Assembly (NCBI GenBank): GCA_010671905.1 | Contig: JAAHII010000001.1 | Coordinates: 4,092,001-4,156,000 of the forward strand | Source of the DNA: Leptolyngbya sp. SIOISBB | GTDB taxonomy: Bacteria > Cyanobacteriota > Cyanobacteriia > Phormidesmidales > Phormidesmidaceae | DNA: 64,000 nt | Direction of reading: 5' to 3' | In this document: positions 1 to 64,000 of the stretch, piece after piece | Position numbering within the stretch: the first letter of the stretch is position 1 | Layout: the number at the start of each line of letters is the position of its first letter | Program-made: the position numbers and the translations under genes | The notes under the pieces: generated by a model | Seen by the model: the letters and a program-made list of their open reading frames with translations, nothing else | What the model was told of the DNA's origin: nothing | Databases searched by the model: none

Positions 1-43
1 TGACACGACCGTCGGGATAGATGATGAATTCCAGGGTTTCCAT
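1..43 (-). CDS. DUF2997 family protein (5' end only)
   Basis: Reading the minus strand from an ATG at 43 gives METLEFIIYPDGRV before the window edge. That is the characteristic start of the small cyanobacterial DUF2997 proteins, whose function is unknown and which often sit beside ycf35 (DUF1257). Only 14 codons are visible, so the call rests on this short N-terminus. The rest lies outside the window. Confidence 0.6.
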   Translation of the reverse strand, partial: METLEFIIYPDGRV

Positions 44-434
44 ACAGTGCTTCGGGGGATAAAAAGTTAAGTCAGTCTGAACGACTCAATACCTAGTCAA
101 AAGCTGTTAGACAACTTTATCGTACTAAGGATCTTTGAACAGCAGCGAACCATCTCATAGCAAAAGTTTATGCAAATTATTGATGGCGAGAGTGCCTGCT
201 TCCAATTAAAGGTAGTGTTACGTAATTTGTCTGTCAGCGTCAACTGATCAAGGATAATGGCAACACGAAAACCCAGGGTTTGGAGGTTTTCGGTCTCAAA
301 AAGTTTGCAGTTCTTTACGTCCTGAAACACAAATCTGATGCTGCGGGTGATGGTTAAAGCGTTCCTGAAATTGTCTAGGTGGCGGCGGCGCGATCACCCG
401 ATAATGAGGGACTGTGAAGTAAAGGGATACCTCT
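44..434. other. Intergenic region, no convincing gene
   Basis: This 391-bp AT-rich gap lies between the divergent DUF2997 gene and the oxidoreductase at 435. It contains one minus-strand open frame of 77 codons (97-330) with no recognisable domain, unusual composition and no ribosome-binding site. I do not regard that frame as a gene. Promoters for both flanking genes should lie here, but I could not assign them. Confidence 0.5.
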
Positions 435-1445
435 ATGAATTCTCAGCAGATGGCGTCACAATCCTCCATTGTGGTTGGCGTGCTTGGCTTTGGTGGATTA
501 GGACAAGCCGCCACTCGAGTGCTAATGCCCAAAACCGAAATGCAGTTAGTTGCCGCCGCCGACAAGCAAGGCTATGTTTACGATGTCCGTGGCCTAGAAC
601 CACAAGCCTGTATTGAAGCTTATCGAGATCGTGGCTCAGTGGGGTACGTCGAACCCAGTGGTGTGCCCAGTCAGGACAGCATTGCCGACCTGATTCAGGC
701 AGCGCCCGACGTCCAGGGGTACTTTTTAGCCTTACCTAACTTGCCCAATACCTTCATGGCCTCTGTCGTGCGGCAGTTCATCGAGTCAGGGTGGCAAGGG
801 GTACTGGTCGATGCTTTGAAGCGCACCAGTGCAATGGAGCAAATTTGGGCCCTACGGGAAGACCTGAAGGCCGCTGGCATTACCTACATGACGGGCTGTG
901 GCGCGACCCCTGGCCTCTTAACCGCTGCGGCCACTGTGGCCGCACAAAGTTATACCGAAATTCACAGTGTCAAAATCACCTTCGGAGTGGGCATCGCAAA
1001 CTGGGAAGCCTACCGGGCAACTATCCGCGAAGATATCGCCCATATGCCTGAGTACGATGTCGATTCGGCACGCGCTATGAGCGATGAAGAAGTGGCGACC
1101 TTGCTTGATCGCACCAACGGCATCCTGAAGTTGGAAAATATGGAGCATGCGGATGACTTCATGCTGGAGTTGGCGGGCATTTGCGATCGCGAGCAAGTCA
1201 CCGTCGGCGGCATCGTTGATACCCGCAATCCGAAGAAACCTCTCAGCACCAATGTGCAAGTCACCGGGCGCACCTTTGAGGGCAAAACTTCCACTCATAC
1301 TTTTACGCTCGGCGACGAAACCAGCATGGCTGCAAATGTCTGTGGTCCAGCCTTTGGCTATCTAAAAGCGGGCATATCTCTACATCAACGCGGTCAACCA
1401 GGTCTTTATACAGCGGCCGAGGTAATGCCACAGTTTGTTCGCTAA
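435..1445 (+). CDS. Saccharopine dehydrogenase-like oxidoreductase
   Basis: The 336-residue protein starts with a Rossmann-type nucleotide-binding segment ([14 protein letters not shown], about residues 13-26). The whole length matches the cyanobacterial proteins usually annotated as saccharopine dehydrogenase-like oxidoreductases. These are predicted NAD(P)-dependent enzymes whose substrate is not established. A glycine-rich [11 protein letters not shown] segment near residue 155 probably borders the active site. The ATG at 435 is preceded by a weak AGGGAT ribosome-binding site and leaves the dinucleotide fold close to the N-terminus, as expected. It is monocistronic and is followed by a long inverted repeat. 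Family assignment is fairly sure; the reaction is unknown. Confidence 0.75.
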
Positions 1446-1454
1446 TCTACTCGT

Positions 1455-1521
1455 GAAACTCGGTGTAGAGCTCCCTCCTGTTTCTGGCATCATCATCTTT
1501 GGGAACTGGTCACCGAGTTTC
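1455..1521. repeat. Perfect 11-bp inverted repeat with 45-nt loop
   Basis: GAAACTCGGTG (1455-1465) is repeated as its exact reverse complement at 1511-1521, beginning 9 bp after the stop codon of the oxidoreductase gene. There is no downstream T run. It could form a long-range 3' hairpin that stabilises or terminates the mRNA, but it is not a classical intrinsic terminator. Confidence 0.45.
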
Positions 1522-1805
1522 TCTCGTTGGCGGCAATTAGTCGCCCCGTCTAGTCCTGACTTTTCCTACTAAGTCCTAGAACAACCAAATATCAAGGGTT
1601 CTGGGAGTGAAGGCAATTCTCAAAAAGAGGTGTCTATTGAGAATTGCCAACGAGCCTTTAGGCTTCCAGGGTGGTCAAATCCTGCCGGATTTTTCTCCCA
1701 AAAAGATAACGGGAAAAGTCAGGTCTAGTCGTATCGAATTGTTCAGTAGCGAATACAGCCACAGTCCACCCAAGATGTACGTCAGCCAAATCAGTCATGG
1801 GTTCT

Positions 1806-2009
1806 ATGGCCGAATCCTCTTCTAAAGTATCCATTTACGCCGCTCTCGGAGCCAATATGGCGATCGCTAAGTTCGTCGGTGCGAGTGTGAGTGGCAGCTC
1901 CGCCATACTGTCTGAGGGCATCCATTCGGTGGTTGACTCAGTCAATGAAGTCTTGCTGTTGTATGGCCTCAAACAAAGCGAACAAGGACCTGACGAGTAC
2001 ATCCCTTAG
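1806..2009 (+). pseudogene. Remnant of a CDF-family cation efflux transporter
   Basis: The frame encodes MAESSSKVSIYAALGANMAIAK followed by GSSAILSEGIHSVVDSVNEVLLL and PDE. This is the conserved first part of cation diffusion facilitator transporters (zinc, iron or manganese efflux), including transmembrane helices 1 and 2. It stops after about 68 codons, whereas the family runs to about 300 or more. The positions just after the stop still read VTGKIFTFGHS, resembling the family's GYGKELYFWS, with lesions between the frames. No later CDF helices follow. The likely start is the ATG at 1806. I read it as a truncated, decayed gene; a functional 68-residue fragment is unlikely. Confidence 0.7.
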
Positions 2010-2237
2010 GTCACAGGCAAGATCTTTACTTTTGGTCACTCATGAGCGCAGGGCCTGATGTTCTTAGTAAGGGCACTTTGGGTGAGCGCGTAATCCGCAT
2101 CAACTTGTCTCAGCTCCGTCCTGTTCTAAGCCAGTCTTTACAAGCAACATCGCACTGCAGCAGCTATGCAACGGGCTTTCTTGAAACTGTAAAGCTATCA
2201 TTCTGCTGCTTTCAGTTAGAGAGCGATCGCGAGCCTA

Positions 2238-2272
2238 GCCTCCACTAGGTGTAGCGTCACCCTAGTGGAGGC
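2238..2272. repeat. Perfect 12-bp inverted repeat hairpin
   Basis: GCCTCCACTAGG (2238-2249) and its reverse complement (2261-2272) enclose an 11-nt spacer that can extend the stem with GTG/CAC. No T run follows on either strand. It may be a factor-independent hairpin or a dispersed repeat. Confidence 0.5.
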
Positions 2273-2459
2273 TTCGGGAATGACTGCACAGGTTCTCATA
2301 GCGTTAGAGACATTGCGCAATCCACACTCCATCAGAATCTATTATTCAGACTCGCTGACAGGCTGGGGAAGCCAAACCGGCCTCTGACTCTTCTACCGAG
2401 CTTGGTACTTTTCCCAGAGGTTTCTGAACGGGATCTCTCGCGACAGAGTACTGGTCAAC

Positions 2460-2492
2460 AAAAACAAGGGGGCACCGTACAGTACCCCCTTG
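2460..2492 (-). terminator. Intrinsic terminator of petA
   Basis: On the minus strand CAAGGGGG pairs with CCCCCTTG (arms 2485-2492 and 2465-2472) and is followed by TTTTT (2460-2464). It begins 34 bp downstream of the petA stop codon. Confidence 0.8.
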
Positions 2493-2525
2493 CGTCAGCT
2501 TCAGATTAGTTGTTGAGTGAACCGT

Positions 2526-3524
2526 TTACAGACTAAGGCCTTCTGCCGCCTGCACACGCTCAACCTGCTTCTTCTTCAGAACCAGCATGATTTGCGTCAA
2601 CATGACTGCTGCAATGAAAGCTATCAGGCCTTTAATGCGGCCAGGACTCTGTAACACAATCTCAGTATCCATCTGACCAAAGCCACCCACGTTAGGGTCA
2701 GTCGTTAGAAGACCGCCGGTAGTGACTGCGTCACCTTCTGCCACAGTCAATTCAGGCCCAGCAGGCACAGAGATAGTTTCCGAAGAGCCCTCTTCAGTGG
2801 TGACCGTCACATCGTAGCCGCCAGCATCTAAGGCTGAGATGGCTGTAATGGTTCCAGTTGACGTGGACTTCACCGCACCGTTGTTGCTGTTGAGTCCAGT
2901 TGGGTATACCTGACCGCGGCCACGGTTGCCGCCAGCATGAACAGAATACTTACCGAACTTGATGTTCTTATCCTGTGCCGGATCTGGAGACAAGATGGGG
3001 AAGACAATTTCCTGATACTGTTCACCAGGCACTGGCCCCACTAACAAGATGTTGTCCTGTTCTTCCGAATAAGGCAGGAAGTAGGTGCTACCAACCTCTT
3101 CTTTAATGTCTTCTGGAATCCGATCAGGAGGAGCCAGCTTGAAACCTTCAGGCAGCATCAGGACAGCACCAACATTCAGGCCGCCTTTGCTGCCGTCGCC
3201 TAAAACCTGCTGAGTATCCAGGTCATAGGGTACCTTTACTACAGCTTTGAAGACCGAGTCAGGCTTAACCGACTGGGGGACTTCAATCGAGGTTGGCTTT
3301 TCTGCCAAGTGGCAGTTAGCACAAACAATTCGCCCCGTTGCTTCGCGAGGGGTCTCATAATTTTCTTGAGCCCAAAAAGGATAGGCTTGGGCTGACTCTG
3401 GCATAGCGACAACGCCAGATAACAGAATGAAAGCCGCCGCGATCGCAACTGATAGGCGCTTGATCGTTCCTATCCAGACTAAGGAACGTTCGCGAAGACA
3501 GCTTTTCAGAATTGGGGTCTTCAT
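2526..3524 (-). CDS. petA: Cytochrome f (apocytochrome, PetA)
   Basis: PetA is the c-type haem subunit of the cytochrome b6f complex, passing electrons from the Rieske protein to plastocyanin or cytochrome c6 on the lumenal side of thylakoids. A signal peptide ends in AQA, so mature cytochrome f starts YPFWAQE, with Tyr1 as axial haem ligand. The haem motif CANCH follows about 20 residues later. A C-terminal membrane anchor lies at [18 protein letters not shown]. The frame is open upstream to 3644, but the ATG at 3524 (MKTPILKS) gives a normal 332-residue precursor and avoids overlap with petC. It is the second gene of the petC-petA operon, 67 bp after petC. Confidence 0.96.
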
Positions 3525-3591
3525 CGGGAGATTCGTTATCCAAACTTGAAAAACAACACAGCAAACAAAATTATTTCGGCGATTTCGCCTG

Positions 3592-4134
3592 CTAAGCCCA
3601 CCAGGGAGACTCACCCGTTCGGAAGTCGGTTTCAGTCCACTCACTCAGAGAGACCTTATCGTCTTCCGTAACATCGGCATGAGCTAAGGCTAGAGAAAGC
3701 GGAGCGGGCCCCCTTACAACCTTGCCAGTTGCATCATATTGAGAACCGTGGCAAGGGCACATGAACTTGTTTTCACTCGCATTCCAAGGCACCACACAAC
3801 CCAGGTGAGTGCACACTGAGTTAATCCCATATTTTTCCAGATTGCCGTCTTCAGTCACTACTAAGTAGGTCGGGTCACCTTTCAAGCCTTGAGCCAGCAC
3901 ACGGGCGTCAGGAGTATTGGTGGCCAAAAACTCACTAGCAACGACATCTTTACCCAGAGAATCTTTGGCAAGAGTACCGCCACCGGCTGCGCCACTCGAA
4001 GGAGGAATGAAGTAACTAACGACGGGGTACAACATCCCACCGACTGCTCCAGATGCCGCACCGAGGGTCAAGAGATTCATAAATTGACGCCGCCCCAGAC
4101 TGGGCGTGTCAGACATTCCAGAAGCTTGAGTCAT
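3592..4134 (-). CDS. petC: Rieske iron-sulfur protein of cytochrome b6f (PetC)
   Basis: This 180-residue protein has an N-terminal membrane anchor (about residues 18-42) preceded by a twin-arginine-like LGRRQF sequence, a glycine-rich hinge (GAAGGG) and the Rieske domain. Both cluster-binding boxes are intact: CTHLGC and CPCHGSQY. The protein accepts electrons from plastoquinol and passes them to cytochrome f. Length and domain order are normal. The order petC then petA on one transcript is the usual cyanobacterial arrangement. An alternative start seven codons in (MSDTPSLG) cannot be excluded. Confidence 0.96.
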
Positions 4135-4565
4135 AGTCTTATAAGACAGTTATCGTTGAGCAACAGACCAAAATGAATACATCAGGGGCACAGCCGTAGA
4201 CCGACGACTAAGTCGCAACCGATAAACAGCCAAAGCGTCCACAGTCGTGGACATTCCTGACGCTAAATAAAATGAGAATAAGGTCAGATTCTTGCTAAGT
4301 ATTATTGCATTTCGCTGGTGCAAGGTTCGCCCTGAAAAGCAGTCAATGGTCTATACGATTCCGCGATTTTGTTTGACTGCATAAAAAACGGACGATGAGA
4401 CGCTTCCGTCGACTACTGTCCGAGCCTGTAATAGCAAGCCAAAGCCTTTACATATAGTACCTTTCAGCAATTGCCACCAAGTTTCTATATAAGGGTGGCT
4501 GGAGCCACAACCATGAACGATATTGGTGTTACAAAATATTAATGCTGTCCTTGGAGTCATCATCC
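4135..4565. other. Divergent promoter region between petC and the DUF3067 gene
   Basis: This 431-bp gap separates two divergent genes. It must hold the petC-petA promoter on the minus strand and the promoter of the DUF3067 gene on the plus strand. No box fits consensus well enough to annotate. A small palindrome, GTGGCT-GG-AGCCAC, lies at 4495-4508, about 57 bp before the DUF3067 start. Confidence 0.4.
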
Positions 4566-4883
4566 ATGACCGGTTCAGAGTTACATGAGCTCATCATCTC
4601 AAAGTGGGGTTATTCATTTGACGTCCAATTTAGACGCCTGCAAAATCAAATCTTTTTGCAAGTTATGTGGCGGTATTTAGAGCAAGCATCTTTTCCCCTA
4701 TCGGAAGAAGAGTATTTAGCGCATCTGAATGAGGTGGCGACCTATCTCGTCGGTTGGGGACAAGCCGAGCATATTCGCCACGTCATTACTGATACGCGAG
4801 AGCGGCCACGGTTGGGTAAGGCCGTGAGTATTCCATTAAATCTAGGTGGGCGCAGTTCTGAATGGTTGCTAGATTTTAGCTGA
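4566..4883 (+). CDS. DUF3067 family protein
   Basis: The sequence from MTGSELHELIISKWGYSFDVQ through FLQVMWRYLEQASFPLSEEEYLAHL is the hallmark of the DUF3067 family, small soluble proteins shared by cyanobacteria and plastids. The molecular function is not settled. The frame is open from 4542, but the ATG at 4566 fits the family start and gives a 105-residue protein of normal length. It is divergent from petC and stands alone. Confidence 0.8.
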   Translation: MTGSELHELIISKWGYSFDVQFRRLQNQIFLQVMWRYLEQASFPLSEEEYLAHLNEVATYLVGWGQAEHIRHVITDTRERPRLGKAVSIPLNLGGRSSEWLLDFS

Positions 4884-5176
4884 CACTTTGCAAGTGTTTT
4901 TTTATACTCTGGTCAAGTCGTCGATTTTTGGGTGTTCGCTATCTATATGGATTGTCAAGGCATTGGCGCTTAGCCAGAAAAATACCAAAATCTTTTGCTT
5001 AAACAGTTACAGCGATTGCCAACCATGCAGACCTAAAACAGTTTTCAAGGACATACACAGTGCTGCCAATGGCGAGGATCGATTTGACACTCAGAAAATG
5101 GACGTGATCACCTAGTCAAGATCTCGGGCAGTAATGCTAGCATTACCGTGATGATTTGGTAATTTGGGGGTTTGCT

Positions 5177-6169
5177 GTGATCCGTTCTGCCACGCTGCCG
5201 CTTCAGACGACACTGCCATCCCTCAGCGATAACAGTCGACTGAAACTTTTCTCGGGATCGGCCAATGTCAACCTTTCGCGAGAGGTCGCTCGTTATCTAG
5301 GAATTGATTTGGGGCCAATGGTTCGCAAACGCTTTGCGGATGGCGAACTGTATGTGCAGATTCAAGAATCAATTCGGGGATGTGATGTTTACCTTGTACA
5401 GCCAACCTGCTATCCAGTAAACGACCACTTAATGGAACTGCTCATTATGGTTGATGCCTGTCGCCGGGCATCTGCTCGCCAAATCACGGCAGTTATTCCT
5501 TACTATGGCTATGCCCGTGCCGATCGCAAAACAGCGGGCCGAGAATCCATTACCGCCAAGCTGGTGGCTAATTTGATTACCAAAGCCGGTGCGAACCGAG
5601 TGCTCGCGATGGATCTGCATTCAGCCCAAATCCAAGGGTATTTTGATATCCCTTGTGATCACGTTTATGGCTCTCCTACCATCATTGACTACATTGCCAG
5701 TAAGCAAATTGATGATTTAGTGGTGGTGTCTCCTGATGTCGGCGGTGTTGCCCGGGCGCGAGCATTTGCTAAAAAGCTCAATGATGCCCCCTTGGCAATT
5801 ATCGACAAACGCCGTCAGGCTCATAATGTAGCTGAGGTCATGAACCTGATTGGTGACGTCCGAGGCAAAACAGCAGTACTTGTCGATGACATGATTGACA
5901 CTGCCGGCACGATTTGTGAAGGCGGTCGCTTATTGCGGCGTGAAGGAGCCGAGCAGGTCTACGCATGTGCGACCCATCCGGTCTTTTCTCCTCCGGCGTC
6001 GGAACGGCTTGCGAGTGGGATTTTTGAAGAGGTCATTGTCACGAATACTATTCCGATTCCCGATGAGAGGCGGTTTGAGCAGTTGACCATCTTGTCAGTT
6101 GCAGGCCTCTTAGGGGAAGCTATTTGGCGAATTCATGAGGAGAGCTCAGTCAGCAGCATGTTCCGCTAA
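5177..6169 (+). CDS. prs: Ribose-phosphate pyrophosphokinase
   Basis: This enzyme makes 5-phosphoribosyl-1-pyrophosphate from ribose 5-phosphate and ATP for nucleotide, histidine and tryptophan synthesis. The flexible-loop and binding motifs are present: FADGELYVQI, YYGYARADRK, the DLHSAQIQGYFDIP segment, and the PRPP-binding loop VLVDDMIDTAGT. The frame is open back to a TTG at 5156, but the GTG at 5177 (VIRSATLPLQ) gives the length usual for cyanobacteria, about 330 residues including the short N-terminal extension. A strong terminator follows. Confidence 0.94.
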   Translation: MIRSATLPLQTTLPSLSDNSRLKLFSGSANVNLSREVARYLGIDLGPMVRKRFADGELYVQIQESIRGCDVYLVQPTCYPVNDHLMELLIMVDACRRASARQITAVIPYYGYARADRKTAGRESITAKLVANLITKAGANRVLAMDLHSAQIQGYFDIPCDHVYGSPTIIDYIASKQIDDLVVVSPDVGGVARARAFAKKLNDAPLAIIDKRRQAHNVAEVMNLIGDVRGKTAVLVDDMIDTAGTICEGGRLLRREGAEQVYACATHPVFSPPASERLASGIFEEVIVTNTIPIPDERRFEQLTILSVAGLLGEAIWRIHEESSVSSMFR

Positions 6170-6203
6170 AGCACACAGAGTTATCTCAACCATTGAGAAC
6201 TTA

Positions 6204-6236
6204 GGTCGACAATGAATAGCCATTGTCGACCTTTTT
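6204..6236 (+). terminator. Intrinsic terminator of prs
   Basis: GGTCGACAATG (6204-6214) pairs with CATTGTCGACC (6221-6231) around a 6-nt loop and is followed by TTTTT (6232-6236). It lies 35 bp after the prs stop. Confidence 0.9.
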
Positions 6237-6275
6237 GGTGCCGGGCTTGAAGTGTAGTGACGGCGCAAGAGTCAC

Positions 6276-6307
6276 AAAAAACCGGCTTAGACAAGTATCT
6301 AAGCCGG
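6276..6307 (-). terminator. Intrinsic terminator of rpsD
   Basis: On the minus strand CCGGCTTAGA (6298-6307) pairs with TCTAAGCCGG (6282-6291) around a 6-nt loop, followed by TTTTTT (6276-6281). It lies 47 bp downstream of rpsD and faces the prs terminator. Confidence 0.9.
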
Positions 6308-6353
6308 AATAAAAAATCGCTGAACTGCAAAGACGAACAGCTCAGAGTCAGAA

Positions 6354-6962
6354 TTAAGCTTTACGCGAGTAATACTCAACCACGAGCAACTCATTGACAT
6401 TCAAAGCAATCCACTCGCGATCAATAATGCCATTCACTTTGGCGGCGAGCTTATCTTTATCTAACTCTAAGTGAGTCGGTACATTGGCTAAACCAGGGAA
6501 CTCCAAGTTGGCTGTCACCATTTTCTTAGAAGCATCGCGATCGCGAACGACAATGACGTCACCTGGACGACATTGGTAGCTCGCAATGTCGAGAACCCTA
6601 CCATTAACGGTAATGTGACCATGATTGACGACTTGTCGGGCCGCCGGAATCGTCGGCGCGAATCCCAAGCGAAAGATCGTGTTATCAAGACGCATTTCCA
6701 GCAGTTGCAAAATTACCAAACCGGTTGAACCGCCAGCGCGACGCGCTTTCTTCACGTAACGAATTAGTTGCTTCTCGCTAACGCCATAGTTAAAGCGAAG
6801 CTTTTGCTTCTCTTCGAGACGAATGGCATATTCAGTCTTTTTCTTCCGAGCTTGACCATGTTGTCCAGGGGGATAAGCCTTACGAGGCGCTTTCCGAGAC
6901 AGACCAGGCAGTTCGCCTAGGCGTCGGACAACTCTTAGTCGAGGCCCTCTATAACGAGACAT
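6354..6962 (-). CDS. rpsD: 30S ribosomal protein S4
   Basis: S4 is a primary 16S rRNA-binding protein that nucleates assembly of the small-subunit body. The 202-residue sequence begins [21 protein letters not shown] and contains the S4 RNA-binding domain around residues 90-150 ([34 protein letters not shown]). The length is normal and the C-terminus ends VVEYYSRKA. It lies 126 bp downstream of rpsN on the same strand and is probably cotranscribed with it. Confidence 0.97.
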
Positions 6963-7088
6963 GCAGATTTCTCCAATTTTTAGATGTCAATTAATTGCCA
7001 CCCCCGCATCTAGGGATTGCGTACAAAGAAGACCAAGAGATGGTGGCGACACTCTCAGCCTGAATCAGTCACAGAAGTTAGGTGAAGG

Positions 7089-7391
7089 TTACCAACTAGA
7101 TTTCACGACACCCGGCAAGAGACCTTGGTGGGCCATTTCTCGCAGTTGGTTACGGCACAAACCAAAGTCGCGGTAATATCCGCGAGGACGGCCCGTTTTC
7201 CAACAACGATTACGGAGCCGAGTCCGAGAGCTGGCACGAGGCAGCTGTTGAATCTTGCGATGAACCGCAAATTTAGCGCCCGGACCTTCAGCGTTGTCAA
7301 ATTCTTCTAGCAGAGCAGCACGCTTCTCAGCATATTTTGCTACTAACTTTTCGCGTTTGCGCTCACGCGCAACCATGCCTTTCTTAGCCAT
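7089..7391 (-). CDS. rpsN: 30S ribosomal protein S14
   Basis: The 100-residue protein begins [17 protein letters not shown] and ends with the conserved [21 protein letters not shown] region followed by LPGVVKSSW. This is the long, zinc-free type of S14 found in cyanobacteria, since the CXXC pairs of the short form are absent. It binds 16S rRNA in the head of the small subunit. It is upstream of rpsD, away from the S10/spc ribosomal cluster, as is common in cyanobacteria. Confidence 0.96.
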
Positions 7392-7493
7392 GTAGTCTTA
7401 TGTGGTTTGGTAATTTTCAACACAGTCTTAGATTTTAACTTAGCCCACTCATCTTCGTAAAGGTGAATTTTGAGCTGAGGCTGCTGGAACTGA

Positions 7494-7715
7494 TTATTCC
7501 TCTAATTGTTCGCGATAGAAGCCCTGCAATAAAGTGTCTAGCTGGTCTGCGGACGTACAGTCCATCAAACCGTTGAGGACATCAACTAAGCGAGCCGCTG
7601 TTTCACCGAGCGTCGGACTCAAGGCCCAGACGTCTTGGACCCAGTCTTCAGCAGTGCCGTCGGTAAACACGAGGCGCTCTAGGAGTTGTTTAGTTTCGTC
7701 TGGAGATATCGGCAT
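7494..7715 (-). CDS. Conserved small protein of unknown function
   Basis: From the ATG at 7715 the frame encodes 73 residues (MPISPDETKQLLERLVF to FYREQLEE), an acidic, largely helical soluble protein with no motif I recognise. The frame extends upstream to 7769, but the internal start gives a more natural N-terminus. It lies 101 bp from the downstream end of the aminotransferase gene on the same strand and may be cotranscribed with it. The amino-acid composition is typical of a real gene. Confidence 0.55.
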   Translation of the reverse strand: MPISPDETKQLLERLVFTDGTAEDWVQDVWALSPTLGETAARLVDVLNGLMDCTSADQLDTLLQGFYREQLEE

Positions 7716-7816
7716 AGTGCAGTGTATTAAGGATATATGGGTGAGGACACGCTCGTCTGTGTTAGCCATCCACTTCTATAGGTCATGAATTGCTACAGCA
7801 GAATTTAGAGTGCGGA

Positions 7817-8986
7817 TCAGGTGGCAATGAACTGGTGAATTTTCTGAACGGCGGTTTCCAGGACCTCAGGGGTTTGCACCAGGGCAATCCGGACATAGCC
7901 TTCGCCGTATTTACCAAAGCCGCGACCAGGGGCTAGCGCGACGCCGGTTGCTTCGACCAGTTGCACACAGAAGTGAATGGAATCTCGAGCCCAGGGGTCC
8001 GGCAATTTGACCCAGAGGTATTGAGTCGCGTCGGGTTTGGGAATCTCCCAGCCTACTCGGGCCATTGCTGCCACGAAAGCATCACGCCGTTGCCGGAAGG
8101 TGCTGACAGTCCTTTCAACGCCTTCTTGAGAACCCGAGAGAGCGGCGATCGCCCCCCGGACAATGCCCGGATATTGGTTGAAGTCGATGACCGCTTTCAC
8201 CTGCCGCAGCGCTTGAATTAACTCGGCATTACCGATCGCGTAGCCGACGCGAAAACCACCCATGTTGTAAGACTTTGACATGGAGTAGAACTCAATGGAG
8301 CAGGTTTTATCGCGGTCAGCCTGCAGCACCGAAGGCGCCGGTTCTCCGGTGTAAGTCACATCCCCGTAGGGAAAGTCATGAACCAGCACCAGATTGTGGG
8401 CCTGACAAAATTCGACTGCGGTTTGCCAAAATTCTAGAGAAGCATAGCCGGTGGTGGGATTGTGGGGATAACTGAGCACCATCATGCGGGCTTGCGTCAG
8501 TACCGCTGCTGGAATCTCCTCAAACTTGGGTAGAAAGCCGTTTTCTACAAGTAAGGGCATGGTGTAGAACTGACCGCTGGCCAAATGGACGCCACCCGCA
8601 TGAGAGGGATAACCAGGATCCGTCAGCAGCGCAAAATCTCCTGGATTCAAGACAGCAAGGGGCAGGTGAGCCGTACCTTCTTGAGAGCCAATGAGTAGTA
8701 ACACCTCCGTTTCTGGATCAACGGGTACGCCAAATTTGCCGGTGTACCATTGCGCCACCGTTTGTCGGAAAGGCAATGTGCTCTGAAAGAGCGAATAGCC
8801 ATGGGTACTGGTGTCGTAGAGTGCTTCTGAGATCGTGTCGAGGACAGCAGGGGCAGTCGGCAAGTCAGAGGAACCTAGGGACAAGTCGATAATGGTCTGT
8901 CCAGATTGGCGAGCCTGGGCTTTGGCTCGATCCATATCAGCAAACACATTAGTTTGTAAGGGGGTGAGGCGATCGGCAAATTGCAT
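7817..8986 (-). CDS. Class I/II PLP-dependent aminotransferase
   Basis: The 389-residue protein has the fold-type I aminotransferase layout: a glycine-rich cofactor loop (IGSQEGTAHL), the YPHNPTTGYAS substrate loop, HDFPYGDVTY, and the PLP-binding lysine in SMSKSYNMGGFRVGYAIGN. The final arginine motif GEGYVRIALV is also present. Close relatives are annotated as LL-diaminopimelate or aspartate aminotransferases. The SMSKSYNMGGFR box differs from the canonical DapL site, so the true amino donor and acceptor are uncertain. The class is secure, the substrate is not. Confidence 0.85.
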   Translation of the reverse strand: MQFADRLTPLQTNVFADMDRAKAQARQSGQTIIDLSLGSSDLPTAPAVLDTISEALYDTSTHGYSLFQSTLPFRQTVAQWYTGKFGVPVDPETEVLLLIGSQEGTAHLPLAVLNPGDFALLTDPGYPSHAGGVHLASGQFYTMPLLVENGFLPKFEEIPAAVLTQARMMVLSYPHNPTTGYASLEFWQTAVEFCQAHNLVLVHDFPYGDVTYTGEPAPSVLQADRDKTCSIEFYSMSKSYNMGGFRVGYAIGNAELIQALRQVKAVIDFNQYPGIVRGAIAALSGSQEGVERTVSTFRQRRDAFVAAMARVGWEIPKPDATQYLWVKLPDPWARDSIHFCVQLVEATGVALAPGRGFGKYGEGYVRIALVQTPEVLETAVQKIHQFIAT

Positions 8987-9216
8987 AGGTCTGAGCAGCA
9001 GTTGACGGCGGCAATTTCCACCTTATCGCAGCTTTTGGAATGTTTGAGTGAGGAGTGTTCCGAGGTCAAAGTCAGGACAAATCTCAGGATTACCAGCAAT
9101 CCACATCTAGGCATCAATCTTCAGCCGGAAGATGCCGTGCTCATGAGGATGCCATCGTTACCCATGTCACGTATAACCTAATGATTTCCGGAAAAGCTAA
9201 AAGGCCATTCAGGCAA

Positions 9217-9250
9217 TCAAAAAACCGCCAAGATCATGACCTTGGCGGTT
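9217..9250 (-). terminator. Intrinsic terminator of vipp1
   Basis: On the minus strand AACCGCCAAG (9241-9250) pairs with CTTGGCGGTT (9223-9232) around an 8-nt loop, then a run of T follows, complementary to the A run beginning at 9219. It lies 25 bp after the vipp1 stop codon. Confidence 0.88.
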
Positions 9251-9274
9251 TCTGCAACTCTGGTCAACCAGTAT

Positions 9275-10045
9275 TTAGAGGTTATCGAGTTGAGTTTTGA
9301 GCTCTTCTAGCTCGGCGTCAACTGCGGCATCTTTAGGGGCGGCAACCGGTTCATCCGCCGCTGGCAATTGACCTTGGTCGGTGGAACCGCCAGACAGTTG
9401 GGCTTTCATGGCGGCTAATTCGGCATCCACGTCACCGCCTGCTTCTAATGCGGCAAATTGACTTTCTAAGTCAGAACCGGCCAATTCTTGCGCAGCTTGA
9501 GACTTGGCTTCCATCATCAGAACCTTTTCTTCCATGCGCTCAAAGGCGCCCATAGCGCTGTTTGTGTTCATGGAAGTCATGGTGCTTTGCAGCTGTTCGT
9601 TAGCCTTGGCTGCACTCACCCGGGCCTTCAGCATGTCTTTCTTCGTCTTGGCTTCAGAAATTTTGCTTTCCAGGCCAATCAAATTTTTCTTGAGTTGATC
9701 AACTTGAACGCCTTGATTATCAAGTTGAGTTTTTAAAGCTGTAGCAGTTTCAGATTGGGTCTTTTTACGAGTCAGGGCTTCTCGGGCTAGATTTTCATCT
9801 CCCTTTTGCAAAGCCAGTTGCGCCCGCTGTTGCCACGTATTCGCTTCTGACTGGGCTCGCTCGTACTGCTGTTGAACGCGCTTTTGAGATGCGATCGCCT
9901 TAGCCACGGCCTGCCGCATTTGAACCAGGTCTTCCTGCATGTCAACGATGGCCTGATCCAAGATCTTTTCTGGATCTTCCGCGCTGCTAACCGCAGCGTT
10001 GAGATTAGAGCGAACGACGCGGCTGACTCGATCAAACAACCCCAT
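9275..10045 (-). CDS. vipp1: Vipp1/IM30, PspA-family membrane-remodelling protein
   Basis: The protein begins MGLFDRVSRVVRSNLNA, the amphipathic membrane-binding helix of the PspA/IM30 family. Long coiled-coil helices follow to about residue 185. Unlike bacterial PspA it continues with a linker and a C-terminal helix (AELEELKTQLDNL). This extra Vc segment marks Vipp1, needed for thylakoid formation and membrane repair. The family is an ESCRT-III relative that forms rings and rods. The gene is monocistronic with its own terminator. The 256-residue length fits. Confidence 0.93.
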   Translation of the reverse strand: MGLFDRVSRVVRSNLNAAVSSAEDPEKILDQAIVDMQEDLVQMRQAVAKAIASQKRVQQQYERAQSEANTWQQRAQLALQKGDENLAREALTRKKTQSETATALKTQLDNQGVQVDQLKKNLIGLESKISEAKTKKDMLKARVSAAKANEQLQSTMTSMNTNSAMGAFERMEEKVLMMEAKSQAAQELAGSDLESQFAALEAGGDVDAELAAMKAQLSGGSTDQGQLPAADEPVAAPKDAAVDAELEELKTQLDNL

Positions 10046-10444
10046 GATTCTGTAATTCCTTTTAAATTAGCTGTTTTACAGGGAGGCACCTCCCAATCAG
10101 TCTCGTAACCTTGAATGATATTCTTCGGCTGGGAGCCTAAATCATCAGGAGAAACCCGATGCAGGCTAGAGAATGAGGACAAACAACAGGGCGGTTGCCT
10201 GCTCTAGTCTTAACACATGACTCCTCTGACTGAGGAATTCTGCCAAATTGCTTTAATTTAGTGCGATCGCCGCTACCAGTGACGCCATAGCAAGTTGTCA
10301 TCAACCAGTAGAGATCGCCGATCTGGATTAGCCCCTCGGGGTTGTTCGCACACACTCAACCTGAGCCGCCCGCCTGCTAAATCTGAGACAAACTTGTCAG
10401 TTGCTAGTTGAAGTAGGTAACCCTAGATAGCCGCCAGAGTGAGG
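10046..10444. other. Intergenic region upstream of vipp1
   Basis: This 399-bp region holds the vipp1 promoter and the 3' side of the small gene at 10445-10726. It contains a GTGCGATCGCCG HIP1 site. I see no supported ORF: the minus-strand frame at 10137-10355 has no domain and poor composition. No obvious hairpin or repeat was found. Confidence 0.4.
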
Positions 10445-10726
10445 CTACTCGTTAGCAACGTCGGTCAAATCCTGCGCTTCCCATTTCAAGACCGAGGCGT
10501 TGATGCCCTGTTCCTGCTTTCGTTTAGAGTCGGCTTCGAACCACTGGATAATTTGCTGATGGGTCAAGTCCTCAATCGAGACCTCTAAATCTTGCGCGAT
10601 CACCTTTAGTAATTTGCCCGTAGAAATCGTCAGCCGAGTAAGGAATTTTTCGGGAGATGTGAGCAGGGCTTTATCAACTTCGGCAGATTCTTCCGGAGTG
10701 AGGAATTGAACGGATTGGTCGAGCAT
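10445..10726 (-). CDS. Conserved hypothetical protein
   Basis: This 93-residue acidic soluble protein (MLDQSVQFLTPEESAEVDKALL to DLTDVANE) appears entirely helical. No catalytic motif or known domain is visible. The sequence PEKFLTRLTISTGKLLKVIA looks like a conserved core, and I believe similar proteins are widespread in cyanobacteria, but no role can be given. It lies 96 bp downstream of the symporter gene on the same strand and could be cotranscribed. Confidence 0.6.
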   Translation of the reverse strand: MLDQSVQFLTPEESAEVDKALLTSPEKFLTRLTISTGKLLKVIAQDLEVSIEDLTHQQIIQWFEADSKRKQEQGINASVLKWEAQDLTDVANE

Positions 10727-10822
10727 TGCGGTATGAGGGTGGCAGGGTGATCGGATAGCAACATCACTGACCAGGGCAAGAGCTTGATCAGCCGCCGGTC
10801 AGCACTACCCGATCCCAGCATA

Positions 10823-12259
10823 CTAAGAATGGAGGGTAGTTTCAGTTTTTGGGGTACGGCTGCCCCACCAAGCACCAATGAGATACCCAGCAGTACAGAT
10901 GATTAATCCATAAACGTTAACCCCAAGATCGACAGCATATTTGCCGCCACCTAAACTCATCCAGGTCGGAAACAGGGTGGTACTGAGAGCACTCTCAAAT
11001 ACTCGCAAAATGCCAAAAATCAGTCCTGGCCAAAAAGCCAGATGAAAGCTGAGAGCACCGGCACCGCGTAAAAAAGCCAGGAGAAAGATCGGGGCTAGAC
11101 CCATCACCATCGTGCCGCTGATCGTCGTGGCCATAATGATGGCAGGGCCGAGCTGATCGCCCATGTAAATACTCAGCAGCGGCACGTTGCCCAGCAGGGC
11201 GATCGCCACAATCCACCAGCGTCCGATAAAGGCTTGGGTTTCAGTCGGCATCCCTTTGCGATTATCCCAGTCGCGAGCTCCCAGTTTCGCCACACTAGAA
11301 AAGGTGGAATCCAGGGTCGAGCCCGCACTCGTGAGCATGATGGCGTTAAATACCAGCAACATCGGCAGACCGAATAGAGCGGGCACGGTATAGCTGGGAG
11401 CCCCTTCTACGCCAAAGGCACGGGCATATAGCCCTACGGAACTGAAGAGCAGAATAAAGCCGCCGCTAATCAAGCCAGCCCAGATAAAGGCTTTGACCAT
11501 CGTGCGAGGGCCTGTGATGAAGGCGCGATCGGTCATCACGGGGTCATGAAAGGGGTAGCTGAAAATTTGCACGAAAGCCAAACCGCAGAAAGTTAAACCT
11601 GCGAGGCGAGTGTCGGCATCCACAGCGGGCAGTCCCTGGCTGACTAAGCCCGGCCCCAACGTAGCCAGGATGATGACGAGGAGCACCGCTGCCAGCAACA
11701 TTTGAGCACCATCGGTGAGCAAGCTGCTCCGCAAGCCGCCCAGTAGGCTATAAAACACCGTGAATGCTGTGACAATCAAGGCGGCGAGCCAATAACCGGC
11801 ACTTCCCTCAGCTCCAAAATAGAGCGAAAACACCTTGGTGTTGGACCACACTTCGTTCAAGAGACGGATCGCGATCGCAATCAAAAACAGGCGGGAACAC
11901 AGTAGCCCATATTTGCTGACCAGAAATTCGGGAATCGAGCGGTAGCCCCCGCGAGTCCGGAGGAAATAGAGGGCGATCGCCGCCGTGACAAAGCTGAGGT
12001 AGTAAATGCTGTAACCAATACCCCCTAAGATGCCGAAAGCATTGCCCAAGGTTGCAGCATTGTCGATGGACTTGGCAAAAATCCAGGAAATCGCGGCACT
12101 GGCAACGAGGAGCCAGAGACCAGGCGCTTGACCATTTTTAGATTGGCCTTCAAAAAATTCTGGGGCAGTGACTCGTTGCGGCGTTGTTTGGCGCACCAGG
12201 TAGAAAATGACGCCGCCATAGCTGGCCAAGAGCGCCCAGGTAATGGTTGTAATGAGCAT
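10823..12259 (-). CDS. Sodium:solute symporter (SSS family)
   Basis: From the ATG at 12259 (MLITTITWALLASYGG) the protein has 478 residues and about 12-13 predicted membrane helices. The layout and the FAKSIDNAATLGNAFG and STLDSTFSSVAKLGARDW segments are those of sodium/solute symporters (PutP/PanF-like fold). The frame is open upstream to 12331, but the extra 24 residues are hydrophilic and lack family similarity. The transported solute cannot be deduced; amino acids, urea or organic acids are all possible. It follows the metallophosphoesterase-like gene on the same strand with a 75-bp gap. Confidence 0.8.
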   Translation of the reverse strand: MLITTITWALLASYGGVIFYLVRQTTPQRVTAPEFFEGQSKNGQAPGLWLLVASAAISWIFAKSIDNAATLGNAFGILGGIGYSIYYLSFVTAAIALYFLRTRGGYRSIPEFLVSKYGLLCSRLFLIAIAIRLLNEVWSNTKVFSLYFGAEGSAGYWLAALIVTAFTVFYSLLGGLRSSLLTDGAQMLLAAVLLVIILATLGPGLVSQGLPAVDADTRLAGLTFCGLAFVQIFSYPFHDPVMTDRAFITGPRTMVKAFIWAGLISGGFILLFSSVGLYARAFGVEGAPSYTVPALFGLPMLLVFNAIMLTSAGSTLDSTFSSVAKLGARDWDNRKGMPTETQAFIGRWWIVAIALLGNVPLLSIYMGDQLGPAIIMATTISGTMVMGLAPIFLLAFLRGAGALSFHLAFWPGLIFGILRVFESALSTTLFPTWMSLGGGKYAVDLGVNVYGLIICTAGYLIGAWWGSRTPKTETTLHS

Positions 12260-12334
12260 AGTCAGAGAATCATGAGGTGAAGCAAAAACTAAGGGATTTT
12301 CTCCAGGGAAAAGATTCCTCCGGGGAGACATATC

Positions 12335-13195
12335 TTACCGAGGCGGCGCTGATGTCGATAGGGGTGCGGTGGGTAATCGCGATCGCACGCGCCGTTCTGC
12401 TAATGGCAAGATCTCAGCACAGGTTGTCCAGACGCCTGTCAGCAGAGACCGTTGAAATTCGATGGGTAGTCCCTCACGGGCCATGGCTTGCACGACCGGT
12501 TGAGGATCGTAACTCAACGGCCTAACCTGAGGAATGGGTGCTGCGGTTCCGGTAGCCCAGGCCATCTCAGCAAAATACACATGGGGGCGTCCCTCATGCG
12601 CTGGACGTCCCAGCACGCCAACGTTGCACCAAAAGCCTTGAGCCACTGTGCGGATCCATGGAATGCCGGTGTGGGTGGCAAAAATGCCGTCCACCTTCAC
12701 TCGTTCTAGACAGTCGTCAATCCACTGGTTGGCGGTGTCCGATTCCCAGACAAACTCATTCACGATGTCGGGACTGCCATGGCACAGCAAAAATTGGCGA
12801 TCGCGCCACCGTAACCGAATCAACTGGGGCAAGGTTCGGAGCCATTGGCGATGCGCTGGGGCCGTATGAGCGTAGGTGTAGTCGTAGCTGATTTGGGCAA
12901 ATTGTTGATCCCGAGGATCGGTATAGCCGCAGCCACAGTCTCGCTCGCCATCGCCGATCGCTTGGTCATAATTGCCCTGTACGCAAATCACCTCAGTCTG
13001 CCGCAATAGGTCCAGCGTGCGATTAGGTAATGGGCCAAAGCCTCCGATGTCACCCAAGCAAAAGCGGTACTCAACGTCCTGAGTGGTGGCTAAAAATGCA
13101 TTTACAGCACCAAAGTTGCTGTAAGGTCCTCCACACAACGCGATGCGATCGCACCCAGCCGGAATCTCAAACTCAAGGGTTTTCAAATACGTCAC
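12335..13195 (-). CDS. Calcineurin-like metallophosphoesterase family protein, motif I altered
   Basis: The 286-residue protein shows most of the metallophosphoesterase signature: GDIGGFGP (residues 48-55), GNYD (74-77), LCHGSP and THTGIPW. The first metal-binding motif, normally DxH, is replaced by CGGPYSN near residues 21-27. One metal site is therefore probably lost or remodelled. A cysteine-rich CGCGYTDPRD segment follows GNYD. The fold is confident, but whether it hydrolyses phosphoesters is open. The start codon at 13195 is followed directly by the first beta strand. Confidence 0.7.
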   Translation of the reverse strand: MTYLKTLEFEIPAGCDRIALCGGPYSNFGAVNAFLATTQDVEYRFCLGDIGGFGPLPNRTLDLLRQTEVICVQGNYDQAIGDGERDCGCGYTDPRDQQFAQISYDYTYAHTAPAHRQWLRTLPQLIRLRWRDRQFLLCHGSPDIVNEFVWESDTANQWIDDCLERVKVDGIFATHTGIPWIRTVAQGFWCNVGVLGRPAHEGRPHVYFAEMAWATGTAAPIPQVRPLSYDPQPVVQAMAREGLPIEFQRSLLTGVWTTCAEILPLAERRVRSRLPTAPLSTSAPPR

Positions 13196-13594
13196 AAGTC
13201 ACTCGCTAGAAAGTGCTGGCAAATGCAGGACTGACAAGGAGTCTGCAAATTCAATCAAGCCTACCGTGACAGAGAACGCTGAGGATTGTCTGAGAATCTC
13301 ACCAGAAAATCATTGAAAAAGATAATGGCCTGCCCCAAACCGGCACGGCTTTCCGTTCAATCGCAGGCTTTGTATGATGAAGCGGAGGTTTCACCTGGCG
13401 CAGTCAACATCTTCCGGAGATCTGAGCCGCCGAATTGTAGATTGAGCCATCGTTTGAAACAGCCACATCGGCGAAGCTGCTGACCAGTCATGACGCTGGA
13501 CGCTAATCATTGCGCAACTGCTGTGCAAGAGCTGGAGCAAGCGTTACCGATCACAGGGTGCTGATCGACTACCACTTTAACCAGGGAAGCATCC
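13196..13594. other. Intergenic region before the CHASE2 cyclase gene
   Basis: The 399-bp divergent gap separates the phosphoesterase-like gene from the CHASE2 cyclase. A 65-codon plus-strand frame (13286-13483) has no domain or clear ribosome-binding site and is probably chance. No repeat or riboswitch was recognised. Confidence 0.4.
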
Positions 13595-15592
13595 GTGGTG
13601 ATTTTTAAGCAGCTCAAAGTATTAGCGCAGGGGCCGCTCCGTCAAGGGCTTGCCTGGTGGCGCTCACAATGGCCAAATCTGACTGTCATTGGCGTCGTCA
13701 GTGTGACCCTGTCGTCAGGCGTGACCGGCCTCACGCAGTTAGGCGTCCTCGAAAGTTTGGAACAAAAAGCCTACGACCAAATGATGCGGCTGCGCCAAAC
13801 GACGCGATCGCTACCGTCAGATGACCGGATCCTAATTGTGACCGTGACCGAGGCAGACCTGGAAACCCTCGCCGAATTTCCTTTGACCGATGGAACCATC
13901 GCTCAGGCAATTGACCGCTTGCAAGTTCATGAGCCTGTCGCCATTGGACTGGATATGTTTCGAGCTATCCCCAAGCCTCCTGGCCGGGATGACCTGTTGC
14001 GATCGCTGCAAGCAGACAATGTCGTCGTCATCACTCAGATTTCCAATACCGCCAGTGGCCCAGGCATTCCCCCGCCAACCGGTGTTGACCCTGCTCAAGT
14101 CAGTTTTAACGACGTTGTCGTCGATACTGATGGCACCATCCGACGGGCTTTACTCATCGCGGAACCGATTGGCCTGCCAGAGCATCCCTTTTTGTTTTCG
14201 TTTTCACTCCAGTTAGCAATGCGTTATCTAGCGACGCAGAATATCGTGCCGGAGGCCAGCAACCAAAATCCTGACTACATGCAGCTTGGCGAGACGACTC
14301 TGTGGCCGTTACAAGTGGGGGCAGGCGGCTATGCTGTGGTCGATGACGACGGCTACCAAGTCATGCTGGATTATCGTGATCGCCTCACCCCTGCGCGGGA
14401 AGTAACGTTGCAAGATGTCCTAAACGATCGCGTTGATCCAGCTTGGGTACGTGACAAAATCGTGCTGATCGGCATCACGGCCCCTAGCTTCAAAGATTTG
14501 TTCTATACGCCTTTTACCGCTGGGATGAGCGAAGATACTCACCAGATGCCAGGGGTGGTGATTCATGCGCAGATGGTGAGCCAATGGTTGGATATCGCAA
14601 CGGGCGATCGCCCGCTCATGGGCCTGAGTCAACCCTGGCAAGAGTGGTTGTGGTGTCTAGGGTGGGCCTTAGTCGGGGGCACGCTGGCTTGGTATCTGCA
14701 CCATCCGATTACGCTGACCGCGAGTGAAACTGGCGTGTTTATTGCCATTGCAGTGAGTGGCTACGGTCTGTTTGTCACCCAGGGTTGGGTACCCATCGTG
14801 GCACCCGGACTGACGGTATTGGGCACCAGTGGGGTGGTGTTGGCCTACCAAGCCCAGCAGTCGCTGCGGCAGCGCCAGATGATGCAAGTGCTACTGGGGC
14901 AGACGGCCTCGCCGGAAGTTGCTAAAGCCCTTTGGGAAAATCGCGATCGCCTGTTGAAATCGGGCAAATTGCCGGGGCAAGACATGATTGCCACCATGAT
15001 GTTTACCGATCTACGGGGCTTTAGCACCCTGGCCGAAATCACGCCTCCAGAACAGTTGTTGGAATGGCTCAATCACTATCTGGAGGCCATGGCCGAGGAA
15101 ATTCAAGCCCATCATGGCATCATCAATAAATTTACCGGCGATGGCTTACTGGCAGCATTTGGTGTGCCCATTGCCAGCACCACTTCAGAGGCGATCGCCG
15201 CTGACGCCCAAGCGGCCGTGGCCTGTGCCTTGAGTATGGCCACTCGGCTAGCGACGATCAACCAAGAGCGCCAGCAGCTGCATATCCCCCAATTAGAAAT
15301 GCGGGTTGGCATCTTTACGGGGCCGGTTGTCGTCGGCAGTCTGGGAGGCCATCACCGGATGGAATATGGCATTATCGGCGACAGCGTCAACGTGGCCTCA
15401 CGCCTAGAAAGCTTTGATAAAAGTCGTCAGCCCGACCACTGCCGCATCTTGATTGGCCAAGACACTCTGGACTACCTCAATGATGCCTTTGTCGTCGAAA
15501 CCTGGGGTGACCTATTGCTCAAAGGTCGCCAAGCTGACATCGGAGTCTATCGGGTCATCGCTCACCAACCCGCCTTAGGGAAAACTGCCTAA
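13595..15592 (+). CDS. CHASE2-domain adenylate/guanylate cyclase receptor
   Basis: The predicted product is a membrane receptor making cAMP or cGMP. It has an N-terminal membrane helix (about residues 28-50), an extracytoplasmic CHASE2 sensor (about 55-330, including GLDMFRAIP, VSFNDVVVDTDGTIRR, VLIGITAPSFKD and the PGVVIHAQMVSQ motif), three membrane helices (about 345-425) and a class III cyclase domain (about 465-640). Both metal aspartates are present (D472 in FTDLRG, D516 in KFTGDG), and K512 fits the purine-recognising lysine of adenylate cyclases. The start is GTG at 13595 or 13598. CHASE2 ligands are unknown. It is one of three CHASE2 receptors in the window. Confidence 0.9.
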   Translation: MVIFKQLKVLAQGPLRQGLAWWRSQWPNLTVIGVVSVTLSSGVTGLTQLGVLESLEQKAYDQMMRLRQTTRSLPSDDRILIVTVTEADLETLAEFPLTDGTIAQAIDRLQVHEPVAIGLDMFRAIPKPPGRDDLLRSLQADNVVVITQISNTASGPGIPPPTGVDPAQVSFNDVVVDTDGTIRRALLIAEPIGLPEHPFLFSFSLQLAMRYLATQNIVPEASNQNPDYMQLGETTLWPLQVGAGGYAVVDDDGYQVMLDYRDRLTPAREVTLQDVLNDRVDPAWVRDKIVLIGITAPSFKDLFYTPFTAGMSEDTHQMPGVVIHAQMVSQWLDIATGDRPLMGLSQPWQEWLWCLGWALVGGTLAWYLHHPITLTASETGVFIAIAVSGYGLFVTQGWVPIVAPGLTVLGTSGVVLAYQAQQSLRQRQMMQVLLGQTASPEVAKALWENRDRLLKSGKLPGQDMIATMMFTDLRGFSTLAEITPPEQLLEWLNHYLEAMAEEIQAHHGIINKFTGDGLLAAFGVPIASTTSEAIAADAQAAVACALSMATRLATINQERQQLHIPQLEMRVGIFTGPVVVGSLGGHHRMEYGIIGDSVNVASRLESFDKSRQPDHCRILIGQDTLDYLNDAFVVETWGDLLLKGRQADIGVYRVIAHQPALGKTA

Positions 15593-15600
15593 ACTACAGC

Positions 15601-17364
15601 TTAGGTGGTTGTCGATAGGCTCTTGAGCAACTGCCAACAGGGCGCAAAGTGATCGGCTAAGACGTTATCCACTTGCCAGAATTCAGCGTAACTGTCTCCC
15701 GAACAAAAGCGGCTGATAAACACAATCATCAAGTCTTGAAACGGCAGCGGTGACTGCTCAGTGAACTGGGAATCGGTGTACAGAGTATTAATCACGTTCT
15801 GCAAGTGCAGCAGGTTGATCGCAATTTCAGCAAACAGACTCTCTTCGCTTTCCACGGTGGGCAGGTAGTGGTCACCATATTCCGTCAAAAAACAGTAGTG
15901 CATTTGAGCGATCGCCTTCTTTAGATTGACTTCTAATCGGGGGATCTGCTCTGCGCCTAGGTGCAGCAAGGGTGAGTCAGCTAGTAGTTCGATCTCTAGC
16001 GGCGAAGCCTCTGCCGGGGATAGGTGGATTTCTAACAGGGGCTGTAGCACCCGCAGAAATAAGAAATCTAAATCAGCCAAACTCAGATCTAAGTTGGCCG
16101 GGTAATCAGTGAAGGCAGAGGAACTCGGGAGTTGATGAGTCACCTGAGGATTGGTGAAGGTGAACTTGAACTCCGCAATGTCGGCCACTAGCTCTCCCAG
16201 CAGGTGGGTAAACAGTAGGCCGAGTCGCTGGCGTACCTCACCGTGAAAAAACTGCACCGCTTTGTCTTCATGCAGCGATACCAAAGGTCCCGCAAACTCA
16301 AACAATTCGCGGCAAGTCAAGGGACCAGCGGGAGTATAGGCCGTTTCGTGTGCCCGCAGCGCCTCACCGCAGTCGGCTAGAGCGGTGTAATCACTGTTGA
16401 ACTGGCTGAATAACAGTTGCCAGTAATGTCCCCAGATGTCGTGAACGAGGAACATCTCAGCATCTTTGGTAGGCAACACCCCGACACTTTTAGATAAACG
16501 CTGGATGACTTGTTCTGGGGGCATAGAGTCCGGCGAGGCGGCTTGAACGTGATAGCGATCGCTCACCGCCCGTGCCCAGCTGCTGCGAATCCCCTCAGGC
16601 TGACAGGGACCAAAGGTGGGGAACCGCTGAAATTTTTTGAAGGTAAAGGCTGACAGTTGTTGATGCAGTTGGCGCAGCGCACCCTCGTGTTCATTGGGAC
16701 ACAGCTGGCGCCAACCGGCAAAGTCTTCCAACGCCGGAAAGTCAATACAAAAGTAAAGCTGTGTGGGAGTCAACACCACGTTCAGCTTATCGGGATCGAT
16801 TAAAATGCCATCGAACAGTTCTTGAAACAGGGAGACAAACGGCTCGGTGGTGAGCGGCAGCGGCTTGTCTAGCGACAAACCGACCGTTTGCAGCACCGCC
16901 TCAATCAATCGGCGTTGGCGATCAATTTCAGTATCGACTTGATCAAGCTGAGCCACGATCGCATCCATGACCTGATCGGGCAGACCAAAACTCGCTCCCA
17001 TGGCCGCAATACCTACTGGCGTTGACCAACTAGTCGGTACTGGATCGGGTCGATAGCGGCTCAAGGTGGGCGAAGCTAACGTGCCGCGCCAGCCACTGCC
17101 CCCCACCGCAAAATACCGGCTGATCAGCAGAGCCGCTTCGACAAAAGCTTGCCGCACCGATAGTGGAATTTCTGGGACGGGGCGGGCTGCTCGATGAATG
17201 GGGTGAGCACAGGCCTGCAATGATTTTTGAATTTCGCGGATGCGATCGCGGCGACGTTCGATGAGAACCGGATCGGTGTTGTCAGTTTGAGAAATGAGAA
17301 ATCGCGACAAGGTCAACGCCTCGGCAATTTGCGATCGCTGCATAGCTGTCAAGCGCGAACCCAT
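15601..17364 (-). CDS. Large conserved protein of unknown function with His/Asp/Glu cluster
   Basis: I do not recognise this 587-residue protein. It appears soluble and mainly helical, without signal peptide or membrane helices. Between residues 308 and 398 it has a dense set of possible metal ligands: HDIWGH (308-313), AHETAY (338-343), HEDKAVQFFHGE (365-376) and a helix with E391, D395 and E398. This spacing on amphipathic helices recalls helical-bundle metalloenzymes, but no known family is matched. The upstream CHASE2-cyclase gene converges on it with only 8 bp between stop codons. An internal Met at 17343 is an alternative start. HIP1 sites within it suggest long residence in the genome. 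Confidence 0.7.
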   Translation of the reverse strand: MGSRLTAMQRSQIAEALTLSRFLISQTDNTDPVLIERRRDRIREIQKSLQACAHPIHRAARPVPEIPLSVRQAFVEAALLISRYFAVGGSGWRGTLASPTLSRYRPDPVPTSWSTPVGIAAMGASFGLPDQVMDAIVAQLDQVDTEIDRQRRLIEAVLQTVGLSLDKPLPLTTEPFVSLFQELFDGILIDPDKLNVVLTPTQLYFCIDFPALEDFAGWRQLCPNEHEGALRQLHQQLSAFTFKKFQRFPTFGPCQPEGIRSSWARAVSDRYHVQAASPDSMPPEQVIQRLSKSVGVLPTKDAEMFLVHDIWGHYWQLLFSQFNSDYTALADCGEALRAHETAYTPAGPLTCRELFEFAGPLVSLHEDKAVQFFHGEVRQRLGLLFTHLLGELVADIAEFKFTFTNPQVTHQLPSSSAFTDYPANLDLSLADLDFLFLRVLQPLLEIHLSPAEASPLEIELLADSPLLHLGAEQIPRLEVNLKKAIAQMHYCFLTEYGDHYLPTVESEESLFAEIAINLLHLQNVINTLYTDSQFTEQSPLPFQDLMIVFISRFCSGDSYAEFWQVDNVLADHFAPCWQLLKSLSTTT

Positions 17365-17501
17365 ACAACCTCTATTTCCACCTGTGCATCAAGGCCATGA
17401 CGATGAGCGATAGCTTGCTCCCCGTCATCATAGTCTGGGGACATGCGGAGTCACCAACCGCCAGGACAGTTTGCCCCATCGCCTCGATCGCCAGAAACTA
17501 G

Positions 17502-18407
17502 CTATTTGTCGTCGGCTTGCAGAGATAGGGCTTTCATCGCCGCCTGTTGGCTCACAGTTTGATAAAGATCGCGCAGGTGGGCCATGACAATGCGCGCGTC
17601 GTTAACCGGCAAAGGAATCGTGTCAAGCACATCCAGAACGGTATCGCTAGAGGGGGTAATGACGACCAGTGAGGGATCTAAGGGATGGTCATACTGCCAG
17701 AATTTTGTCACCTCTACTGGGGTATAGGTAGCGGTAGGCGCAGCGACCTCGGCAGTTGATTCAGGGGCCTCGGGCACGGTAGTTGCATCTTCACCATCTC
17801 CAGTAGTCACTGCTTGCTGGCGTTTTTGGCGCAGAGTAGCCAGGATTTGGGCGCGATCTCGCCCCCGCAGTTGAAACAAAATGAACGGATCTTCTCGGAA
17901 GAAGTCGCCGAGTTGGTAATACACCGCCGCAATGTGCTTACAGGGATTTTTGGGATCTGGACAATCACATTTGGAATGCACTTCAGACAGCTGAAATGGA
18001 AACAGGCTTAGCCCATTTGCCGTAAAGACACCTTCGATATCATCCGGCATTTCCCCCGCTAACAATTGCGCCGAGAATAACGCATGCTCGGCCAAGCTAT
18101 CGATCACATAGTTCCAATCTTCATCGGTAAAAGCATCTAACCAAATGGAGAGCTTATAGGGCTCATCGGCCGTGCCCTGTACCAGAGCGATGACCTTTGC
18201 CCCTTTGTACTCAATATTCAGAATGTGGCCTTCACGGGCATAGCGTCGCCCCCGTTCTAGCCGCTTTTTGAAGCGGTAATTGTTGAGCAAATCAACCCAA
18301 CGTTGCACCCACCAAGCTTCTTGGTCTAGTTCATAGTTGGGAGGCATGGAAGGGCTGCGGGTCATGGGCAGTGGCCGATAATCGAACGGTAATGGGGAAA
18401 CACTCAA
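17502..18407 (-). CDS. SWIM zinc-finger family protein
   Basis: The 301-residue protein carries a SWIM-type zinc finger in its middle (CDCPDPKNPCKHIAAVYYQL, about residues 147-166), of the CxCx(n)CxH type. It is preceded by a conserved segment, RFKKRLERGRRYAREGHIL. In cyanobacteria such proteins often accompany SNF2/Rad54-like helicases, and a nucleic-acid-binding accessory role is usually assumed. No helicase lies next to it here. The C-terminal part has an Ala/Thr/Glu-rich linker. The start may be the later Met at 18365 (MTRSPSMPP). Confidence 0.85.
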   Translation of the reverse strand: MSVSPLPFDYRPLPMTRSPSMPPNYELDQEAWWVQRWVDLLNNYRFKKRLERGRRYAREGHILNIEYKGAKVIALVQGTADEPYKLSIWLDAFTDEDWNYVIDSLAEHALFSAQLLAGEMPDDIEGVFTANGLSLFPFQLSEVHSKCDCPDPKNPCKHIAAVYYQLGDFFREDPFILFQLRGRDRAQILATLRQKRQQAVTTGDGEDATTVPEAPESTAEVAAPTATYTPVEVTKFWQYDHPLDPSLVVITPSSDTVLDVLDTIPLPVNDARIVMAHLRDLYQTVSQQAAMKALSLQADDK

Positions 18408-18503
18408 GCCGGAACCAGGATAAAGTGCCCTGACGATGATTGCATCATCCAGCCATCATGACGGTGAGCAAACCATCGGGCGAGGCTCAAGAATAGCCTA
18501 GTT

Positions 18504-19514
18504 CTACAACCTTACCTGACTCAGGTGACTGCGAGGATCTGTCGTCCGCTGCTGTTGGATTTTTTCGTACAGCTCTCGCTCGGGGGCACTCAGGGATTTT
18601 GGAGGGGCGATCACAACGCGCACCAATTGGTCACCGCGTCCTCCTTTCGGACGTGGCCACCCCTTGCCACGAAGCCGCAAGGATTGACCTGATTTCACTC
18701 CAGGGGGAAGATTCATCGTCACGCTGCCATCAGGGGTCGGCACCTGAATTTTGCCGCCCAGTACCGATTCATCCGGAGCGATCGGCACTTCGCACACCAA
18801 GTTATCTCCTTCGAATTGGAAAATGTGGTGGGGCAACAGGGTCACAATCAAGTAAATATCGCCCCGTTGCTTGGAATACGGATTCACCTGGCCCTTGCCC
18901 CGCAACCGCACCTTAGTTCCTTGCTTGGCACCAGCCGGAATGCGCACTTCCACTTCGTCGTCGCCAATTTTGAGCCGTTTCTGAGTGCCGTGGAAGGCTT
19001 CGCTCAAGGTGAGGGAAATCTTCGCTTCTTGATCAAAAGAGGGCTGAGTCCCTGGGGCTGCGGTTGAGTAGCCTCCAAAGTTACTGCCAAAGCCACCGCT
19101 TGGAGAGGTGCGGTAGGCACTATACCCACCAGGCGATCGCCCAGTGGGTCCACCAAATCCACTGCTGCCCCCAAAACGCCCTAGCAGTTCGTTGATAAAT
19201 TCGTCGAAGCTACCGTAATTACTAAAGTCAAAACCACCCATGTCGGTGGCATTACCGCTATATCCGCCTGCTGCCCCCGCCTGCTGCCAATAACGCCCAA
19301 ACTGATCGTATTTTTGGCGTTTGTCATTGTCTGACAGGACTTCGTATGCCTCGCTAATCTCCTTAAATTTAGCTTCAGCGCTCTTATCACCCGGATTAAC
19401 ATCAGGATGATACTTGCGAGCCAGTTTGCGAAAGGCTCGCTTGATGTCGTCAGCACTGGCTGATTTACTCACCCCCAGGGTTGAGTAATAGTCCTTAAAG
19501 TCAGTGGCAGCCAT
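18504..19514 (-). CDS. DnaJ-type co-chaperone (class II/B, CbpA-like)
   Basis: The J domain occupies about residues 8-73 with an intact HPD motif in [10 protein letters not shown] Gly/Phe-rich linker (about 75-160) and a DnaJ C-terminal substrate-binding domain (about 165-320) follow. The cysteine-rich zinc-finger domain of DnaJ is absent, so this is a class II J-protein. It would stimulate DnaK ATPase activity and deliver substrates. The C-terminus reads RSHLSQVRL. The gene seems monocistronic, downstream of the CsoR-like gene on the same strand with a 277-bp gap. Confidence 0.93.
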
Positions 19515-19791
19515 TCAAACATCCCCTCCTATACAGGCTCATACAGACTCAAAACGGTAGATTGTTTGGCTGTGTCCGGCATATTAATTGATAACGATAA
19601 CAATAGATAGACAGACCAGCAGTCGGTCCTACATATTGATCAGAACCGAGCTCTCAAGAGCCGGACGATCGCTCAGAATGTAGTCTTTCCTTAATCTTCT
19701 CTCTAGGCTATCAAAGGGGTTTGATATTTGAGGTTCGGTTATCTCACCGGTCGACCTGAGCATTGAGGACCTGATACTGCCAGCCTCAAGT

Positions 19792-20172
19792 TTAGGGAAG
19801 GAAACGATCCAGCGCTGCTTTCAGTTCCTCAATTTCGGCTTCGATGTTGCCCTCTTGAGAAGCGCGGGTAATACACTCGCTTAGGTGCTCATCCAAAATG
19901 ATGCGTGAAACGCGATCAAGAGCACCCCGTACGGCTGCAATTTGGATCAAGACGTCGGGACAAGGTCGGCTCTCCTGAATCATGGTCTTAATGCCACGAA
20001 TGTGACCCTCAATGCGCGCAAAACGATTCAAAATGCGCTGTAGTGACGCTGGGTCATGGACATGGGCATGCTCACTTTGGTGGACGTGATCTGGAGGCGA
20101 TGCGGGTGATGCCATAGCGGCGTCAGCGGGCAGATTGTCATCTGGTGAACGGTAAGGTTGGGCGATCGCCAT
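19792..20172 (-). CDS. CsoR/RcnR-family metal-sensing repressor, InrS-like
   Basis: The 126-residue protein has the three-helix DUF156 fold of CsoR/RcnR/FrmR regulators from about residue 42 to the end. Metal-ligand positions Cys71 (RPCPD), His96 and Cys100 (DEHLSEC) are present, and the N-terminus is His-rich (DHVHQSEHAHVHD, residues 29-40). A Cys/His/Cys core plus an N-terminal His is the pattern of the nickel sensor InrS of Synechocystis, so nickel is my best guess; copper is possible. It lies 47 bp downstream of the thioredoxin-fold lipoprotein gene. No efflux gene adjoins it. Confidence 0.85.
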   Translation of the reverse strand: MAIAQPYRSPDDNLPADAAMASPASPPDHVHQSEHAHVHDPASLQRILNRFARIEGHIRGIKTMIQESRPCPDVLIQIAAVRGALDRVSRIILDEHLSECITRASQEGNIEAEIEELKAALDRFLP

Positions 20173-20219
20173 ACGATTTCCTTAAACGGCCTAAAACAGA
20201 ATGAAATGGAGCGTGAGCA

Positions 20220-20651
20220 CTAGGGCTCGGTAAAGCCAGATAGCTGGGCTAACTCCTCTAGCGATCGGGCACCGGGGTAAAACTCTCCATTAATTTCCCA
20301 GGTAGGGTAGCCCTTAATCTCTTTCGCCATACAGAGTTCAGGTTGAGCGTTATCGCCTTCCGGATCACATTCAACATAGGGGACCCGATCAACAGCGTCA
20401 CCAAACATGGCTTTCTGATCTTCACAGTGCGGACACCAAAACGCCCCATACATGGCCACACCTTGCTCGGTCAAATAATTGGCCAATCGTGCCTCATAGG
20501 GAGCATCTGCGGTTAACGGCGCGTTTGCGGTGCCGACGTTATTGGGTGTACCCGCACACCCTGACAAGGTCAGCCCCAAGACGGCAATGCAGCCAGCGAA
20601 GGACATCAAGGCCAGACGGCATAGCCTAAACGGACGGTTTGCGTAAGTCAT
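20220..20651 (-). CDS. Thioredoxin-fold lipoprotein with WCPHC motif
   Basis: From the ATG at 20651 the protein has 143 residues. A signal peptide ends in a lipobox (LTLSGC), so it should be anchored to a membrane facing the lumen or periplasm. The mature part has a thioredoxin-like domain with the redox motif WCPHC and a cis-proline YPTWEINGE loop. It resembles the thioredoxin domain fused to cyanobacterial VKOR, suggesting a role in disulfide formation with a VKOR-like partner. That is inference. The frame is open to 20738, but the later Met starts the signal peptide. It is probably in one operon with the metal sensor downstream. Confidence 0.83.
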   Translation of the reverse strand: MTYANRPFRLCRLALMSFAGCIAVLGLTLSGCAGTPNNVGTANAPLTADAPYEARLANYLTEQGVAMYGAFWCPHCEDQKAMFGDAVDRVPYVECDPEGDNAQPELCMAKEIKGYPTWEINGEFYPGARSLEELAQLSGFTEP

Positions 20652-20943
20652 TGCCACTTTGATTCTAAAAACTGAAACAACACAGTGAGTTAGCGATAAG
20701 AACTCAAGAGCATTACTCGGTGATTGCCTCAAGCTCATGAGGACGCTCCTGAGAGGGCCATCCCCAACGTCTCGATATGCTCACTTGATCGGCAATCCCC
20801 GCTTGGAATCCCCTTCCATGTTCTTTATGCTAGCTAGTTACTATGAGACGAGAACAGTCAACATGGTAGCTTTCGCAGAGGGTTCTGCGGCAAAGCTTTA
20901 GTCTTAATTCAACAGTCTGAATTCAACCCCTTCGGAGAAATCA

Positions 20944-22119
20944 ATGGCAGTAATGGCTCGGCTGCAGGCGTGGCAAAAAGGTGTGATGCGGTGTATGGCG
21001 ATCGCCCTCGTGGCGCTGTTAACGCTGATGACGGGTGAGTCTCCAGTCCTTGCCCAAACCGCTGCTGAGGTGGTGGCTACCCCCTTAGGTGAACGCAGTT
21101 TTGTGGCGATGGCCGTTGAGCAAGTCGGCGATGCTGTTGTCCGTATCGATACCGAAACCACGGTGGTGCGAGAAACCCCCGATTTGTTTTTTGATGATCC
21201 GTTCTTTCGGGGATTTATGGGGCCGAACGGCTTTCCCAGTTATCCCCAACAGGAACTGCTGCGGGGGCAAGGTTCTGGATTCATCATTTCTGCAGCTGGG
21301 GACATCTTGACGAATTCCCATGTGGTTGATGGGGCCGATCGCGTCACGGTCACCCTGAAGGATGGCCGCAGCTACGAAGGCATCGTGGAAGGTCAGGATA
21401 GCGTCACCGATCTCGCTGTCGTCAAAATTGAGGCTGGGGATGAACCACTGCCGATCGCGCAGCTCGGCAACTCGGACTCAGTCAAGGTGGGGGATTGGGC
21501 GATCGCGGTCGGCAATCCCCTCGGCCTAGATAATACAGTCACCTTAGGGATCATCAGCACCCTCAAACGGTCCAGCGCATCAGTCGGCATTCCCGACAAG
21601 CGGCTTGATTTTATTCAAACAGATGCGGCGATTAATCCGGGCAATTCGGGTGGTCCTTTGCTGAATCAAACTGGCGCCGTGATTGGTATTAATACCGCCA
21701 TTCGAGCCGATGCTATGGGCATCGGGTTTGCAATTCCCATTAATAAAGCCAAGGAGATTAAAGACCAGTTAGTTGCAGGCGAAAGTATCGCTCACCCCTA
21801 TTTAGGCGTTCAGATTGCGACGCTGACGCCAGATATTGCCCGCCGCAATAATGAAGACCCCAATGCTGGCGTGCTCATTCCCGAAGTCGCTGGCGTTTTA
21901 GTGATTCGCGTCATCCCCAATACGCCAGCAGCCGAGGCAGGGCTGCGTCGAGGTGACGTCGTTCTAGAGATTGATGGTGAAGCGATCTCGTCTGCAGACG
22001 TCTTGCAACGGCAGGTTGAGAACAGTACCGTTGGCCAGACTCTCAATCTCAAAATCAAGCGCGGCGACCAAATTGAGCGGTTGGCCGTCATTACTGCGGA
22101 ATTAGACAGTAGCGAATAG
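20944..22119 (+). CDS. HtrA/Deg-family serine protease
   Basis: The 391-residue precursor has a signal peptide (cleavage likely after VLAQ, about residue 38), a trypsin-like protease domain (about 50-280) with the catalytic triad H126 (TNSHVV), D156 (VTDLAVV) and S235 (GNSGGP), and a single C-terminal PDZ domain (about 285-385). This is the layout of cyanobacterial HtrA, HhoA and HhoB, periplasmic or lumenal proteases and chaperones in light and heat stress. Which paralogue it is cannot be told. It precedes a polysaccharide-export cluster but a 270-bp gap with a hairpin separates them. Confidence 0.93.
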
Positions 22120-22146
22120 CTCTGGCAGCACCACGATTAGGCACAT

Positions 22147-22176
22147 ATGGCGCGGGTATAAACATGCTCGCGCCAT
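22147..22176. repeat. Inverted repeat downstream of the HtrA gene
   Basis: ATGGCGCG (22147-22154) and CGCGCCAT (22169-22176) form a perfect 8-bp stem with a 14-nt loop, 27 bp after the protease stop codon. No T run follows, so termination efficiency is uncertain. Confidence 0.45.
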
Positions 22177-22389
22177 CGTCATCATCTCCACCCTCCTCAT
22201 ATCCGCCTCACTTAGCTGGCGCAGATGGACAAGAATGGAACTTGTAGAAGCCTAGCTGGGTCAAGCATCAACAGTGACGGCTGTGGCCATCAACATTTGC
22301 GAATGACCTGATCTGCATTAAGCTTGGCTGGACTAGGTGTCTGCGATCGCAGGCTGATCAATCTGTTCCCAAATGGGGGGTGGGACTAT

Positions 22390-23283
22390 ATGGCGGGTGG
22401 ACTTAAACCCTGGAAAGCGTCTTTAAAAGCCAGTTGTCAAGTACTTGCTAAACCATGGGCGCATCTCCAAGCGGTCTTGCCCTTAAAAGATGAGCAATGG
22501 GCTGCGTTAGCACTGCTGGGGATGCTGGTACAGCGTGATTTAACCGTGCGCTACAAAGGGTCTGTTTTGGGCAATTTATGGCCCGTGGTTCATCAGCTCT
22601 CCATGCTGCTGATTTACACCTATGTCTTTTCGATCGTCTTACAGGTCAAGCTCGAACTCAAAGGCGGCTCTAGCGATAGCTCGCTCATGTTCGGACTCTG
22701 GCTATTTGCAGGATTATTGCCTTGGCTCGTATTCAACGGGGGTTTGCAACAAGCGGCCAGTGCTGTCGTCCGACAGCCCAACCTCGTCAAAAAAGTCGTC
22801 TTTCCCTTGAGTTTGTTGCCCCTCGTCCCGGTATTTTCCGGTTTTTTGGAAAATACCTTTGGGCTCATGATTTTGATTGCGTTTGTCGCTTTTTTTCAGC
22901 AAACCCTGCATCTCACCTTACTTTTACTGCCGTTGGTGTGGTTACCTTTACTACTCTTGACCACCGGTTTGGGTTATGGAGCGGCCAGTCTTTCCGTTTT
23001 TGTGCGTGACATTCCACAGACCTTAGTCGTTGTCCTCAATCTGTGGTTTTACGCCACTCCTGTGATTTATCCGGTTTCCATGATTCCGGACCCCTTGCAA
23101 CAGTGGGTTTTCTGGTTGAATCCAGTGGCGGCGATCGCCGAAATGTACCGCGATATCATTTTGATTGGTGAGGTCACCCACTGGGGCGAATGGGCGATCG
23201 CTACGGTCCTATCGAGCGTCATTTTTGGCCTCGGCTTTGGGCTGTATCGAAAACTCAAGATCGCCTTTGCGGATGTGCTGTAA
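22390..23283 (+). CDS. wzm: ABC-2 type transporter permease for polysaccharide export (Wzm-like)
   Basis: The protein has six predicted membrane helices and the ABC-2 export layout, with the typical cytoplasmic entry segment LVQRDLTVRYKGSVLGNLWPV. The KKVVFPLSLLPL and FYATPVIYPVSMIP segments also match O-antigen and teichoic-acid exporters. The frame is open from 22324 (TTG), but the ATG at 22390 gives a normal length of about 297 residues. The next gene is the matching Wzt-type ATPase, so the pair should export a lipid-linked glycan. The specific polymer is unknown. Confidence 0.88.
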   Translation: MAGGLKPWKASLKASCQVLAKPWAHLQAVLPLKDEQWAALALLGMLVQRDLTVRYKGSVLGNLWPVVHQLSMLLIYTYVFSIVLQVKLELKGGSSDSSLMFGLWLFAGLLPWLVFNGGLQQAASAVVRQPNLVKKVVFPLSLLPLVPVFSGFLENTFGLMILIAFVAFFQQTLHLTLLLLPLVWLPLLLLTTGLGYGAASLSVFVRDIPQTLVVVLNLWFYATPVIYPVSMIPDPLQQWVFWLNPVAAIAEMYRDIILIGEVTHWGEWAIATVLSSVIFGLGFGLYRKLKIAFADVL

Positions 23284-23434
23284 CGACTGACTTGCCGCAT
23301 TTTGAGGAACAATTCTGGTAATCTGCATTACATCGACGCACCCATTGATGGCCGTTAGTTTCGCCAGTTCCTAACAGTTTCGCCCCAACTCATTCCTGAA
23401 AAACAAAGCTAAAGCGATTGACTTGAGCAGTGGC

Positions 23435-24818
23435 ATGTTCCCACCCCCGATAATTTCTCTACAGAATATTTCGAAGCTTTATAAGCGTTACCATCACCCC
23501 GTTGAGCGCCTTAAGGAAGCATTATTACCGGGTACAACCAAGGCTGAAGAATTTTGGGCTTTACGCGACATCAACTTAGATATTTCACCCGGGGACACGG
23601 TCGGTATTATTGGCCGCAACGGTTCTGGCAAAAGCACCCTACTCCAAATCATTGCGGGTACGCTGCAGCCCACTAGGGGAGAAGTCAATGTCTGCGGTCG
23701 GGTGTCGGCTTTGCTAGAACTTGGGAGTGGCTTTAATCCAGAATTTACTGGGCGACAAAATGCCTTTTTTAACGGGCGCATTTTAGGACTCTCACAAGCC
23801 GAAATCGAGGCCAAATTTGACGACATTGTGCAATTTGCCGCGATTGGCGATTTTATTGACCAACCCGTCAAGACCTATTCCAGTGGCATGTTTGTGCGCC
23901 TAGCATTTGCGGTAGCCATTAATGTTGATCCGGATATTTTGATTATTGATGAAGCCTTATCTGTCGGGGACGAAGCCTTTCAACGTAAATGTTTTGCCCG
24001 CATCTACGACCTGCAGGAAAGAGGCGTCACCGTCTTGTTTGTGTCGCACTCTGCTGCCTCGATTGTCGAACTCTGTCATCATGCAGTGCTGATTGATACA
24101 GGCGAAATCATTACGAAGGGCACCCCTAAAGTGGTGGTTGCCAACTATCACAAACTGATTTACGCCCCTGAAGAATCTCGTGCCGCACTGCGAACCGCTC
24201 TACAACAACAGGCGGCACAAACTTCAAACTGGTCAGATCCCGCTAATCAGGCTGCTAGCCCGACGATGCAGGAGCGAGAGACGGCGTCTACAGCCTCTCC
24301 CTTGCAGCCCTTACAGGCCCAATATGACCCTTATTTGTTGCCGCAACATCACATTGCCTATGAGTCGCAAGGTGCCAAGATCAAAAACCCGAATATCAAA
24401 ACTTTAGAGGGCAAATTAGCCAATATTTTATGTCGTGGGGAACGGTATGTTTACAGCTATGACGTCTATTTTTCTCAAGATAGTGCTCAGGTGCGGTTTG
24501 GGATGTTAATCAAGACCGTATCGGGTGTTGAGTTGGGTGGCATGGCATCTCATACGCTAGCCAACTGTATTGAACAGGTGCACGCTGGCAGCTTGATTAA
24601 AGTCGAGTTTGAGTTTGCCTGTTTGCTATTACCTGGCACCTATTTTTTTGAATGCGGGGGTATCGAGTCAGGCCCAGGGTGACACCATATTTTTAGATCG
24701 GGCCCTGGATGTAGCGATGTTTAAAGTCCAGCCGGAAACGAATTTACAAGCGACAGGCACCATTGATTTTTGTGTGCAGCCTGAGATTTACCGGATGTCG
24801 GCGATCGCGAAAAGTTAG
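23435..24818 (+). CDS. wzt: Polysaccharide-export ABC transporter ATPase (Wzt-like), reading frame broken as sequenced
   Basis: The nucleotide-binding domain (residues 1-235) has Walker A GRNGSGKST, signature YSSGM and Walker B ILIIDEALSVGDEAF. A linker and a Wzt C-terminal carbohydrate-binding domain follow. From the ATG at 23435 the frame stops at 24682. Removing one T from the seven-T run at 24643-24649 joins it to the next frame, which reads GTYFLNAGVSSQ and then TIFLDRALDVAMFKVQ, to a stop at 24818. That restores the usual C-terminal domain. The ATPase domain is intact either way; only the glycan-recognition end is affected. Sequencing error or real mutation are both possible. Confidence 0.85.
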
Positions 24819-24991
24819 CCGGGTCACCATTATCAGTCCCTGCCTCAGGGTGTCGCCTCGATCATCACGATGTTTCCGTTCTCGCAATTCTCCTCTGAGG
24901 TCTATCGCGTAAAATTGGCAGACGCTCCATTGCGTTTGGCTGTGCGGCCTGACGCGCTGGCCCCAATGCTCTACAGTTTTCCGTTGCTACT

Positions 24992-26053
24992 ATGTCTGAG
25001 CCTGCCAAAAGCCTTTCACAACCGATTATTATTGCGGGCATGCACCGGTCAGGCACATCATTAACCGCCTCAATTTTGCAGCAGGCTGGGGTGTTTATTG
25101 GCGATCAATTATTAGAGGCTAACGTCGGCAACACCAAAGGATATTTTGAAGATGCCGACTTTCTCAACCTCCATCGAGAGGTTCTGATTGCTCAAGGCAT
25201 TGGTGCTGAGGGTTGGTCCGCGGCTGGAAAAGTTGAGGTGCCCGAACAATTTTGGCAACGGGCGCAGACACTGTGCGATCGCCGTCTGCAAACCCATGCC
25301 CTATGGGGTTGGAAAGAACCACGCACGACTTTATTTCTCGACTTTTGGCAGTGCTTACTGCCCCAGGTCAAAGTGATTTTGCCCTACCGATCGCCCTGGG
25401 AAGTCATTGACTCTCTATTTATGCGGGGAGACGACATTTTTGTCCATAATCCAAATTTTGCAGTGGACATTTGGCTTGCTTATAATCGAGCCGTCTTGGC
25501 GTTTTATCAGCAGCATCCTGACGACTGTTTTTTGTTTCACTGCCATGTGTTGAGAACCGATGAGGCGGGTTTTGTCGATCAGGTGCGGCAAAAACTTGAG
25601 TTACCGTTGACTGTTCCCGATCAGCGCCTGTTTGATCCGGCAGTCATGCATCATCAGGGAAGCCATACCCATCGCCTGACGTTGCTAGCGCTTCATTTTC
25701 CCGAGACGCTGGAGTTATATGACAAGTTACAGCAATTGGCCGACATCCCAACCTCAGAAGCTGTGAAAACAACGGCTTCAAACGAGGCTGAGGCAGCTTA
25801 TAGAGATTGGATTCTGCAAGATTGGCGCACCAGCAGCCGTAGTCAAACAGAGCTCAAACAGCTCAAAACGGAATTGCAAACGGTGCAAGCTCAACTCCAA
25901 ACCTTAGCCGCTCAACTGCAACAGGCTCAGGCGAAACTCACCCATCAACAACGCACAATTGAGGCCATGGAGTCCAACCGGGCTTGGCAACTGCGGAATG
26001 CTTGGCTCAGTCTTAAAAAACGCCTCAACCTCATGCCTGAGGAGCCTTCATGA
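24992..26053 (+). CDS. Sulfotransferase family protein
   Basis: The 353-residue protein starts with a PAPS-binding loop, GMHRSGTSLTA (residues 16-26), and later has the 3'-phosphate-binding region LPYRSPWEVIDSL. This is the arrangement of cytosolic sulfotransferases that transfer sulfate from PAPS to sugars or peptides. A coiled coil (about residues 280-325, Gln/Leu-rich) and the tail MESNRAWQLRNAW follow; the latter is often seen in cyanobacterial glycan-assembly proteins. Its position 3' of wzm-wzt suggests sulfation of the exported polysaccharide. That link is inference. Confidence 0.85.
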   Translation: MSEPAKSLSQPIIIAGMHRSGTSLTASILQQAGVFIGDQLLEANVGNTKGYFEDADFLNLHREVLIAQGIGAEGWSAAGKVEVPEQFWQRAQTLCDRRLQTHALWGWKEPRTTLFLDFWQCLLPQVKVILPYRSPWEVIDSLFMRGDDIFVHNPNFAVDIWLAYNRAVLAFYQQHPDDCFLFHCHVLRTDEAGFVDQVRQKLELPLTVPDQRLFDPAVMHHQGSHTHRLTLLALHFPETLELYDKLQQLADIPTSEAVKTTASNEAEAAYRDWILQDWRTSSRSQTELKQLKTELQTVQAQLQTLAAQLQQAQAKLTHQQRTIEAMESNRAWQLRNAWLSLKKRLNLMPEEPS

Positions 26054-26156
26054 CAATGTTCCAGAATAGCTGGAAAGAAATTTGTCTCTCAATTGAACCT
26101 TTTTGATCGCCCCCCAGTCTAAAGGGACGTCCACACAATGAGCAGGTGCATCATCA

Positions 26157-26729
26157 GTGACCTCGACTTCACTGGAGCCAGAAATGCCCGCTGTCCCCAC
26201 CTCGGATGCTGAACTTATTCAGCACTGTCTGCGAGGACAGCAATCGGCATTTCAAGCCCTGTACCGGCGTTATCAACGACCGGTACGCGGGACGTTGTTC
26301 CAACTCTGTGGGGAAGCTGAGCTAGATGACCTCGTGCAAGAGGTGTTTTTACGAGTCTGGAAGGGCCTGCCAAAATTTCGGCAATCGGCCCAGTTCTCCA
26401 CCTGGCTATATCGCATTACTTGGAATGTGGCGACCGATCGCCGCCGCACCCAAGGTCAAGCGCGATCGCAGCCTCTCCTGTCACCCCTAGCGCCGCTGTC
26501 TGATCAGTCTGACCTCACCCAACTTCATTACGAAGACCTAGTGCAGCGAGGACTCCAGACATTGTCTTTGGAGCATCGAGCCGTTCTTATCCTGCATGAT
26601 TTGGAAGATTTACCGCAGCAAGTAGTTGCCAACATCCTGGACATTCCCAAGGGCACGGTGAAGTCTCGCCTCCACCATGCGCGCTCGGCCTTGCGCACAT
26701 TTTTGCAACAAGAAGGGGTACAGCTATGA
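26157..26729 (+). CDS. ECF-type RNA polymerase sigma factor
   Basis: The 190-residue protein contains region 2 (about residues 23-95, with AFQALYRRYQRPV, DDLVQEVFLRVWKGLPKF and FSTWLYRITWNVATDRRR) and region 4 (about 128-180, with AVLILHDLEDLPQQVVANILDIPKGTVKSRLHHAR). Regions 1 and 3 are absent, as in extracytoplasmic-function sigma factors. The start is GTG at 26157; internal ATGs are possible. Its stop codon overlaps the ATG of the next gene (ATGA), so the two are translationally coupled. This arrangement points to a sigma/anti-sigma pair. Confidence 0.93.
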   Translation: MTSTSLEPEMPAVPTSDAELIQHCLRGQQSAFQALYRRYQRPVRGTLFQLCGEAELDDLVQEVFLRVWKGLPKFRQSAQFSTWLYRITWNVATDRRRTQGQARSQPLLSPLAPLSDQSDLTQLHYEDLVQRGLQTLSLEHRAVLILHDLEDLPQQVVANILDIPKGTVKSRLHHARSALRTFLQQEGVQL

Positions 26730-27091
26730 CCTTGCCACCGAACCAGGACGACGATCTCTTAGTCGATTTTGTGCGTCGCCACCGCCCCGAACCACCCGCT
26801 GCAGATCCGAATTTGGAAGCGCAGATCATGGCAGCGATCGCCGTCGAACCACCCATGTCAGTGGTTCGACGGCGACGGTGGTTCATCCCTGCCTTAGCGG
26901 CGTCAGTGTTGCTTTTAGGGGGTGGCTGGGTTGTGTGGCGCTCAACGCTGCCAAGCTGGCAAACAGCTTCAGATGTGGACGATTTTGTGGCGGAGACCTG
27001 GTATGCCAGTGCCTACGGTGACGAGGCCCGGCTACCCCTCGATACTGCCCAGTTCGACTGGCTAGTGTCGGTATATGCCACGCCCTATTGA
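26726..27091 (+). CDS. Candidate membrane-bound anti-sigma factor
   Basis: The protein has 121 residues: a cytoplasmic N-terminal helix region (about 1-48, starting MTLPPNQDDDLLVDFVRRH), an Arg-rich stop, one membrane helix (about 52-71, WFIPALAASVLLLGGGWVVW) and a periplasmic part of about 50 residues. That single-span layout and the 4-bp overlap with the ECF sigma gene make an anti-sigma role likely. It has no ZAS-type HxxxCxxC zinc motif, so it would be a non-canonical type. The function is inferred from position and topology, not from homology I can name. Confidence 0.65.
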   Translation: MTLPPNQDDDLLVDFVRRHRPEPPAADPNLEAQIMAAIAVEPPMSVVRRRRWFIPALAASVLLLGGGWVVWRSTLPSWQTASDVDDFVAETWYASAYGDEARLPLDTAQFDWLVSVYATPY

Positions 27092-27114
27092 TGTTTTAAT
27101 TTTGGAGATTTGTG

Positions 27115-27615
27115 ATGAATCGGAGAACTTTATCTTTGTTGGCGATCGCGGGTCTAACTCTGCCTATTTTGGGTGGGCTGAGCGCCTCGCAGCTAAACGC
27201 TCAAGTCGGCGACGGTCTCGGTGGAGGCGACGGTCCTCGTGGAGATCGGGCCGAGCGACTCATTGAAAATCTTGATCTCACCGATGATCAAGCAGCCCAA
27301 CTACGAGCGATTCGTGAAGGGAACCGCGAAGAGATGCAAGCCCTACACGAAAACCTCAGGAACGAACGTGAAGCCATGCATGACTTGATGGCTGGCACTG
27401 CTTCCGAGGCCGAACTGCGGGCACAGCATGATGCCGTGCAGTCTCGACATCGTGAAGTCGCTGACCAACGGTTTGAAAACATGCTCGCCGTGCGCAACGT
27501 ACTCACCCCTGAGCAACGCACTGAAATTGCCGGACAAATGGAGCAGCGCCGTGAAACGCGTCGCGAGCGACTGCAAGAACGTTTTGATGGTCGCCGTCAA
27601 CGCGACAGCGAGTAG
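27115..27615 (+). CDS. Spy/CpxP-family periplasmic protein
   Basis: A signal peptide (about residues 1-30, cleavage near LNAQV) precedes a helical, charged domain with two LTxxQ motifs (LTDDQAAQL and LTPEQRTEI). These are the mark of Spy/CpxP proteins, periplasmic chaperones or stress sensors. The protein is extremely rich in Glu and Arg. The start is the ATG at 27115; a GTG lies just before. It follows the anti-sigma gene by 23 bp and is probably in the same operon. By analogy with heavy-metal sensors of the CnrX type it may tune the anti-sigma factor, which is inference. Confidence 0.82.
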   Translation: MNRRTLSLLAIAGLTLPILGGLSASQLNAQVGDGLGGGDGPRGDRAERLIENLDLTDDQAAQLRAIREGNREEMQALHENLRNEREAMHDLMAGTASEAELRAQHDAVQSRHREVADQRFENMLAVRNVLTPEQRTEIAGQMEQRRETRRERLQERFDGRRQRDSE

Positions 27616-27627
27616 TCAATTGCCAGT

Positions 27628-27655
27628 TAGGGTCAGGCATTCATGCTTGCCCCTA
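27628..27655. repeat. Imperfect inverted repeat after the Spy-like gene
   Basis: Two 13-nt arms (27628-27640 and 27643-27655) are reverse complements except at two positions. It begins 12 bp after the stop codon and may be a terminator-like or dispersed repeat. No T run follows. Confidence 0.4.
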
Positions 27656-27721
27656 CAGCGGTGATGCGAACCGAGCCAGAAAACCCGAAAACGGCTGATC
27701 GACAGCCAAAATGAACGCAAT

Positions 27722-28864
27722 CAGGAGTTACGCATTGACAGCTGAATGAATGTATGGGTTGAGAATCAAAGATGTTGAATAACCTATTCCGTTGCGGATT
27801 CTGACCAAACCTTCCACAGCGCACTGCACGCTCAACCTCTACGTCCGCTATCTGCTAGCCCAACCGCAAGGTTCCGGCTGTTGCGAACTGGCTGAGCTCC
27901 TCAAAACGGTGTCCCACGACAGCGTCAATCGCTTTCTGTGCCGAGAGCGCTACGAGCCGAAGGATCTGTTGGACGAGTTAGTCTCTCAAGGCTGGATTGA
28001 CTTAGTCGGCGGTGTTGTGAGCGTGGACGATACCGTGCTGGAAAAGCCTTATGCGCAGCGAAAAGCGACCGCTCTGTTGGGCTATTTCTGGAGCAGTAAA
28101 GCCGCCCAGCCGGTGCTGGGACTTTCACTGGTCACACTTTACTACACCAGCCTCAATGGCTTGCGAGTGCCGATTAACTACCGGCTCTATGACAAAGCGG
28201 AGGGGAAAACTAAAAACCAATACTTTCAGGAAATGTGGCAGGAAGTGAGGCAATGGGGTCTGCGCCCTCGCGCCGTCACGAGCGATACTTGGGATGCCGC
28301 CAAGGCCAATCTCAATGTGCTCAAAGACGACCAGACGGGGTTTTTAGTCGGCGTTGCCAAGAATCGGCTGGTGCGTTTAACACCTCATCAGGCTTATCAA
28401 CGAGTAGACACGTTAGCCATTCCAGACTCCGGGAGGCTGGTCTATCTTAAGGGAGTCGGGCGAGTCAAGGTCTTTTGCCAGCGCTTCAAAAACGAATCGT
28501 GTCGGTACTATGCCTTGTACTTGCCTGACCCTGAGGCGCTAGAAGCAGCCGCAGCGGATGACTTTGAGCAGTTGCATACCCAACACTGGGGCATTGAATG
28601 TTTTCACCGGGCCGGAAAACAATTGTGTGCTCTAAAACGCTTTCGAGTGCGCTTAAAGGAAGCTATTCACACCCATATCTTCTGCGCCCTGCGCGCCTTT
28701 GTCGAGTTGGAGTTGCAAGTCTGGCACCAGCAGTTAGGCAATTGGTATGAGCTACAACGTCACCTCTATCAAGCGGTCGCTCGCCAGTTCATCCGCCAAT
28801 CACCGCTGATGGGGAGGACCGCTTAAATTATGACTTTGTTGAATTTGTCAATGCGTAAGTCCTG
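27722..28864 (+). mobile_element. Complete insertion sequence, 1143 bp, with terminal inverted repeats and 5-bp target duplication
   Basis: Terminal inverted repeats of 18 bp with one mismatch lie at 27722-27739 (CAGGAGTTACGCATTGAC) and 28847-28864 (reverse complement CAGGACTTACGCATTGAC). The sequence GCAAT occurs immediately outside both ends (27717-27721 and 28865-28869), a 5-bp target-site duplication. The element holds one intact transposase gene and no HIP1 octamer, unlike its surroundings. These facts indicate a complete and probably recent insertion. Confidence 0.93.
27792..28826 (+). CDS. IS4-superfamily DDE transposase
   Basis: The 344-residue protein fills most of the insertion sequence. 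The likely catalytic acidic residues are in VDDTVLEKPYA, TSDTWDA and HWGIECFHRAGKQLCALKRF. The last fits the Y/W-x-x-R/E-x-x-x-K pattern of IS4-like transposases, with the glutamate in GIE and the lysine six to seven residues on. The start codon is uncertain (27792 is not ATG: GTTGCGGATT context, TTG). The exact family (IS4, IS701 or ISH3-like) is left open because a 5-bp duplication does not settle it. The frame is intact, so it may be active. Confidence 0.85.
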   Translation: MRILTKPSTAHCTLNLYVRYLLAQPQGSGCCELAELLKTVSHDSVNRFLCRERYEPKDLLDELVSQGWIDLVGGVVSVDDTVLEKPYAQRKATALLGYFWSSKAAQPVLGLSLVTLYYTSLNGLRVPINYRLYDKAEGKTKNQYFQEMWQEVRQWGLRPRAVTSDTWDAAKANLNVLKDDQTGFLVGVAKNRLVRLTPHQAYQRVDTLAIPDSGRLVYLKGVGRVKVFCQRFKNESCRYYALYLPDPEALEAAAADDFEQLHTQHWGIECFHRAGKQLCALKRFRVRLKEAIHTHIFCALRAFVELELQVWHQQLGNWYELQRHLYQAVARQFIRQSPLMGRTA

Positions 28865-28915
28865 GCAATTTAATCCGTCATTTTTAGAAGAAGTGAGGTC
28901 GGTTCACAGACTGCC

Positions 28916-28921
28916 TATAAT
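28916..28921 (+). promoter_or_regulatory. Candidate -10 box of lysS
   Basis: A perfect TATAAT lies 37 bp before the lysS start and 52 bp after the right end of the insertion sequence. No good -35 box sits at the proper distance, so the promoter is tentative. The insertion removed or displaced anything farther upstream. Confidence 0.35.
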
Positions 28922-28958
28922 GAGGGTTTGTTTGTGTTGCCCACCTCTCCTAAAATTC

Positions 28959-30527
28959 ATGGCCCAGAACGAGTCACCCAAAACCGATCAGAGCACGTCT
29001 ACCCTTGATGAAATCCGGGCGACCCGACTGCAAAAGGTGCAGCAACTCACCGAAGCGGGCCTGAACCCATTTGCTTATCGCTGGGAGAAAACTCATAGCG
29101 CCGCTGAGCTTCAGGACAAATATCAGGGGTTAGCTGCGGGTGAAGAAGTTGAAGATGAAGTCGCGATCGCCGGACGCATCCTCGCCCGTCGCGTCTTTGG
29201 CAAACTCGCCTTTTTCAATATCCAAGACGAGAGCGGCACCATCCAGCTCTATTTGGATAAAAAGGTCATTCGCGACAGCATGACCGAGAACCCTGACGCC
29301 TTTAATCAGGTCAAGCAACTCACTGATGTCGGCGACTTCATTGGCGTGCGCGGCACTCTCAAGCGCACGGAAAAAGGGGAACTTTCAGTCAAAGTGCAGG
29401 AATACGCCCTGCTGACCAAATCCTTACTGCCCCTGCCAGACAAGTGGCATGGCCTCACCGACATCTCTAAGCGTTACCGCCAGCGCTACGTCGACCTCAT
29501 CGTGAATCCCGACGTGCGCGACACCTTTCGCAAGCGGGCTCTGATCACCTCGGGCATTCGCCGCTTTTTTGAAGATCGCGGCTTTTTAGAAATCGAAACT
29601 CCCGTGCTGCAGAGTGAAGCAGGGGGAGCCGAGGCGCGTCCCTTTACCACCCATCACAACGCCCTGGATATGCCGATGTTTTTGCGGATTGCCACCGAAC
29701 TTCATCTCAAGCGGCTGGTAGTCGGCGGTTTTGAGAAGGTGTTCGAAATTGGTCGGATCTTTCGCAATGAGGGCATCTCGACCCGCCACAATCCCGAATT
29801 CACCAGCATTGAAGTTTACGAAGCCTACGCCGACTATCACGACTTTATGGCAATGACAGAAGCCCTCATTGCCCAAGTCACCGAGTCGGTGCTCGGCACC
29901 ACCACAATTACGTATCAAGACCAAGCAATTGACCTCAACCCTCCGTGGCGGCGGGCCACCATGCATGAACTGGTCAAAGAAAAGACGGGTCTGGATTTTG
30001 AACAGCTAGCAGACTTCGAGGTGGCGAAAGACAAGGTTATCGCTCTGGGGATCACCGATTTAACTGGCTGCGACTCCCTCGGGCGGCTACTCAACACCGT
30101 ATTTGAAGAAACCGTTGAAGCCGATCTGGTTCAACCCATATTTGTGATCGATCATCCGGTTGAGATTTCACCACTGTCGAAACCCCATCGCAGCAAGCCC
30201 GGTATTGTTGAGCGGTTTGAGCTGTTCATTGCGGGACGCGAGACGGCCAATGGCTTTTCTGAGTTGACGGATCCCATTGATCAACGGGTGCGGTTTGAAG
30301 CTCAGGCTGCCCGTAAAGCCGCTGGTGACCTCGAAGCCACGGGCGTGGACGAAGATTTCCTCACCGCGCTGGAATACGGGATGCCGCCCACCTGTGGTCT
30401 CGGCATTGGGATCGATCGCCTCGTCATGCTCCTCACCGACAGCCCCAGCATCCGAGACGTCATCGCCTTCCCCTTGTTAAAGCCAGAACGTACTGCTGAG
30501 AGCGAACCGGACACTCCAACATCCTAG
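28959..30527 (+). CDS. lysS: Lysyl-tRNA synthetase, class II
   Basis: The enzyme charges tRNA-Lys. It has an N-terminal OB-fold anticodon-binding domain (about residues 55-165, [26 protein letters not shown]) and a class II catalytic core with motif 1 ([24 protein letters not shown]), motif 2 ([24 protein letters not shown]) and motif 3 ([13 protein letters not shown]). The frame is open upstream to 28830, but the ATG at 28959 ([10 protein letters not shown]) gives the usual length of about 522 residues. The upstream part of the frame runs into the insertion sequence and is not protein-like. Confidence 0.97.
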
Positions 30528-30584
30528 CGATCGCCTCATCCCAACTCAGCCACCCAACTTCTCTCCATACAACCCTCTTGTGCA

Positions 30585-30601
30585 ACGGCCATCCTGGCCG
30601 T
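30585..30601. terminator. Short GC-rich hairpin after lysS
   Basis: ACGGCCA pairs with TGGCCGT around a 3-nt loop, 57 bp downstream of lysS and 28 bp from the convergent gene. No T run is present, so it is only a possible terminator. Confidence 0.3.
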
Positions 30602-30628
30602 CCTAGTCTTGTGGGTGAATGTAGCCCG

Positions 30629-30925
30629 CTAGTTCAGTGGCACTGAGAAATCTAGGACTTCGCGAGCCGGTTCTTGTACTCGCTCAATTGTGAGGCCCTG
30701 GCCATCCAACCGAATTTGGGTTTCGGGTTCTGGCTGCTCAATGATTTCTAAATTGAGTCGATCGCCATCGGTGGAAATCCGAGGGCGAAGCTGCGATTCG
30801 TCTTCGTCTAGATCAATACGGAAGCCCCCTAAGTCAATGATTTGAGCCGCACTGGGTGAGGTCGTTGTGAGGGTGATACCGCTAGCGATCGCGATTCCTA
30901 GCAATAGAAACTTAAAGCTGTTCAT
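30629..30925 (-). CDS. Secreted protein of unknown function
   Basis: From the ATG at 30925 the 98-residue precursor has a clear signal peptide (MNSFKFLLLGIAIASGITL, cleavage near SAAQ). A short acidic beta-rich mature part follows (DLGGFRIDLDEDESQLRP, then EIIEQPEPETQIRLDGQGL). No domain is recognised. The frame is open upstream to 31000, but those residues precede the signal peptide. It is convergent with lysS. Confidence 0.6.
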   Translation of the reverse strand: MNSFKFLLLGIAIASGITLTTTSPSAAQIIDLGGFRIDLDEDESQLRPRISTDGDRLNLEIIEQPEPETQIRLDGQGLTIERVQEPAREVLDFSVPLN

Positions 30926-31536
30926 AGCCATATCTTCCAATTCAGCAGCGGTAGCCAAGCCATCGCCAAGCGCTGTCAGGATTGATTGCCGTCTCACCAA
31001 TCAGGATGGGCTTGACTCCTATAACCAGTCTAGAAAGTCTGACGTTGACCTCCCTGAGTGCCATCTAAAGATTTAGTGAGAGCCCATAAGCTGGGTCAAT
31101 GTCGCTGTGATCGCGATTGCCACAATCTCAATTAGCCACTGCGACTCAGTCCTGAGTCAGGTAATTCCAGGCTAATGTCCTGTCGCTCACGGGGTAGCCT
31201 CTGGGTAAACTCGTAAGCATCGACGAGTCTGCAAAGACTCAGCCAATACCTGATCTCACCGAGCGCGGTCGGTGGCTGACGAACTTCCTAACGAATCTGT
31301 AGCTTGAACGTCTTTTTCCGCCGGTTCAAATCAGTTAGAGGTAGAGTAAGTATTTAAGATGGGGCTCTATCGCTTTCATCGGAGGGATAGAATGATTCGT
31401 GAAATGCCGTGCCAATTTTTTAGTAATAGCCTTCATGCACGTTGAAGTTGTTTCACGCAATCACCCACTTTGCCGCTTTTCTTCTCGTTAACGATTGCTT
31501 TATTTCCATAGCTTCTTGTAGCAGCGACCCTCCACT
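30926..31536. other. Long intergenic region upstream of the GAF cyclase gene
   Basis: This 611-bp divergent region contains no convincing gene. A 17-codon frame at 31392-31445 has a good GGAGGGA ribosome-binding site, but I regard it only as a possible leader peptide. Position 31326 carries GGTTCAAATC, which resembles a tRNA T-loop, but no acceptor or anticodon stem can be built around it. Confidence 0.45.
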
Positions 31537-34113
31537 ATGGCACCGTCTAACTCCAGCATGTTGGCGACCTTCTCCCAAGTCAATCAGCAAGGGAGCTTGA
31601 CCCACCGCGTCAAGGATTTGCCTGCACCACAGTTCATCCATTTGCTTGATCAGATCACCCGCGAGTTTGAGCACTTCCTCCGGGCGATCGACATGATCAA
31701 TAACGAATCGCTGGAGAATATGTTAGAGCAGATTTTAGAGGCGTTTACCCTCAAAATCGGCCAAATTCTCCAAGCCGATCGCACCACTATTTTCATGGTC
31801 GATTGGGATAAAGAAGAACTCTGGTCCAAAATTGCCCAAGGCGACGATGAGGCACATTTAGAGATTCGCGTCCCGGTCGGTAAAGGCATCGCGGGTCATG
31901 TGGCCGAATCTGGGGAATGCTTAAATATTCCCGATGCTTACTCCAGCGACCTTTTCAGCCGTAAAACCGATCAAGAAACTGGCTATCGCACCCACAGTAT
32001 CCTCTGCATTCCCGTCTTCAACAAAACGCAGGAGACTGTGGTCGCGGTGGTGCAACTGCTGAACAAGCTGGATCCCAACAACCAGCCCACAGCTTTTGAT
32101 AGTCAAGATGAACGGAGTTTCCGCGAATTTGCGTCTTCCATTGGCATCATTCTGGAAAGCTGCAATTCCTTCTACGTCGCCGCCCGTAACCAAAAAGGCG
32201 TTTCTTCCCTCCTGAAAGCCATTTCCTCACTCGAACAAAGTTTGGATCTGGAGAAAACCCTACAGTCCGTGATGGAAGAAGCGCGCGATCTCATGAGTGC
32301 CGATCGCAGCACCCTATGGCTCATTAACGAAAAGACCAACGAACTTTGGTCCAAAGTGAAATCCGGCGATGGCCAGACCCTGATTGAGCTCCGCATTCCC
32401 GCTGACCGCGGTATCGTGGGCTATGTCGCCTCGACTGGCCAAACCCTCAATATCCCCGATGCTTATCAAGATCCCCGCTTTGATCCCGCGTCGGATAAAC
32501 GGACGGGCTATCACACCCGTAACATCCTCTGTATGCCCGTGTTTGATTCAGCCGGTAAGCTGATTGCGGTTACTCAGCTAATCAACAAGAAGCAGGGTTC
32601 CTTCAACAGCTCCGATGAAGAATTTATGCGGGCGTTTAACATTCAGGCGGGGATCGCCCTCGAAAACGCTCAACTATTCGAAAATGTCCTCGTCGAAAAG
32701 CAGTATCAGAAAGACATTCTGCAAAGTCTCTCCGACGCTGTCATTTCTACCGACATGTCGGGCCGCGTCGTCACCATCAACGATGCCGCGCTGGAACTGT
32801 TGGGTTGCCCTGAAGCACCGGAAGACACTGACCGGCCCCTGCGGGAAGCCTGGGAAAAGCAGTTGATCAATCGCCATGTGTGGGACATTATTCCGCTCGA
32901 AAAATTGCAGTTCCGGCTAGAAGACAGCTTAGAAACCGGAGCGAAGCATTATGTCCCGGAGCAAACCTTGAAGGTCGCCATTCCGGAAGGAGTGACCCTG
33001 GCAGCCGCCTCCGAATCAGCCGTAGCTCCGACTGAGGCGCTGCTGCTGTTACCTGACCCTGATCACACTGATCAGTTTTGGCCCTGGGGACATCGCAACG
33101 ACACCACGCCCTTGACGAAAAAGCAGGTGCAGCTGTTAGAGCGCAGCATTAACTTGACGGTGAATCCGCTGACCAATCCCGAAGGTGGGGTGCGCGGGGG
33201 GCTGCTGGTACTCGAAGACATCAGCCAAGAAAAGCGGATGAAGACCACGCTGTATCGCTATATGACGCCTGGGGTGGCTGAGCGAGTCATGGCCTTGGGC
33301 GAAGACATGCTGATGCGCGGCGAGCGCCGAGAGGTCACCGTCCTCTTCTCTGATATTCGAGGCTATACCACCCTCTCAGAAAATCTCGAAGCCGATAAGG
33401 TCGTCGAACTGCTGAATGCCTACTTTGAAACTATGGTCGAGGCGGTCTTCACGTACGAAGGCACCCTCGATAAGTTCATCGGCGACGCGATTATGGCTGT
33501 ATATGGGGCACCATTACCCTTACAAAATCATGCCTGGGCCGCTGTGCAATCGGCGTTAGACATGCGCCATCGACTTGCCATTTTTAATGAAGAGCGGCTC
33601 CAACAACATCACCCCGCAGTGCGAATCGGCATTGGCATTAGCTCTGGCGAAGTTGTCTCGGGCAACATTGGCTCTCAGCGCAAGATGGAATACACCGTCA
33701 TTGGTGACGGGGTGAACCTCAGTTCTCGCTTAGAAGGGGTGACCAAGCAGTATGGCTGTGACATTGTGCTGAGCGAGCACACCTATGACCTCTGCGAAGA
33801 TCTCATTTGGGTACGGGAACTCGATAAAACCCGTGTGAAAGGTAAGAATGAGCCGGTGAGTATTTACGAACTCATCGATTTCAAGAAGAATCCGCTGGAC
33901 CAAACTGCGCAGGATTTCTTAGACCTCTATCAAGCAGGACGGTCAGCCTACACGGGTATGCAGTTCAAGCAGGCGATCGCGCTCTTTGAGAAAGCCGCTC
34001 AGTTGCGTCCCAGCGATCGCGCCGTCGATATCCACATCAACCGCGCCCAGGCTTACCTGCAGAATCCGCCACCCGCCGATTGGGATGGCGTTCACACCAT
34101 GACCACCAAGTAA
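31537..34113 (+). CDS. GAF-GAF-PAS adenylate cyclase (CyaB-like)
   Basis: The cytoplasmic 858-residue protein has GAF-A (about residues 58-212), GAF-B (about 240-385), a PAS-like region (about 390-565), a class III cyclase domain (about 595-775) and a short TPR-like tail. Both GAF domains carry the NKXnFX3DE motif of cyclic-nucleotide-binding GAFs (N176-K177, F187, D191-E192; N350-K351, F356, D360-E361). The cyclase has metal aspartates D606 and D650 and substrate lysine K646. This is the layout of Anabaena CyaB1/CyaB2, in which cAMP activates its own synthesis. It has no membrane helix. The ATG at 31537 is well supported. Confidence 0.92.
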   Translation: MAPSNSSMLATFSQVNQQGSLTHRVKDLPAPQFIHLLDQITREFEHFLRAIDMINNESLENMLEQILEAFTLKIGQILQADRTTIFMVDWDKEELWSKIAQGDDEAHLEIRVPVGKGIAGHVAESGECLNIPDAYSSDLFSRKTDQETGYRTHSILCIPVFNKTQETVVAVVQLLNKLDPNNQPTAFDSQDERSFREFASSIGIILESCNSFYVAARNQKGVSSLLKAISSLEQSLDLEKTLQSVMEEARDLMSADRSTLWLINEKTNELWSKVKSGDGQTLIELRIPADRGIVGYVASTGQTLNIPDAYQDPRFDPASDKRTGYHTRNILCMPVFDSAGKLIAVTQLINKKQGSFNSSDEEFMRAFNIQAGIALENAQLFENVLVEKQYQKDILQSLSDAVISTDMSGRVVTINDAALELLGCPEAPEDTDRPLREAWEKQLINRHVWDIIPLEKLQFRLEDSLETGAKHYVPEQTLKVAIPEGVTLAAASESAVAPTEALLLLPDPDHTDQFWPWGHRNDTTPLTKKQVQLLERSINLTVNPLTNPEGGVRGGLLVLEDISQEKRMKTTLYRYMTPGVAERVMALGEDMLMRGERREVTVLFSDIRGYTTLSENLEADKVVELLNAYFETMVEAVFTYEGTLDKFIGDAIMAVYGAPLPLQNHAWAAVQSALDMRHRLAIFNEERLQQHHPAVRIGIGISSGEVVSGNIGSQRKMEYTVIGDGVNLSSRLEGVTKQYGCDIVLSEHTYDLCEDLIWVRELDKTRVKGKNEPVSIYELIDFKKNPLDQTAQDFLDLYQAGRSAYTGMQFKQAIALFEKAAQLRPSDRAVDIHINRAQAYLQNPPPADWDGVHTMTTK

Positions 34114-34127
34114 CTGATCCAACTGTC

Positions 34128-35177
34128 GTGAGTGTTGAGCCTGATACGCTGGCTTATTTAACTGAACACCCCAAAATCAATCAGATCCTCCAGGGTGTGA
34201 TCAGGGTATTTGAGCAAAGCTTTTCAGGGCGAATTCGCGGGTATTACCTGCAGGGTAGCTTCGGCAATCAGAGCGCTACAACCAACAGCGACCTCGATAT
34301 GTACGTCATCTTCAAAGGGAGCTTTAGCCGCCCCGCAGAAGCGACAGAGGCGGTAAATCTGAGTCATGCGTGTGCCCAAATCAGTCCTGTACTGTTGGAA
34401 ATTAAGCCTGGAGCGGAGTTTGATCTGCATCGAATCGAGCACACGGGGATTGCCTTAAACTTCAAATATTCCACCCAGTTTCTGTTCGGCGAAGATATTC
34501 GTGACCAAATCCCAACGTTTGCTCCCGGTGATTGGGTGTGGTGGGCGATGCGAGCACCTCAAACATCTTTGCAAGTGATACGGTCAACAAAGCACTTGAT
34601 TTTTCCTTTGCAACAACCCAATACTCAGGCCGAATTTTACGGGTATGATCGCCAAACTATTCCGTGTGCTGACGGTGCGGACTGCCCCAGCACCAAATGG
34701 TTAGTGGCGACTGTAGGATGGATAACCACTGCACTGGTAGCCTACCGAACGGGGCAGTACGTTGGGAGCAAGGGCGCAGCGGTGCGGTTATATCAGTCCC
34801 ACATCGGCGATTACTGGACGACCTTAGTTGAGCAAGTATATGAGCAATGCCGCAATCGCTGGCATTATCTGATCCCTAACGGGGCAGAAGAGCGAAAAAT
34901 TTTGCGATCGCTGTGTTGCCAGACCCTTGAGTTCAGCAATTACTACCTGAGTGTTTACCGCAACTTTGTCTTAGGTGAATTGTCCGCAGGCACATCCCAG
35001 CACCAACTTCTGGTCGTCAGAAACCTGGCCCAAGTGATTTACCCCGGTGATCAGGAGATTGCGAAGGCCTTGCAGCAACTCCAGCAGTCTAGCCACGAGG
35101 GACTGAGCAAGGCCGCTAATGAGGCTCAAGAGCAAATCAGGCAGGTGACCGATCAGATTCAGATAATAGAGTCATGA
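34128..35177 (+). CDS. Nucleotidyltransferase-domain protein
   Basis: The protein has an N-terminal polymerase-beta-type nucleotidyltransferase motif, GSFGN then NSDLDMYVIF, with the two catalytic aspartates of the GSX(n)DxD pattern. The rest is helical with an uncommon cysteine-containing loop (CADGADCPS). Relatives include aminoglycoside adenylyltransferases and uncharacterised cyanobacterial proteins. The substrate is unknown. The frame overlaps the cyclase end if begun at TTG 34080; GTG 34128 gives a shorter and cleaner start. It directly follows the cAMP-type cyclase with a gap of about 15 bp and is probably cotranscribed. Confidence 0.7.
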   Translation: MSVEPDTLAYLTEHPKINQILQGVIRVFEQSFSGRIRGYYLQGSFGNQSATTNSDLDMYVIFKGSFSRPAEATEAVNLSHACAQISPVLLEIKPGAEFDLHRIEHTGIALNFKYSTQFLFGEDIRDQIPTFAPGDWVWWAMRAPQTSLQVIRSTKHLIFPLQQPNTQAEFYGYDRQTIPCADGADCPSTKWLVATVGWITTALVAYRTGQYVGSKGAAVRLYQSHIGDYWTTLVEQVYEQCRNRWHYLIPNGAEERKILRSLCCQTLEFSNYYLSVYRNFVLGELSAGTSQHQLLVVRNLAQVIYPGDQEIAKALQQLQQSSHEGLSKAANEAQEQIRQVTDQIQIIES

Positions 35178-35198
35178 GGCCAAACCCTTGCACCCGAT

Positions 35199-35972
35199 TC
35201 AACCCAGCGCAATATCCAGGCACATCATGATGACAAAGCCCAACATCAGGCCCAAGGTGCCGCTTTGTCCCAAGCTTTTTTGCGAAATATCGGGAATAAT
35301 TTCATCCACAATCACAAACAGCATGGCCCCCGCCGCGATCGCCATGCCCCATGGCAGTGCCGCTTGCGCAATACTGACAATCCCCACGCCAAAAATGCCG
35401 CCCACGGGTTCGACTAACCCTGTCAAGGTTGAAATGCCCAGGGCATAGAGGGGCGAGTAGTTTAAGCTTTTGAGCGACCACGCGACGACCAGCCCCTCTG
35501 GCATATTCTGCAAGGCAATCCCCAGTGCCAACGTCAGCGCTTTCGACAGATCTTCTGCGCCAAATCCGACGCCCACCGTCAAACCCTCTGGAAAATTGTG
35601 CAACGTGATGGCCGCCACAAATAGCCAGATGCGCTTGCGATTATCGGTGTCTGGCCCTTCAGGCCCTTTAAAGAAGTGCTCGTGGGGAAATTGGTTATGC
35701 ACCAACCACAACAGTCCGCCGCCCAGCAAGATGCCCACACCGATGCATAAGGCAGCGATGGTCTCCGAATACCCTAAAGCGATCGCGGCCTCAGTCCCTG
35801 GCACAATCAGCGAAAACGACGTCGCCGCCAGCATAATACCGCCGCCGATCCCCAACAGCACCCCTTCGACTTTGGCCGAGGGCATCACCGGCAACAACAC
35901 GGGTAGCGCTCCGAGACCAGTGCCGAGACCTGCCACTAAGCTAGCGATCACCCCTAATGCTGCTATTTCCAC
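35199..35972 (-). CDS. ZIP-family metal transporter
   Basis: This 257-residue membrane protein has eight predicted helices. The metal-site motifs of the ZIP family are present in helices 4 and 5 (HNFPEG and QNMPEG), with a His/Pro/Glu-containing loop between helices 3 and 4 (HNQFPHEHFFKGPEG). It should import divalent zinc, iron or manganese into the cytoplasm. It stands alone and is convergent with the nucleotidyltransferase gene. The specific metal cannot be deduced. Confidence 0.9.
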   Translation of the reverse strand: MEIAALGVIASLVAGLGTGLGALPVLLPVMPSAKVEGVLLGIGGGIMLAATSFSLIVPGTEAAIALGYSETIAALCIGVGILLGGGLLWLVHNQFPHEHFFKGPEGPDTDNRKRIWLFVAAITLHNFPEGLTVGVGFGAEDLSKALTLALGIALQNMPEGLVVAWSLKSLNYSPLYALGISTLTGLVEPVGGIFGVGIVSIAQAALPWGMAIAAGAMLFVIVDEIIPDISQKSLGQSGTLGLMLGFVIMMCLDIALG

Positions 35973-36218
35973 ACGGGTTCTTCTCCTGGGTCGCTCAATG
36001 TCGCTGATACCCTTCTCAGCCTAGTCGATTCCCAGCCTGCTACCCCGGCGTGCCCCAGGTGAGATATCCGAGGCGGCTCCCTTGGGAAAACGCCGATCAG
36101 TTGCTGTAAGGCTAAGTGAATTACGGTGCCTATGCCGAATCAGGAATGGTATTCTGGCAAGACTCGATTGCATGGCTTGAGCGATCGCGCCCTGTTGACT
36201 TACACGAATGGCTGACCT

Positions 36219-37523
36219 ATGAATCCTGCCCTGACTCGATTTGGCGACCAGATGTCTCACCTCACTGGGGTGAGGGCCATCATGAAAGACATTATCGAAA
36301 CCTTGCGAGCAGGACAGGGCCAGTCTTTCATTAACTTGAGCGCCGGCAACCCCGTGATTTTGCCCGAGGTCGAACAACTTTGGCGCGACTGCACCGCTGA
36401 CCTGCTCAATAGTGCTGAATACGGTGAGGTCGTTTGCCGATATGGTTCTAGCCAGGGATATGAACCCTTTATCGAGGCGGTGCTGTCAGACTTCAACCAG
36501 CGTTATGGGCTGACTCTGACAGAACGCAATATTTTAGTGACGCCGGGCAGCCAATCGCTCTACTTTTTTGCGGCGAATGCCTTTGGGGGCTATACCGCCG
36601 ATGGGCAGTTGCGAGACATTGTGTTGCCCCTCAGTCCTGACTACACCGGCTATGGTGGTGTCTCGCTCTATCCCGAAGCCCTCCGGGCGTACAAACCAGC
36701 GCTGGATATTGATGCTGCGGCCCATTCGTTCAAATACCGACCTGACTTCAGCCAACTAGAGATTACTGATCGCACCGGCTTTGTCTTGTTTTCTCGTCCT
36801 TGTAATCCCACGGGCAACGTGCTGACTGATGATGAGGTTCACCGGATTGCTGACTTGGCAGCTCCGCAGAATGTCCCAGTCTTCGTGGACTCGGCCTATG
36901 CGCCACCTTATCCGGCCCTCAACTTTACGGAGATGACGCCCATTTTTCGCAAAAACATGGTGCATTGTCTGAGTCTCTCCAAGGCGGGACTGCCCGGAGA
37001 ACGCATTGGGATTGCCCTCGGCGATGAATCCATCATTCAGGTTTTACAGTCCTTCCAAACCAATCTCTGTATTCATTCTTCGCGTTACGGCCAAGCGATC
37101 GCGGCGCGGGCGATCGCCTCCGGAGCATTAGCAACGCTAGCGGAAACCGTGATCCGCCCTTACTACCGCAACAAATTTGCCGTTCTAGAAGAAAGTCTTG
37201 ATCAGTTCATGCCTACCACTGCACCCTGGTACCTACATCGGGGAGAGGGGGCAATTTTTGCTTGGCTCTGGTTTGATCAACTCCCCGCCACCGACCGTGA
37301 ACTCTATCAGCAGCTCAAACAGTATGGGGTAATCGTCGTGCCTGGAGATCCCTTCTTTCCGGGGTTGCAAGAAGATTGGCAGCATACTCGCCAATGTATT
37401 CGCATTAGCCTGACCGCCACGGATGCCGAAATCGCTCAGGGTATTCAACATTTAGCCACTGTCGTGACGGCGCTGTATCAGCAGCAGCCTGCGACCACGG
37501 CAGCGGTGGCAATGAGTTCGTAA
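36219..37523 (+). CDS. avtA: Valine-pyruvate aminotransferase
   Basis: This fold-type I PLP enzyme of 434 residues begins MNPALTRFGDQMSHLTGVRAIMKDI, a start typical of AvtA. Motifs include SAGNPVILPE, YGSSQGYEPF, FSRPCNPTGNVL, the lysine box SLSKAGLPGERIG and the RIS(L) end arginine. It interconverts valine and pyruvate with 2-oxoisovalerate and alanine. The stop codon overlaps the start of rimM by one base (TAATG), so the genes are coupled. Confidence 0.92.
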   Translation: MNPALTRFGDQMSHLTGVRAIMKDIIETLRAGQGQSFINLSAGNPVILPEVEQLWRDCTADLLNSAEYGEVVCRYGSSQGYEPFIEAVLSDFNQRYGLTLTERNILVTPGSQSLYFFAANAFGGYTADGQLRDIVLPLSPDYTGYGGVSLYPEALRAYKPALDIDAAAHSFKYRPDFSQLEITDRTGFVLFSRPCNPTGNVLTDDEVHRIADLAAPQNVPVFVDSAYAPPYPALNFTEMTPIFRKNMVHCLSLSKAGLPGERIGIALGDESIIQVLQSFQTNLCIHSSRYGQAIAARAIASGALATLAETVIRPYYRNKFAVLEESLDQFMPTTAPWYLHRGEGAIFAWLWFDQLPATDRELYQQLKQYGVIVVPGDPFFPGLQEDWQHTRQCIRISLTATDAEIAQGIQHLATVVTALYQQQPATTAAVAMSS

Positions 37524-38137
37524 TGACACCCATGAATGCTCTCCCACCTGACGACTGGATCGAGATTGGCCGTATTGTTGCCCCCCAAGGGTTGAATGGT
37601 GAAATGCGGGTGTATCCAGACACCGATTTTCCGGAACGCTTTTTGGAGCCGGGAGATCGCTGGTTGCTGAAACCCAGCCACACTGAACCAGAAACCACTC
37701 AACTCTTATCAGGGCGGTTTCTAGCGGGCAAAGGTCTGTATGTCATCAAGCTCAAAGGCGTGAATTATCGCGATCAAGCTGAGGCCATGCGGGATGCGCG
37801 CTTACTGATTCCCGCTGGCGACCGGCTCGCGCTGGCACCCGACGAATTTCATGTGGCTGACTTGGTGGGGCTAACGGTCAAGTTACAGACCACGGATACT
37901 GACATTGGCACTGTCGTTGATGTCTACGCCGCAGGGAATGATCTGCTGGCCATTCGCTTGTTTTCTGAAACCGCAGAGGAAGCTCCTCAAAACGCTGACG
38001 GTAAAAAGCCTAAGCGAAAATCCACTCAGCCACAACCTTTACTTGTCCCGTTTGTGGAAGCGATCGTCCCGGTTGTGGATGTGGACGCAGGCTATGTGGT
38101 CATCGACCCGCCTCAGGGGCTCTTACCAGAGTTATAG
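37523..38137 (+). CDS. rimM: Ribosome maturation factor RimM
   Basis: RimM binds S19 and helps to mature the 30S head. The N-terminal RimM domain begins IEIGRIVAPQGLNGEMRVYPDTDFPERF. The C-terminal PRC barrel follows (FHVADLVGLTVKL to VVIDPPQGLLPEL). A Lys/Pro-rich insertion (ADGKKPKRKSTQPQP, about residues 155-170) is longer than in most bacteria. ATG at 37523 overlaps avtA; a second ATG at 37532 is an alternative. Confidence 0.93.
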   Translation: MTPMNALPPDDWIEIGRIVAPQGLNGEMRVYPDTDFPERFLEPGDRWLLKPSHTEPETTQLLSGRFLAGKGLYVIKLKGVNYRDQAEAMRDARLLIPAGDRLALAPDEFHVADLVGLTVKLQTTDTDIGTVVDVYAAGNDLLAIRLFSETAEEAPQNADGKKPKRKSTQPQPLLVPFVEAIVPVVDVDAGYVVIDPPQGLLPEL

Positions 38138-38356
38138 GTGGGCGGCGACCTGACAACTGCGGCCTGAGCTTTCGGAGACGATTGGCAAAATTCAAGTTTC
38201 TTGACCCATCATCTTGGGATTCTGTCAAGACAGGCAACTCCCTGCTTAACCGTATGCTCATGATTGGGTATGTTGAATAATGCAGAGCTTTAACCTGCGC
38301 TCCAACACTATTGGCACAGCACAGGTACAGGCAATATTTCGCAGGGAATGCTTGAT

Positions 38357-38431
38357 ATGGATTTGGCGATCGCAGCAGTGGTATTTGGCGCAGTCTTTGT
38401 TCTCTTTACCAGAGACGTCTTTGGTATCTAA
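38357..38431 (+). CDS. Candidate 24-residue membrane protein
   Basis: The frame encodes MDLAIAAVVFGAVFVLFTRD followed by VFGI: one membrane helix and a short charged end. A purine-rich GCAGGGA lies about 10 nt upstream. The shape resembles tiny thylakoid subunits (PetN, Psb, Psa types), but it matches none I know. It converges with the Fur-family gene, three bases from overlapping. The hydrophobic run could be chance, so confidence is low. Confidence 0.3.
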   Translation: MDLAIAAVVFGAVFVLFTRDVFGI

Positions 38432-38883
38432 AGAGTTTCAGCCTGACGCGTTCCAAAAAAGTCAATCCGATATTCGGTAATTTTCGTGCCCGTTTGGGCT
38501 TCGACCTGGCGAATCAGTTCTGCTGGCAATTCAACTCGAACATCAATAATTTGCTCGGTGTCCAAGCAGTTGACATGGCTGTGGGCGTCGTTGATGTGTC
38601 CGTATAGTCTGCCATCAGAGCGTTCCACACACTCGATAATATTTTGCTCCGAGAGTGCTTCCAGATTTTGATAAACCGACGTGTGACCAATTTCACACCC
38701 TTGGCGGTTTAAGCGATCGTAAATCTCCCTGGCAGACAAGTGCTCTTTCGCCTCCCAAAGGAGTTCTAAAATATAGCGGCGCTGCCGACTCAGGCGCATT
38801 TTCAGTATTTGACACCGCTCAAAAGCATCGTCTAAGGAACGGATTGGTTTGGGGGCCGCTGTTTCCATCAAAGTCTGCTCCAC
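38428..38883 (-). CDS. Fur-family regulator (PerR/FurC-like)
   Basis: The 151-residue protein has the Fur winged helix (MRLSRQRRYILELLW, HLSAREIYDRLNRQG, HTSVYQNLEALSEQNII) and the C-terminal dimer domain (RLYGHINDAHSHVNCLD). The sequence and the start PIRSLDDAFERC resemble what I recall of Anabaena FurC, a PerR-like peroxide sensor. The usual CxxC structural zinc pairs are missing; only one Cys lies in HVNCLD. Regulatory metal ligands (His, Asp) seem kept. The family is certain; the PerR label is moderate. Confidence 0.82.
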   Translation of the reverse strand: MEQTLMETAAPKPIRSLDDAFERCQILKMRLSRQRRYILELLWEAKEHLSAREIYDRLNRQGCEIGHTSVYQNLEALSEQNIIECVERSDGRLYGHINDAHSHVNCLDTEQIIDVRVELPAELIRQVEAQTGTKITEYRIDFFGTRQAETL

Positions 38884-39240
38884 AGGTCGGTAAAACGATG
38901 GGTTGAGGCAACTACTTAGCCATAACGCGCACTTAGGGTAAAAAAGAAATCGCTCAGTTGGCAGGCAGCTACTGACAACCTAGAACGCGGTTGCCTGCGT
39001 ACAAGAATACAGTATGCAACTCGTACTCAGTACCACTTTAGCTTGTGCGGGAGTTGATCGACCAAAAACCAGGATGCGCCAAGGGGCACCGTGCATAAAT
39101 GGCAGCTCGCTCAAGGTCTGTATTTGAGGCAAGCGTGACTGAGCTGGATCGTTGCTGCAGCCAGTTCGCTCCAACTGGTTAGCAAGTATCGCTAGTGAAA
39201 CCTGAATGAGCTGGATTTAGCCCCCGGCACAACATGTCTG
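38884..39240. other. Intergenic region upstream of the Fur-family gene
   Basis: This 357-bp region lies between the Fur-family promoter side and the end of the CHASE2-GGDEF-EAL gene, which is transcribed the same way. No ORF, tRNA or strong hairpin was seen. A Fur/PerR autoregulatory operator might lie near 38890-38950, but no site was clear. Confidence 0.4.
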
Positions 39241-41808
39241 TCATGCTTGACTGCTGGATTCTGGATTTTGTCCTCGAAGATGTTGCTGCAAAAATTCGGT
39301 GGCGGCGTTTACGGGTAAAGGCTTTGCCCAGTAATAGCCCTGCCCATACTCAGCGCCGAGCGATCGCAGAGTCGCCATATCGTCAGCCGTTTCCACGCCC
39401 TCGGCGATGACATCCATCGCGAGGGTATGGGCCAAGTCGACAATTGTACGGACAATGGCCAAATCCTCAGAACTACTTTGCATATTACGAACAAACGACT
39501 GATCGACTTTGAGGGTATCGATCGGGAAGCGGCGTAGATAACTGAGAGAAGAATAACCGGTGCCAAAATCATCGAGGCTCAGTTTGCACCCGAGCGATCG
39601 CAGTTTGAACATCAGATCAATCGCCGCTTCGACATCGCCCATCACCATACTCTCAGTAATTTCCAGCTTGAAGGTGAGACCTTCAAGGGCGCGACCGCTA
39701 AAGCTGTTGGCGAGTTGATCCAGCAAGTCAAGTTGCTCAAATTGTCGTCCTGATAGATTGATGCTGATGAGCAAAGGCCAATCGGGGAGTTGCAGCTTCC
39801 ACTCATAGGCTTGTTGACAGGCAGTTTCACAAATCCATTGTCCGAGTGGAATGATCAACCCGGTTTCTTCTGCTAAGGGAACAAACATCCCCGGAGAGAT
39901 AAAGCCCCGCTCTGGATGCAGCCACCGCACAAGGGCCTCAAAGCCAGCAATTTTGCCTGTATGCAGCGAGACAATCGGTTGATAGTAAAGTTCAAATTGC
40001 TGCTCAGCAATGCCTTGACGGAGTTCGCCTTCGAGCGTAAACCGCTGGAGATTGGCTTCTAACATGCCGGTGGCAAAAACCTGATACTGAGTCTGCCCTA
40101 AGGATTTAGCACGCAACATGGCCGTATGCGCGTCGCGCAATAGATTTTCAGCCGTGTAAACGTAGTCTGGCTGAGTGACGGCAATGCCAATGTTAGTATC
40201 CGTCACGACTGACTGGCGCGGGGGCATCAAAATGGGCTGAGAGATATCAGCGCGCAGAGTATTGGCCAGAGCTTCTAGCCTGGCTTTATCTAACTTGGGT
40301 ACCGCGATCGCACAGTCATCCTCATCAATGCGGGCAATCCGAGCAGCTTTGGGCAACCGTGAACGCAACCGCGCCATCAGCTCAATCCACATATAGTTGC
40401 CGGTGGCCTGCCCCAGGCTGCTGTTGACTAAGCCCAACTGATCCAGGTGAACGTATAAAATGCCAAGACGCAGCGGGTCTATTCGGTGTTGATAGCGTTT
40501 GAGCGATCGCCGCACGTGACCTAACAGCGAGGTCTCATTGAGGGCACCAGTTAAGGCATCATGAGAGGTGGTGTAAAACACCCGGTGAGTCATCGCCAGA
40601 CCTAATGCCCCCAAGAAAACCAGCATTGGCCCCACCATCGGAATCCAGACGAGGTAGCTAAACAAGACTCCACTCGTCGTCACAATCACCGTCAGGCAGC
40701 CCAACGCGACCAGACTTAAGAACACCGGACGTCGCAACTGCCAGGCCAGCAGGCTCCCCGTGATGGCCCACACTCCCAACCAAACCCCTTCTAACCACTG
40801 AGGCCAGAATCGAAACGGCGATCGCGTGCCCGCTGATAGATCTAGCAGCTGACTGACCATTTGGGCATGCACCATCACCCCCGACATCTGAAAGGATTCT
40901 TGCCGTACGGCGCTATAAGGGGTGGATAAAAAGTCTTTGAGGCTAGGTGCGGTACTGCCAATCAGAACAATTCGCTCTGTAAAAGTATCCAAGTTCGTTT
41001 GCGGATCAAGCAGTTCATGCAAGGCTAAGGTAGAGGCGATCGCCTCCGGGTTGCGGTAATCGATCAACATTTGATAGCCGCGCGTATCAGCTGTTTGATA
41101 GCCCCCATCCGTTGACTGCAGCCGCCGGAGCGTTGCGTCACCCCAAAATAGAGCATCTGAGCTATAGCTAAACTCCCCACCCGTGCTCGCCAGATACTGT
41201 CGGCTCACCTGCAAGGCAAAGGAAAAGTAAGGATTTTCACTATCGCCCACTTGCAGTAAGTTGCGTCGGAGAATCCCATCCGGGTCTAGCGTAAAGTCGT
41301 TGAAGCCCACTCGCTCAGCCGGTACCGTAGGCGGTGGCGGAATCTCAAAAGCATTGTTGGTGATCACGATGAGATTTGGCGAGTTGAGTTGTTCAATCAG
41401 CGCCTGCTCTCCCGGCGGTACAGGCAAATCACGGTAAAGATCTAACCCAATCACAATTGGATTAGTAGCCTGCAACTGAGCTAAGGCTGCCGCCAATAAA
41501 TCATCCTTGATCGGCCAGCCATAGCGACGAATATCTTCTTCTGTGATGCTGATGATGAGCAATCGGTCATCTTCTAGCAGGGCGGGTTGCAACCGTACCC
41601 ACTGATCAAACATGTTCAGCTCTAAGGGCTCTAGCCAGCCTAACCGCTGCGCGGCCAATCCCAAGCCCGTTACCAATAGGCTAGAAAGGACAACTGACTG
41701 GCAAGCGGCCCAAATAATCTGCGGCACAACACGGAGCTGGCTTCGGCTCAGAGCGCCGCTCCCAACTCGCGACCGCACTTGATGAAAAAATGTCGCCAAT
41801 CGAGGCAA
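39241..41808 (-). CDS. CHASE2-GGDEF-EAL receptor, probable c-di-GMP phosphodiesterase
   Basis: The 855-residue membrane protein has an N-terminal helix (about residues 35-55), an extracytoplasmic CHASE2 sensor (about 60-330), three helices (about 340-408), a degenerate GGDEF domain (about 415-580) and an EAL domain (about 595-845). In place of GGDEF the sequence reads RIDEDD (493-498), so cyclase activity is unlikely. The EAL domain is complete in what can be seen: FEALVRW (E624), EITES, DDFGTGYSSL and AEGVE. It probably degrades c-di-GMP in response to a signal. It lies 11 bp downstream of the DUF928 gene, so the two form an operon. Confidence 0.9.
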   Translation of the reverse strand: MPRLATFFHQVRSRVGSGALSRSQLRVVPQIIWAACQSVVLSSLLVTGLGLAAQRLGWLEPLELNMFDQWVRLQPALLEDDRLLIISITEEDIRRYGWPIKDDLLAAALAQLQATNPIVIGLDLYRDLPVPPGEQALIEQLNSPNLIVITNNAFEIPPPPTVPAERVGFNDFTLDPDGILRRNLLQVGDSENPYFSFALQVSRQYLASTGGEFSYSSDALFWGDATLRRLQSTDGGYQTADTRGYQMLIDYRNPEAIASTLALHELLDPQTNLDTFTERIVLIGSTAPSLKDFLSTPYSAVRQESFQMSGVMVHAQMVSQLLDLSAGTRSPFRFWPQWLEGVWLGVWAITGSLLAWQLRRPVFLSLVALGCLTVIVTTSGVLFSYLVWIPMVGPMLVFLGALGLAMTHRVFYTTSHDALTGALNETSLLGHVRRSLKRYQHRIDPLRLGILYVHLDQLGLVNSSLGQATGNYMWIELMARLRSRLPKAARIARIDEDDCAIAVPKLDKARLEALANTLRADISQPILMPPRQSVVTDTNIGIAVTQPDYVYTAENLLRDAHTAMLRAKSLGQTQYQVFATGMLEANLQRFTLEGELRQGIAEQQFELYYQPIVSLHTGKIAGFEALVRWLHPERGFISPGMFVPLAEETGLIIPLGQWICETACQQAYEWKLQLPDWPLLISINLSGRQFEQLDLLDQLANSFSGRALEGLTFKLEITESMVMGDVEAAIDLMFKLRSLGCKLSLDDFGTGYSSLSYLRRFPIDTLKVDQSFVRNMQSSSEDLAIVRTIVDLAHTLAMDVIAEGVETADDMATLRSLGAEYGQGYYWAKPLPVNAATEFLQQHLRGQNPESSSQA

Positions 41809-41819
41809 GCGTCAATTCC

Positions 41820-42533
41820 TCACTCCAGTTCATTGGGTAGACGCACGGGCAATAATTCATCAATAACTGTATCGAGCTCAAGGTCGGCCAAGAGTTGGAA
41901 CCATTGCGCCTGATACTCTGCAGAGTCTGGTTGGGTCTCTAGCAACTCAGCCGTCAGGGCGATCGCATCACTCCACAGACCGGCCGCTTGATATGCCTGT
42001 ACCTGAGCCACAGCATTGCTGTTCGGCATCATCTCTGGTAGTCCCTCTGCCTGCTGCAGCCATCCGTCCAACACAATAGCCCTCAGCGGATGTGCGACCT
42101 CACAGGATGCAACAAAAGACCATTGGTAATACTCTCCCGTCTCTAAAACATTGGCCGGAACCTGCAAGCCAATCAACTCAGCTTGCTGACCGACCTCTAA
42201 GGTTTTTTCATAAACGGGGAAGGCTACTTCATCATCGTGTAACGAAAACGTAATTTTATACGCGTCTGGAGACTCTGGTACCGCGAAATATAGCGTTGGA
42301 CTCTCTTGATGCGTGACCCCCAAATTGTTGGCAGGGTGGACAGCCACCAAGCCTTCTGCATTGATGGCACAATCACCTCGGGTGCCACCGCCGACCCGCC
42401 GACCCGGGAATTCATTTTGATCTTGCGCGAGTGCTGGGAACGTTGCCATCGCTAAACCGAAACACAGCGTTACTCCAACAGCTGGAAATGCCTGTTTTGC
42501 CTGACAAAAAATAGCCATTGCCCCTGGGTTCAT
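41820..42533 (-). CDS. DUF928 secreted protein
   Basis: The protein has a signal peptide (cleavage likely after FPALAQ) and the DUF928 hallmark GRRVGGGTRGDC right after it. The domain continues with LGVTHQESPTLYFAVPES and EYYQWSFVASC. DUF928 proteins are common in cyanobacteria and are often encoded beside CHASE2 receptors, which fits the 11-bp gap to the next gene. The function is unknown; an extracytoplasmic partner or ligand-binding role for CHASE2 is inference. The start may be 42518 rather than 42533. Length is 237 residues. Confidence 0.85.
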   Translation of the reverse strand: MNPGAMAIFCQAKQAFPAVGVTLCFGLAMATFPALAQDQNEFPGRRVGGGTRGDCAINAEGLVAVHPANNLGVTHQESPTLYFAVPESPDAYKITFSLHDDEVAFPVYEKTLEVGQQAELIGLQVPANVLETGEYYQWSFVASCEVAHPLRAIVLDGWLQQAEGLPEMMPNSNAVAQVQAYQAAGLWSDAIALTAELLETQPDSAEYQAQWFQLLADLELDTVIDELLPVRLPNELE

Positions 42534-42862
42534 GAGTCAACGTTGTAGATCTTTGGTTTGCGTGCCTATGGATGTAATACACGCAAATTCACCTGATTTC
42601 GTAAAAGTACCATCCACTAATCGCTTTTCAGTGATAACACCCGATTTAATCCATAAAGCGTATTGAACGAGCTTTCAAGAGCTCCAAAAAAGAGGCTTTG
42701 GCTGGCTGAAAGCATGTGAATCAACGGCCACGATTAACTCTGCCAGTCTTAATTAAGACAACGTCCGACCAATTCCGACCGTATTTGCCTGGGCATTCTC
42801 AACCGTAACAGCCAGGATGGAAGTAGCTCGTCTCCAACCCTTGCAATCGTCATCTTTCAGCC
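42534..42862. other. Divergent intergenic region between DUF928 and the PEP-CTERM-like gene
   Basis: This 329-bp gap holds two divergent promoters. It is AT-rich around 42585-42670. No gene or repeat was recognised, and no promoter box was good enough to annotate. Confidence 0.4.
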
Positions 42863-45736
42863 ATGATGAAGCCAGTCAACCAACTCACTCAGCTCGGTCA
42901 AGCGGGTTTGCGTCAAGTGCGTCAACGCCTGCCGCAGCGACTCGCTCAGAGTCTGTTTCACCTAACCTGTCATGGCATTTTTTGGGGCTGGAACAGTCTC
43001 TTTTTGATGGTGGTTTATTTGGGTTTCTTGCCCTTTATCGGGGTACCCCTCATCGTCGCGTTAGCGACAGGAGAAGTCCCCTTTCCCTTTGTGGTGCCGT
43101 TGGTGAGCTTTTTGGTGGTGCCACCGATTTGCTCCGTGCTGGGGCTAGTCAAGCTGAGAAAGCATCCTCAAAAACTGATGCGGCTGTTTTACAGCGTGGA
43201 AGCGCCGATCATGGCGTTGAGTATTTTGCGCATGTTTGTGCTGCGAGAATTGACGCCCGCCAGCACGTTGATGGTGGTTGGGGGTGCCTTGGCGATCGCT
43301 GCCGTCACTCTCGAACTCTTTTTTGGCTATGCCGCTTATAACAAGCCATTAGCGCGCTGGCAAATGGTGGCTCACACCATTGTCTTATTGGCGGGGCTAT
43401 ACGTTGGCGGTTTGCTGATGTTTTACACCGTGCCGCTGTTATGGACCATGCTCGGGGCTTTCTTCCGGTTTGAATGGGTCGGCGCGATCGCCCAATCAAT
43501 CTATTGGTCTTGGCAAGCGAATACCCCCCAGGGCTTCATCGATTTCATTGGCTGGCTCATCACAAGCGGCTTTCAATCACTCTTAATCCTCGGCATTTTT
43601 GCCTTATTTGGGTTTAGTGCCACGCTGTTTTTGGGCATGCCCTATGCCCTGGTGGTGACTTTTTCGCAATCTTGGGGACGTATCCGTTATGCGTTTGGCC
43701 AGCAGTTTGGTCGCTGGCAAGCTTGGACCACCACTGGCGCTGTGATACTCACCTGTGGGGCTTTATTTGGGCTCACGTCACCCCAGCCCCAAACCCAAAC
43801 TTTTGCCTGGTTGAATCAGCCACCGGAGTCAACGGCTGCTCGCCAAGTTCTAGTGCAGCGATCGCCTCAAATTCGCCGTGGCTTACTCAATGCCTACCTG
43901 ATGCAGTATCGCTACATCAGCGCTTGGCAGTCAGCCAATAATCTGGAAGCGTGGTATCCCAATGTTTTTCCCATCACGGTAGAACAAGCTCAACGATTTC
44001 AGCGCTGGCATAACACGCTGTTATCGCCATTCCTATACCAGGGCGATCGCACTGATCCAGATAAGGCGGCGACCCTCTACGCAGAGTTTTTTGATGCGCC
44101 GATCCAAAAAGCCGAGTCCGACGCGATCAAACATGCTCTGCAATCCACTGTAGAACGGGACTCTGTGGAGGCGAGTTTACTGAATATCAGCGATCGTGTC
44201 GTCGCTCTGACCCGCCAAGAAGTTACGGTCAAGCCAGATGGCGACTGGGCCGAAGTCACGCTTTATGAACGCTACGAAAACGCTACCCCCGAAGATCAAG
44301 AGATTGTTTATCAATTCTCCTTACCCGAAAGCGCAGTTTTTACGGAACTATGGCTGGGAGAAGAAGGATTAGCCGAACGCTATCGGTTTGTCGTCTCGCC
44401 GCGTGGGGCCGCGCAGCAGGTCTACCAGCAAGAATTGGAGCGAGCTCAGGTCACTCGCGCTGAAGATCCAGCCCTGCTAGAACAGGTTGGCCCGCGACAA
44501 TATCGTCTGCGCGTCTTCCCGATTCCTCGCCGTCAATGGCTAGGGCGACCAGGCATCACCCATCTATGGATGACGTATCGAGTCGCGCAGCAAGACGGCA
44601 CCTGGCCGTTGCCTCAACTCACAGAAAAGCGCAACCTGTATTGGACTTCCACCACCGAGCGGTTACGCCTGGGTCAACCACACCAAAATACTGATGATGT
44701 TTGGTATGAAGCCGCCATCCCCGCCTCGACCCCAGTGCCACCCCAGGCACATCAGGTCACATTGGCTGAAGGATACACCGTGACAGCTACTCCCGTGGAG
44801 TCAGTCGCTGCACCCACTTTAGTCAATCAACGGCTCGCCATCGTCGTTGATACCTCTCGCAGCATGGGCGATCGCACTGCCGATCTCGACCAGGCTATGC
44901 AAGCGTTGGGGGCGATCTCGCCCAGCAACACTGTTGATTGGTATGTCACATCGGCGGACGGTGTCTCCCCACAAAAGTTAGCCGGCGTTCCATCGACCAA
45001 GGAGCTCTCCTTCTACGGCAATTTGTCCTTGACCCATCAACTGGAGCAGTGGAACAGACTGCGTGTTGGGACCGAATACGATGCCGTTTTTGTCCTGACG
45101 GATGCGGGCAACTACGAACTAGAGAAGGATGCGGCCACTGTGCCCAACCTCGCGGGAGCGCTGTGGTTGGTGCATCTCGGGGGGGAAGTCCCCACCGCTT
45201 ATACGGACGATTTGCAGCAGCGCCTCACCGAATCTCAAGGGGGAGTGAGCAGTACCCTGACTGAGGCCATCAATCGCTTTGCCACCGAACAGCAAACGGG
45301 CAATCCGGTAATGGATGGATATCTGTGGGCGATCGCTCCTGCGAGTCCAACCGCCTCGACAACCACAGACCCCAAGTTCCAAACCATCGCGGCGCGACAA
45401 GCGATTCGCTGGCTCAGCCGGAACCAAGATGTCACCCAAATAGACACCTTGGATCGCCTGCATGCGATCGCCAAGCGGACTGAGATTGTCACCCCTTACT
45501 CATCCATGCTGGTCTTAGTGAACGATCGCCAGCGAGAGGCCTTAAAGGCTGCGGAGAATGATCTTGACCGCTTTGATCGCGAGATCGAAGATGGTGAAGA
45601 TACATTGACAAATCCCGGCGACCCGCTGAATGCATCAGTCCCCGAGCATGCCGCTCCCTTTGGCCTCTTATTCATTGGTGGTTGCCTGGTGTGGATGATG
45701 CGCCGTTCTCACCGGCAAGCAGGGGTGCGACCCTAA
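42863..45736 (+). CDS. Integral-membrane VIT-domain protein with PEP-CTERM-like tail (TIGR02921-like)
   Basis: The 957-residue protein has about nine N-terminal membrane helices (residues 30-320) and a VIT-like domain (about 450-620, with WAEVTLYERYENATPEDQEIVYQFSLPESAVFTELWL). A von Willebrand A-like fold follows (IVVDTSRSMGD, then AVFVLTDAGNYEL). The C-terminus has VPEHAAPFGLLFIGG, a hydrophobic helix and RRSHRQ, the pattern of a PEP-CTERM sorting signal. This matches what I know of the PEP-CTERM integral membrane family. The role is unknown and presumably linked to an exosortase system. It is divergent from DUF928. Confidence 0.75.
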   Translation: MMKPVNQLTQLGQAGLRQVRQRLPQRLAQSLFHLTCHGIFWGWNSLFLMVVYLGFLPFIGVPLIVALATGEVPFPFVVPLVSFLVVPPICSVLGLVKLRKHPQKLMRLFYSVEAPIMALSILRMFVLRELTPASTLMVVGGALAIAAVTLELFFGYAAYNKPLARWQMVAHTIVLLAGLYVGGLLMFYTVPLLWTMLGAFFRFEWVGAIAQSIYWSWQANTPQGFIDFIGWLITSGFQSLLILGIFALFGFSATLFLGMPYALVVTFSQSWGRIRYAFGQQFGRWQAWTTTGAVILTCGALFGLTSPQPQTQTFAWLNQPPESTAARQVLVQRSPQIRRGLLNAYLMQYRYISAWQSANNLEAWYPNVFPITVEQAQRFQRWHNTLLSPFLYQGDRTDPDKAATLYAEFFDAPIQKAESDAIKHALQSTVERDSVEASLLNISDRVVALTRQEVTVKPDGDWAEVTLYERYENATPEDQEIVYQFSLPESAVFTELWLGEEGLAERYRFVVSPRGAAQQVYQQELERAQVTRAEDPALLEQVGPRQYRLRVFPIPRRQWLGRPGITHLWMTYRVAQQDGTWPLPQLTEKRNLYWTSTTERLRLGQPHQNTDDVWYEAAIPASTPVPPQAHQVTLAEGYTVTATPVESVAAPTLVNQRLAIVVDTSRSMGDRTADLDQAMQALGAISPSNTVDWYVTSADGVSPQKLAGVPSTKELSFYGNLSLTHQLEQWNRLRVGTEYDAVFVLTDAGNYELEKDAATVPNLAGALWLVHLGGEVPTAYTDDLQQRLTESQGGVSSTLTEAINRFATEQQTGNPVMDGYLWAIAPASPTASTTTDPKFQTIAARQAIRWLSRNQDVTQIDTLDRLHAIAKRTEIVTPYSSMLVLVNDRQREALKAAENDLDRFDREIEDGEDTLTNPGDPLNASVPEHAAPFGLLFIGGCLVWMMRRSHRQAGVRP

Positions 45737-46315
45737 GTAATTGATCGCCAAAATCAGGCACTCCCCAACCAGTGTTGCGTCTGCTCACCCTATCAATATT
45801 GATTGTTGACCAGAAACCAACCGCCCTGCTCAGAACAGTGATGTTGCCTCAAGTCTCTCCACAGACTTGGTGCAGCCGATGCCAATTTGGGCAGGCGCCA
45901 ATCCAGGGGCCACAAATCAAGTAATTCCTGAATTCATCACTAGATGATGCTGCGGCAGTATAGGTTCCTCAACAATCATCATTATCAATATTGCCGTAGA
46001 TTAATGATCGCTGACTCGGCAAAATTTCCCGTTACGTGCTCAAGTCATGGTGACTAAAAACTTTCACTCCAAAGTGATTTTCCGCTCAACTCAGAACGGT
46101 TAGGCTGCTCTCAACTTAGGGGGCATTTACGAAACGCTGAGTCTCTTGCGCACAAATCAGGATACAAATCACTACTTTTTTGCATAGTTTATATAATAAG
46201 CACGAGCAAACGTTAAGGCTTTTCAAGAACGATTTACTCTCAAAGGTTTAAAAAGCCCTCTTTTTTATACTGAAAGGGTATCGGAAAACCGCTCAAATCC
46301 CAGGAGGACAGAGCC
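45737..46315. other. Long intergenic region upstream of the small conserved protein
   Basis: This 579-bp AT-rich stretch has no supported gene. It carries the likely promoter of the 66-residue protein, with TATAAT at 46192-46197 and a leader of about 110 bp. No riboswitch class was recognised. Confidence 0.45.
46192..46197 (+). promoter_or_regulatory. Candidate -10 box for the small protein gene
   Basis: A consensus TATAAT lies 118 bp upstream of the start at 46316. The -35 position has no good match, so this could be an extended or regulated promoter. The long leader is notable. Confidence 0.4.
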
Positions 46316-46516
46316 ATGAGCCATACTTATGAAGCCTTTGTAGACATCAAGGAGTTCACAGGGAGCCAAACAACTGCTCCCAAGATCTATACAGAACGTT
46401 ACGAAGTTGATGCCCTATCGGTTCAGGGAGCTGACGAAGCCGCGATTACTAAAGCAACGGGGATCCATCCTAAAGCCGCTGAATTTGATGTTCGAATTAC
46501 TCGTTTGCTGAAATAA
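46316..46516 (+). CDS. Small conserved cyanobacterial protein of unknown function
   Basis: The 66-residue soluble protein begins MSHTYEAFVDIKEFTG and ends EFDVRITRLLK. It has beta-strand-rich segments and a hydrophilic centre. A near-perfect Shine-Dalgarno AGGAGG lies 8 nt upstream and a strong terminator follows, so it is probably well expressed as a single gene. I believe close relatives exist in many cyanobacteria, with no known role. No catalytic motif is visible. Confidence 0.8.
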   Translation: MSHTYEAFVDIKEFTGSQTTAPKIYTERYEVDALSVQGADEAAITKATGIHPKAAEFDVRITRLLK

Positions 46517-46562
46517 ATTTTCTACAACTTAACTAGACTATTCACTAAAATACGTCTTCGAA

Positions 46563-46589
46563 AATGGGGCATCAGTGGCCCCATTTTTT
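46563..46589 (+). terminator. Intrinsic terminator of the 66-residue protein gene
   Basis: AATGGGGC (46563-46570) pairs with GCCCCATT (46578-46585) around a 7-nt loop, with T residues running to 46589. It lies 46 bp after the stop codon. Confidence 0.88.
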
Positions 46590-46735
46590 GATCAGAACGA
46601 TTTCAACCCACATTCGTCACGTGACTCACATCTATTCAGTCGTTCTTTTGCCACATCTTTGAACGGGAACGTCCGCCTAGAGTGATGATGGCATCAGTCA
46701 CCTAGTGATGATTTTGGTGGTGGGTCACTCGCAAA

Positions 46736-47008
46736 TTATTCCTGATGTTGTTTAGTCTTTTCAGAATCTTTGATAAATAATCTACGGCCTCGTAACTGAT
46801 TGTCGGCCTTGATTTCATCTGGCGTATGAAAGGTGAAACGGCGATTGCCCTTATGGACTGACCACTCCGCTTGGATGGTCGATTCCGGGAAGGTGCCTCG
46901 CTCTAACTGTTCCAACATTTTTGGCCAGCGAGTTTTGAGGTGTTTAACTTCACCGACATACAACCGAATGGTACCAAAATTAGCGACCGCATAAATTCCG
47001 GAGGCCAT
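46736..47008 (-). CDS. GIY-YIG nuclease-like small protein
   Basis: The 90-residue protein starts MASGIYAVANFGTIRLYVGEV followed by LKTRWPKMLEQLERGTF. The GIY...YVG pair at normal spacing and the following LKxRW arginine resemble the GIY-YIG nuclease core. The C-terminal part (RRFTFHTPDEIKADNQL) has a glutamate that could be the metal ligand, but the domain is short. It could be a degenerate or single-domain nuclease, and nuclease activity is not certain. It stands alone between the terminator and the kinase-CHASE2 gene. Confidence 0.5.
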   Translation of the reverse strand: MASGIYAVANFGTIRLYVGEVKHLKTRWPKMLEQLERGTFPESTIQAEWSVHKGNRRFTFHTPDEIKADNQLRGRRLFIKDSEKTKQHQE

Positions 47009-47145
47009 TTTTCAACGCGTTGAATAAGTTGCCTTTAAGCATGCCTCAGGAAGAGCCATAATGCCAACCTTAGGCTCATCAAGTGCGGTTGTTACTGCCC
47101 GCGACAGTTGTTAGGCTAGGGTGAACACTGACTGGTTGGGCAGCA

Positions 47146-49230
47146 TCAGTGGCCTAGTGTATCGTTACGGATCAAAGCAGCCGCGATCGCCCCGCTAGAA
47201 AATGCCGCCAGGGCCGGAGCCATGGGCATCCAACCCCCTAATGTGCCAACAGCTACTGGCACACCGATCAAAATCACACTGCCAACAGCTAGCCCCAACC
47301 CCAAAACACGCAAGCGTTTACCCTGACCACCTAATAGTGTCCCGCCCGTTACCCCCAACAAAATCCACACCACTTCAACCGCCTCTGGTAAGGCCCAAGG
47401 TAGGGGCAGCTCCTCTAACGCTGCCGACAAAATTTGGCTCGTAGCATGAGCATGTAACATCACCCCTGACATTAAAAAGTCTGCTTCGGCAGTGGCACTG
47501 TAAGGGGTCAAAAAGAAGTCTTTGGCAGAGGCCGCAGTCGTGCCAATCAAAATGATGCGATCGCGAATCATCTCTGTCTGGAACTGCCCTGCCAGAATCT
47601 CACCCAAGCTCACTGTCGGAATTGTCCCGGCAGCACCGCGATATCGCAACATGATTTGATATCCCGCTGCATCTATGTGGCGATACCCCCCAAAGTGAGA
47701 GTCTAGCGGCACAAAGGTGGCACCGTTGAGATCTAGATACTCAATATTGGTATCGCTGGCGAGGGGCACTACGTTGCGTGGCTGTAAGTAGGCTAAGGCC
47801 AGCCGTAACGCTAGGGAATAGAGCGGTTCTGTATCAGGACGTTCGTCCATTGATGCATAGATTAAACTACGGCGCACAACCCCATCAGCATCCACGGGGA
47901 AATCGTTGAAACCGACTCGTTCTGGCGACACTCCATTAGGGGCAGGAATACTTTCCGAGGGCGTCGTCCCCAATTGGCGAATCGCAATGACATTCTCCGC
48001 TGAGAGGGCCGAGAGCAACTGCGCATGCCCCTCCCCCTGGGGGATATCGCGATATAGGTCCAGCCCAATGACTTGCGGGTCATGGGTTTGCAGCGTCGTG
48101 ATCACTTCGGCTAGAATCGCATCGCTAGGTGTCGTTTGCTGCAGACGCATCAAATCGGCTTCCGTGATTTCGACCACCAGCAGGCGATCGTCCACGGGTG
48201 GTGGTGGCTGACGCTGCACCCACTGATCATGCAACCACAGCTCGATGGGTACCCAACCGCCCAACTGTCGAATAGTCAACACGATCGCAGTCACCATCAA
48301 GGCCGCGATCGCCTGGCGCCAAGGGCGGCGCTGCTGCTTATTGTTTACCTGGTCGACAGGGTCTATCGTTGTCTGCGGCATGCCCGTCATCAAGGGCGCC
48401 GCTAGTTGCGCATACTGCGCCAAATCGGCCAGGGCCGCCATCGCAGATGGATAACGCTGATAAATTGAGACGTGAGTCAGCTTCTGCAGAAAAACTTTTA
48501 GCCCAGGACTGACTGATGGGGCACTGGTTTCCCACTGCAATTCTCCAGTGACTGGGTTTTCGGGCAGTTCTGTTGGCGATCGCCCTGTTAGACCACGAAT
48601 CACGGTCATCCCCAGCGAATAGAGGTCGCTACTGTAGCGGGGGCGCCCAGCCATTTGTTCTGGCGCGGCATAGCCCTGAGTACCCACACTAATGGTGAAT
48701 TGATCGCTACCAGCTGTATAAAACTCCGTCGTAATTTCTTTGACTGCGCCAAAATCAATCAAGATGTACTGACCATCTGACCGTCGGCGCATCAGGTTAC
48801 TCGGTTTGATATCCCGATGTACCACTTGTTCTTGATGAATAAAGGCGAGCGTGGGTAAAACGCCGCGCAGTAAATTGACGGTTTCGACCTCATCAAAACT
48901 GGCTTTTTGCTTGAAAATATCGCTCAGAGAATCGCCGTCAATAAACTCTTGAACCAGGTAAAACTCACCCTCTAGCTCAAAGGCATCTAACAGTTCTGGA
49001 ATGCCGCTGTGATTGCCCAGACGGCGTAGCACGTCTACTTCTGCTTTAAATAAACGACGTGCCGTTTCTAAGAAACCGGGCGATGAGTTGACCGGCATCA
49101 GTTGCTTAATCACACAGTGTGACTGTGATCGTTGCTGATCAGTCGCCAAATAGGTTTGGGCAAAGCCTCCTTGTCCTAGTGGCCGGAGCAGCTTATAGCG
49201 TTCGTTTAGCCAACTCTCAGTCATCAGCAA
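47146..49230 (-). CDS. Ser/Thr protein kinase-CHASE2 fusion
   Basis: The N-terminal kinase domain (about residues 11-275) has a glycine loop (GQGGFA), Lys42, catalytic HRDIKPSN (D140), DFG (159-161) and GYAAPEQ, so it should be active. A membrane helix (about 306-325), an extracytoplasmic CHASE2 domain (about 330-600, with GLDLYRDIP, GFNDFPVDADGVVRR and VLIGTTAASAKD) and three C-terminal helices (about 615-685) follow. It is the third CHASE2 receptor here, with kinase output and reversed domain order. The ATG at 49230 and a second Met three residues on are both possible starts. Confidence 0.92.
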   Translation of the reverse strand: MLMTESWLNERYKLLRPLGQGGFAQTYLATDQQRSQSHCVIKQLMPVNSSPGFLETARRLFKAEVDVLRRLGNHSGIPELLDAFELEGEFYLVQEFIDGDSLSDIFKQKASFDEVETVNLLRGVLPTLAFIHQEQVVHRDIKPSNLMRRRSDGQYILIDFGAVKEITTEFYTAGSDQFTISVGTQGYAAPEQMAGRPRYSSDLYSLGMTVIRGLTGRSPTELPENPVTGELQWETSAPSVSPGLKVFLQKLTHVSIYQRYPSAMAALADLAQYAQLAAPLMTGMPQTTIDPVDQVNNKQQRRPWRQAIAALMVTAIVLTIRQLGGWVPIELWLHDQWVQRQPPPPVDDRLLVVEITEADLMRLQQTTPSDAILAEVITTLQTHDPQVIGLDLYRDIPQGEGHAQLLSALSAENVIAIRQLGTTPSESIPAPNGVSPERVGFNDFPVDADGVVRRSLIYASMDERPDTEPLYSLALRLALAYLQPRNVVPLASDTNIEYLDLNGATFVPLDSHFGGYRHIDAAGYQIMLRYRGAAGTIPTVSLGEILAGQFQTEMIRDRIILIGTTAASAKDFFLTPYSATAEADFLMSGVMLHAHATSQILSAALEELPLPWALPEAVEVVWILLGVTGGTLLGGQGKRLRVLGLGLAVGSVILIGVPVAVGTLGGWMPMAPALAAFSSGAIAAALIRNDTLGH

Positions 49231-49537
49231 CGACTTTGCATACCACTACACCACGAATAAGATTCACGCCGTCGAACCCGATTATGGGCACCTGACTCAC
49301 TCCTTTGAGAATAATCGAATAGCGGCTCTCCACCTTGAGGCATACAGGGGACTAACGTCCACTTCCTGACGATACCTAAGGGCACGGGCAATCAGTAGAT
49401 GTTCTATGCTGATAGAGACTATGGTCAGTCATGATCCCCATGTGGTGACGTAGAGCCTCATCGGCTGATGTTTCCCTGTTGCTCAGGCAGCAAATTTGGT
49501 CTCAAAACTGCCTAACGCTCATTAAAACTGTTTCAGA
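49231..49537. other. Divergent intergenic region between kinase-CHASE2 and terC
   Basis: The 307-bp gap should contain both promoters. I looked for the yybP-ykoY manganese riboswitch known before some TerC genes and did not find its conserved segments. No other structure was recognised. Confidence 0.4.
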
Positions 49538-50380
49538 ATGCTGGATAGCCTACTCGATATTTCTACTAATCTTGGCATCGATACTCTCTTACTGTTGCCA
49601 GTATTGATTGCTTTGGAAGCCGTTTTATCAGCTGATAACGCGATCGCCCTAGCCGCGATCGCCCAGGGGCTAGAGTCTGAGCAGCAGCAGCAGCGTGCCT
49701 TGAATGTCGGGCTGGTCGCCGCGTTTGCGCTCCGCATGCTCTTGATTTTGACGGCTTCTTGGGTTCTGCGCTTCTGGCAGTTCGAAGTTGCCGGTGCCCT
49801 CTATCTATTGTGGTTGGTCTATCAACATTTCACTGCTGCAGAGGATGAGAGTCATCATCACCATGGCCCGCGTTTTGCTTCCGTCTGGCAAGCGGTTCCG
49901 ACGATTGCGCTGACTGATTTGGCGTTTTCTCTAGACAGCGTTACCACTGCGATCGCCCTGTCACGCGATGTCTGGGTTGTGCTTTTGGGGGGCACTATCG
50001 GCATCCTGACCTTACGGTTTATGGCCCAGTTATTTATTCGCTGGCTGGACGAATATGAATATTTAGAAGATGCTGGCTTTATCACTGTAGCTTTTGTCGG
50101 TATCCGACTCTTATTGCGGGTCGCTAACGATAATTTAGTCCCGCCTCAATGGCTCATGGTTGTGCTCATTGCGGGCATTTTTGCTTGGGGATTTTCTAAG
50201 AAAACGCAACCCGAAGCAGCGGCAGAAACAGCGGTTGATACTGCGAGCCAGAATGGCCATTTACCGTCGGAAAACGATTCGTTGGCAGCTCCCCCGTCAG
50301 CATCATCCACTGCGGCAGAAGCCTCACGCCAACCAGCCGGTGTCATCAGTCTTGAAAATGATGCCAATCCCGCTGAATGA
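49538..50380 (+). CDS. TerC-family membrane protein
   Basis: This 280-residue protein has seven predicted membrane helices and the TerC hallmarks LEAVLSADNAIALAAIA and LTDLAFSLDSVTTAIALS, whose acidic residues bind metal. A His-rich loop (DESHHHHGP) separates the halves. TerC proteins export manganese or help to metallate exoenzymes, and in photosynthetic organisms are tied to thylakoid biogenesis. The last 70 residues are a hydrophilic Ala/Ser-rich tail unlike the core family. The gene is alone. Confidence 0.9.
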   Translation: MLDSLLDISTNLGIDTLLLLPVLIALEAVLSADNAIALAAIAQGLESEQQQQRALNVGLVAAFALRMLLILTASWVLRFWQFEVAGALYLLWLVYQHFTAAEDESHHHHGPRFASVWQAVPTIALTDLAFSLDSVTTAIALSRDVWVVLLGGTIGILTLRFMAQLFIRWLDEYEYLEDAGFITVAFVGIRLLLRVANDNLVPPQWLMVVLIAGIFAWGFSKKTQPEAAAETAVDTASQNGHLPSENDSLAAPPSASSTAAEASRQPAGVISLENDANPAE

Positions 50381-50924
50381 GCCAATGCTCTTGTCAGCGT
50401 GAAGATTAATCGCGGCATTGACCAATTTTGGGTGTAGACCGATGAGGGCTTAGCGCGATCGTGCTCAACGTCCACGTAGCAACCAAGCTAACCATGCGGT
50501 GGGCAATACAGCGTTTACCAATTCGTTATCAAGGACCCAGGAAGCGAGGGTTTTTCCCAAGAGAACAGGCTTTCCTCTTGGAGCTGACACAGTCGGATGA
50601 TGCCATCTCTACAGTTAACCAGGATTTACACCAGGCAAAAAAACATGAGAAAAAACAGGAAGACATAAACTTATGACACCTTTTATCTCATTTAGCAAAG
50701 CCTGGTGAATACTATTTCACCGTAGTTAAATGTCCTGTATCCTCCTCGTAAGATCAAGCTATCAACACGAGCAGTCATGGCAATGCAACAGTCCGAGATC
50801 GAGAACTTTGCACTGCTTCAGCTAAATCACTGCTGCCTAGGTTCCTCAACCCCGATATCAAGAACGCAGACTCAGCTCGCAATTTAATTACTCCATGCCT
50901 GGTGGCATTCGGAGAGGAGGCATC
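50381..50924. other. Intergenic region after terC
   Basis: No supported gene is seen in this 544-bp stretch. The 71-codon frame at 50461-50676 has no domain and starts without a good ribosome-binding site. No repeat or hairpin stands out. Confidence 0.45.
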
Positions 50925-51047
50925 ATGAAACGGACCTCGGCTTTGTCTTATCCCCTGACGCTATATCCACTCGTTAGGAACTTGTTCCGCGACTCCACTA
51001 TCCTGACTTTTAGCTTCTTAGTAATCGTATTTTTCCTTTGCTTGTAA
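50925..51047 (+). CDS. Candidate 40-residue membrane protein
   Basis: The frame begins ATG AAA CGG ACC at 50925, with a strong Shine-Dalgarno (GGAGAGGAGG) 5 nt upstream. It encodes MKRTSALSYPLTLYPLVRN and then a C-terminal membrane helix (STILTFSFLVIVFFLCL). The ribosome-binding site, basic N-terminus and single C-terminal helix make a small membrane protein plausible. I recognise no family. It lies alone between terC and glgA. The length is too short for coding statistics. Confidence 0.45.
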   Translation: MKRTSALSYPLTLYPLVRNLFRDSTILTFSFLVIVFFLCL

Positions 51048-51463
51048 AAGCGCTCGCTCACCACCAGAGTTAAACCAGCAAGGAAAGCAGCAACCGTTAA
51101 TCCCCCAAACGTCCATGACCTCAGTGCTCAACGCTGCAAACAAGCAATAGAACCAGGTCTTTAGGCAGAACCGCTTCACAGCTAGAGCCTTGATTCCTGC
51201 TTCAGGTATAGGCGCGATCGCTCCATATCTTGAAGGTAATATCAACCAAACGGCGGCAGGAGGGTTTAGCTCCTTCGCGATCGCCCGCTCACCTCCAGCC
51301 GGTAAAGTTAGGCGGACATTATCCAAGACCTAGTTGATATTGAGATGCGCCTAACTGGGTAACTCTGACCACACCAAAATGACAGAATTCGGGACATCTC
51401 AAAATGAAGCATCACGAATTCTTTAGTCGTTGTCAGCAGCCAGAGTGATGATCAACAGCTGGT
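51048..51463. other. Intergenic region downstream of glgA
   Basis: A 102-codon minus-strand frame here (51018-51326) overlaps the small ORF and is rich in Cys, Trp and Phe; I regard it as chance. An 8-bp inverted repeat (51384-51391 and 51415-51422) may mark the glgA 3' end, without a T run. Confidence 0.4.
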
Positions 51464-52939
51464 TTACTTATGGCGGATGTAGTTGTACATCTTGATGTAC
51501 TCTTGGCCTGATTTTTTCCAAGAGTAGTCACGCTGCATACCCTGGAGTGCCAGCTGTTGGAACAGCTCCGGCTCATCATAGTAGAGGTCGAGCGCTCGAT
51601 TCATGCCTGATTCCAGGGCATAGTTGTCAGATTCATAAAACACAAAACCAGTCCTTTCTTCTTGGGGATGAGCCGTATCATAATCCCAGTCAAAGACCGT
51701 ACTCACTAAGCCGCCCACCCCGCGCACCACAGGGACTGTGCCGTAGCGCATGGAAATTAATTGAGTTAAGCCACAAGGTTCAAATTTGCTGGGTACCACC
51801 ATCAGGTCAGCACCCGCATAGATTAAGTGAGCCAATTCTTCGTTAAAGCTGAGTTCCAGGTGAATGTCGGGATGGTCATTGAGATGGCGTTTTTCATGCC
51901 AGAACCATTCATTAATCGTGCTGTCTGTAGCAGAGCCCAGCAAGACAAATTGAGCACCACGGTTCAGTGCGTAGTACATCGCATGGTGTACGAGGTGCAC
52001 GCCCTTCTGATCATCCAGCCGACCAATAAAAGCAACCATCGGTTTATCACAGGGCCGAAGATGCAGTTGTTCCCGCAGGGCTTTTTTATTCAGCACCTTA
52101 TCTTCAAACGTGCTTAGGCTATATGGGTGGGCAATGTGCTCATCGTCTTCTGGATTCCAGATGGTGTAGTCGACGCCGTTGAGAATGCCGGAAAACTTAA
52201 AACCTTTGGCATGGAGAGTGCTCCCCAAACCAAATCCACAGTCACCGTACATAGCTTCCCAAGCGTGGTGAGGCGCGACTGTATTAACGTGGTTGGCGTA
52301 AACTATCCCACCCTTCATGAAGTTGAGCGAAAACGGATTGAAGTTATCTCGCAGTTGTTCATATTGGAAGTAATAAGCCTCGCGGTTCAACCCTGTGGCC
52401 CAGAGAATCTCGGGTCCCCCAAAGCCTTGATGTTTGAAGTTATGAATGGTGTAAAGCACCCTTTGGGTGTCCATGCCATGGTACTGGTACATCTCGTATA
52501 GCAGTACTGGTACGAGACCGGTTTGCCAATCATGGCAGTGAATGACGTCAGGTCGCTTATTACTTTGCAGTAAAAATTCCAGAGCCGCTTTACTAAAGAA
52601 AGCAAACCGCATCGGGTCATCGCTGCAGCCATAGTAAGTGCCTCGATCGAAGAAGAAGTCTTCAGAGTGTGGCTCGATAAAGAAGCAAAGCTGACCATGT
52701 ACCCAACCACAAAAGACAGAGCAATGAATGCGGTTACCGTACCAGGGCACCCAGAGGTCTTTATAGGCGTCGTGCAGCCCCCAAATATGGTCGTAGCGCA
52801 TGTTGTTGTACTTGGGCAAAATCAGCTCGATACAATGCCCTTGAGCTTCAACTTCACGGCTTAGACCATAAACGACATCCCCTAAGCCACCTGCCTTGAT
52901 GACCGGTGCACATTCCGAGGCAATCTGCACGATGTACAT
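51464..52939 (-). CDS. glgA: Glycogen synthase (GlgA)
   Basis: This GT5 enzyme extends alpha-1,4-glucan chains with ADP-glucose. The ADP-glucose motif KAGGLGDVVYGL is near the N-terminus. HCHDWQTGLVPVLLYEMY, FIGRLDDQKGVHLV and the C-terminal FEPCGLTQLISMRYGTVPVV, with the catalytic acidic region, are intact. The length of 491 residues is normal. Cyanobacteria often have two GlgA paralogues; the MYIVQIASECAPVIKAGG start fits the plant-soluble-starch-synthase-like type. It is divergent from DUF3386. Confidence 0.94.
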   Translation of the reverse strand: MYIVQIASECAPVIKAGGLGDVVYGLSREVEAQGHCIELILPKYNNMRYDHIWGLHDAYKDLWVPWYGNRIHCSVFCGWVHGQLCFFIEPHSEDFFFDRGTYYGCSDDPMRFAFFSKAALEFLLQSNKRPDVIHCHDWQTGLVPVLLYEMYQYHGMDTQRVLYTIHNFKHQGFGGPEILWATGLNREAYYFQYEQLRDNFNPFSLNFMKGGIVYANHVNTVAPHHAWEAMYGDCGFGLGSTLHAKGFKFSGILNGVDYTIWNPEDDEHIAHPYSLSTFEDKVLNKKALREQLHLRPCDKPMVAFIGRLDDQKGVHLVHHAMYYALNRGAQFVLLGSATDSTINEWFWHEKRHLNDHPDIHLELSFNEELAHLIYAGADLMVVPSKFEPCGLTQLISMRYGTVPVVRGVGGLVSTVFDWDYDTAHPQEERTGFVFYESDNYALESGMNRALDLYYDEPELFQQLALQGMQRDYSWKKSGQEYIKMYNYIRHK

Positions 52940-53148
52940 TGGGAAACCCTCGTTTTACAAAAGTTTATTATGAATTGATTTTATTCAATCAGGAAGACTC
53001 TAGTCAGGCAAGGGGACTGCGGAGAATTGCGATCGCCCTACAGTGCTCAAATCAGGTGCGATGCTTGTTACATACGCTTTTCCACCAGTCAGAGCGTTAC
53101 CATGCTAAAAGACCAAACTACATTCCACAGATTGCAAAGGAGCAAGGC

Positions 53149-53793
53149 ATGGTAAGCACTCAAGTTGCGGCTCGCGATTTTTTTCGTTCAGCCTATGAGA
53201 ATCGCTATACCTGGGATCAAAACTTCCCTGGCTACACCACCGATGTGACTTTGATCGCGGATGGCAAGGCCTCAACGGCTAAGGCCACCGTGAAAGCTGA
53301 CCTCAAAGCTGAAGTGTCTGATATCGAGGAGGAAGCAGCCCAGAAAGCGATCCAATATCAGCTGTGGGAAGTGGCCATTCATCGCATCCGCCGTTCTTTT
53401 GAAGACACTCACGGAGCCAATACCTTCGCCTATGGCAAGACGCTAGAAGATGGCGCCGTCGAGATTTTGATGGGTGGTAAAGCCGAAGGCGATCGCTATC
53501 ACATTCGCGATAACGAAGTCAGTATGGTCCATCGCCAGATTCACGGCACTGTGGTGACCATCTACACGTTTAGCAGCCACGACACTGGAGAAGGATATTT
53601 ATCCCACAAATACGATTCGGTTTACCACGATCCCACCACCGGAGAACAAAAGGGAGGCCGCAGCATTTTTGAAGATACATATGAAAAAGTTGGCGATTAT
53701 GTCATTTTGACGGAACGCAAGATCCAAACCGAGACCGAAAACGGTACTTCGGAGCAGATCTTTCGTTTCTCTAACATCCAGTTAACGGCTTAA
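53149..53793 (+). CDS. DUF3386 family protein
   Basis: From the ATG at 53149 the protein has 214 residues (MVSTQVAARDFFRSAYENRYTW to IFRFSNIQLTA). It matches the cyanobacterial DUF3386 family, with YTWDQNFPGYTTDVTL and GGRSIFEDTYEKVGDYVILTERK as conserved segments. No signal peptide or membrane helix is seen. The function is unknown. A good GGAG ribosome-binding site lies 6-9 nt upstream. The frame extends upstream to 52906 but overlaps the start of glgA there, so the later start is preferred. Confidence 0.85.
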   Translation: MVSTQVAARDFFRSAYENRYTWDQNFPGYTTDVTLIADGKASTAKATVKADLKAEVSDIEEEAAQKAIQYQLWEVAIHRIRRSFEDTHGANTFAYGKTLEDGAVEILMGGKAEGDRYHIRDNEVSMVHRQIHGTVVTIYTFSSHDTGEGYLSHKYDSVYHDPTTGEQKGGRSIFEDTYEKVGDYVILTERKIQTETENGTSEQIFRFSNIQLTA

Positions 53794-53885
53794 ATCCCTT
53801 CATGGCTGTCATATCGGGGCTAAGTTGCTTGCTTAGAGGGCAACCCAACTCCGATAGCGAATCCACAGAGAGGATTGATTGGGCA

Positions 53886-53923
53886 GTGAGCAGTCGCCAA
53901 TAGAATTTTCAGGGACTGCTCAC
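53886..53923. repeat. Perfect 10-bp inverted repeat after DUF3386
   Basis: GTGAGCAGTC (53886-53895) and GACTGCTCAC (53914-53923) form a hairpin with an 18-nt loop between two convergent genes. There is no T run. It may be a bidirectional 3' structure or a dispersed repeat. Confidence 0.4.
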
Positions 53924-54066
53924 CCCTCACTCCCTGAAGGTTCTATCGAATATTTGCAACGCCTAGTTTCGGCGCTCCTGAACGGCAAAACCGTATAGTC
54001 GATCTTGAGCCACTGCCCAGTTTGCTGGAGGCAGATAGCTTCATCTAAATGAGCGATCGCCTACCG

Positions 54067-55194
54067 CTAGCTTGAGGCAAGTGCTTTTTCCAGCGATCGC
54101 TGCAAACTAGCAGGACCAAAATGTTCCAAAGTTTGTTGCCGCAACCAATCAGCATCACACCGCTGATCGCCACCTCGCAGAATCTCGATACAAGCCATTG
54201 CCACAGCATCTGGATCGCGGTATGGCACTCGCCAACCTACACGACCGTCTTGGAGAGGATCAGCAGAGCCGTCATCATCGCCAGACAGCGTTGGGACACC
54301 GCAAGCCATCGCTTCTAAATAGACGATGCCAAAGCCTTCTCTCGACGGCATGACATAGGCGTTTGCCAGACGATAGTGTTCCACTAACAGATCGTCCGGC
54401 ACAAATCCGGCGAACACGACCTGCTCAGCTACGCCCAAATCTTCCGCCATCTTGGCTAACCGGGGCTGATCATCTCCCCGGCCCACGACTAAGTACTTAA
54501 CCTGGGGAAACTGGCTGAGAATTTTGGGCAACGCCCGAATCGTGACATCGACACCCTTATAAATGTCGCCAGACCATAAACGAGCCACCGTCATCAGGAC
54601 CTGATGACCTTGTAGCTCATACTTGTTAACCAATTCAAGATTGGGGCTGCCTGGGGTAAACTTCTCACCATTGATCACACAGGGCAACATATGAAATTTC
54701 TGAGGATCTAAGCCATTCGCTGCACAAGATAGATCACGGGTATACCGGCTGTTAATCCAGATACTATGAGCCTGCTGTAAAGCTTGATATTGACGACCCG
54801 CAACCGGATTCCAGACTTCTTTGCCGTACAGGATCATCGTCAACGGCGTCTTAAACCAACGACAAAGCGGCTGCAGCAGAGGACTGAGTAAAATATGTCC
54901 ACTAATCAGGCGAGCATACTTGCCACGTCGCAGATTTTGTAATAAATGCCAGCCTAGGTGTAACCGGCCGAAGTTGCCAGCATATTTCCCAGAATAATGA
55001 AAGTTCAATTTGGGATCTGCTGCAAAAGGATTCAGATCAGTTGCTTGGTCTCGCAGTAAATAAACATCGGCAGGAGGTGCGTCAGGACAAGCCGTATAAG
55101 CCCGTAAGACATCTTTGGCATAGGACTGGATACCGCCTTCAACGGAAAAAACACTTAAAAATACAAATCCGACTACGTTCCTCTGGCCTGGCAA
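54067..55194 (-). CDS. Glycosyltransferase family 4 protein
   Basis: This 375-residue GT-B enzyme has VFSVEGGIQSYAKDVLRAY at the N-terminal glycine-rich acceptor-side loop. The donor-binding C-terminal half contains VARLWSGDIYKGVDVTIRALP, VVGRGDDQPRL and PSREGFGIVYLEAMACGVP (the EX7E motif). It should transfer a sugar from a nucleotide donor to a lipid-linked or extracellular glycan precursor. It is soluble or peripherally attached. No neighbour tells its pathway. A 17-bp direct repeat lies about 46-80 bp upstream. Confidence 0.87.
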   Translation of the reverse strand: MPGQRNVVGFVFLSVFSVEGGIQSYAKDVLRAYTACPDAPPADVYLLRDQATDLNPFAADPKLNFHYSGKYAGNFGRLHLGWHLLQNLRRGKYARLISGHILLSPLLQPLCRWFKTPLTMILYGKEVWNPVAGRQYQALQQAHSIWINSRYTRDLSCAANGLDPQKFHMLPCVINGEKFTPGSPNLELVNKYELQGHQVLMTVARLWSGDIYKGVDVTIRALPKILSQFPQVKYLVVGRGDDQPRLAKMAEDLGVAEQVVFAGFVPDDLLVEHYRLANAYVMPSREGFGIVYLEAMACGVPTLSGDDDGSADPLQDGRVGWRVPYRDPDAVAMACIEILRGGDQRCDADWLRQQTLEHFGPASLQRSLEKALASS

Positions 55195-55586
55195 AACAAC
55201 CTCCTAAGAGCCCGCTGTGAATAAGTTAAGGCAACATAATTGGGGCTATCAATTTTGTTGGGGCGATCAATTTTATAGGGGAATCTAGGCTCCTAAAGCC
55301 AAACATCCTGTTGTTGAAGCCCTCTTGCTGACTGGGGCAGGATTAAGATCCCTAACCGTAAATGACATGAGCAGAACGGTTTTTCTACAGGATGAAGATA
55401 GGACTATATCCCAGGATATTCTCTGATGTAGGCACATCAATAATGCAGGATTGAAATGCCTAAAATGTCTAATGTTTTTTAGACTGATCAATTCTTTTGA
55501 GCTTTTGGTGATTTGGAGGCCGTCCCTATCATTGAGTCCCATTTTGAGATTTTCCCCTTCAAAGTATGCCCAATTGATTACCTGGG
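55195..55586. other. Intergenic region upstream of the GT4 gene, with direct repeats
   Basis: This 392-bp AT-rich stretch contains two 17-bp direct repeats (annotated separately). A minus-strand frame of 123 codons (55285-55656) has no domain and overlaps the RsbW-like gene in another frame, so I reject it. No other feature was seen. Confidence 0.45.
55240..55274. repeat. Two 17-bp direct repeats upstream of the GT4 gene
   Basis: TTGGGGCTATCAATTTT (55240-55256) and TTGGGGCGATCAATTTT (55258-55274) differ at one base and have an 18-bp period. They lie 46-80 bp before the glycosyltransferase start on its 5' side. The position suits a regulator-binding site, without proof. Confidence 0.5.
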
Positions 55587-56027
55587 TTATCTGACATCGT
55601 CGGGCCGATGATGATATTGCGTAATCTCCAGGCAATTCTGGTTGTCCTGACGCCAATAAGCAACTTGATCAACTGCACGTCTTAGGAGGAACCAACCATA
55701 GCCACCGTGGCAAAGTAAGCTACCGGGTTGGGGCTCTTGGAGCTGAGTGGGATCAAAAGGATGGCCTTGATCCCAGATGCGAATGTTGACGCAATCTCCC
55801 GCCAATTTTACTTCAATGGCAATTGGCGTCTCTGGCGGCAGTTGAGCATGCGCATGCCGGACAGCATTCGTAAAGCCTTCAGCAACTGCAATATTGAGGC
55901 GATCGCAGTTGCCTTTTACCCAACTAAATTCTGGGCCTAACGTGCGATACCAATGATTAAACCAAGCCTGGACTTGGTTTAAGGTTTCTAGCTGACTATC
56001 AAAGACTAAGTGTGCAGATGTTTGCAT
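55587..56027 (-). CDS. RsbW-like anti-sigma regulatory factor (HATPase_c_2)
   Basis: The 146-residue protein has the GHKL ATP-binding boxes: N box AVAEGFTNAVRHAH, D box IWDQGHPFD and the glycine loop GGYGWFLLRRAVDQVAYW. It lacks a His phosphoacceptor and is a single-domain serine kinase/anti-sigma type. Such proteins act with PP2C phosphatases and STAS antagonists in partner-switching systems. None of those partners is adjacent here. The ATG at 56027 (MQTSAHLVF) is preferred; the frame is open to 56120. Confidence 0.85.
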   Translation of the reverse strand: MQTSAHLVFDSQLETLNQVQAWFNHWYRTLGPEFSWVKGNCDRLNIAVAEGFTNAVRHAHAQLPPETPIAIEVKLAGDCVNIRIWDQGHPFDPTQLQEPQPGSLLCHGGYGWFLLRRAVDQVAYWRQDNQNCLEITQYHHRPDDVR

Positions 56028-56100
56028 AACTCTACCAAGCTCATGGGGATAAGCCAGCAGATGCAGTGAACCTATGATTTCTAAAATCTCTGTATACATA

Positions 56101-56137
56101 ATAAAAAGCCGCCTGGGCAACTAACCACAGACGACTT
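56101..56137 (-). terminator. Intrinsic terminator of petD
   Basis: On the minus strand AAGTCGTCTG (56128-56137) pairs with CAGGCGGCTT (56106-56115), with three G-U pairs, and is followed by a T-rich tract. It lies 23 bp after the petD stop. Confidence 0.75.
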
Positions 56138-56159
56138 TTCAATCAACCAGATAACAGTC

Positions 56160-56642
56160 CTAGAAAAGTCCTAAAGTCAGAGACTTATCAATCGGGAAAG
56201 TTGCCCCGATACCGAGCCACATAGTAACTGCAGTACCGAATAAGAACAAAGTCGTTGCAACCGGTCGACGGAAGGGGTTCTGGAATTTGTTGACGTTCTC
56301 TAGAAAAGGAACCAACATCAAACCTAGAGGAATTGCGGTCATTGCCCCAATTCCCAACAACTTATTAGGAACAATGCGAAGAATTTGAAAAGTTGGATAC
56401 AAGTACCACTCAGGCAAAATTTCCAACGGAGTGGCGAAAGGATTGGCCGGCTCACCTACGAGAGCAGGGTCAAGCACTGCTAGACCAACACAGCAAGCAA
56501 TCGTGCCTAAAATCACCACGGGAAAGATGTAAAGCAGATCGTTCGGCCAAGCTGGCTCACCGTAATAGTTGTGCCCCATGCCCTGCTTAAGCATTGCTCT
56601 CAGCTTAGGATCGCTTAGATCGGGTTTCTTGATAGTTGCCAT
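56160..56642 (-). CDS. petD: Cytochrome b6f subunit IV (PetD)
   Basis: This 160-residue protein begins [28 protein letters not shown] and has three membrane helices. The quinol-oxidation PEWY motif is present in [15 protein letters not shown]. It pairs with PetB to form the Qp site of cytochrome b6f. The gene follows petB by 87 bp in the standard petB-petD operon. All conserved elements are present. Confidence 0.97.
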
Positions 56643-56729
56643 AATGCATTACTCGACTTGCAGACTTACAGTTTAAGGGATGTCAGAGACAAAAAGGGTT
56701 CTCTCAAAACTGTTTCAAGGATTTGAAAC

Positions 56730-57399
56730 TTAGAGAGGGCCAGAGATGCCCTGCTTCCGAATCATCAGGAAGTGCAGCAGCATGAAGACAGCAATCGCCC
56801 AAGGTAAAACAAACGTATGCAGGCTATAGAAGCGTGTCAAAGTCGATTGACCAACAGCCTCGCCACCCCGCATTAGCTCAACGATAGTAGAGCCCACAAC
56901 GGGAATCGCGCCAGGTACGCCGGACACAATCTTGACGGCCCAGTAACCCACCTGATCCCAGGGAAGGGAGTAACCAGTTACGCCAAAGGTCACGGTGATG
57001 ACGGCTAAAACGACGCCAGTCACCCAGGTTAATTCACGGGGCTTTTTAAAACCGCCGGTTAAGTAAACCCGGAAAACGTGAAGGATCATCATCAGCACCA
57101 TCATGCTGGCAGACCAGCGATGGATAGAGCGGATCAACCAGCCAAAGTTCACATCAGTCATCAGATACTGGACTGAGGCAAAGGCTTCTGTGACGGTCGG
57201 CTTGTAATAAAAGGTCATTGCAAAGCCGGTGGCAAACTGGATGATAAAGCAGGTCAGGGTAATACCGCCCAGGCAATAAAAAGATATTGACATGGGGGGG
57301 GACGTACTTACTGGAAATATCGTCGGCAAGCGCCTGCACTTCCAGTCGCTCGTTAAACCACTGATACGCTTTTGAATCGGTAACTTGCTTGGTAAACAT
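56730..57399 (-). CDS. petB: Cytochrome b6 (PetB), reading frame broken as sequenced
   Basis: PetB carries the b haems of cytochrome b6f. The 5' frame, from the ATG at 57399, reads [21 protein letters not shown] through [11 protein letters not shown]. The second frame continues at [12 protein letters not shown] and runs through the haem-histidine helices ([34 protein letters not shown]) to ISGPL. One surplus base, in the five-A run at 57278-57282 on the plus strand (T5 in the coding strand), separates them. Removing it restores a normal 222-residue PetB with every residue conserved. A real knockout of an essential photosynthetic gene is improbable, so a homopolymer sequence error is likely. 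Confidence 0.92.
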
Positions 57400-57692
57400 G
57401 AAGCGGGAGGTTATTAATTTAAGCAGTGCATTCCTTAGAAATTTAACATAGGGAAAACTTCGTCCAGAGACTTTTCAGAATGAACGTCATGAGAATTAGC
57501 ATTCTTTTTCCTGAATTGCCCATCTAGAGGAGCTTTCCAGCACCAAGCTCAACTGAGAACGCAAAGCACCTTGTTTACGTAACTTTACAAATTCGAGGCA
57601 TTGAATTTGCCTTTCGATTGATAAAGCTCTATGGAAGTCTGCTGACCACAGACAGCCCTTTTACAATTGAATGTGACCAGAGATCGGACACT

Positions 57693-58929
57693 ATGGGAAA
57701 ACAGATTTTACGACTCCTTGCTGTGGGGCTGCTGATCGTTCTTTTGGCGCTTGGGCTCTCCCAACCACCGGCCTTGGCCCTGACCGATGAACAGAATCTC
57801 GTGGCCGAAGTGTGGCGCTTGGTCAATCGGGCCTATTTAGACGAAACTTTCAATCGGCAAAATTGGTGGTTTGTGCGCGAGCGTTTTATGAAGCGTGATT
57901 ATGAGAGTCGTGCAGCCACTTATGACGCGATTCGTGAAATGTTGGCATCACTAGACGATCCGTACACGCGGTTATTACCTCCAGAGCAGTATCGGAGCTT
58001 GCAAACCAGTACCGCAGGGGAACTCACCGGAGTCGGCTTGCAAATTGCTAAAGATGAAGCCGATCAAGTTTTACAAGTCATTGCCCCGATAGAAGGCTCG
58101 CCCGCATCGGCAGCTGATTTACAACCTCGCGATCGCATCGTCGCTATCGATGGGCATCCAACCATGGAACTCACGCTCGACGAAGCCGCTAACTACATGC
58201 GTGGACCGGTGGGTACCACGGTTGTTTTGACCGTATCGCGGTCAGCCCAGGAGCCCAAAGAGATTAAGCTGACTCGGGATGTCGTGAATTTGAACCCAGT
58301 TGTGACGCGGCTTGATCGCATTTCCAACGATCTCGCTGTCGGGTATATTCGCCTCAGTCAGTTCAACGCTAATGCCACGCATGAGGTGGCAGCAACGATA
58401 CAAGATTTTTGAACAACAGGGCGTCAACGCTTACATCCTGGATTTACGCAATAACCCTGGAGGGTTACTCAACGGCGGCATTGAGATTGCCCGTCTGTGG
58501 TTAGACAGTGGCTCGATTGTTTATACGTTCGATCGGCGTGGTGTATTAGATGATTTTGTTGCCGATGGCTCTGCCCTCACCGATGCTCCGCTGGTGTTGT
58601 TAGTCAACGAAGGAACTGCCAGCGCTAGCGAAATTTTGGCGGGTGCTTTACAAGATAATCGTCGGGCCCAACTCGTGGGGAACACTACGTTTGGCAAAGG
58701 ACTTATTCAGTCTTTATTCGATTTGTCTGACGGTTCTGGCCTGGTGGTAACCGTGGCGAAATATAAAACGCCCGCCAACCATGACATTAATCGTTCGGGC
58801 ATTCGTCCTGACAAGACGGTGCCGCTAGCGGCAATTACTCGCGACCAAATGGGTACTGCGAATGATACCCAGTACCAGGCCGCGATCGACATCCTCAAAC
58901 AATCAACGGTAATGGCGAGTGCACCTTAA
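57693..58929 (+). CDS. ctpA: Carboxyl-terminal processing protease (CtpA), reading frame broken as sequenced
   Basis: CtpA trims the D1 precursor of photosystem II in the lumen. The ATG at 57693 starts a signal peptide (cleavage near ALAL), followed by an N-terminal helical domain, a PDZ domain (about residues 85-175, VGLQIAKDEADQ) and the S41 catalytic domain. The Ser/Lys dyad is present in NEGTASASEI and TFGKGLIQ. The first frame ends at 58412 after TIQDF. Removing one T from the five-T run at 58406-58410 joins it to EQQGVNAYILDLRNNPGG and the stop at 58929. It is divergent from petB, as often in cyanobacteria. The frame break is probably a sequence error. Confidence 0.9.
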
Positions 58930-60193
58930 ACAAAGCCGCACCTATCATGACCCGCTACACGGCGCGATCGCTCTCGATCGCCATGAGCCGGTGGAGCAAC
59001 TGCTGATTCAATTGATCGATACGCCAGAATTTCAGCGATTGCGACGGGTGCGGCAACTCGGTACGGCCAGCTTGACCTTTCATGGCGCAGAAAGTTCTCG
59101 CTTCACTCATTCCCTAGGCGTGATGGAGTTGACGCGCCGCGCCTTTGATTTGCTGGCCAGTCGTCATCCTGGTCTGCAGCCTCATCGAGCAACAGTCTTA
59201 GCGGCGGCGCTACTGCATGATATTGGTCATGGACCCTTTAGTCATACGGCTGAAGAAATCTTCAAAACTCATCATGAATACTGGACGCGACGCATTATTC
59301 GCGAGTCCCCTCATTTGCAACCACTATTAGCTAACTTTGATCCAAAGCTGGTATCAGAGATCGAGTCGGTTTATACCCATCAGCATCCGGTGCCGCTGAT
59401 TTGGCAATTAGTATCGAGCCAGCTCGATTGCGATCGCTTGGATTACCTGATGCGAGATAGCTATTTTACGGGGGCCTCTTACGGCTATCTCGATCTCGAT
59501 CGTATTGTGCAATCCATGGATATTGATACTGACGGGAATTTAGTCGTGTCACGCAAAGGCCAAACCGCGATCGAGCATTACTTGTTAGTGCGCTATTTCA
59601 TGTATGCCCAAGTTTATAACCACCCCAAAAATCTTGCCGCCACCTGGATTTTGCAGCAGGCTTTTCAACGCGCTAAAGACTGCTTTGACCGGGGAGAACT
59701 TGACGCAGATGCAACCGTTACGGCTTGGCTCCAAAATCCCGATCCTGGCTTATCACTCAGTGATTACCTGGCAGCTGATGACATCGTCTTTACCTATCAT
59801 TTGCAGCGATGGCAGCGTCACGACGATCGCTGGTTAGCCGATTTGTGTCAAAGATTCATTCATCGCCGATTGTTGAAGGGGCGAGATGTGTCGAATATGT
59901 CTGAGGGCGATCGCGCTGATCTGCTCGCCAGAACTCAAGCCAAAGTATTGCAACTCGGCTATGCCCCCGAAATCTACTGTGGCCTATCCCAAAGCCAAAA
60001 CCGGGGTTATACGCTGTATCAACGTGGCATCAAGCTCTGGATTGATGGCCACCCGGTAGACCTTAATTCCGTTTCACCCATTGTGGAACCGTTGACCCAT
60101 ACTCATCAACGCACCTGGTTATTGCATCCACCAGAGATCGCCGCCTGGTTAGACGAGCACTTGAGCCAAGGGGCATATACGGTAGTTCCCTGA
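58919..60193 (+). CDS. HD-domain phosphohydrolase (SAMHD1/dGTPase-like)
   Basis: The 424-residue protein has the HD-superfamily metal site: H64 (RFTHSLGV), H100-D101 (LLHDIGHGPFSH) and a later Asp in LDCDRLDYLMRD. This arrangement is that of dNTP triphosphohydrolases and SAMHD1-like proteins. The N-terminus YHDPLHGAI, where it begins HD-fold contacts, is conserved in that family. A dNTPase role is likely but untested. The GTG at 58919 overlaps the last 11 bases of ctpA, so the genes may be coupled. Confidence 0.85.
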   Translation: MHLKQSRTYHDPLHGAIALDRHEPVEQLLIQLIDTPEFQRLRRVRQLGTASLTFHGAESSRFTHSLGVMELTRRAFDLLASRHPGLQPHRATVLAAALLHDIGHGPFSHTAEEIFKTHHEYWTRRIIRESPHLQPLLANFDPKLVSEIESVYTHQHPVPLIWQLVSSQLDCDRLDYLMRDSYFTGASYGYLDLDRIVQSMDIDTDGNLVVSRKGQTAIEHYLLVRYFMYAQVYNHPKNLAATWILQQAFQRAKDCFDRGELDADATVTAWLQNPDPGLSLSDYLAADDIVFTYHLQRWQRHDDRWLADLCQRFIHRRLLKGRDVSNMSEGDRADLLARTQAKVLQLGYAPEIYCGLSQSQNRGYTLYQRGIKLWIDGHPVDLNSVSPIVEPLTHTHQRTWLLHPPEIAAWLDEHLSQGAYTVVP

Positions 60194-60231
60194 GGCACTC
60201 TCTGCTCTTTTGATGGTGGGTAAGTTCCGGA

Positions 60232-61959
60232 CTAATGAGTAGGAACCTGAGCAATTGGAATCTGGATTCTAAATTGAGTGCCCTGACCAGGAGTGGAGGC
60301 ATAGGTCAGACTGCCACCGTGCCTTTCAGTAATGATTTTGTAGCTAATTGACATGCCCATGCCAGTGCCTTTGCCAATGGGCTTTGTGGTGAAGAAAGGG
60401 TTGAGAATTTTTGCCTCGATCTCAGGCGAAATGCCCAAGCCATTATCGGCAATCTCGATTCCTACCCAGCCATCCCTCACTAAAGCAGTCCTGATGGTAA
60501 TCTGCCCAGGCTGATCTTGACGCTCTTTAGGGGTTTGCTGATGACTTTTCTCGTCCAAGGCATCAATCGCGTTAGACAAAATATTCATAAAGACCTGGTT
60601 GAGTAGTCCGGCAAAGCATTGAATCTTAGGTAGCGATGCGTAGTGTTTAACGACTTGAATTTTGGGCCGCTCAGCATCGGCTGCCAGACGATGATTCAAA
60701 ATGATTAAGGTGCTATCGATGCCGTTATGAATATCGACGGCTTTGATTTCAGCTTCATCCAAACGCGAAAAATTTCGTAGTGACACAACAATCTCGCGAA
60801 TGCGATCGCTGCCTACCTGCATGGAATTTAAGGTCTTCGGCAAGTCATCGCGAATAAATTCTAAATCGATGGCTTTTGCTTCTGCTTGAATTGCGGTTTC
60901 AGGCTGAGGGTAATGGCGCTCATACATCACCACCAGCCCTAATAAATCCTCAATGTAGTTTCGTGTATGGCCAATGTTGCCGTGGATAAAGCTAACGGGA
61001 TTGTTGATTTCATGAGCTACCCCTGCGACTAATTGACCTAAGCTAGACATTTTCTCGCTTTGCAGCATCTGTGCCTGGGTTTGCCGTAACTCAGACAATG
61101 CCTGTTCTAGCTCATCGGCCTGACGCCGATAGCGGCCTTCCGATTTTTGTAAGAGGTGATACTGCTGTTTGAGTAAGCGATCGGCCCGCTGTACAAACAC
61201 CAGCAGGAGGATGAACAGCACAGCCAGAATTAGTACACTGCCTAAAATGATGCTGCGCTGGGTTTGACTGATGTGCGTAACCAATGGCGTCACATCAGTG
61301 TAGAGCTCAAACACCCCCAAGATTTCCTGCTCTGAGCCCTCTGCATAAATAGGCACATAACTGGAGAGCAAATGTCGATCTGTCAAGGTTGTCTGCAAAG
61401 CCTGAAAGGTGTCCCGGTGTCCCAGTTGGCTAACCACACTGCCAGAAATGGCCGCCAAGAATCCCTGAGACTGACTTTTATCAGCCCCAATTTGGGATAG
61501 ATCGGAGGAGAAGACCGTACGCCCTTGCAGATCGAAGACTTTGACCTTAGCCACATGCACGCCCTCGAACTTTGCCAAGATATCTTGGTAGAGGCGTTCA
61601 GTCGTCGGGTGGGCAGCGAGTTCTTCATCGCTCAGATTCTGCGTAGAGGATAGAAAAGTGCCGTACTCTGGCCAAACAGTATTCGCAAACACCTGGGTGA
61701 GCACAACATTGTTCTCTTCTGCCGCAATCACTAAGCTCTGTACGGCTCGATGCCGGTAAAAACCAGCTAGTACGCCAGTGGCGATCGCAAACGAACTGAG
61801 GCTAACCAGCGAAAATCGCTTGAGGAGCTGAAAGCGATTCTTAGCTCCTGGCTCTGCTCGAAATAGTTTTTTATGTAATAGAGGCAACCTTAGAACTCGC
61901 CTCGACCACGGCTTGCTGTCAATATCACTAGCCGCTTGGCTGGGAATATGATCGTTCAT
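60232..61959 (-). CDS. Membrane-bound sensor histidine kinase
   Basis: The protein has a cytoplasmic N-terminal segment, TM1 (about residues 50-68), an extracytoplasmic sensor of about 165 residues, TM2 (about 236-256), a coiled coil (about 262-300), a HisKA domain with the phosphoacceptor H316 (VAGVAHEINNP) and a HATPase_c domain (N box NILSNAID, DNGLGI, KGTGMGMS). No response regulator lies next to it, so its partner is encoded elsewhere. The ligand is unknown. The AHEINNP type is close to the many cyanobacterial hybrid and orphan kinases. Confidence 0.9.
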   Translation of the reverse strand: MNDHIPSQAASDIDSKPWSRRVLRLPLLHKKLFRAEPGAKNRFQLLKRFSLVSLSSFAIATGVLAGFYRHRAVQSLVIAAEENNVVLTQVFANTVWPEYGTFLSSTQNLSDEELAAHPTTERLYQDILAKFEGVHVAKVKVFDLQGRTVFSSDLSQIGADKSQSQGFLAAISGSVVSQLGHRDTFQALQTTLTDRHLLSSYVPIYAEGSEQEILGVFELYTDVTPLVTHISQTQRSIILGSVLILAVLFILLLVFVQRADRLLKQQYHLLQKSEGRYRRQADELEQALSELRQTQAQMLQSEKMSSLGQLVAGVAHEINNPVSFIHGNIGHTRNYIEDLLGLVVMYERHYPQPETAIQAEAKAIDLEFIRDDLPKTLNSMQVGSDRIREIVVSLRNFSRLDEAEIKAVDIHNGIDSTLIILNHRLAADAERPKIQVVKHYASLPKIQCFAGLLNQVFMNILSNAIDALDEKSHQQTPKERQDQPGQITIRTALVRDGWVGIEIADNGLGISPEIEAKILNPFFTTKPIGKGTGMGMSISYKIITERHGGSLTYASTPGQGTQFRIQIPIAQVPTH

Positions 61960-62238
61960 ACCTGAATTAACAGAGTTTTATTTTGAGGCATCTGCTCTTC
62001 ATTATTTGAATATGCCTTACCCAAATAATTTAAGCCTAAAAAGGCTAACAAGAATTGGAAACTTAAAAGAACCGTAAAGGAGCTATAAACTGAATTTGGC
62101 AGTTATTTGTACCGATTCTCTTGCTTAATTTGGTCTGCTAGAAGTCTCAATCCGTTAAAATCAACCCAGAAACGTACACGTTGGTATCCATTGGCGAAGT
62201 TGATTTTTGTATTGAGCTTCTCTTCGCCCCAATACAGA

Positions 62239-62265
62239 TTTTCAGAGAGAAAAACACTCTGAAAA
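62239..62265. repeat. Inverted repeat TTTTCAGAG/CTCTGAAAA
   Basis: Two 9-bp arms (62239-62247 and 62257-62265) with a 9-nt loop make a hairpin. Its A/T content is high and no gene end lies near, so it is unassigned. Confidence 0.4.
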
Positions 62266-62914
62266 ACACATATCAACAATAATAATGATCTCTGGCTGCT
62301 CTGAAAATTTATCTTGGATGAGCGCTAAATGAGCTGATTAGACTTTTTTAATCCATGTTTTTCTTGGCATTGTGTCCTGTTTCGACAACTGTGGCTTAGT
62401 CAATCACCCAAATTGCTTGACGGGCTTCTCCTCCAGCATTGATTTCTGGACGGCTTAAAAGCTGCTCTTGGAATCGACCGCGCGTCCCGTGCTCCCCTCT
62501 TTGAAAACATGGGCTGGGAGAGGTTAGAAGCCTGCAAATTTTTGCAAACAGTTGCTGGGACTCATTCTGTACAGGCGATATAGCACTTGCGTAGAGTCGA
62601 CAGCTAATAGTTGAGGAATAATGTCCAATAGCCATGAGATGACTGCGGGACAAGGATTTAAGCGAGTCTCTGACCAATCGATATATAGCAAGCCGCAGTT
62701 TGATCAGGTTGCCCTATATGGTTGAAACCGCTGTCTGGTATGCATTTCAATTCCGCATTCCGACCTCCGCATTCCGCATTCTGCTATATCAAGCGTGAGC
62801 ATCTCAAATTGCAGGCGTTCCCAGCGTCTAATAAGCACCTCTGGCTCAAATCAGCTTAGTTTTCCGCTCAAAACGACCAAGTGGAGCATTTACATCATTC
62901 GCACCTTCGCGCCT

Positions 62915-62931
62915 GATAAGTAACAGTTATC
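62915..62931. promoter_or_regulatory. Palindromic GATAA-N7-TTATC upstream of bicA
   Basis: The site GATAA-gtaacag-TTATC at 62915-62931 is perfectly symmetrical. It lies 134 bp before the bicA start. The size resembles LysR-type operators such as those of CmpR or CcmR, which control inducible carbon-uptake genes, but the sequence does not match their consensus exactly. Tentative. Confidence 0.3.
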
Positions 62932-62978
62932 TCAAAAATTCACCATCGAGATAAATGCGATAGTTCCGATTTCAAAGA

Positions 62979-62993
62979 GAGAATGATATTCTC
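62979..62993. promoter_or_regulatory. Palindrome GAGAAT-N3-ATTCTC upstream of bicA
   Basis: A perfect 6-bp inverted repeat with a 3-nt centre lies 72 bp before the bicA start. It might bind a dimeric regulator. No known factor is matched. Confidence 0.3.
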
Positions 62994-63064
62994 GTCATAG
63001 AGCAAAGGCAATCCTGTCCCGAAATTGCATTTGCTTTCGTCAATGTAAAAATTAGGTGTTCGCG

Positions 63065-64000
63065 ATGGCGCTGACAAACCGCATAAACTTTCGAAATGCG
63101 CGCGGCGATATCTTTGGGGGGGTGACTGCGGCGGTAATCGCTCTGCCGATGGCGCTTGCCTTCGGTGTGGCATCCGGTGCAGGCCCAGCCGCTGGCCTCT
63201 ACGGCGCAGTTTTAGTTGGCTTTTTTGCTGCCCTCTTTGGTGGCACTCCCACTCTTATTTCCGAGCCCACCGGTCCGATGACGGTGGTGATGACGGCGAT
63301 TATCGCCAAGCTGATAGCAGCAGATCCTGAAAACGGTATGGCGATGGCCTTTACCGTGGTGATGATGGCTGGTGTCTTGCAAATCGTCTTTGGCCTACTG
63401 AAATTAGGTCGTTACGTCACACTGATGCCCTATACCGTTATTTCCGGCTTTATGTCCGGTATCGGTGTGATTCTGATTATTTTGCAAATTGGCCCCTTCC
63501 TTGGACAGGCCAGTCCGAAAGGGGGGGTCGTTGGTACAATCACCAGCTTGCCTGAATTGTTCAACAATGCGGTGATGCCAGAGGTCATCCTGGCAGTCTT
63601 CACCATTGCTGTACTGTTCTTGATGCCGAAGCGATTCAAGCGGATCCTGCCACCTCAGTTAGTGGTTCTAATTGCTGGAACGCTCTTGTCAGTCGCTGTC
63701 TTTGGCAATGCTGACATCCGTCGAATCGGCGCAATCCCGACCGGTCTGCCAGCGATTCAGATGCCGACGTTTACGGCTGCTCAATTCCAGATTATGTTGA
63801 TTGACGCTCTGGTATTGGCGGCTTTAGGCTGTATCGATGCGCTGTTGACTTCGATGGTGGCAGACAGCTTGACTCGAACTCAACATAAATCTGACAAAGA
63901 GTTGATCGGTCAGGGTTTAGGTAATCTGTTTTCGGGGCTGTTCGGTGGTTTGCCGGGTGCAGGGGCCACGATGGGCACCGTGGTTAACATCCAGACGGGT
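63065..64000 (+). CDS. bicA: SulP-family bicarbonate transporter BicA (5' part)
   Basis: From the ATG at 63065 an open frame runs 312 codons to the window edge. It encodes MALTNRINFRNARGDIFGGV, VASGAGPAAGLYGAVLVGFF and GGTPTLISEPTGPMTVVMTAII, and later SMVADSLTRTQHKSDKELIGQG. This is the sodium-dependent, low-affinity, high-flux bicarbonate importer family SulP, very close to what I know of BicA. The C-terminal STAS domain lies beyond the edge. The gene feeds the carbon-concentrating mechanism. A full coding frame is confirmed by translation with no breaks. Confidence 0.92.
   Translation, partial: MALTNRINFRNARGDIFGGVTAAVIALPMALAFGVASGAGPAAGLYGAVLVGFFAALFGGTPTLISEPTGPMTVVMTAIIAKLIAADPENGMAMAFTVVMMAGVLQIVFGLLKLGRYVTLMPYTVISGFMSGIGVILIILQIGPFLGQASPKGGVVGTITSLPELFNNAVMPEVILAVFTIAVLFLMPKRFKRILPPQLVVLIAGTLLSVAVFGNADIRRIGAIPTGLPAIQMPTFTAAQFQIMLIDALVLAALGCIDALLTSMVADSLTRTQHKSDKELIGQGLGNLFSGLFGGLPGAGATMGTVVNIQTG

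What the first reader, a model, noticed from the sequence alone, without database searches (positions are those of the whole stretch)
26157..27615. Compact ECF sigma / membrane anti-sigma / Spy-like sensor module
Three genes overlap or abut: an ECF sigma factor, a single-span protein with ATGA overlap, and a Spy/CpxP-like LTxxQ protein. The anti-sigma candidate lacks the zinc motif of classical ZAS proteins. A periplasmic Spy-like protein as direct sensor would parallel CnrYXH, and would be an under-described cyanobacterial envelope or metal stress switch.
Basis: partly seen in the sequence, partly recalled or inferred. Interest (0 to 1): 0.58.

Follow-up and report, generated by a model that had tools for sequence, protein, structure and literature searches.

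The report
Cyanobacterial envelope-stress switch with chaperone
Three neighbouring genes (a stress transcription factor, its probable membrane-anchored inhibitor and a periplasmic Spy-like chaperone) form an old, widely kept cyanobacterial module that appears to switch on its own production when the cell envelope is damaged.

Summary
The triad is real: ECF sigma 26157-26729, single-span protein 26726-27091 (ATGA overlap, no Cys), Spy/LTXXQ protein 27115-27615. The sigma is of the SigH type, not SigG. In 40 cyanobacterial loci found with the sigma alone, the second gene is adjacent in 40 and the Spy gene in 38; one miss is a contig end.

New here: TGAAC-N18-GTCT precedes the sigma gene in 37 of 41 loci (0.14 expected from shuffling), at 26094-26122 in the window. 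Strict sites elsewhere co-occur with the anti-sigma gene and mostly precede further Spy genes, MacA/HlyD-MacB or RND efflux genes and SigB-type sigma genes. In three genomes without an adjacent Spy gene, an unlinked Spy gene or its operon carries the site.

I read it as an autoregulated envelope-proteostasis circuit with Spy as product and possible feedback sensor. The CnrYXH-like plan is supported; the metal idea is not (no conserved ligand set). Both protein contacts are inferred. In the window's own genome the strict pattern found only the operon's own site.

The parts
26094..26122 (+). Predicted ECF promoter TGAACC-N17-GTCTAA (-35 at 26094-26099, -10 at 26117-26122), probably autoregulatory
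   Evidence: TGAAC-N18-GTCT upstream of the sigma gene in 37 of 41 loci, 0.14 expected by shuffling; the 29 bases are identical in G000, G001 and G005; only exact match of TGAACCN17GTCTWA in the own genome
26157..26729 (+). SigH-type ECF sigma factor, 190 aa
   Evidence: Pfam and NCBIfam; SigH type by profile score and gene position
26726..27091 (+). Probable cognate anti-sigma factor, 121 aa, one membrane span, no zinc motif
   Evidence: ATGA overlap; adjacent in 40 of 40 cyanobacterial loci found with the sigma; alignment A1
26726..26875 (+). Cytoplasmic part of the anti-sigma, two predicted short helices, near-invariant L12, F15, P24, L30, E31
   Evidence: Alignment A1 of 22 sequences; helices in the model of the L036 homologue
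26879..26938 (+). Membrane span, residues 52-71
   Evidence: Hydropathy
26969..27004 (+). Periplasmic helix SDVDDFVAETWY with conserved Trp92, candidate docking site
   Evidence: W92 in at least 90% of 22 sequences; motif in 32 of 40 loci by pattern and 38 of 40 by eye
27115..27615 (+). Periplasmic Spy/CpxP-like (LTXXQ) protein, 166 aa; signal sequence about residues 1-29
   Evidence: PF07813 and PF13801; PDB profile best hit Spy 3oeo 2.4e-12; conserved AQ at the predicted cleavage point

Best explanation
An autoregulated envelope-proteostasis switch. The SigH-type sigma is held at the membrane by the single-span protein, whose roughly 50-residue cytoplasmic part (two short helices) binds it much as CnrY binds CnrH. 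The anti-sigma's conserved periplasmic helix reports the state of the envelope: most likely free Spy-like chaperone docks on it and keeps the brake on, and damaged envelope proteins draw Spy away, so that the brake is released or degraded. Freed sigma transcribes its own operon from TGAAC-N18-GTCTAA and so makes more Spy, which is both repair and negative feedback. In other lineages it also appears to drive extra Spy genes, MacA/HlyD-MacB and RND efflux, and a SigB-type stress sigma. Shown by sequence: the triad, its conservation, the promoter, the sites at other genes. Inferred: both protein contacts, the signal and the release of the brake. Step odds (my estimate): sigma/anti-sigma pair 0.9, autoregulation 0.93, Spy is an output 0.9, Spy also restrains the anti-sigma 0.45.
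For: Adjacency in 40 of 40 (anti) and 38 of 40 (Spy) loci. TGAAC-N18-GTCT in 37 of 41 upstream regions. Strict sites: 52 against 3 in the reversed control in 386 genomes; 32 of 33 site-bearing genomes that were tested have the anti-sigma gene, against 24 of 259 without a site. Of 39 non-operon sites read, 6 precede another Spy gene, 7 an efflux gene, 17 a SigB-type gene. Unlinked Spy genes carry the site in the three genomes examined that lack an adjacent one. Near-invariant cytoplasmic motif and conserved periplasmic helix. In a model of a read-through anti+Spy chain, 10 of the 11 best structural rows (CnrX, CpxP, NccX) align from residue 87-91, inside the anti-sigma's periplasmic helix.
Against: No interaction was shown; the model gives no error estimate between the parts, came from one fused chain, and unrelated proteins also align from residue 76-87. 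The sigma-anti model is poor (pTM 0.34). No profile match to a solved anti-sigma. The periplasmic helix is kept in genomes without an adjacent Spy gene (L027, L030, L066), so it may serve something else. Two loci (L069, L070) lack the helix though they have Spy. Five other Spy-like genes in G000 and G077 have no upstream site. In the own genome the strict pattern finds only the operon's site.
Confidence: 0.5

Rival explanations
1. Spy is only an effector. The anti-sigma senses envelope stress by its own periplasmic tail and is removed by regulated proteolysis (site-2 protease type); Spy is simply a gene that the sigma turns on.
For: Spy genes carry the sigma's site even when unlinked or have a site of their own (L213, L214), which is what an output gene needs. 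The periplasmic helix is kept without an adjacent Spy gene (L027, L030, L066).
Against: The near-constant linkage of Spy to this sigma (38 of 40) and the parallel with CnrX and CpxP suggest more than a target gene. Operon membership alone could also explain the linkage. Proteases were not examined.
Confidence: 0.33
2. A metal switch in the strict sense of CnrYXH: the third protein is a CnrX-like metal sensor and the output is metal efflux.
For: Metal_resist PF13801 match; CnrX and NccX rank high by structure; RND and HlyD-type efflux genes carry the site in some genomes.
Against: No conserved His or Cys set in 39 proteins; 9 of 39 have no His after residue 35. By sequence the closest solved protein is Spy, and CnrX is not among the hits up to E 1. 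Most non-operon sites precede sigB or Spy genes. In Synechocystis, high copper lowered sigH transcripts (table passage of PMC4182526).
Confidence: 0.1
3. The second gene is not an anti-sigma factor but another small membrane protein of the operon; the sigma is controlled otherwise.
For: No Pfam anti-sigma domain, only a sub-threshold NCBIfam match (24.2 bits against 100), no solved relative.
Against: Gene order, translational coupling, a single span, a near-invariant helical cytoplasmic motif and adjacency in 40 of 40 loci are usual marks of a cognate anti-sigma.
Confidence: 0.05

Closest known systems
CnrYXH / NccYXH of Cupriavidus metallidurans
   Same: Three-part plan: ECF sigma, short membrane anti-sigma without zinc motif, periplasmic protein of the CnrX/Spy fold; efflux genes among outputs in some species.
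   Different: No conserved metal ligand set; the third protein has a cleavable-type signal sequence, whereas CnrX is membrane-anchored (recalled); gene order sigma-anti-Spy; outputs include Spy and SigB-type genes; closest by sequence to Spy.
Spy and CpxP of E. coli (periplasmic chaperone; feedback inhibitor of CpxA)
   Same: LTXXQ family, sequence and fold; proposed double role as repair protein and brake resembles CpxP (recalled).
   Different: Coupled to an ECF sigma and its anti-sigma rather than to a two-component system.
SigH-type sigma of cyanobacteria (Sll0856, Tlr0317)
   Same: The window's sigma belongs here; an RpoE-like promoter was mapped before sigH in Synechocystis (PMC2758279, passage).
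   Different: The review says nothing was known of its target genes and names no partner; anti-sigma, Spy partner and regulon are proposed here.
SigG/SapG of cyanobacteria
   Same: ECF sigma with a co-transcribed membrane anti-sigma (PMC2758279, passage).
   Different: Different ECF type: 107 bits against 278 bits with our profile, at a different locus, with an anti-sigma that our profile does not match.
RpoE8 operon of Azospirillum brasilense (sigma, hypothetical protein, 'periplasmic heavy metal sensor')
   Same: Same three kinds of gene in one operon (PMC12826043, passage).
   Different: Alphaproteobacterial, named there only as up-regulated; sequences not compared here.

Membership tests
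CnrYXH-type metal switch | Metal-binding residues conserved in the periplasmic sensor | tested here: not met
   No conserved His or Cys set in 39 proteins; best His column 20 of 39
CnrYXH-type metal switch | Sensor of the CnrX/Spy fold | tested here: met
   CnrX top by Foldseek (E 0.16, prob 1.00) and by VIA (Z 10.0, 104 aligned, rmsd 3.0); helical-bundle Z-scores are weak evidence, but Pfam PF13801 also matches above its cut-off
CnrYXH-type metal switch | Short two-helix cytoplasmic anti-sigma domain (class II, CnrY) wrapping the sigma | tested here: inconclusive
   Two short helices predicted; no sequence match to CnrY; sigma-anti model too poor
CnrYXH-type metal switch | Induction by metals | not testable with these tools
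   Needs an experiment
SigH-type cyanobacterial sigma | Orthology with Tlr0317/Sll0856 | tested here: met
   G085 has its seven sigma genes in the order and strands of BP-1; profile 278 bits at the SigH place, 107 at the SigG place. Sll0856 itself was not compared
Spy/CpxP (LTXXQ) family | LTXXQ domain above the curated cut-off | tested here: met
   PF07813 49.7 bits against 24.3; Spy 3oeo 2.4e-12
Spy/CpxP (LTXXQ) family | Chaperone activity | not testable with these tools
   Needs an experiment
Zinc-binding class I anti-sigma (ZAS) | HxxxCxxC motif | tested here: not met
   No Cys in the window protein; motif absent in 40 of 40 loci

The most novel reading that the evidence does not exclude
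The SigH-type sigma is the cyanobacterial counterpart of the sigma-E/Cpx envelope response: a Spy-like chaperone is the direct periplasmic ligand that restrains a CnrY-like anti-sigma, and on release the sigma drives chaperones, MacAB/RND efflux and, in some mostly unicellular lineages, the SigB-type heat and general stress sigma, giving an envelope-to-cytoplasm sigma cascade. The module would be older than the split of Gloeobacterales from other cyanobacteria.
Probability: 0.35. Interest if true: 0.75.

Novelty: new variant of a known kind. Interest (0 to 1): 0.6.

Why it matters
A 2009 review says that nothing was known of the genes under SigH-type sigmas (PMC2758279, passage). This gives that sigma a probable partner, a promoter, a candidate regulon and a testable sensor. 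It suggests that the CnrYXH plan is not confined to metals: a chaperone-fold protein can be wired to an ECF sigma for protein quality control in the envelope. The sites before SigB-type genes would, if used, connect periplasmic damage to the general stress response of some cyanobacteria.

Tried and rejected
SigG as the identity of the sigma, my first guess from the literature: rejected by gene position and profile score. Metal switch: no conserved ligand set. Whole-genome scan in Python: not available. A looser promoter pattern in four close genomes gave matches at or below the reversed control except for the operon sites (own genome 3 against 12). Alignment A4 was mis-aligned and replaced by A6. 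The sigma-anti model is of low confidence and no interface is claimed from it.

SigB control as a general rule: not so. Of the 40 genomes, 11 have a strict site before a SigB-type gene (one of them, G395, judged by identity of place and letters with G156). The other 28 cyanobacterial ones plus G000 and G012 were examined: two loci (L267, L271) could not be anchored; of the other 28, one (L280) has TGAAC-N18-GTCTA, three more (L259, L262, L272) only a looser GAAC-N18-GTC, L272 not usefully since its gene starts at a contig end, and 24 have neither, the window's own genome included. For some of these genomes the best match may be another group 2 sigma (54-66% identity).

Sites not read: six with the letters, or nearly, of the site read in L179/L192 (G470, G329, G181, G312, G314, G426) and G380:C75. 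Five sites (in G473, G467:C150, G449:C117, G489, G481) were taken for operon sites without a check. Four of 39 non-operon sites read have unclear targets (L187, L193, L197, L207, the last inside an ORF). G134 has a site but no anti-sigma match.

In one search at most 14 candidates per genome were scored, so absences are soft. In the window's family a single-sequence search found the second gene in 6 of 57 genomes, so the module is patchy there. The Fisher test takes the 292 genomes as contained in the 386, which handle numbers support but for about one, and ignores relatedness. L071, L072, L074 and L075 are MAG contigs and could be mis-binned. The shuffles kept base composition only; on the reverse strand 2 of 41 regions match, one of them (L048) a divergent promoter.

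Full report
What is there. The three genes are present as described. The ECF sigma gene runs 26157-26729, the single-span protein 26726-27091 with an ATGA overlap, and the Spy/LTXXQ protein from an ATG at 27115 to 27615. The second protein has no Cys, one hydrophobic span at about residues 52-71 and a periplasmic tail of about 50 residues. The third has a signal sequence (A24, A29, Q30 conserved in 31, 29 and 28 of 39) and matches both LTXXQ and Metal_resist above their Pfam cut-offs.

Conservation. Searches with the second protein found relatives in 23 of 95 genomes, own genome included. In the 22 loci other than the window read from them, a sigma gene precedes in all and a Spy-like gene follows in 20; the two without (L027, L030) belong to one unnamed genus. 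Forty bear cyanobacterial titles (L032-L070, L073). There the second gene is adjacent in 40 of 40 and the Spy-like gene in 38 of 40: L043 ends at the contig edge, and L066 (Gloeomargaritales) has none nearby. The set includes Gloeobacterales (L070) and Candidatus Cyanaurora (L069). Four loci titled Nitrospinota (L071, same order), Deltaproteobacteria (L072) and Bdellovibrionales (L074, L075; order Spy-sigma-anti) also have all three genes. The other 36 (L076-L111) lack the triad; L076 and L098 have one weak partner match each. In a phylum sample the anti-sigma profile matched 56 of 292 genomes.

Which sigma. It is not SigG. In genome G085 the seven sigma genes lie in the order and on the strands of SigD, SigH, SigC, SigA, SigF, SigB and SigG of strain BP-1 in Table 1 of PMC2758279 (passages). 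Our profile scores 278 bits at the SigH place (tlr0317), where anti-sigma and Spy genes follow, and 107 bits at the SigG place. The same review reports an RpoE-like promoter before sigH and no information on genes controlled by SigH-type sigmas.

Promoter. TGAAC-N18-GTCT lies upstream of the sigma gene in 37 of 41 loci (window plus the 40) against 0.14 per set from shuffles; the four without are L051, L057, L063 and L069, and the looser GAAC-N18-GTC, for which no control was run, is in 40 of 41. The consensus TTGAACCTTTT...GTCTAAA is a typical ECF promoter. In the window it is at 26094-26122. The Nitrospinota locus has it as well. Passages of PMC8155712 say that motifs for SigH had been predicted from published sigma clusters, so promoter prediction as such has a precedent.

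Regulon. Strict patterns give 19 sites against 3 in the reversed control in 34 genomes chosen because they have the second gene, 47 against 11 in the 40 genomes (a slightly looser pattern) and 52 against 3 in 386 genomes. Of 292 genomes, 32 have site and anti-sigma, 1 the site only, 24 the anti-sigma only and 235 neither (Fisher p 2.6e-26, not corrected for relatedness). I read 40 regions with 44 sites. Five are operon promoters. Of the other 39, 17 precede a SigB-type group 2 sigma gene (typed), 6 a further Spy gene, 5 a MacA/HlyD-like gene followed by a MacB-like ORF, 2 an RND pump or its adaptor, 2 a DUF1800 gene, 3 small secreted proteins, and 4 are unclear; several come from related genomes. 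Pfam confirms examples of the DUF1800, HlyD, MacB, RND and Spy classes. The sigB link is limited to some lineages. In the window's own genome the strict pattern occurs once, at the operon, with 4 matches of the reversed control, and the best SigB match there has no site.

Unlinked Spy genes. Three genomes with sigma and anti-sigma but no adjacent Spy gene (G071, G089, G399) each encode a Spy-like protein elsewhere. TGAAC-N18-GTCT lies 180 nt before it in G399, and in G071 and G089 before a secreted-protein gene that directly precedes the Spy gene. Five other unlinked Spy-like genes, in G000 and G077, which have the triad, show no upstream site. Linkage and co-regulation are thus separate, and Spy is an output of this sigma.

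Mechanism. The cytoplasmic part of the anti-sigma carries the near-invariant pattern L..FLRQ.RP..P...P.LE, modelled as two short helices. [quoted passage not shown] The design fits, but no sequence match was found and the sigma-anti model is poor (mean pLDDT 68, pTM 0.34). The periplasmic helix with its Trp is in 38 of 40 loci by eye, 32 by pattern. In the model of an anti+Spy read-through chain (mean pLDDT 76, pTM 0.54), 10 of the 11 best structural rows, all CnrX, CpxP or NccX, align from residue 87-91, inside this helix; the other CpxP entry and Spy align from 170-171, and some unrelated proteins also start at 76-87. This hints that the helix packs on the Spy core and is weak evidence. By structure the Spy-like part ranks CnrX, ZraP, NccX and CpxP first, with no Foldseek E-value below 0.001; by sequence Spy is first (2.4e-12). 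No metal ligand set is conserved. I favour an envelope-proteostasis circuit with Spy as product and probable feedback ligand over a metal switch; Spy as pure effector is the main rival.

Known or new. None of my ten answered paper searches listed a paper whose title or abstract start pairs a SigH-type sigma with an anti-sigma or a Spy-like protein. I saw passages of ten papers (one of them also its outline) and searched two more (PMC4227741, PMC7760821) that had no matching passage; I read none in full. The Nostoc SigG/SapG paper and the large ECF classification were not held, and either might mention this module. An operon of the same three kinds of gene in Azospirillum is named in PMC12826043. 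I rate it a new variant of a known kind.

Noticed in passing
G000:C1:1675027-1675720 (L288) and G000:C1:5413520-5414245 (L006), outside the window: Two group 2 sigma genes of the window's genome are each split between two reading frames near the same conserved stretch of region 2. Decayed genes or assembly errors; I cannot tell which.
   Followed up: partly
27792-28826: A transposase-like ORF (by eye, no family search) lies directly downstream of the triad, before a lysyl-tRNA synthetase-like ORF at 28830-30527.
   Followed up: no
24992-26053: A sulfotransferase-like ORF (by eye) lies directly upstream; a similar ORF is upstream of the triad in L010 and L011.
   Followed up: no
L175, L177, L188; also L034, L038, L048, L050, L054, L064, L073: DUF1800 genes lie behind the triad in 7 of 40 loci and behind the same promoter elsewhere; an exported protein of unknown function tied to this regulon.
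   Followed up: partly
L208, L209 (genomes of Nostoc loci L050 and L048): A divergent copy of the promoter drives a small secreted 83-aa protein on the opposite strand next to the sigma operon.
   Followed up: no
L249:881-1489, L250:878-1486: A 202-aa Thr/Gly-rich secreted protein with no Pfam match (L249 scanned) sits between the promoter and the unlinked Spy gene.
   Followed up: no
L069, L070, L022, L023: In these early-branching or unnamed loci the anti-sigma ends in a different conserved tail (AVDPQTxLYEVRF or close) instead of the helix with Trp.
   Followed up: no
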